Positions 1-17,804 of a stretch of DNA of 17,804 nt are shown one piece after another (the stretch's first letter is position 1; each line of letters begins with the position of its first letter). Position numbers and translations under genes: made by a program. The DNA is taken from contig DLVS01000540.1 of NCBI GenBank assembly GCA_003445095.1, positions 1 through 17,804 of the forward strand, read 5' to 3'. The stretch is from Verrucomicrobiales bacterium (GTDB taxonomy: Bacteria > Verrucomicrobiota > Verrucomicrobiia > Limisphaerales > UBA9464). The notes below the pieces were generated by a model. It was not told the DNA's origin. It was given only the letters and a program-made list of their open reading frames with translations, and did not search any database.

Positions 1-3000
1 GCCTCCCAAAGAAACAACGGTGTATTCAAGAGATCATAGTGTTTGCGCATGGCGCTTAGGTAATGGCCCCACGCGTCTCCGTGTCCCATCGGATACAGTT
101 TCATTGCGTCGTTTTCGTCGAGAAAGCCGTCCTGTGTTACGTCCGTGATCTGATAGTTCAGCGCATAGGCCACCTCGCCTTCGCCTTTGGTGAAGTTCCA
201 GAACAGGCGATTGAATATGGGGCGCCCGAGGCTTTCGTCGGTGCCCCGCAGCAACGCCAATTCCTCGTCGAGCAGCGTGGGCAACTGATTCTCGAAACAG
301 AAACGCGACGAGTTCAGGCTGCCGTGATCGAGGGTGTCGTTGCCGAAGCCGATGGTGGCATCCAGGCTGAAGCCCAGAGTCGGATCGAGCGCGTCATCCC
401 ATGCCTCGCGGCCCAGGGCAGTGTAAAAGTCCGCCAGCCGTGAAGACGCGAGCAGGATGGCCGCGTTAATGCCGCTGGTGACCGAGGGGTTTTCTGCGTC
501 CACACTTAAGTCGCGGGCGCGCTTCAATACTGTTTCGTACAGTTCGATCAGGCCCAAGTTCTCAATCACATCAACGCTAGAGTTAAGCGCAACTGGCCCT
601 ACGAAGGGGGCCCCCAGTTGCGCAATTAGACTGGCCGTCGTCGCGGGGCTGTCGTTCCGTCCGAATTCCCGGATCCGGGCCTCGTAAGGATTGACGCCAT
701 CGAGCACTCGCTTCACCCAGCCCATCGCCAACTGGGCTCGATAATCCGGACGGCCATCATTGTTCAGATCCCGGATCGATGAGTTGGCGGCCCCGGCCCA
801 AGCAGAGGAACTCTCTGAGCTCGCGTCGCGATGGTGATAGCGAACGAAAAAGAGATTGTCGGCCAGCAGCAATGCCGGGCTGCCACGCAGCTCAAGTTCA
901 CTTTGCCCGACGCCTCCTTCAGAATCCGCGAACAAGCTCCACGTCGGCGAACCATTCTCCCCCCCCGGTGGAACGTCTCCCGCTGACACGGCACCGTCCT
1001 CTTCACGATGCCACCATTCGTAAGTAAGCTGATCCACGTTCCCGCCGAAATCAGCCGTGTGCCGTAGCGTAATGTTCTCATCGAACACATTGGCTGGGAG
1101 CATCGTTTTGATCGCACCCCGGTAAAGCTGAGTGGCATCCACTTTAATGATATGCAACGTGACCGGGGCCTCACCGAGACTCTCGTGATTGTTTTCCGCG
1201 ATGGTTACATAGCCGGAAGTCAAACTGCTCTCGGGATTCAGCAGTTCCGGATTCGTGACCAGGGCAAGCCCGGGCCCGAGCGCGCGGAGGGGTTTTACCT
1301 GAGACGTCTGCCCCGGTAGCGGCTCGACTCCCACCAACCAGTCGCCGCTAGATCCGTCCACACTTGCGGGATTGCGGCTCAGGTCGAAGAGCGCGCGCAC
1401 CTTGTCGTGCCAAGTCGGGTCGGCCCCGCCAACCCGTTCCAGGACTTGAAGTTCTCTGGAGTTGAGAATGTTTGGTTCGAGGAGATAAACCGGCGGCGGT
1501 GCGGCTGTTAAATCGGAGTCACCCAGCTTGCGGTCATTGACCAACCCGCGAAGGACCAAGACGCCGGGCGCATCGGCCGCGCTCACTTTGGCCAACGGTT
1601 TGAAGAAGACCCGTCGTTGCAGGGACGGCGGAAGCTGATTGAAATACCATGTGTCGCCGTCCACGGTAATGTCTGAGCTAGCGGGACTGCGAAGATGCAC
1701 CGGCAGATTCGTGGTGGCATAGCTGATCCTGCGCTCCTCCAACGGAGCAATGATTCGCGCCATGAAATGGTCGCGATGGCTTGGCGAGCCGGAGGTATTC
1801 ATGGAGGGATTCATCGAGTCGAAGACAATCTCCCCGGCCGCGAAGCCAATAATACCCGGCAACCCGGGCGCGTCAGAGTTGTCGGCCTTGTTCTCGCCAC
1901 CCGCGTAGGTGAGTGTCTCGCCCACTTTTAAGACGGGAACTTCATCAGGCCATTCGGTGCGGTAATTCACGGCGGAGGGGGTCGCGCGCACTATTTCTGC
2001 GGGGTCAAAAACACCATAGCGGCGAAGCTCTGCTCTCGGGTGGTCAACGACGAATTCAGGAAGGAACGGAATGCAGTCACCGACTTTTTTAACGGAACTG
2101 CCAATGTCTTGGTCGAAGGGATACCAGAAATCCGGCTGGAGCCTATAATAATAGCGACCTTCAAAAGCCGAATCGCCGGAGACAGCCCAGGCAGCGCCTT
2201 TATGATCGACGAACCAGGTCCTTTGGTTCGCCGAAATGTCCTGAAAATAGCTGCCGTTGGGCGTGGCCAGCGAGTCGTTGAGACAGGGCGAAAGCCCGAT
2301 CACCAGATTCAACGGATAAGGTGCCACGACGAGTTCGCCGGCGCCCATCTCGTATTGAAATATGTAAGAGGCGCCCGTGCTGCCCGGGAGCTCAGCCGCG
2401 TAGTCGTCGACGACATGGGCTGTGCGTTGGACCTGATAAACCGCCATCTTCCAGGCTTCTTCAGGCGTCGCCGCCTGCTTGTCGAAGTACTGAACCAAGA
2501 CATAAGGATCTGAAGTGTAGTCGGTGCCGTTCAGAGGCGCCCCACGCGCCGCGATAAGTTCCCGACTAAGATTCAGGTCGTTCCGCAGCGCATAGGCCGC
2601 CGGCACGCTTCTCCCGGATAGACTGGCGTGCAGCGAGGGATAGATGCGCGCGTGTTCCTCGTTGGGATTAAATCCGGGCAATGCGCGATCCGGTTGATGA
2701 TAGACGCTAACTTGCTCATAGCGATCCGGGTCAAACTCCAGTTGCCGATTTCCGGCCGCGTCGAGCCCTTCCGAGCCCAGGCGGCTGGCAATCACAATCC
2801 TCTTCAGGTCGGTCTCCAGAGGAGTCGCGTCCGCGCTTGGCGCCACCGGCCAATCGAAACCGTAGTAGTACACCGGTCTCGCCGGCCATTCGATGTTATC
2901 ATGCTTTTCATACCAGACGACCACCAAGTCTTGCTCGGTTGGAATCCGCGGCGTTCCGGGATAGTCGAAGGTAGAATTGACCGGAATGATAGGCCCGGAG

Positions 3001-6000
3001 ACACGGTCGCGATCATAGATGCGGGCGTTATAGTTAGCCAATCGGTGCATGACATAACCGGTTCCCTTCCCAGCAGTATCAAATGCGCTCGAGAGTTTCA
3101 CGCCAATGGTGGCGCGCTGCGAAATATTCAATAGACCGATTGTGTCGTTGTTCCATAAAGTCGTATGCACAACGCGGACCTCGAGTGCCTCTCCGACCGC
3201 GCCCGTGGCGATGCCGGGAGCAGTGGAGAACAGGAGCACCGAACGGCCTCGCTGAGTGGCGGAGAACTGAGCACCCGCCGCGACGCCGTCACCCGTGGAA
3301 TAAAGGAGCCCACGAAACGCTCGGTTATCGGTGGCGCTAGGATCCAGGATTACGGCCGGGGTATTGGCAATATGGTAATAGAAATTCGGCCCCGAATACG
3401 CCTGGGACGGATCGTCCTGCCAAGGCTCACCCGGAAATCCCGAAAAGATTTGCGTCACCACCTCAACGCCAGATTGGGTCGTATTCCATTTAGCGAGAAC
3501 AATCCCCGGCCGAATAGGCAGGGCCGTCTGGGTCGCCTCGTCCCAAATGAGCATGTTGTCCGGATTGCTCCCCGGGGGGCCCTGGATGACTGCAAGTTCT
3601 TTCCACCGACCCACAGTGGCGGGCATGGGTGGTGCGGCGCTGGAGAATGACACCGTTTGACCAATGCCGGTATGAATCACATAAACGGTTTCGCCATAGT
3701 TCCAGAACACGGTTACCGGTTGGGTGAGATTGGCGACGCGCTTGACCCAATATTCGTTGTTGTCGGCTGAGCCGATGCGGAACAGGTCGAGTTCGCCGTC
3801 GAGCTGGAGATCGCTGGTCGCTGTCGTATCGATTGTGAAGTCACCATCCGCGAAGTATCCGGGCGACACGGGATTGGCATAGCGCCATCCCTTGAGGGCG
3901 ATGTCTTCATCGGATCGCAACGCCCCGAATTCAATGGAACTGCCGGCATCAAACCAGCGTTCGCCTCCATTGCTCGTCACAACCGAGCCGCTCACCTCGG
4001 CTCCGCTGCCGTCCAGCACACGCGAGACCAACAGATTGCGGAGACTCGACTCGGAATGTTGCGCGGTAACACTATATTGTTTGCTCCAGGAATAGGCGAT
4101 GGTCGCGGGTCGGGTCATCGCAAATTCCTGCACGGCCACCCGTTCCACCGGTGTGCTGATTGCGGTGGTGGTCGGTGCCGGTAGGGTCACTTCGTAGGAC
4201 TTTAATTTGTAACGGACGCCAAACGCTTGTTGATCGATCGGATAGACCACGCCATCGATCGTCGCTTGGACCTGGGTGCCCTCCGCCAGCCAGTTCGTAC
4301 CGATCAGGGGCGTTGGACTGCCTGGCGACGCCGTGGCCGGGAGTCCGGCGGTCGCGTGATCGCTGGTGATCAGCAAACGATGTTGCGTTTCCCACGCGAA
4401 GGTGATCGTCGTGTCGAGAATCAGATCCAAGGAGAGAGAGTTTCCGGCGGTGGTTCCCACTTCATTGTCTAACGTGAACCCGGTAACCTTGCGACGCGTG
4501 CCGCCGTCGTTCGCGACCTGATCCGCCACCCTCACCGTAATCGGCGTTCCCTGGAAATAGCTTTCCTCAAAGCGCGTCGTCGATTGAGCTTCGCCATTGA
4601 TGATGATCGGCTCGTAAGCCGACTCCACGACGAGCCGTGCTTGGCGCAGGAAATCGCCTTCGGAGGTGATTCCCGTGAGCCAACCCCAGGACTCCACCCT
4701 GTCTGCCGAACTTGTAGCCAGGCTGAGCTCGTTGGGAGCCTGCCCCAGCAACAGATTGGAGCCTCCGGAGCGGAACGAGCCACCCCAAAGCACTCGTTGC
4801 TGCGCAAGGGCAAAGGCCAGCAGTCTCCCTGTAAATAGATTGGGCCGGGGAACGTCGGTCGCCCGCGAGGTTGTCTTTAACCAAAGCGGCCGCAGACTTA
4901 AGTCGAATGCGCCAACGAAGTCGCTGTCGCTGAGGCTGAGCAATTCGAGATCTAAGTCTCCCACGCTCGACGACGTCGGCGAGTTTTCTCCATACACCTG
5001 GAGCGTAGTCGGCATCGGTCCGGTGACATAGACGCGATTACCGCCTCCCCGAATCCGTGTCGGATGTGTAATCAGCGAAGAGTCGGCTCGGCCATTGATA
5101 AAATAAGCGACAGCGTTATCCGAGACGTAGTCGTCCCCCCCGAGGCGGGTCAGAAAGCCCAATCGGTACGTAACGAGTGGGCCGGAAAGGTTTTTCCTTC
5201 CCGTCGCAGTGGCCGTGCCCGAAACAAACGCTTTGCCGCCAATCAACGCGAGATCGGTTCCGCGAACCTCGCGCTCCACGTCGTTGCGAGTCAAGGGCAG
5301 GGCGGCGAGATCCGTCCCCGAATCGAAGTCATTGAACGCCATCCACGCTCCTCCCGGGCTTACCTTCCCAGCGACAGGGGTCACGTAGAATGAGCTGCTG
5401 ACTGTTCGGTAAAGGACATTGTTGGCGTTGGTTACCGAGGCGCCGTTGCCCAAATTCATGAGTGCATGGACATCATTATTACCGTCGATCGCGAGCGCGA
5501 TCGTCTCTTCTGAGGTTGTTCCCGAAGCGCCGCCGAGAAGGCGCCACTGAAAAGTTCCCGCGCTATTGAGCTTCGCAACGTAAGCCGTCTTCCCGGCCGC
5601 CGGTCCTAGCGTCGCCAAGTTATCGACGGCATGAGAGTTGCCCGACTGGCGGTAAATGAACGCCAGCGCCGGTTCGCAGAATCCGCCGAAATAGACGCTG
5701 CCGTCGGGCGCGGCGACGACCGCGTTGACGTTCGCGGCGCGGCTGGCCGAAATCGTCGCGACATAGCGAATCCACTGCCGAGTTCCGGTTTTATCCAACT
5801 TGACGAGGAACCCCACCTGACGTCCTTCCTGAGAGTCGAAGTATCCGGCTACCAGAATCGCATCCGCGGTCACGGCCACATCTTTTACCTCGACTTGGCG
5901 CCTCGGCACAAACCAGGTGTAAAGGCCCGGTTGAACGGCATCGGTCACCGGAATTAGGACCCGCTGAACCCAGACCCAGCCGCCTTGTGGATCCAACTTA

Positions 6001-6314
6001 CCAACGAACACATCATTAGTCTGCCGGCCGCGGTCCAAAGTGGGGGCCGGGAGCGACAGGGTGGGGGAGAATTGGGCTGAACCTAAAATGTTGCCGGCGA
6101 CAAAGGTGGAGCCATCCGAGTCGGTCTTAGCCTGCTGCAAGGCGACGTTGTCCTCGAGTCCATCGACCAAGCCAGGAATCACCTTGGCGAACGTGTCGAA
6201 CGCGTGGAGTGGGTTCGTTGCGGGGCTGAGCAAAATGGCCAGCACAACTCCGCAGAAAGAGGGACGGAGGCCGATCGTGAACCTGAAGTTAGTCCAAGAA
6301 CTGAAGCGACTCAT
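1..6314 (-). CDS. giant secreted beta-repeat protein (C-terminus beyond window)
   Basis: The frame stays open from the ATG at 6312-6314 to the left edge, about 2104 residues with no stop. AAGGA lies 7 nt before the ATG. The N-terminus is a signal peptide: a basic stretch, then the hydrophobic CGVVLAILLSP, then a likely cut after PLHA near residue 38. Residues about 100-280 hold SBBP-like propeller repeats (VAVTADAILVAGYF, VNAVVAAPDGSVYFGGF, each followed by a KLD/KLN..GT.QW strand). Residues about 600-830 hold strands like bacterial surface repeats (TFAWETQHRLLITSDH, YSWSKQYSVTAQH, WFDAGSSIEFGALR). Asp-rich, calcium-site-like loops occur near residue 1845 (LNNDGRPDY) and near residue 2070 (TQDGFLDEND), the latter followed by GHGDAWGHYL. 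I recall similar long proteins from Verrucomicrobia, but know of no function. It is the last gene of a three-gene operon, 15 bp after its neighbour. A surface or secreted structural or binding role is inference. Confidence 0.88.
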   Translation of the reverse strand, partial: MSRFSSWTNFRFTIGLRPSFCGVVLAILLSPATNPLHAFDTFAKVIPGLVDGLEDNVALQQAKTDSDGSTFVAGNILGSAQFSPTLSLPAPTLDRGRQTNDVFVGKLDPQGGWVWVQRVLIPVTDAVQPGLYTWFVPRRQVEVKDVAVTADAILVAGYFDSQEGRQVGFLVKLDKTGTRQWIRYVATISASRAANVNAVVAAPDGSVYFGGFCEPALAFIYRQSGNSHAVDNLATLGPAAGKTAYVAKLNSAGTFQWRLLGGASGTTSEETIALAIDGNNDVHALMNLGNGASVTNANNVLYRTVSSSFYVTPVAGKVSPGGAWMAFNDFDSGTDLAALPLTRNDVEREVRGTDLALIGGKAFVSGTATATGRKNLSGPLVTYRLGFLTRLGGDDYVSDNAVAYFINGRADSSLITHPTRIRGGGNRVYVTGPMPTTLQVYGENSPTSSSVGDLDLELLSLSDSDFVGAFDLSLRPLWLKTTSRATDVPRPNLFTGRLLAFALAQQRVLWGGSFRSGGSNLLLGQAPNELSLATSSADRVESWGWLTGITSEGDFLRQARLVVESAYEPIIINGEAQSTTRFEESYFQGTPITVRVADQVANDGGTRRKVTGFTLDNEVGTTAGNSLSLDLILDTTITFAWETQHRLLITSDHATAGLPATASPGSPTPLIGTNWLAEGTQVQATIDGVVYPIDQQAFGVRYKLKSYEVTLPAPTTTAISTPVERVAVQEFAMTRPATIAYSWSKQYSVTAQHSESSLRNLLVSRVLDGSGAEVSGSVVTSNGGERWFDAGSSIEFGALRSDEDIALKGWRYANPVSPGYFADGDFTIDTTATSDLQLDGELDLFRIGSADNNEYWVKRVANLTQPVTVFWNYGETVYVIHTGIGQTVSFSSAAPPMPATVGRWKELAVIQGPPGSNPDNMLIWDEATQTALPIRPGIVLAKWNTTQSGVEVVTQIFSGFPGEPWQDDPSQAYSGPNFYYHIANTPAVILDPSATDNRAFRGLLYSTGDGVAAGAQFSATQRGRSVLLFSTAPGIATGAVGEALEVRVVHTTLWNNDTIGLLNISQRATIGVKLSSAFDTAGKGTGYVMHRLANYNARIYDRDRVSGPIIPVNSTFDYPGTPRIPTEQDLVVVWYEKHDNIEWPARPVYYYGFDWPVAPSADATPLETDLKRIVIASRLGSEGLDAAGNRQLEFDPDRYEQVSVYHQPDRALPGFNPNEEHARIYPSLHASLSGRSVPAAYALRNDLNLSRELIAARGAPLNGTDYTSDPYVLVQYFDKQAATPEEAWKMAVYQVQRTAHVVDDYAAELPGSTGASYIFQYEMGAGELVVAPYPLNLVIGLSPCLNDSLATPNGSYFQDISANQRTWFVDHKGAAWAVSGDSAFEGRYYYRLQPDFWYPFDQDIGSSVKKVGDCIPFLPEFVVDHPRAELRRYGVFDPAEIVRATPSAVNYRTEWPDEVPVLKVGETLTYAGGENKADNSDAPGLPGIIGFAAGEIVFDSMNPSMNTSGSPSHRDHFMARIIAPLEERRISYATTNLPVHLRSPASSDITVDGDTWYFNQLPPSLQRRVFFKPLAKVSAADAPGVLVLRGLVNDRKLGDSDLTAAPPPVYLLEPNILNSRELQVLERVGGADPTWHDKVRALFDLSRNPASVDGSSGDWLVGVEPLPGQTSQVKPLRALGPGLALVTNPELLNPESSLTSGYVTIAENNHESLGEAPVTLHIIKVDATQLYRGAIKTMLPANVFDENITLRHTADFGGNVDQLTYEWWHREEDGAVSAGDVPPGGENGSPTWSLFADSEGGVGQSELELRGSPALLLADNLFFVRYHHRDASSESSSAWAGAANSSIRDLNNDGRPDYRAQLAMGWVKRVLDGVNPYEARIREFGRNDSPATTASLIAQLGAPFVGPVALNSSVDVIENLGLIELYETVLKRARDLSVDAENPSVTSGINAAILLASSRLADFYTALGREAWDDALDPTLGFSLDATIGFGNDTLDHGSLNSSRFCFENQLPTLLDEELALLRGTDESLGRPIFNRLFWNFTKGEGEVAYALNYQITDVTQDGFLDENDAMKLYPMGHGDAWGHYLSAMRKHYDLLNTPLFLWE

Positions 6315-6329
6315 GGCAGATTCCTTGAG

Positions 6330-7025
6330 TTATTGATTCAACGAAGGCGTGGAAGCCACCCGGGTTAGCGTCACTTCGCCGCTGACCTTGAGCTCAAAAG
6401 TGACCAAACCTTGTAGGGTCTCTTCGTAATTGGCTTTAATGTGATAGACCCCGGCGGTTTCGAAGATGGCCGAAGTGAAGGTTAGGTGGAATGACCGCGT
6501 GATCGATAATCCCTCGGCATGATCAGGGTGAAACTTATGCCGAAACGGATTCGTGGGATGATTCTTATCGAGCGTTAATGTTCCGGCGCAGGTTTCGGCT
6601 TGGCCAAGAGTCCCCGCAAGGCGCAAGGCAAAGTCGTCTGGAGTCGCATCGTTGTCCGTGAAGTCGTAAGCCACGGTGGAAAGGCGCTGGCCCAACACGG
6701 CGTTGTTGGTGCGCTGCAGGGATAAGGCGCCCAGCAGCGCGGGCTTGGTGAGCACTACCGGCTCGAAGTCGTCGGTTCCGGCGCGCGCCGCGATGATCGC
6801 GTCTTTGAGCAGCGAAACGTTCCCAGTCGCATCGACATGCAGCACGATTCGCCACGAGGCGGGTGGAACGACTGGCTTCAAAATCCCTTGGTTGCTTACT
6901 TGGGTAATCTGAACTTCTCCCACCCATAACCCGGTCGCTTCGGACGCCAATGCAGAGAGTCCGAGGAGGCTGAGAAACAGAGCGGTGCGACCTATCAACC
7001 GGGAGAACCAAAGTCGTATTCTCAT
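6330..7025 (-). CDS. exported hypothetical protein with NPFRHKFHPDH motif
   Basis: This 231-aa protein has a clear signal peptide: basic MRIRLWFSRLIGR, hydrophobic TALFLSLLGLSALA, and a cut probably near residue 28 (ALAS-EATG). The mature part starts with GLWVGEVQITQV and is mostly predicted beta strand. It includes WRIVLHVDATGNVSLLKDAI and, around residues 157-167, the unusual NPFRHKFHPDH. The end (ETLQGLVTFELKVSGEVTLTR) looks like paired strands. I recall the NPF-H-HPDH motif in verrucomicrobial secreted proteins that sit next to giant proteins, but it has no function I can name. The His/Asp-rich motif could bind metal, which is inference. The gene starts 24 bp after the upstream gene and stops 15 bp before the giant gene, so the three are almost certainly co-transcribed. 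No Shine-Dalgarno is obvious before its ATG, so translational coupling is possible. Confidence 0.85.
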   Translation of the reverse strand: MRIRLWFSRLIGRTALFLSLLGLSALASEATGLWVGEVQITQVSNQGILKPVVPPASWRIVLHVDATGNVSLLKDAIIAARAGTDDFEPVVLTKPALLGALSLQRTNNAVLGQRLSTVAYDFTDNDATPDDFALRLAGTLGQAETCAGTLTLDKNHPTNPFRHKFHPDHAEGLSITRSFHLTFTSAIFETAGVYHIKANYEETLQGLVTFELKVSGEVTLTRVASTPSLNQ

Positions 7026-7049
7026 AAATGCGTATTCAAGAGGTGACGG

Positions 7050-8087
7050 TCAGGGTCGGGACAAGGACATGGCGGAGTCGGGTTGGCGCAGGACGTTGAG
7101 GGGAACCCAGTGGAGCGTGCCACGACCGTCGGAAATCCGGAGCAGCGCAGAACTTGAATCGGCGGTCATCGCGCTGCGGTGGGGCTCCACCTGCCAAGTC
7201 GTAGAATCGCCGGCAGACAGAGGCGGAAAGTGAACGGTCTCGGAAACCGGCTGGCGGACGGTTGCCAGCGTGGTGGCATCGCGGCTCAGTTGCCAAAGAG
7301 GAACCGGGTTGGGACCGCCGACGATGGCGATCTGAACATGCGCCTCGGTAGAAGACGCTTCGTTGACGATCCGCAGGGGTCGACCGCGCCCGATGCGATC
7401 AAACGCTAATTCCCCGCTGGCCGGCAGCGACAGCCCGAGCGGTCCCTGATAATGCGAGGCACCATCAGTCTGAATCCAATAGGCTTCGCCACTTCGGGCG
7501 CGGGCTAGGGTAGGTTGGCGCACCAGTTTCCAGGTGTCTTGTTCGAGCCGGAAGATCCGCAAACGCCGATGCCCGGAACTACTTGAAAAAAATTGCGCAA
7601 ACGTCGGCGGTGACTCGGGATCGACGGGGAGTCCGGTGAACGTACAGGTATCCGCGTACCACTTAAGCACGCTGGCGCGCGCTTCGCCTGAGACATTCCA
7701 GGTGAAATCAGCCGTGGCTCGAATTAGCAAGGCGCGGGGCGCCGGAATCTCGCGAAGCGTGGATAAAGCGGACTCCGGCAGCTGGGGCGAATACCAGACG
7801 CCCCACCCTTCCTCACGCCACGGAGCGTCTCCGGGTTGTCGGAGAAACTGGCCTTCGAGGCGTCCGGGAAAGAAGCTGGCAACGGTATCCACCGGCAATT
7901 GCGCGAAGATATCGTCGGAGGTCGCATTGGCGGGTTGAACCTCCAAATAAACGGCGTTCCATCCGGTGCGTAGCTGAATCGATTGCGTCCGCTCGACTCC
8001 AGCCGCCACGGCGACCACCAAGGTGAGACTCGCAATGATGGGAAGCAGTCGGAGTCGAAAACGGGGAGTGAGAAGATACGCACTCAT
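7050..8087 (-). CDS. exported hypothetical protein, first gene of secreted-protein operon
   Basis: The open frame reaches back to 8207, but I place the start at the ATG at 8085-8087. From there the protein (about 345 aa) begins with a proper signal peptide: MSAYLLTPRFRLRLLPIIAS, then a hydrophobic LTLVVAVAAG core. GGAAGGG lies about 11 nt upstream. The 40 residues of the longer version are basic and would bury the signal. The mature protein begins SIQLRTGWNAVYLEVQPAN. It has two apparent beta-rich halves, with FTGLPVDPESPPTFAQFF in the middle and EAYWIQTDGASHYQGPLGL further on. I recall similar GWNAVYLEV and AYW..TDGA-YQGP patterns in verrucomicrobial secreted proteins, without a known role. 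It heads the operon with the 231-aa protein and the giant protein, so the three probably work together at or outside the cell envelope. That joint role is inference. Confidence 0.82.
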   Translation of the reverse strand: MSAYLLTPRFRLRLLPIIASLTLVVAVAAGVERTQSIQLRTGWNAVYLEVQPANATSDDIFAQLPVDTVASFFPGRLEGQFLRQPGDAPWREEGWGVWYSPQLPESALSTLREIPAPRALLIRATADFTWNVSGEARASVLKWYADTCTFTGLPVDPESPPTFAQFFSSSSGHRRLRIFRLEQDTWKLVRQPTLARARSGEAYWIQTDGASHYQGPLGLSLPASGELAFDRIGRGRPLRIVNEASSTEAHVQIAIVGGPNPVPLWQLSRDATTLATVRQPVSETVHFPPLSAGDSTTWQVEPHRSAMTADSSSALLRISDGRGTLHWVPLNVLRQPDSAMSLSRP

Positions 8088-8109
8088 AAGCTCGCTAACC
8101 CTTCCTGAA

Positions 8110-8130
8110 AGAATTCTTCCAAGAAGTTCT
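8110..8130. promoter_or_regulatory. imperfect palindrome upstream of secreted-protein operon
   Basis: Between the divergent operon and kinase genes lies AGAATTCTT-CC-AAGAAGTTCT, an inverted repeat broken only by one unpaired base. It ends 23 bp upstream of the chosen operon start. It could be an operator or an mRNA hairpin in the leader. No convincing -35/-10 pair was found on either strand of this 152-bp gap, so the assignment is tentative. Confidence 0.22.
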
Positions 8131-8239
8131 GAAAAATCTTTTGGCCGCTTCACGCCGGGCGGACGGTGGAGGCGAAGACGTGCCGCGCGCTTCCCGGACT
8201 TGGCCATTCGACGGGCTCAGGCCATGATCCGCTTGCTTC

Positions 8240-11200
8240 ATGGCGGTGAGGTCTTCCATCCGGTGTTCGAGCTGTGCCCGGCCGGTCACATCCGGTGTGG
8301 CCCAGGGACTCTGTCCTCGTTGCCTGTTGCAGGGCGCGCTCACCTTCGATTCAGCGGCTGAGGTTTCGCCAGCGGCAACGGAGACTGTCCTGCGGTACTT
8401 TGGCGATTACGAATTGCTTCACGAAATCGCCCGCGGCGGAATGGGCATTGTCTATCAAGCGCGGCAAGTGAGGTTAAATCGCCTGGTCGCACTCAAGGTC
8501 CTGGCCGCAGGGGATTTCGCCTCGGCGGAGTTCGTCGAGCGCTTTCGGAGGGAAGCCGAGGTTGCGGCCACCTTGGAGCACCCCAATATCGTGCCGATTT
8601 TCGAAGTGGGTGCGGTCGGCGGTCAGGCCTTTTTTTCGATGCGATTGATCGACGGAGGAACGCTGATCGATCACCTAAAAAAGGCAGGAGGACGTCTGTC
8701 GAATCCGGAGGCGGCGACTCTGCTCGTGACGATCGCTCGGGCAGTTCACTACGCCCACCAACGCGGGGTACTCCATCGGGATCTTAAGCCCGGCAACGTC
8801 CTGATCGATTCCCGAGCCGGGGCGATGCTCACCGACTTTGGCCTGGCCAAATTGGTCGAGCAAGAAAGCACGGTGACCCAAACTCAGGAGTTGTTGGGGA
8901 CGCCTGCCTACATGTCGCCCGAACAGGCGTCGGGCCGGACACGACTCCTCACGACCGCTGCGGATGTTTACGGCCTGGGAGCGATTCTCTACGAGCTCTT
9001 AACCGGTGAACCGCCGTTCCGCGGGGCAAGCAGCCTCGAAACCGTCCGCCAAGTCTTGGAGCACGAGCCGAAGCCACCCACGATGGTGAATCCGAAAGTG
9101 GATCGCGATCTTGAGGTAATTTGTCTAAAATGCTTGGAAAAAGAACCCGAGCGCCGTTACGGCTCAGCCGAAGCATTGGCGGACGATCTCGACCGCTGGC
9201 TCCGATGTGAGCCGATTCGCGCCCGCGCGAGTGGAACCTGGGAACGCACCGGCAAATGGATTCGACGGAATCCGCGTCGCGCGACACTGCTGGCGTCAAC
9301 CGTCGTGGCAGCCCTGGCGGCAGCAACGGGCCTTGCCGTCCTCAACGCCCGCTTGCGCGAAGCAAATTCCCGGGCGGGGGTCAGAGCCGAGCAGAATCGG
9401 CAGCACCTGGTCCAGTTTAACGTCGCCAAGGGAGTCGATCTGATGAATGACGGTGATCTCTTTGGTGCATTGCCCTGGTTTGTCGAGGCCTTGAAGCTCG
9501 ATCAGGGGATCGTCGAACAAGAGGAAATACACCGCACTCGGATCGCGGCGGTGTTGCGTCACACGCCGCGGTTGATTCAAGTGTTCACCCATGGCGGCGC
9601 CGATGCCTCGTCGTCATTCTTTAGTCCCGATGGGCGGCAAGTGTTGGTACGGCATGGCGAGGCGGGTTTTGTTCAGTTGTGGGGTGTGGAATCGGGTCAG
9701 ACCATCACCCCGCAACTTCGGCATAACGGGGTTGTCTTGCTTCGCCCCATGTTCAGCTTGGCGGGCGAGCGCATATTGACGGGCGGCCAAGAAGGCACCG
9801 CACGGCTCTGGGATGCTCGCACCGGAGAACCGATCTTGCCGCCTCTGCAACACGCGTCCGGTATGATGCTGGCCGCGTTTAGCCCGGACAATCGGCTTAT
9901 CCTCACGGCCGGCGGCGATTCCAACCTGCGGCTTTTCGATGCGAACACTGGAAGGTTGGAACGAACGGTGGCTCACACCGACGCGGTGATGGATGCGGAG
10001 TTTCGGACCGACGGGCGACAGATCTTGAGCTGTGCGCGAGATGGATCTCTGCGGCTTATTGAGACATTGAGCGGTGAGGTCCAACGGACCCTCAAGCATC
10101 CCGGCTCGAATTTCCCTCGCTGGGTGCGCTACAGCGCTGACGGCCGACGATTCATGAGCAACTCCGGGCAAGGCACCCTGGTGTGGGACACCGAGACTGG
10201 GCAGCCACTTACTCCGTTGCTCGGCCACTCCGGACTTTGGGTCTATGGCGCAACCCTCAATGCCGAGGGCAATCGGCTGCTTTCGTGGGGACGGGATGCC
10301 ACCGCGCGGCTGTGGGACGTGAGCACGAATCGGTTGAGTCTTCCGGTGTTGCGGCACGAACACGGGGTTCGCATGGCGGAGTTTAGTCCGGATGGTCGGT
10401 ACGTCGTCACCGCCAGTGACGATCAATTTGTTCGTGTTTGGGAGGTCACGACGGGTGAGCTCGCTATGGCTCCGATGCGACACGGTGGACGGGTATTTCG
10501 CGCGTCCTTTAGTCCGGACGGCCAGCGTATTGTGAGTTCGGATGCCACCACGACCAAGGTGTGGAGCATCCCCAACAACGCCGCCACGCTGACGGTGCTG
10601 GTGGAAGGCAGGCCTCGAGGCGCCATGGTCAATCGCGAAAGTAACGCGCTCGTCACGGTCGATGCCGATCGCCGCGTGCAGGCATGGAGTTTGGTCGATG
10701 GCACGGAGCGGCCCTTCCTGGGTTGGACCAATCCCGCGACCCTGCCCTCCCTGGAACGGGCCGGACGACTCGAACCGTTTCTCAGCCCGGACCTCAAAAC
10801 CGAGCTCTTTCCGTCGGCCAACGGCATCCTGGTGCGGGATCCACAGACTCATCTCGAGCTCGCACCGCCGCTCAGGCATCGAGAGGACATCGGCTGTGCG
10901 ACGATGAGTGCCGACGGTCGTTTAGTGGCCACTGGCAGCGAAGATCGGACGGCTCGGGTCTGGGACGCCAAAACCGGCTGGCCGCTGACCCCGGGACTTC
11001 GAGTCAACAATGGGGTCAATTCCGTGAAGTTCGATCCCGAAGCCCGGTGCCTGGTGACCATGAGTGGCGACAACCGAGTAACCCTGTGGAACCTGGAACC
11101 CGACCGCCGTTCCATTTCCGATCTGGAGGCATTGGCCAAGTTGCTAGCCGGTCGAAAGATCAACGCGGCCGGGGGCATGGTTGATCTGTCAGGGTCCGGG

Positions 11201-12373
11201 GAGTTTCGCGATTTATGGGAATCTCTACGCGCGGCCAACTCGGAGATTTTCAGTATCCGTCATGACGAACTCGAACAATGGAACTGGAACGACGCCCTCA
11301 ATTCGGGCGTCCCCGAACGATACGGAAACGCCGCCAAAACAACGCGTGAGCGCGTTCGACTCGCCCGCTGGTATCGGGCGAATCAACGTTGGCACGAGGC
11401 GGCCCAAGCGCTGACCCTCGGACTTCAATCGGATCCGGAATCGCCGGTACTGCACTGGGAGCGCGGGGAGTGTTTCCTCGCCGCGAAACAATTCACGTCA
11501 GCCGAGACCGACTTCGCCGCGGTGATTCAAGCCGACCCCGAGTCATCCCAGGGGTGGGCCGGACGGGCGTCGGCGCAGCTCGCTCAAGGCCGCTTCGAGG
11601 GGGCGAAATCCGACATCGAACGAGCGCTCGAAATTAAATCAGGCGACCCAGACCTGCTCGAATTGCAGGGTAGAATTCAGACCGCTCTCCGGCGCTGGGA
11701 CGAGGCGCTCGCGAGTTACGCATCGGCCCGTGCGCAACGAGCGCTGATACCGGTCGAAGAGGAACGGATCGACTTGCGGCGAATTCCTCCGCGGCGCGCT
11801 GAGGCTGGTCGCGACCACGTTGATTTGGGCACCTTTTTTAACGCGCCCTTGACACCCGGCTGGATGGTCCCGTTGCCCACCGAGGCGCGATTAGGTGGTT
11901 GGCCCGAAGGTTTCCTCGAACTTGGCGGAATTTCTTTCGAAGTCCGGGGCGTAATACAACTCGCGAGCGCCGCGTCACGCGATCGCAAAGGATCGTTTCC
12001 CGTTCGCAGTTCGGGAATCCCAATCCGACGGGCGTGTCGAGCGATTCATTTTCTGCACGGCGCTCACCTCGAAGCGTTCGCGAGCCAGGAGATCGGCGCG
12101 TACACACTGATCTATTCCGATGGCACTTCGGAACGGGTGCCGCTTGTCTTCGATCTGAATCTCCGCCACTGCTGGTCGCGCAATCTCAGTCCGCTTCCGG
12201 ACCCCAATACAGCTCTCGCCTGGAAATTTGAACGGCCGGGCTCATTACGTCCCACCACATTGTATCGCACCACGTGGGCCAACCCTCGACCGGACTCCGA
12301 AGTGGTGATGATCGACTACGAGTCGGCCATGAAGAGCTCTGGACCGTTTCTCTTGGCGATCACCCTGGAGTAG
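8240..12373 (+). CDS. membrane Ser/Thr protein kinase with WD40 and TPR repeats
   Basis: This 1377-aa Hanks-type kinase starts with a zinc-ribbon-like pair (CSSC at 9-12, CPRC at 25-28). Kinase domain, about 57-320: glycine loop ARGGMGIVY (64-72), lysine K86 in VALKVL, helix-C glutamate E105, catalytic HRDLKPGN (D181), DFG at 199-201 and SPEQA at 226-230. All key residues are present, so it should be active. One membrane helix follows (about 349-368, LLASTVVAALAAATGLAVL). Residues about 443-955 hold roughly twelve WD40 repeats ending in LWD, VWE or LWN, enough for two propellers. TPR units lie at about 1034-1160. The last 185 residues (from VDLGTFFNAPL) are an unassigned, probably beta domain. 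The repeats should sit outside the cytoplasm and sense or bind partners while the kinase faces the cytoplasm (inference from topology). It is divergent from the exported-protein operon and convergent with the sigma factor. Confidence 0.93.
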   Translation: MAVRSSIRCSSCARPVTSGVAQGLCPRCLLQGALTFDSAAEVSPAATETVLRYFGDYELLHEIARGGMGIVYQARQVRLNRLVALKVLAAGDFASAEFVERFRREAEVAATLEHPNIVPIFEVGAVGGQAFFSMRLIDGGTLIDHLKKAGGRLSNPEAATLLVTIARAVHYAHQRGVLHRDLKPGNVLIDSRAGAMLTDFGLAKLVEQESTVTQTQELLGTPAYMSPEQASGRTRLLTTAADVYGLGAILYELLTGEPPFRGASSLETVRQVLEHEPKPPTMVNPKVDRDLEVICLKCLEKEPERRYGSAEALADDLDRWLRCEPIRARASGTWERTGKWIRRNPRRATLLASTVVAALAAATGLAVLNARLREANSRAGVRAEQNRQHLVQFNVAKGVDLMNDGDLFGALPWFVEALKLDQGIVEQEEIHRTRIAAVLRHTPRLIQVFTHGGADASSSFFSPDGRQVLVRHGEAGFVQLWGVESGQTITPQLRHNGVVLLRPMFSLAGERILTGGQEGTARLWDARTGEPILPPLQHASGMMLAAFSPDNRLILTAGGDSNLRLFDANTGRLERTVAHTDAVMDAEFRTDGRQILSCARDGSLRLIETLSGEVQRTLKHPGSNFPRWVRYSADGRRFMSNSGQGTLVWDTETGQPLTPLLGHSGLWVYGATLNAEGNRLLSWGRDATARLWDVSTNRLSLPVLRHEHGVRMAEFSPDGRYVVTASDDQFVRVWEVTTGELAMAPMRHGGRVFRASFSPDGQRIVSSDATTTKVWSIPNNAATLTVLVEGRPRGAMVNRESNALVTVDADRRVQAWSLVDGTERPFLGWTNPATLPSLERAGRLEPFLSPDLKTELFPSANGILVRDPQTHLELAPPLRHREDIGCATMSADGRLVATGSEDRTARVWDAKTGWPLTPGLRVNNGVNSVKFDPEARCLVTMSGDNRVTLWNLEPDRRSISDLEALAKLLAGRKINAAGGMVDLSGSGEFRDLWESLRAANSEIFSIRHDELEQWNWNDALNSGVPERYGNAAKTTRERVRLARWYRANQRWHEAAQALTLGLQSDPESPVLHWERGECFLAAKQFTSAETDFAAVIQADPESSQGWAGRASAQLAQGRFEGAKSDIERALEIKSGDPDLLELQGRIQTALRRWDEALASYASARAQRALIPVEEERIDLRRIPPRRAEAGRDHVDLGTFFNAPLTPGWMVPLPTEARLGGWPEGFLELGGISFEVRGVIQLASAASRDRKGSFPVRSSGIPIRRACRAIHFLHGAHLEAFASQEIGAYTLIYSDGTSERVPLVFDLNLRHCWSRNLSPLPDPNTALAWKFERPGSLRPTTLYRTTWANPRPDSEVVMIDYESAMKSSGPFLLAITLE

Positions 12374-12472
12374 TCGACGAGGAATAAGGCGCTTCCTACC
12401 TTCGCAGCCCGAAGACTCCACACCTGCGGAACTCCCGTCCGCGATTCATGGGCGGCCGGTCCGGGGCTCCGC

Positions 12473-13225
12473 TCATTCCAACACGCTAATCAGATACCGA
12501 ATCTCCGTGTCCACTTCGAGAGCCGTTGCCGCGTTCAGCGTGTGGGCAATTTCCTCGCGCATCAGTTCTTGCCATCGTTGACGTAGCCGATGAATTGCCG
12601 ACTTGACGGCCTGCTCGGTCATACCCAGTTGCCGCGCGGCGGCGGCGTAGGTGTGCTCGGATGACTCGCCCGTCAGAAACGGTTTCAACACTTCGAATCG
12701 CTTGACGCTCGCGCCGTCGAATTCGCTCCTTAGTCGTTCCAGCACTCTGGCCAAGACGGCCTCGGCCCAGCGTTTTTCGTAGAGCCGTTCCGGGGTCAGC
12801 GAGTCATCGGGATCGAGAAAGCCAGCTTCGTGTTCTCGAGCCTGCTCCAATGAAATGAACTCAGTTCGTCCGCCCCGCCTTTGCGCGTGGTCTCGGTTCC
12901 ATTGGTTGCTCAGAAAATGATTCATCGAACTGAGCAGGAACGTTCGGAACCGTCCGCGCGCGCGATCGGCCGCCGCAAGGTAATTTTTGGCCAGGACCTG
13001 GGCGAAGTACGCCTGCGTGAGGTCCTCCGCTTGGTGCAAAGTATAGCCGCGATACCTCAGGTACGCGAAGAGCGGGTACCAGTAGGCGCGGCAAAGCGTT
13101 TCTAAGGCTTGGGCGGCCTGTTCTGATTCCGGCCCACCGGCCAGCATCACGAGACTCCAATGAGTCGTGCGGAAATCGCGGGGCTGGGGCGCGTTCTCCG
13201 CCTCGGTTGCAGCAGATTCTAGCAT
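12473..13225 (-). CDS. ECF-like RNA polymerase sigma factor
   Basis: This 250-aa protein has the two conserved parts of a group 4 (ECF) sigma factor. Region 2, about residues 45-115, contains the typical YWYPLFAYLRYRG and AEDLTQAYFAQVL, which would bind the -10 element and core polymerase. Region 4, about 155-225, ends in the helix-turn-helix AAARQLGMTEQAVKSAIHRL, which would bind the -35 element. It is longer than a common ECF factor (about 180-200 aa): there is an N-terminal extension with FRTTHWSLVMLAGG, a long linker and a C-terminal tail ending EVDTEIRYLISVLE. I recall the TTHWSLV opening in planctomycete and verrucomicrobial ECF factors that lie next to Ser/Thr kinases. The WD40 kinase ends 99 bp away on the opposite strand. 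No anti-sigma gene is visible. Control through the kinase is a reasonable inference. Confidence 0.93.
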   Translation of the reverse strand: MLESAATEAENAPQPRDFRTTHWSLVMLAGGPESEQAAQALETLCRAYWYPLFAYLRYRGYTLHQAEDLTQAYFAQVLAKNYLAAADRARGRFRTFLLSSMNHFLSNQWNRDHAQRRGGRTEFISLEQAREHEAGFLDPDDSLTPERLYEKRWAEAVLARVLERLRSEFDGASVKRFEVLKPFLTGESSEHTYAAAARQLGMTEQAVKSAIHRLRQRWQELMREEIAHTLNAATALEVDTEIRYLISVLE

Positions 13226-13297
13226 TGGGTCATTTGCCCTCGTTGTGCGGCGCCATCGTTTCCGATAAACTAGAATTTGAATCAGATTAACCGAGCG

Positions 13298-13328
13298 AAC
13301 CAGGAAGGAGTGAACCAGGTAAACCAGA
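13298..13328. repeat. short AACCAG direct repeats upstream of the sigma factor gene
   Basis: AACCAGG occurs at 13298-13304 and 13313-13319, and AACCAGA at 13322-13328. The spacings are 15 and 9 bp, starting 73 bp upstream of the sigma factor start. They could be binding sites for a regulator or for the sigma factor itself. The irregular spacing and short unit make chance possible. The rest of 13226-13453 shows nothing recognisable. Confidence 0.25.
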
Positions 13329-13453
13329 GGAAAGAAAGTACTTCGCTGATGGGGCAGTCTTAGGCACGCGAGAGTTCGTCAACCGCGCGACCGCCAGATT
13401 CCAGTCACGAAACTGAGAAGGCGAGAAGCCCGGCCACTTGAACCCATTCCACG

Positions 13454-13714
13454 GACGTCGAAGTCACCGGTCCGCCGTGCAAAGGCCGACGCTATCGAGA
13501 AGAGACGCTCGAAGTGAGGTGGCGAGGCCGCAACATCACCGAAGTACTGAAACTCTCGCTCGAAGAAGGCGTGAAGTTTTTCGCCGAAGAACGCGGAATA
13601 TTGCGCCAATTGGAATTCCGGCCCGAACTGGGCCTGGGTTATCTGGAACTGACGATGCTTTCGCGTGGCGAAGCCCAACGCGTCAAGTTGGCGGCCGAGT
13701 GGCGCCGCCTTGGC
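13454..13714 (+). pseudogene. uvrA: UvrA fragment (excinuclease ABC subunit A remnant)
   Basis: This frame encodes about 87 residues that align by eye with the middle of UvrA, the DNA-damage-recognising ATPase of nucleotide excision repair. It reads CKGRRYREETLEVRWRGRN, then ITEVLKLSLEEGVKFF, then LGLGYLELTMLSRGEAQRVK. In intact UvrA these are the second half of a zinc-binding segment, the linker and the ABC signature (normally LGQ..TTLSGGEAQRVKLA). Here several residues before the signature are missing and SGGEAQR has become SRGEAQR. Similarity stops just after KLAAEW, where the Walker B part (ILDEPTTGLH) should follow. There is no start codon upstream in frame (a TGA lies at 13439-13441), so this is a non-functional scrap. 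It marks the start of the scrambled region. Confidence 0.72.
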
Positions 13715-13721
13715 CGCATCG

Positions 13722-14483
13722 TCAATCATTTCCAGGGTCGTGACCGGGGGCACCTGGCTGGTGGGTATGCGTGACCGTGTGTCCCCATCCATTAAGACAG
13801 GGAAACGCGGCGGCTTCCCAATACTCCGGCTTTCCGGAAGCCCAGGCGTCGAGGAAAATGATCCGCCCACTGCATACCGCCTCGAGCTTAACGAAGTGAT
13901 GAAAGGTTCTTAGCGTCCAGTGCTGGCGCGCGCGGATTTTCTGTACGCGCCAACACCTCCACGTGCGAGTCACCAGAGCAGCCCAAGCGACCTGTTGCCA
14001 GTCTGCGCAATTGCCGACCCGATGAAAGCCGAGTCCCGGATCCGAATATCCAGGGTCATTGCCCGCTTGATAACCGTCAGCCCGCGCGTTGTTCACCGCA
14101 GCGGTATAGAGTTGAAGCATCGTTTGAAACTCAGCCTCTTCCTCGGATGGAGTGCAGCATCCGCTGGTCGGCGAGCTCGAAGACCCAGAGTTCGGTGTCG
14201 AGTGAGGAGATTCGATCCGTTCACCCTCGCAACGGCAGGAGATCTTCGTGCTAAAGCGGACCTCTATGTACTCGTCCGTCTCTTCGAGCAACTCCGCCTG
14301 GGTACCCTGCAAATGCCCCACACATCCACCTTTGGAGCATAATCCGTCCATGCACCAGCTATCGGCTTGAGCCTTGATCCAGGGCACGAAGGCGCCGAGC
14401 CCATTTTGGCCTTCCTTTTTGGCAATTCGTGTCCTTTCGGAAGAGAAGGTAATTTCGGGCAAATCGCGACAAAGACTTGGCAT
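13722..14483 (-). CDS. hypothetical protein with possible Cys-His-Asp catalytic triad
   Basis: This is a 253-aa protein from the ATG at 14481-14483, with AGAGG about 6 nt upstream. A TTG six bases earlier is an alternative start. I do not recognise the family. Residues 44-85 are cysteine-rich (CMDGLCSKGGC, then ISCRC), a Ser/Pro-rich linker with CC follows at about 92-115, and residues about 135-225 look like a compact domain. That domain contains GNCADWQQ (C159), HHFVKL (H195/H196) and IIFLDAWASG (D212), in the order and setting used by papain/transglutaminase-fold enzymes. Those include several effector domains at the ends of polymorphic toxins. No signal peptide is visible. The last 20 or so residues (TVTHTHQPGAPG) run into the UvrA junction and may be acquired sequence. 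It stands alone in the scrambled region, so it could be the detached tip of a longer toxin-like protein. Enzyme and toxin roles are inference. Confidence 0.55.
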   Translation of the reverse strand: MPSLCRDLPEITFSSERTRIAKKEGQNGLGAFVPWIKAQADSWCMDGLCSKGGCVGHLQGTQAELLEETDEYIEVRFSTKISCRCEGERIESPHSTPNSGSSSSPTSGCCTPSEEEAEFQTMLQLYTAAVNNARADGYQAGNDPGYSDPGLGFHRVGNCADWQQVAWAALVTRTWRCWRVQKIRARQHWTLRTFHHFVKLEAVCSGRIIFLDAWASGKPEYWEAAAFPCLNGWGHTVTHTHQPGAPGHDPGND

Positions 14484-14829
14484 CAACAACCTCTGGGAAT
14501 TGGCAGCACTAAATCAAGGCGCTGCCCAAGGGGACAGCTCAAAGTTTTTCGCCAATCACGCCCGCGCGATGCTGAACTCCGAGGCGCGCGCCCGGCCCTG
14601 CTCCCTGTCCCTGTCCGATGACAATCGGCGACGAACCCGCGACGGGTCGGCCTGCATCTCGCCGATAGTTGATTGTTATGGTGGAGGCGCGGAGTTGAAA
14701 CCGCGCAGAAACATCAAAAACCCTCGATTTACTGGGCTTTTGGCAAATCCGCCATGAAACCCGATGCAAGCAAATACTGTCAAAATTGTGTGAAGTGGTG
14801 GAAGGGCCCGAGCATGCGTCGGGCGGAGG
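14484..14829. other. non-coding accessory stretch
   Basis: No convincing gene is visible on either strand. Open frames here have poor codon patterns and no recognisable protein. On the minus strand the hypothetical protein's frame is closed by a TGA about 30 bp before its start. The only recognisable element is the degenerate copy of the tmRNA 3' end at 14679-14705. Confidence 0.5.
14679..14705 (-). repeat. degenerate copy of the tmRNA 3' end (att-like site)
   Basis: On the plus strand TGGTGGAGGCG (14679-14689) is identical to the first 11 bases of the tmRNA 3' end at 17057-17067, including the CCA end. After one base here against three in ssrA, GGAGTTGAA (14691-14699) is again identical to 17071-17079. 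The copy is in the same orientation as ssrA and still folds a T-arm-like hairpin (GCGCGG/CCGCGC), though two bases have been lost and the loop is one base longer. Integrases that target tRNA or tmRNA genes leave such displaced 3' ends at the far side of the inserted element. I read this as the distal attachment site of a small island; that reading is inference. Confidence 0.6.
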
Positions 14830-15267
14830 TTACTTGGGCGAAGACTTTGCCTTTGCTTGTTCAAGCTGCTCTCCTAGCTTCAGAGCTTCAAGTCGTAGTG
14901 TGTCTGCCACTGTCCTGAACCAATCCAAGCGACGCGCACGGGATTCAAGTTCCTTGCCCCTGGCCTCCTCATTCACTTCCTTGCCACTTTCCTTTCCATT
15001 TTCCACCGAGGCCTCCATGACCATCAGGTCGAATTTGAAGCTGGCCTCAGCTATTTCTGTTTTCAGGCGTTCGTACTGGCGGAGCAAAACCGACAGGTCA
15101 ATTTCGAGGAGACGCACCTCAACACTCGTAGCCTTGGGCTCTGCGTCGCCAGCCACGAGTGGTTGTGCAAACAGTGCAACAAGGCAAATTGCTGGGAGCA
15201 GCTTGAGTTTCACGGGTTCGAATCTTCTCAGAAGCCGCAAGGTTTGAGCAATAAGGATAACGAACAT
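14830..15267 (-). CDS. small exported coiled-coil protein
   Basis: The protein is about 145 aa from the ATG at 15265-15267. A GTG at 15211-15213 would give about 127 aa and a cleaner signal peptide (VKLKLLPAICLVALFAQPLVAG, cut likely after VAG). A GTG at 15310-15312 is also in frame but lacks a spaced ribosome site. Behind the signal is an almost wholly helical, charged segment with heptad-like spacing (VEVRLLEIDLSVLLRQYERL, then LDWFRTVADTLRLEALKL), ending in a Lys-rich tail. It is therefore probably an exported, self-associating coiled-coil protein. I do not recognise a family. It lies inside the stretch bounded by the two tmRNA 3' ends and reads away from the three small membrane-protein genes. 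Confidence 0.6.
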   Translation of the reverse strand: MFVILIAQTLRLLRRFEPVKLKLLPAICLVALFAQPLVAGDAEPKATSVEVRLLEIDLSVLLRQYERLKTEIAEASFKFDLMVMEASVENGKESGKEVNEEARGKELESRARRLDWFRTVADTLRLEALKLGEQLEQAKAKSSPK

Positions 15268-15474
15268 ACTCCGAGGTCTATCCTGGCCGCTTTTCGTAGA
15301 AAAGGCCGGCACCCCTCGCGAATGCCGGGCCCACTCAATCCAAACTCAGACCGGTAGGAATGGAGCGACGGCGCGACGGCTGGTCAACGGGGGAGCGTAT
15401 CGCGAGATTTGGGGAGGTTGCTTTCCGCTGGACATTGTCCGAGCCCGTTGCCTGACTCCTTCCAGACTCGGACT

Positions 15475-15738
15475 ATGATCCTCGCCCAAGTCGTCTTCTT
15501 CACCGAGACGCCAGTTCCTTGGCGTGAACGGTTTGACTCGCGAATCGATGACGAGGCTGGCTTTTGGCTCACACTGGCGTTTGCAGTGATCGCGGCCGTG
15601 GCTGTTTTTATCGTGGCCTGCGCCCGGGCCAGGAAAGATCACTCAAGCTTCGGCCGCCGCCGAGGCTCGAGACGACCAGCCCTACTTCCGTCCCGCCGCC
15701 CGGCGAAAGAGGTCCGGCCGTTCAACCCAGGGTGGTAG
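15475..15738 (+). CDS. small single-pass membrane protein with Arg-rich tail
   Basis: This is an 87-aa protein from the ATG at 15475. The frame extends back to a TTG at 15409, but the added residues look unlike coding sequence. One membrane helix spans about residues 30-50 (FWLTLAFAVIAAVAVFIVAC). It is followed by a strongly basic tail (RARK, RRRGSRR, SRRP), so the tail should face the cytoplasm and the first 29 residues should lie outside. The family is unknown. It stops one base before the next gene starts, which suggests co-translation as the first of three small membrane-protein genes. The ribosome site before the ATG is weak. Confidence 0.5.
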   Translation: MILAQVVFFTETPVPWRERFDSRIDDEAGFWLTLAFAVIAAVAVFIVACARARKDHSSFGRRRGSRRPALLPSRRPAKEVRPFNPGW

Positions 15739-15739
15739 C

Positions 15740-16075
15740 ATGGACATTCTGATTTTGATTCTCGTCGGACTGGGTTGGCTCGTCGTGATCTGCACGCGCG
15801 AATCCAAAGACCGACAAGACACTGAGGCGCTCCGGCTCCGTGAAGCCGCGCCGATGGACACACCGGAGCCGCCAGCGCCAACTTACAATCCCGAATCCCG
15901 AGCCGAAGCGATCCGTAGGAACTTGGACCGGCGGGAAGCCGGGGTAGGTGTCATTCTGCCGGCGGCACCAAAGGCGCACCGACCGCACGCGCGAGAGGCG
16001 CCGACGCGCAACGCCGGTGTCCTAGATCACTTTCAGCTCGACTCGTTCCTAACCCAAGGCATGACACCACTGTGA
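15740..16075 (+). CDS. small membrane-anchored proline-rich protein
   Basis: This is a 111-aa protein whose N-terminus is a membrane anchor (MDILILILVGLGWLVVIC), followed by a charged and proline-rich soluble part (DTPEPPAPTYNP, then helical SRAEAIRRNLDRREAG). AGGGTGG sits just before the ATG. It starts one base after the stop of the upstream small gene, and the downstream gene overlaps its last four bases, so it is the middle gene of a coupled set. No lipobox or catalytic motif is visible. I do not recognise the family. An adaptor or envelope-linked role is only a guess. Confidence 0.55.
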   Translation: MDILILILVGLGWLVVICTRESKDRQDTEALRLREAAPMDTPEPPAPTYNPESRAEAIRRNLDRREAGVGVILPAAPKAHRPHAREAPTRNAGVLDHFQLDSFLTQGMTPL

Positions 16076-16422
16076 AGACGAAAACGACAGAACTGATCGG
16101 TGCAATTTGCGCGGTGATAAGCGCTGGTGCAGCGGTAATAGCGTGCGTCCAGGCAAGCGCCGCGAAGAGCGCCGCTATTGAAGTGAACGCAAAATTCGAG
16201 TCGCTCAAAGTACAACTTACCCGCATCGAGAAATCCCCGTTTTTCAATCTATTAGGTGGCAGCATCACCATTCCGCCTGGGTGCGGAGGGGAGGGCGGGT
16301 CTGGCGCGGCAGGCGGTGGTGGGGGTGGAAGCGTTTTTGGAGACGGTGGTAAGGGCGGTCAGGGCGGGATTGATTTATCGGGCGGCGTCACGCCAACCAA
16401 TCTGGTATCGCCACGCCCTTGA
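16072..16422 (+). CDS. small membrane protein with glycine-rich tail
   Basis: This 116-aa protein starts at a GTG that overlaps the stop of the upstream gene (GTGA), a common sign of translational coupling. A membrane helix spans about residues 8-28 (LIGAICAVISAGAAVIACVQ). A short helical, possibly coiled-coil stretch follows at 29-54 (AIEVNAKFESLKVQLTRIEK). Residues about 62-105 are then glycine-rich (GEGGSGAAGGGGGG, GDGGKGGQGG). The glycine run may be a flexible or aggregating extracellular tail. I know no family for it. It ends convergently with, and 35 bp inside, the small minus-strand gene at 16388. It is probably the last gene of the small membrane-protein operon. Confidence 0.5.
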   Translation: MKTKTTELIGAICAVISAGAAVIACVQASAAKSAAIEVNAKFESLKVQLTRIEKSPFFNLLGGSITIPPGCGGEGGSGAAGGGGGGSVFGDGGKGGQGGIDLSGGVTPTNLVSPRP

Positions 16423-16612
16423 GCTTCCAGCACGGCGGCGGCTGGCGGGCGCGGACTGACTCGCGCAGTTCGTCGAGTCTCGCCGCGGCGCGGGCAATCC
16501 TGGCTTCGCAGGCGGAATGCATCTTGGGATCTGCAGTTCCGGTCATCGCGACGTGAGCCGATTCGATGGCGCTCACCAGTCCGTGAAGTTCCGCGCGCTC
16601 GCTCCCGTTCAT
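16388..16612 (-). CDS. short helical hypothetical protein
   Basis: This is a 74-aa protein from the ATG at 16610-16612; a TTG at 16631-16633 is an alternative. The first two thirds are predicted helical and charged (SERAELHGLVSAIESAHVAM, then ACEARIARAAARLDELRES), and the end is CWKLKGVAIPDWLA. Codon pattern and composition look protein-like, but no family is recognised. Its 3' end overlaps the glycine-rich gene by 35 bp tail to tail. There is no clear ribosome site, so it is a tentative gene. Confidence 0.38.
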   Translation of the reverse strand: MNGSERAELHGLVSAIESAHVAMTGTADPKMHSACEARIARAAARLDELRESVRARQPPPCWKLKGVAIPDWLA

Positions 16613-16690
16613 GAGTCGAAACTCTGAGGGCAAGGACGCAAAAACCGGGGCATCCCGGCTTAAAGTTTGCTCATGTGCTCCGACTCGAAC

Positions 16691-16987
16691 TCAACCCTCG
16701 AGCGGATGGGTAGCGGAGTCATATTCCTCGCGCTCTTGCGGCACCAAGCTGGGCGAATCGGGGCGCCCCAAGGCGTAGGCGTGGGCAACTTGGGCCCAGA
16801 CTTCCTTGGCTTTCTCCCGGCTCCCGAAATCCCGAACCCGCTGGCGGCCGCCTGGCAAGACGTACACCAGCCGAAAAACTTGGTAGGAGCGTCCAGCAAC
16901 GACTTTCTGCGCGTGGTAAAGGGTTGCGGTAAGCGATCCGATCCGAAGCTTTTCCGCGCTATTTGCACGCTTCCGGTTGCTTATTTC
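16691..16987 (-). pseudogene. integrase N-terminal domain remnant
   Basis: The minus-strand frame between the TAA at 16988-16990 and the TGA at 16691-16693 encodes 98 residues with no ATG, GTG or TTG near its beginning. The central part reads SLTATLYHAQKVVAGRSYQV, FRLVYVLPGGRQRVRDFGSR and EKAKEVWAQVAHAYALGRPD. This strand-strand-helix pattern (Y..F-L.Y...G-R-R..F, EA..A, A.G) matches what I remember of the N-terminal arm domain of verrucomicrobial tyrosine recombinases. The core-binding and catalytic domains (R...HxxR...Y) are absent. It lies 70 bp beyond the 3' end of ssrA, where an ssrA-targeting integrase gene is expected. I take it as the decayed start of that gene; a short real gene with an unusual start is less likely. 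Confidence 0.5.
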
Positions 16988-17056
16988 TTATTTCGGCCGG
17001 AGTGAAGCAAAAGCGGGGAAAATAACGCGAAAATCTGCGTCAGTACTTGATGCGGT

Positions 17057-17410
17057 TGGTGGAGGCGGGGGGAGTTGAACCCCCGTCCCTGACTAGCTCA
17101 AATCCAACGACTACATGCTTAGCCAGCCTGAATTTTCTGCGAAATCGTCACGGGCCGACTTCGAGTGACTTCGCCTAGCTCGCATGAACTTTCTCGGCTG
17201 CCAGCGCGCGAACTCCGCCGACGACCATGCCTGCTAATGGCGTTCGTTCTCAGTAGCAGGTGTTCCGAGACGAACGTCGAGCCGATTAGGCTGCGAGTGC
17301 CAACTCTTCGTTAGCAGTTAATGTTTTGACCCGGGGTTTTACGAGGCCAACGGATCGTCCTCGGCATGCCGTCGGAAGCGAGATCTTCAGGTCGAAACCA
17401 GTACGCCCCC
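17057..17410 (-). ncRNA. ssrA: transfer-messenger RNA (tmRNA)
   Basis: This 354-nt tmRNA rescues stalled ribosomes by acting as a tRNA-Ala and then as an mRNA. The 5' end (GGGGGCGTACTGGTTTCGAC) pairs with the 3' acceptor strand CGCCTCC in a perfect seven-pair stem with one G-U, followed by ACCA. The T-arm is GGGGG-TTCAACT-CCCCC. Further landmarks are GTTGGCCTCGTAAAA before the tag and CTAAGCATGTAGTC before the T-arm, both close to the E. coli counterparts. The tag is on the same strand inside the molecule. It is the common one-piece form. The gene stands alone; a degenerate copy of its 3' end lies 2.4 kb away and a remnant resembling an integrase directly beyond its end. Confidence 0.96.
17286..17315 (-). 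other. tmRNA tag reading frame, ANEELALAA
   Basis: The resume codon is GCT after ATTAACT. The frame then reads ANEELALAA and stops at TAA. The final ALAA is the usual protease (ClpXP type) recognition end. The resume position is inferred from the match to the E. coli layout (GCA AAC GAC...), and the frame holds to the stop. Confidence 0.85.
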
Positions 17411-17424
17411 AAACAGACAGGGGC

Positions 17425-17452
17425 ATTCTCGGTGTCGCCGTCGCATCGTCAA
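17425..17452 (-). promoter_or_regulatory. likely sigma-70-type promoter of ssrA
   Basis: On the minus strand TTGACG (17452-17447) and GAGAAT (17430-17425) are spaced 16 bp apart. The -35 matches TTGACA in five of six bases and the -10 matches TATAAT in four. The -10 ends 14 nt before the mature 5' end, which leaves a short leader for RNase P to remove. Confidence 0.5.
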
Positions 17453-17548
17453 GCGGGAGACGCCTTCTACCGGTCACCGATTTTGGGACTTCTCAAACGG
17501 CGCCAACACGGGATGGTTTTGATCGCCCCATTCCGCAAGGATTCAAAC

Positions 17549-17804
17549 ATGCACAGTGGTCCATCGCAAACGCACACCTATCCTTCAGCGCGGACCGGAG
17601 GCTTCACGTTGATCGAGCTGTTGGTGGTCATTGCCATCATCGCCATTCTCGCCGGCATGCTCCTGCCCGCCCTCGCCAAATCCCGCGAACGCGCCAAACG
17701 CATCGCCTGCGTCTCGAACCTCAAGAACCAGGCGCTCGCGTTCAGCATGTATTCCGACGATTTCCAGGGGATCTTCCCCACTGCCGCCCAGGTCGAACGC
17801 AACT
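17549..17804 (+). CDS. type IV prepilin-like protein, N-terminal part
   Basis: The window holds the first 85 residues; the gene continues past the right edge. AAGGA lies 7 nt before the ATG. The leader of 18 residues ends in GG, followed by the class III signal [15 protein letters not shown] with glutamate at +5. A prepilin peptidase should cut at G18-F19 and methylate F19. The following [18 protein letters not shown] and [11 protein letters not shown] are typical of the large prepilin-like families of planctomycetes and verrucomicrobia (DUF1559-like or type II secretion pseudopilin-like). These are often numerous per genome and only rarely true pilins. With the C-terminal domain missing, the exact subfamily cannot be told. 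It is divergent from ssrA. Confidence 0.9.

What the first reader, a model, noticed from the sequence alone, without database searches (positions are those of the whole stretch)
14679..17410. Decayed mini-island inserted at the tmRNA gene
The tmRNA 3' end (17057 onward) is partly repeated at 14679-14705 in the same orientation, with 11 and 9 identical bases separated by a 2-base deletion. An integrase-like remnant lies directly beyond the intact gene. Between them are small genes I cannot assign. This is the geometry left by an ssrA-targeting integrase: the element restores the gene end and pushes the old end outward. The element would be about 2.4 kb, very small, and its cargo does not resemble usual phage genes.
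Basis: partly seen in the sequence, partly recalled or inferred. Interest (0 to 1): 0.72.

Follow-up and report, generated by a model that had tools for sequence, protein, structure and literature searches.

The report
Decayed small island at tmRNA gene
A short stretch of DNA beside an essential RNA gene of a bacterium is the worn-down remains of a mobile element that once inserted itself at the end of that gene, a well-known kind of event caught here in an unusually small form.

Summary
The tmRNA gene lies at 17057-17410(-). A degenerate direct copy of its 3' end lies at 14679-14705, 2,378 bases downstream, and outscores every match in 263 kb of relatives' DNA and nearly all shuffles (1 of 1000 and 0 of 400 reach it). 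The remnant at 16694-16975(-) is the N-terminal part of a tyrosine integrase; its closest match (65% identity) is an intact integrase at a tRNA-Ser gene in a verrucomicrobial genome, in a 9.75 kb island with a 34-nt end repeat (32 identical). In 15 of 41 relatives' ssrA loci, matches to this integrase family begin 62-108 nt after the gene (82 nt in the window). Four of the 41 carry a further ssrA 3' end 1.9-4.7 kb away; in three of the four no integrase of this family was detected. The window's distal copy reads GGTTTC where genes read GGGTTC, as do three relatives' distal copies. Protein-database searches for three of its five ORFs found only the window's own proteins. No close relative was available for the empty-site test. 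Known kind of event, new member, modest interest.

The parts
17057..17410 (-). tmRNA gene ssrA, intact, tag ANEELALAA
17057..17079 (-). proximal att segment: T-loop TTCAACT to the 3' end of ssrA (restored gene end)
   Evidence: identity with distal copies begins at TTC in the window and in most relatives compared; coordinates
16976..17056 (-). leader between gene end and integrase remnant; resembles the leader of the G316 tRNA-Ser element (GCATCAAGTACTGACG / GCATCAAGGACTTACG)
   Evidence: score 23, 4 of 2000 mononucleotide shuffles as high
16694..16975 (-). N-terminal remnant (94 residues) of a tyrosine recombinase; no ATG/GTG/TTG start giving 60 aa or more in this frame, in-frame stop after LEG, catalytic part absent
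   Evidence: 65% identity over 69 aa to an intact frame in G316, 41% to the ssrA-adjacent integrase of G315; frame:
16388..16633 (-). small ORF (81 aa), codon-position GC gene-like (my judgement); two weak hits among 313 genomes
16072..16422 (+). small ORF (116 aa), hydrophobic N-terminus and glycine-rich tail; only its own sequence found
15740..16075 (+). small ORF (111 aa), hydrophobic N-terminus; only its own sequence found
15475..15738 (+). small ORF (ATG inside listed ORF 15409-15738), one hydrophobic stretch; adjoins the next two in a row; scanned against Pfam, PHROGs and PADLOC only
14830..15312 (-). small ORF (160 aa as listed; the database's version starts at an in-frame GTG and is 127 aa), hydrophobic N-terminus and charged tail; only its own sequence found
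14679..14705 (-). distal att segment: displaced, degenerate copy of the ssrA 3' end

Best explanation
The stretch 14679-17079 is what is left of a site-specific mobile element that recombined into the T-loop/3' end of ssrA through its own tyrosine integrase. The element supplied the gene end that is now part of ssrA and pushed the former end out to 14679. Later the integrase gene lost everything after its N-terminal part and the displaced end lost two bases, leaving a 2.38 kb immobile island (a CIME-like remnant) with a few small ORFs of unknown role. Shown: the repeat, the integrase remnant, matching anatomy in relatives. Inferred: direction of displacement, order of decay, and that the small ORFs came with the element.
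For: Repeat beyond chance. Integrase remnant homologous to integrases placed the same way at ssrA (15 of 41 relatives, tblastn matches beginning 62-108 nt after the gene, same direction; window 82 nt) and, closest, at tRNA-Ser(GGA) in G316, 65% identity, intact. That tRNA-Ser island has a copy of its gene end 9.75 kb away, 32 of 34 nt identical, and the leader after the gene resembles the window's. Distal copies in the window, G316 tRNA-Ser, G001 (second), G002 and G279 read TTTC where the gene reads GTTC, so identity to the gene starts at the same base (5 of 7 distal copies lined up). ssrA 3'-end copies 1.9, 2.0, 2.8 and 4.7 kb away in G001, G002, G279 and G305. Motif not dispersed in the order (0 of 320).
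Against: No empty-site relative. The distal copy is short and imperfect; 1 of 1000 shuffles of 4 kb reaches its score. The leader control is only moderately strong (4 of 2000). 2 of 7 distal copies differ at the junction: the first G001 copy reads ATTC, and G305 shares only a 15-nt repeat whose score (30) is little above background. The distal copy fits another family allele (CGCGG stem, score 39) better than the gene beside it (32). The nearest integrase homologue sits at tRNA-Ser, not ssrA. No clear GC step marks the boundaries.
Confidence: 0.86

Rival explanations
1. The island was never much larger: it is a mini-island moved in trans by an integrase of another element using the same att sites, like the islands without detected integrase in G001, G002 and G279.
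For: ssrA 3'-end copies 1.9-2.8 kb from the gene with no integrase of this family detected in 3 of 41 relatives, one of them with two islands in tandem.
Against: The window keeps the 5' part of an integrase gene at the expected place, which points to decay of a self-encoded integrase; movement in trans is untested.
Confidence: 0.15
2. The integrase remnant is real, but its element's true distal end is elsewhere or lost, and the 14679 copy is a chance resemblance.
For: The copy is imperfect; 1 of 1000 shuffles of 4 kb reaches its score.
Against: Not reached in 263,070 bases of real relatives' DNA, either orientation; orientation, end point and junction base match relatives' distal copies.
Confidence: 0.07
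3. The 2.35 kb between the repeats is mainly later insertion or ordinary host DNA within the remains of a larger element, so the small ORFs are not cargo.
For: Three ORFs searched in a 5.8-billion protein set found only themselves and a fourth had two weak hits in 313 genomes, so their origin is open.
Against: No second insertion was seen; orphan genes are common in small islands (general knowledge, not tested).
Confidence: 0.2

Closest known systems
tDNA/tmRNA-targeting genomic islands as mapped by Islander (PMC4383910; abstract and passages seen)
   Same: Intact gene plus displaced 3' fragment in direct orientation mark the ends; tyrosine integrase next to the gene; T-loop/junction crossover class; damaged displaced fragments known
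   Different: Islander's search requires an integrase ORF and 2-200 kb; the window keeps only an N-terminal piece
CIMEs, cis-mobilizable elements (definition seen in passages of PMC5704250)
   Different: The window's distal att is degenerate, so its function is doubtful; never shown to move; whether it ever had transfer genes is unknown
Dehalococcoides ssrA islands (PMC3146451; passages seen)
   Same: ssrA hotspot, direct repeats of the gene's 3' end, tandem islands, 15 islands without integration modules, T-loop crossover
   Different: Those use a serine recombinase and carry reductive dehalogenase genes; here a tyrosine recombinase and different cargo

Membership tests
tmRNA-targeting tyrosine-integrase genomic island | Intact tmRNA gene at one end | tested here: met
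tmRNA-targeting tyrosine-integrase genomic island | Displaced copy of the gene's 3' end, direct orientation, downstream | tested here: met
   degenerate but above background
tmRNA-targeting tyrosine-integrase genomic island | Integrase gene of a tyrosine family adjacent to the gene, at least as a remnant | tested here: met
   homologues match Pfam Phage_integrase above cut-off
tmRNA-targeting tyrosine-integrase genomic island | Intact integrase ORF (Islander's filter for a mapped island, not for a remnant) | tested here: not met
   94 residues then stop; no Pfam match in the 70-aa core; hence filed as a remnant
tmRNA-targeting tyrosine-integrase genomic island | Empty site in a close relative | not testable with these tools
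   no close genome; nearest ssrA 85%
CIME | Integration genes lost | tested here: met
CIME | attL and attR retained | tested here: inconclusive
   proximal intact, distal with a 2-base deletion and substitutions
CIME | Can be mobilised in trans or by accretion | not testable with these tools
   needs an experiment

The most novel reading that the evidence does not exclude
A verrucomicrobial family uses the end of ssrA as a docking site for very small islands, often without their own integrase, that swap toxin-antitoxin-like cassettes (an AbiEii-like nucleotidyltransferase; an XRE-M78 protein beside one I read by eye as PIN-like) and are moved in trans by full integrases at ssrA or tRNA genes; the window would be one such island carrying a new cassette of small membrane proteins.
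Probability: 0.15. Interest if true: 0.5.

Novelty: new member of a known kind. Interest (0 to 1): 0.3.

Why it matters
It adds a case of a tmRNA-gene island near the lower end of the size range. It also points to a recurrent ssrA hotspot in one verrucomicrobial family (18 of 41 loci with an integrase match or a second gene end), including islands of 2-3 kb without a detected integrase, which a finder that requires an integrase (Islander) would reject. In the search listings I saw no title on ssrA islands in Verrucomicrobia (15 listed of 100; 11 of 11); I did not read those papers for it, and most subscription journals are not held.

Tried and rejected
Dispersed-repeat explanation: motif absent from 320 genomes of the order and from 7 genomes with a slightly looser pattern. 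Hairpin or RNA-element reading of the perfect GCGCGG/CCGCGC arms at 14687-14706: Rfam gave only tmRNA; not pursued, so the palindrome is unexplained. Phage origin of the integrase: with the G316 tRNA-Ser integrase as query, 36 pattern matches in viral contigs but no relative. Cargo function: nothing credible from Pfam, PHROGs or PADLOC. Weak matches that I set aside by judgement as low-complexity, coiled-coil or short: phrog_37200 E=0.0056 to ORF 15409-15738, phrog_27215 0.023, phrog_32779 0.048, Avs3b 0.0032 to ORF 14830-15312, ZorA 0.042 to ORF 16072-16422, Pfam HR1 0.22. The flank ORF 13722-14489 has 0 matches in 50 family genomes, where the tool warns that an empty answer shows nothing. 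Two repeat hits above the printing threshold were not counted as ssrA ends: G318 (a repeated hairpin after the gene) and G283 (score 28, within background). The CGCGG-allele fit was considered as proof that the old host gene end differed; rejected as proof because part of that match lies on the element side of the junction. On checking I withdrew a first reading that ORF 14830-15312 has a near-identical relative: the 99% entry is the window's own protein read from an in-frame GTG. I also corrected the G305 integrase from 'two frames' to one frame with an in-frame stop.

Full report
What is there. The window's own genome is not held; that it is verrucomicrobial is inferred from its tmRNA: a tag pattern from it matched 7 genome contigs, all from MAGs titled as Verrucomicrobia, Verrucomicrobiales or (one) Akkermansia. 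A 354-nt tmRNA gene lies at 17057-17410 on the minus strand. A search of 320 genomes of the order of one of those MAGs (G007) found ssrA matches in 258; the best were 85, 83, 81 and 81% identical, so there is no close relative.

The repeat. The gene's 3' end recurs at 14679-14705, same strand, 2,378 bases further on, ending on the same last base. Its score of 32 was reached by 0 of 400 shuffles of the 17 kb downstream and by 1 of 1000 shuffles of 4 kb. In 263,070 bases downstream of 41 relatives' ssrA, with known repeats masked, the best were 27 (direct) and 26 (inverted). With the commoner family allele (CGCGG T-stem) as query the window copy scores 39 against a background best of 28. The motif is in 0 of 320 genomes at up to 2 mismatches.

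The integrase remnant. Minus-strand frame 16975-16694 reads 94 residues and stops; no ATG, GTG or TTG gives 60 aa or more in this frame. Among the 50 genomes of the family of G316, 7 match the 70-residue core at E<=0.001. The best, G316 contig 114, is 65% identical in a frame of 424 codons without stops, directly after a tRNA-Ser(GGA) gene. The next, G315 (41%), lies directly after ssrA. Homologous integrases match Pfam Phage_integrase (E 3.7e-9 and 1.9e-8); the 70-residue piece itself matches no Pfam or PHROGs model.

Comparison at ssrA. I examined 41 of the 50 family genomes. Of the other nine, seven had no ssrA match, one had a partial match (G302) and one match was not fetched (G313). In 15 of 41 a tblastn match to this integrase family begins 62-108 nt after the gene, in the gene's direction. 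One of the 15 (G005) is only an N-terminal piece ending in a stop, like the window's; at least G294, G315 and G293 are cut by contig ends. In 4 of 41 a further ssrA 3' end follows: G001 at 1.9 kb (and another about 4.7 kb from the gene), G002 at 2.0 kb, G279 at 2.8 kb, and G305 at 4.7 kb, the last by a 15-nt exact repeat (score 30) only a little above background. Together 18 of 41. Downstream sequence ran from 126 to 15,295 bases and the repeat scan to 12 kb, longer for G003 and G305; several integrase-bearing loci, G003 with 21.7 kb among them, showed no distal copy, and in short contigs absence says little.

Cargo of relatives. G001's first island carries an AbiEii-like gene (Pfam 2.6e-5, above cut-off); its second an XRE-M78 gene beside one that I read as PIN-like by eye (no Pfam support). 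G305 has an integrase frame split by an in-frame stop, an excisionase-like HTH protein (PHROGs 2.5e-10) and two genes matching PADLOC candidates PDC-M21B and PDC-M05A (4.5e-6, 3.4e-5; AbiEii only 0.019).

The junction. The tRNA-Ser element in G316 spans about 9.75 kb and ends in a copy of the tRNA end, 32 of 34 nt identical. For four other integrases of this family at tRNA genes (L069-L072) no end copy was found in the 1.4-6.4 kb available. Of 7 distal copies lined up, 5 (window, G316 tRNA-Ser, G001 second, G002, G279) have TTTC where the gene has GTTC; four of these read GGTTTC and G279 reads CCTTTC. The first G001 copy has ATTC, and G305 shares only 15 nt. So identity begins at the same base of the T-loop in most, as expected for a common crossover region. 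The window's leader after the gene resembles the G316 tRNA-Ser leader (14 of 16 identical at its start; 4 of 2000 shuffles score as high overall).

Cargo of the window. Five small ORFs, three in a row on the plus strand, each with a hydrophobic stretch by inspection. Protein searches for three returned only the window's own proteins. A fourth, 16388-16633, had two weak hits (E=4.5e-4 and 8.9e-4) in 313 genomes. The fifth, 15475-15738, was scanned only against family libraries. None of the five matched the relatives' ssrA neighbourhoods. Codon-position GC of 14830-15312, 15475-15738, 15740-16075 and 16388-16633 looks gene-like to me, that of 16072-16422 does not. Their role is unknown and their arrival with the element is inferred.

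Mechanism and decay. The best reading is integration of a tyrosine-integrase element at the ssrA T-loop, restoration of the gene end by the element, displacement of the old end, then loss of most of the integrase and damage to the displaced end. Islander reports islands with damaged displaced tDNA fragments (PMC4383910, passages). Elements that have lost integration and transfer genes but kept att sites are called CIMEs (PMC5704250, passages). ssrA islands without integration modules are described in Dehalococcoides (PMC3146451, passages), where the recombinase is of the serine family.

Verdict. Observation confirmed and interpretation supported, without the empty-site test. The kind is known; small size, truncated integrase and orphan ORFs make it a modestly interesting member, and the ssrA hotspot in this family is the more useful lead.

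Noticed in passing
window 13514-13774 (+): Fragment of an excinuclease UvrA gene (about 65 of 924 model positions; TIGR00630 E=4.6e-13, PDB UvrA chains E down to 2.7e-16), apparently a pseudogene remnant just outside the island.
   Followed up: partly
L057 (G001) and L054 (G002), downstream of ssrA: Islands of about 2-3 kb with no integrase of this family detected; G001 has three ssrA 3' ends in a row; three distal junctions share CC(A/G)TCCTGG before the repeat. In G002 part of the left-end ORF recurs after the second copy.
   Followed up: partly
L066/L096 (G316 contig 114): 9.75 kb island at tRNA-Ser(GGA) with intact integrase, an AAA_25 ATPase gene and an end repeat of 32 of 34 identical bases.
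   Followed up: partly
L077 (G305) 694-5388: 4.7 kb ssrA island with an integrase frame interrupted by a stop, an excisionase-like gene, a second recombinase-like piece (by eye) and two genes matching PADLOC candidates.
   Followed up: partly
window 14687-14706: The distal copy contains a perfect 6-bp inverted repeat GCGCGG/CCGCGC around AGTTGAAA; unexplained.
   Followed up: no
window 8240-12373 (+): Large protein kinase with WD40 repeats and a TPR match, with an ECF-like sigma factor gene at 12473-13225 on the opposite strand.
   Followed up: no
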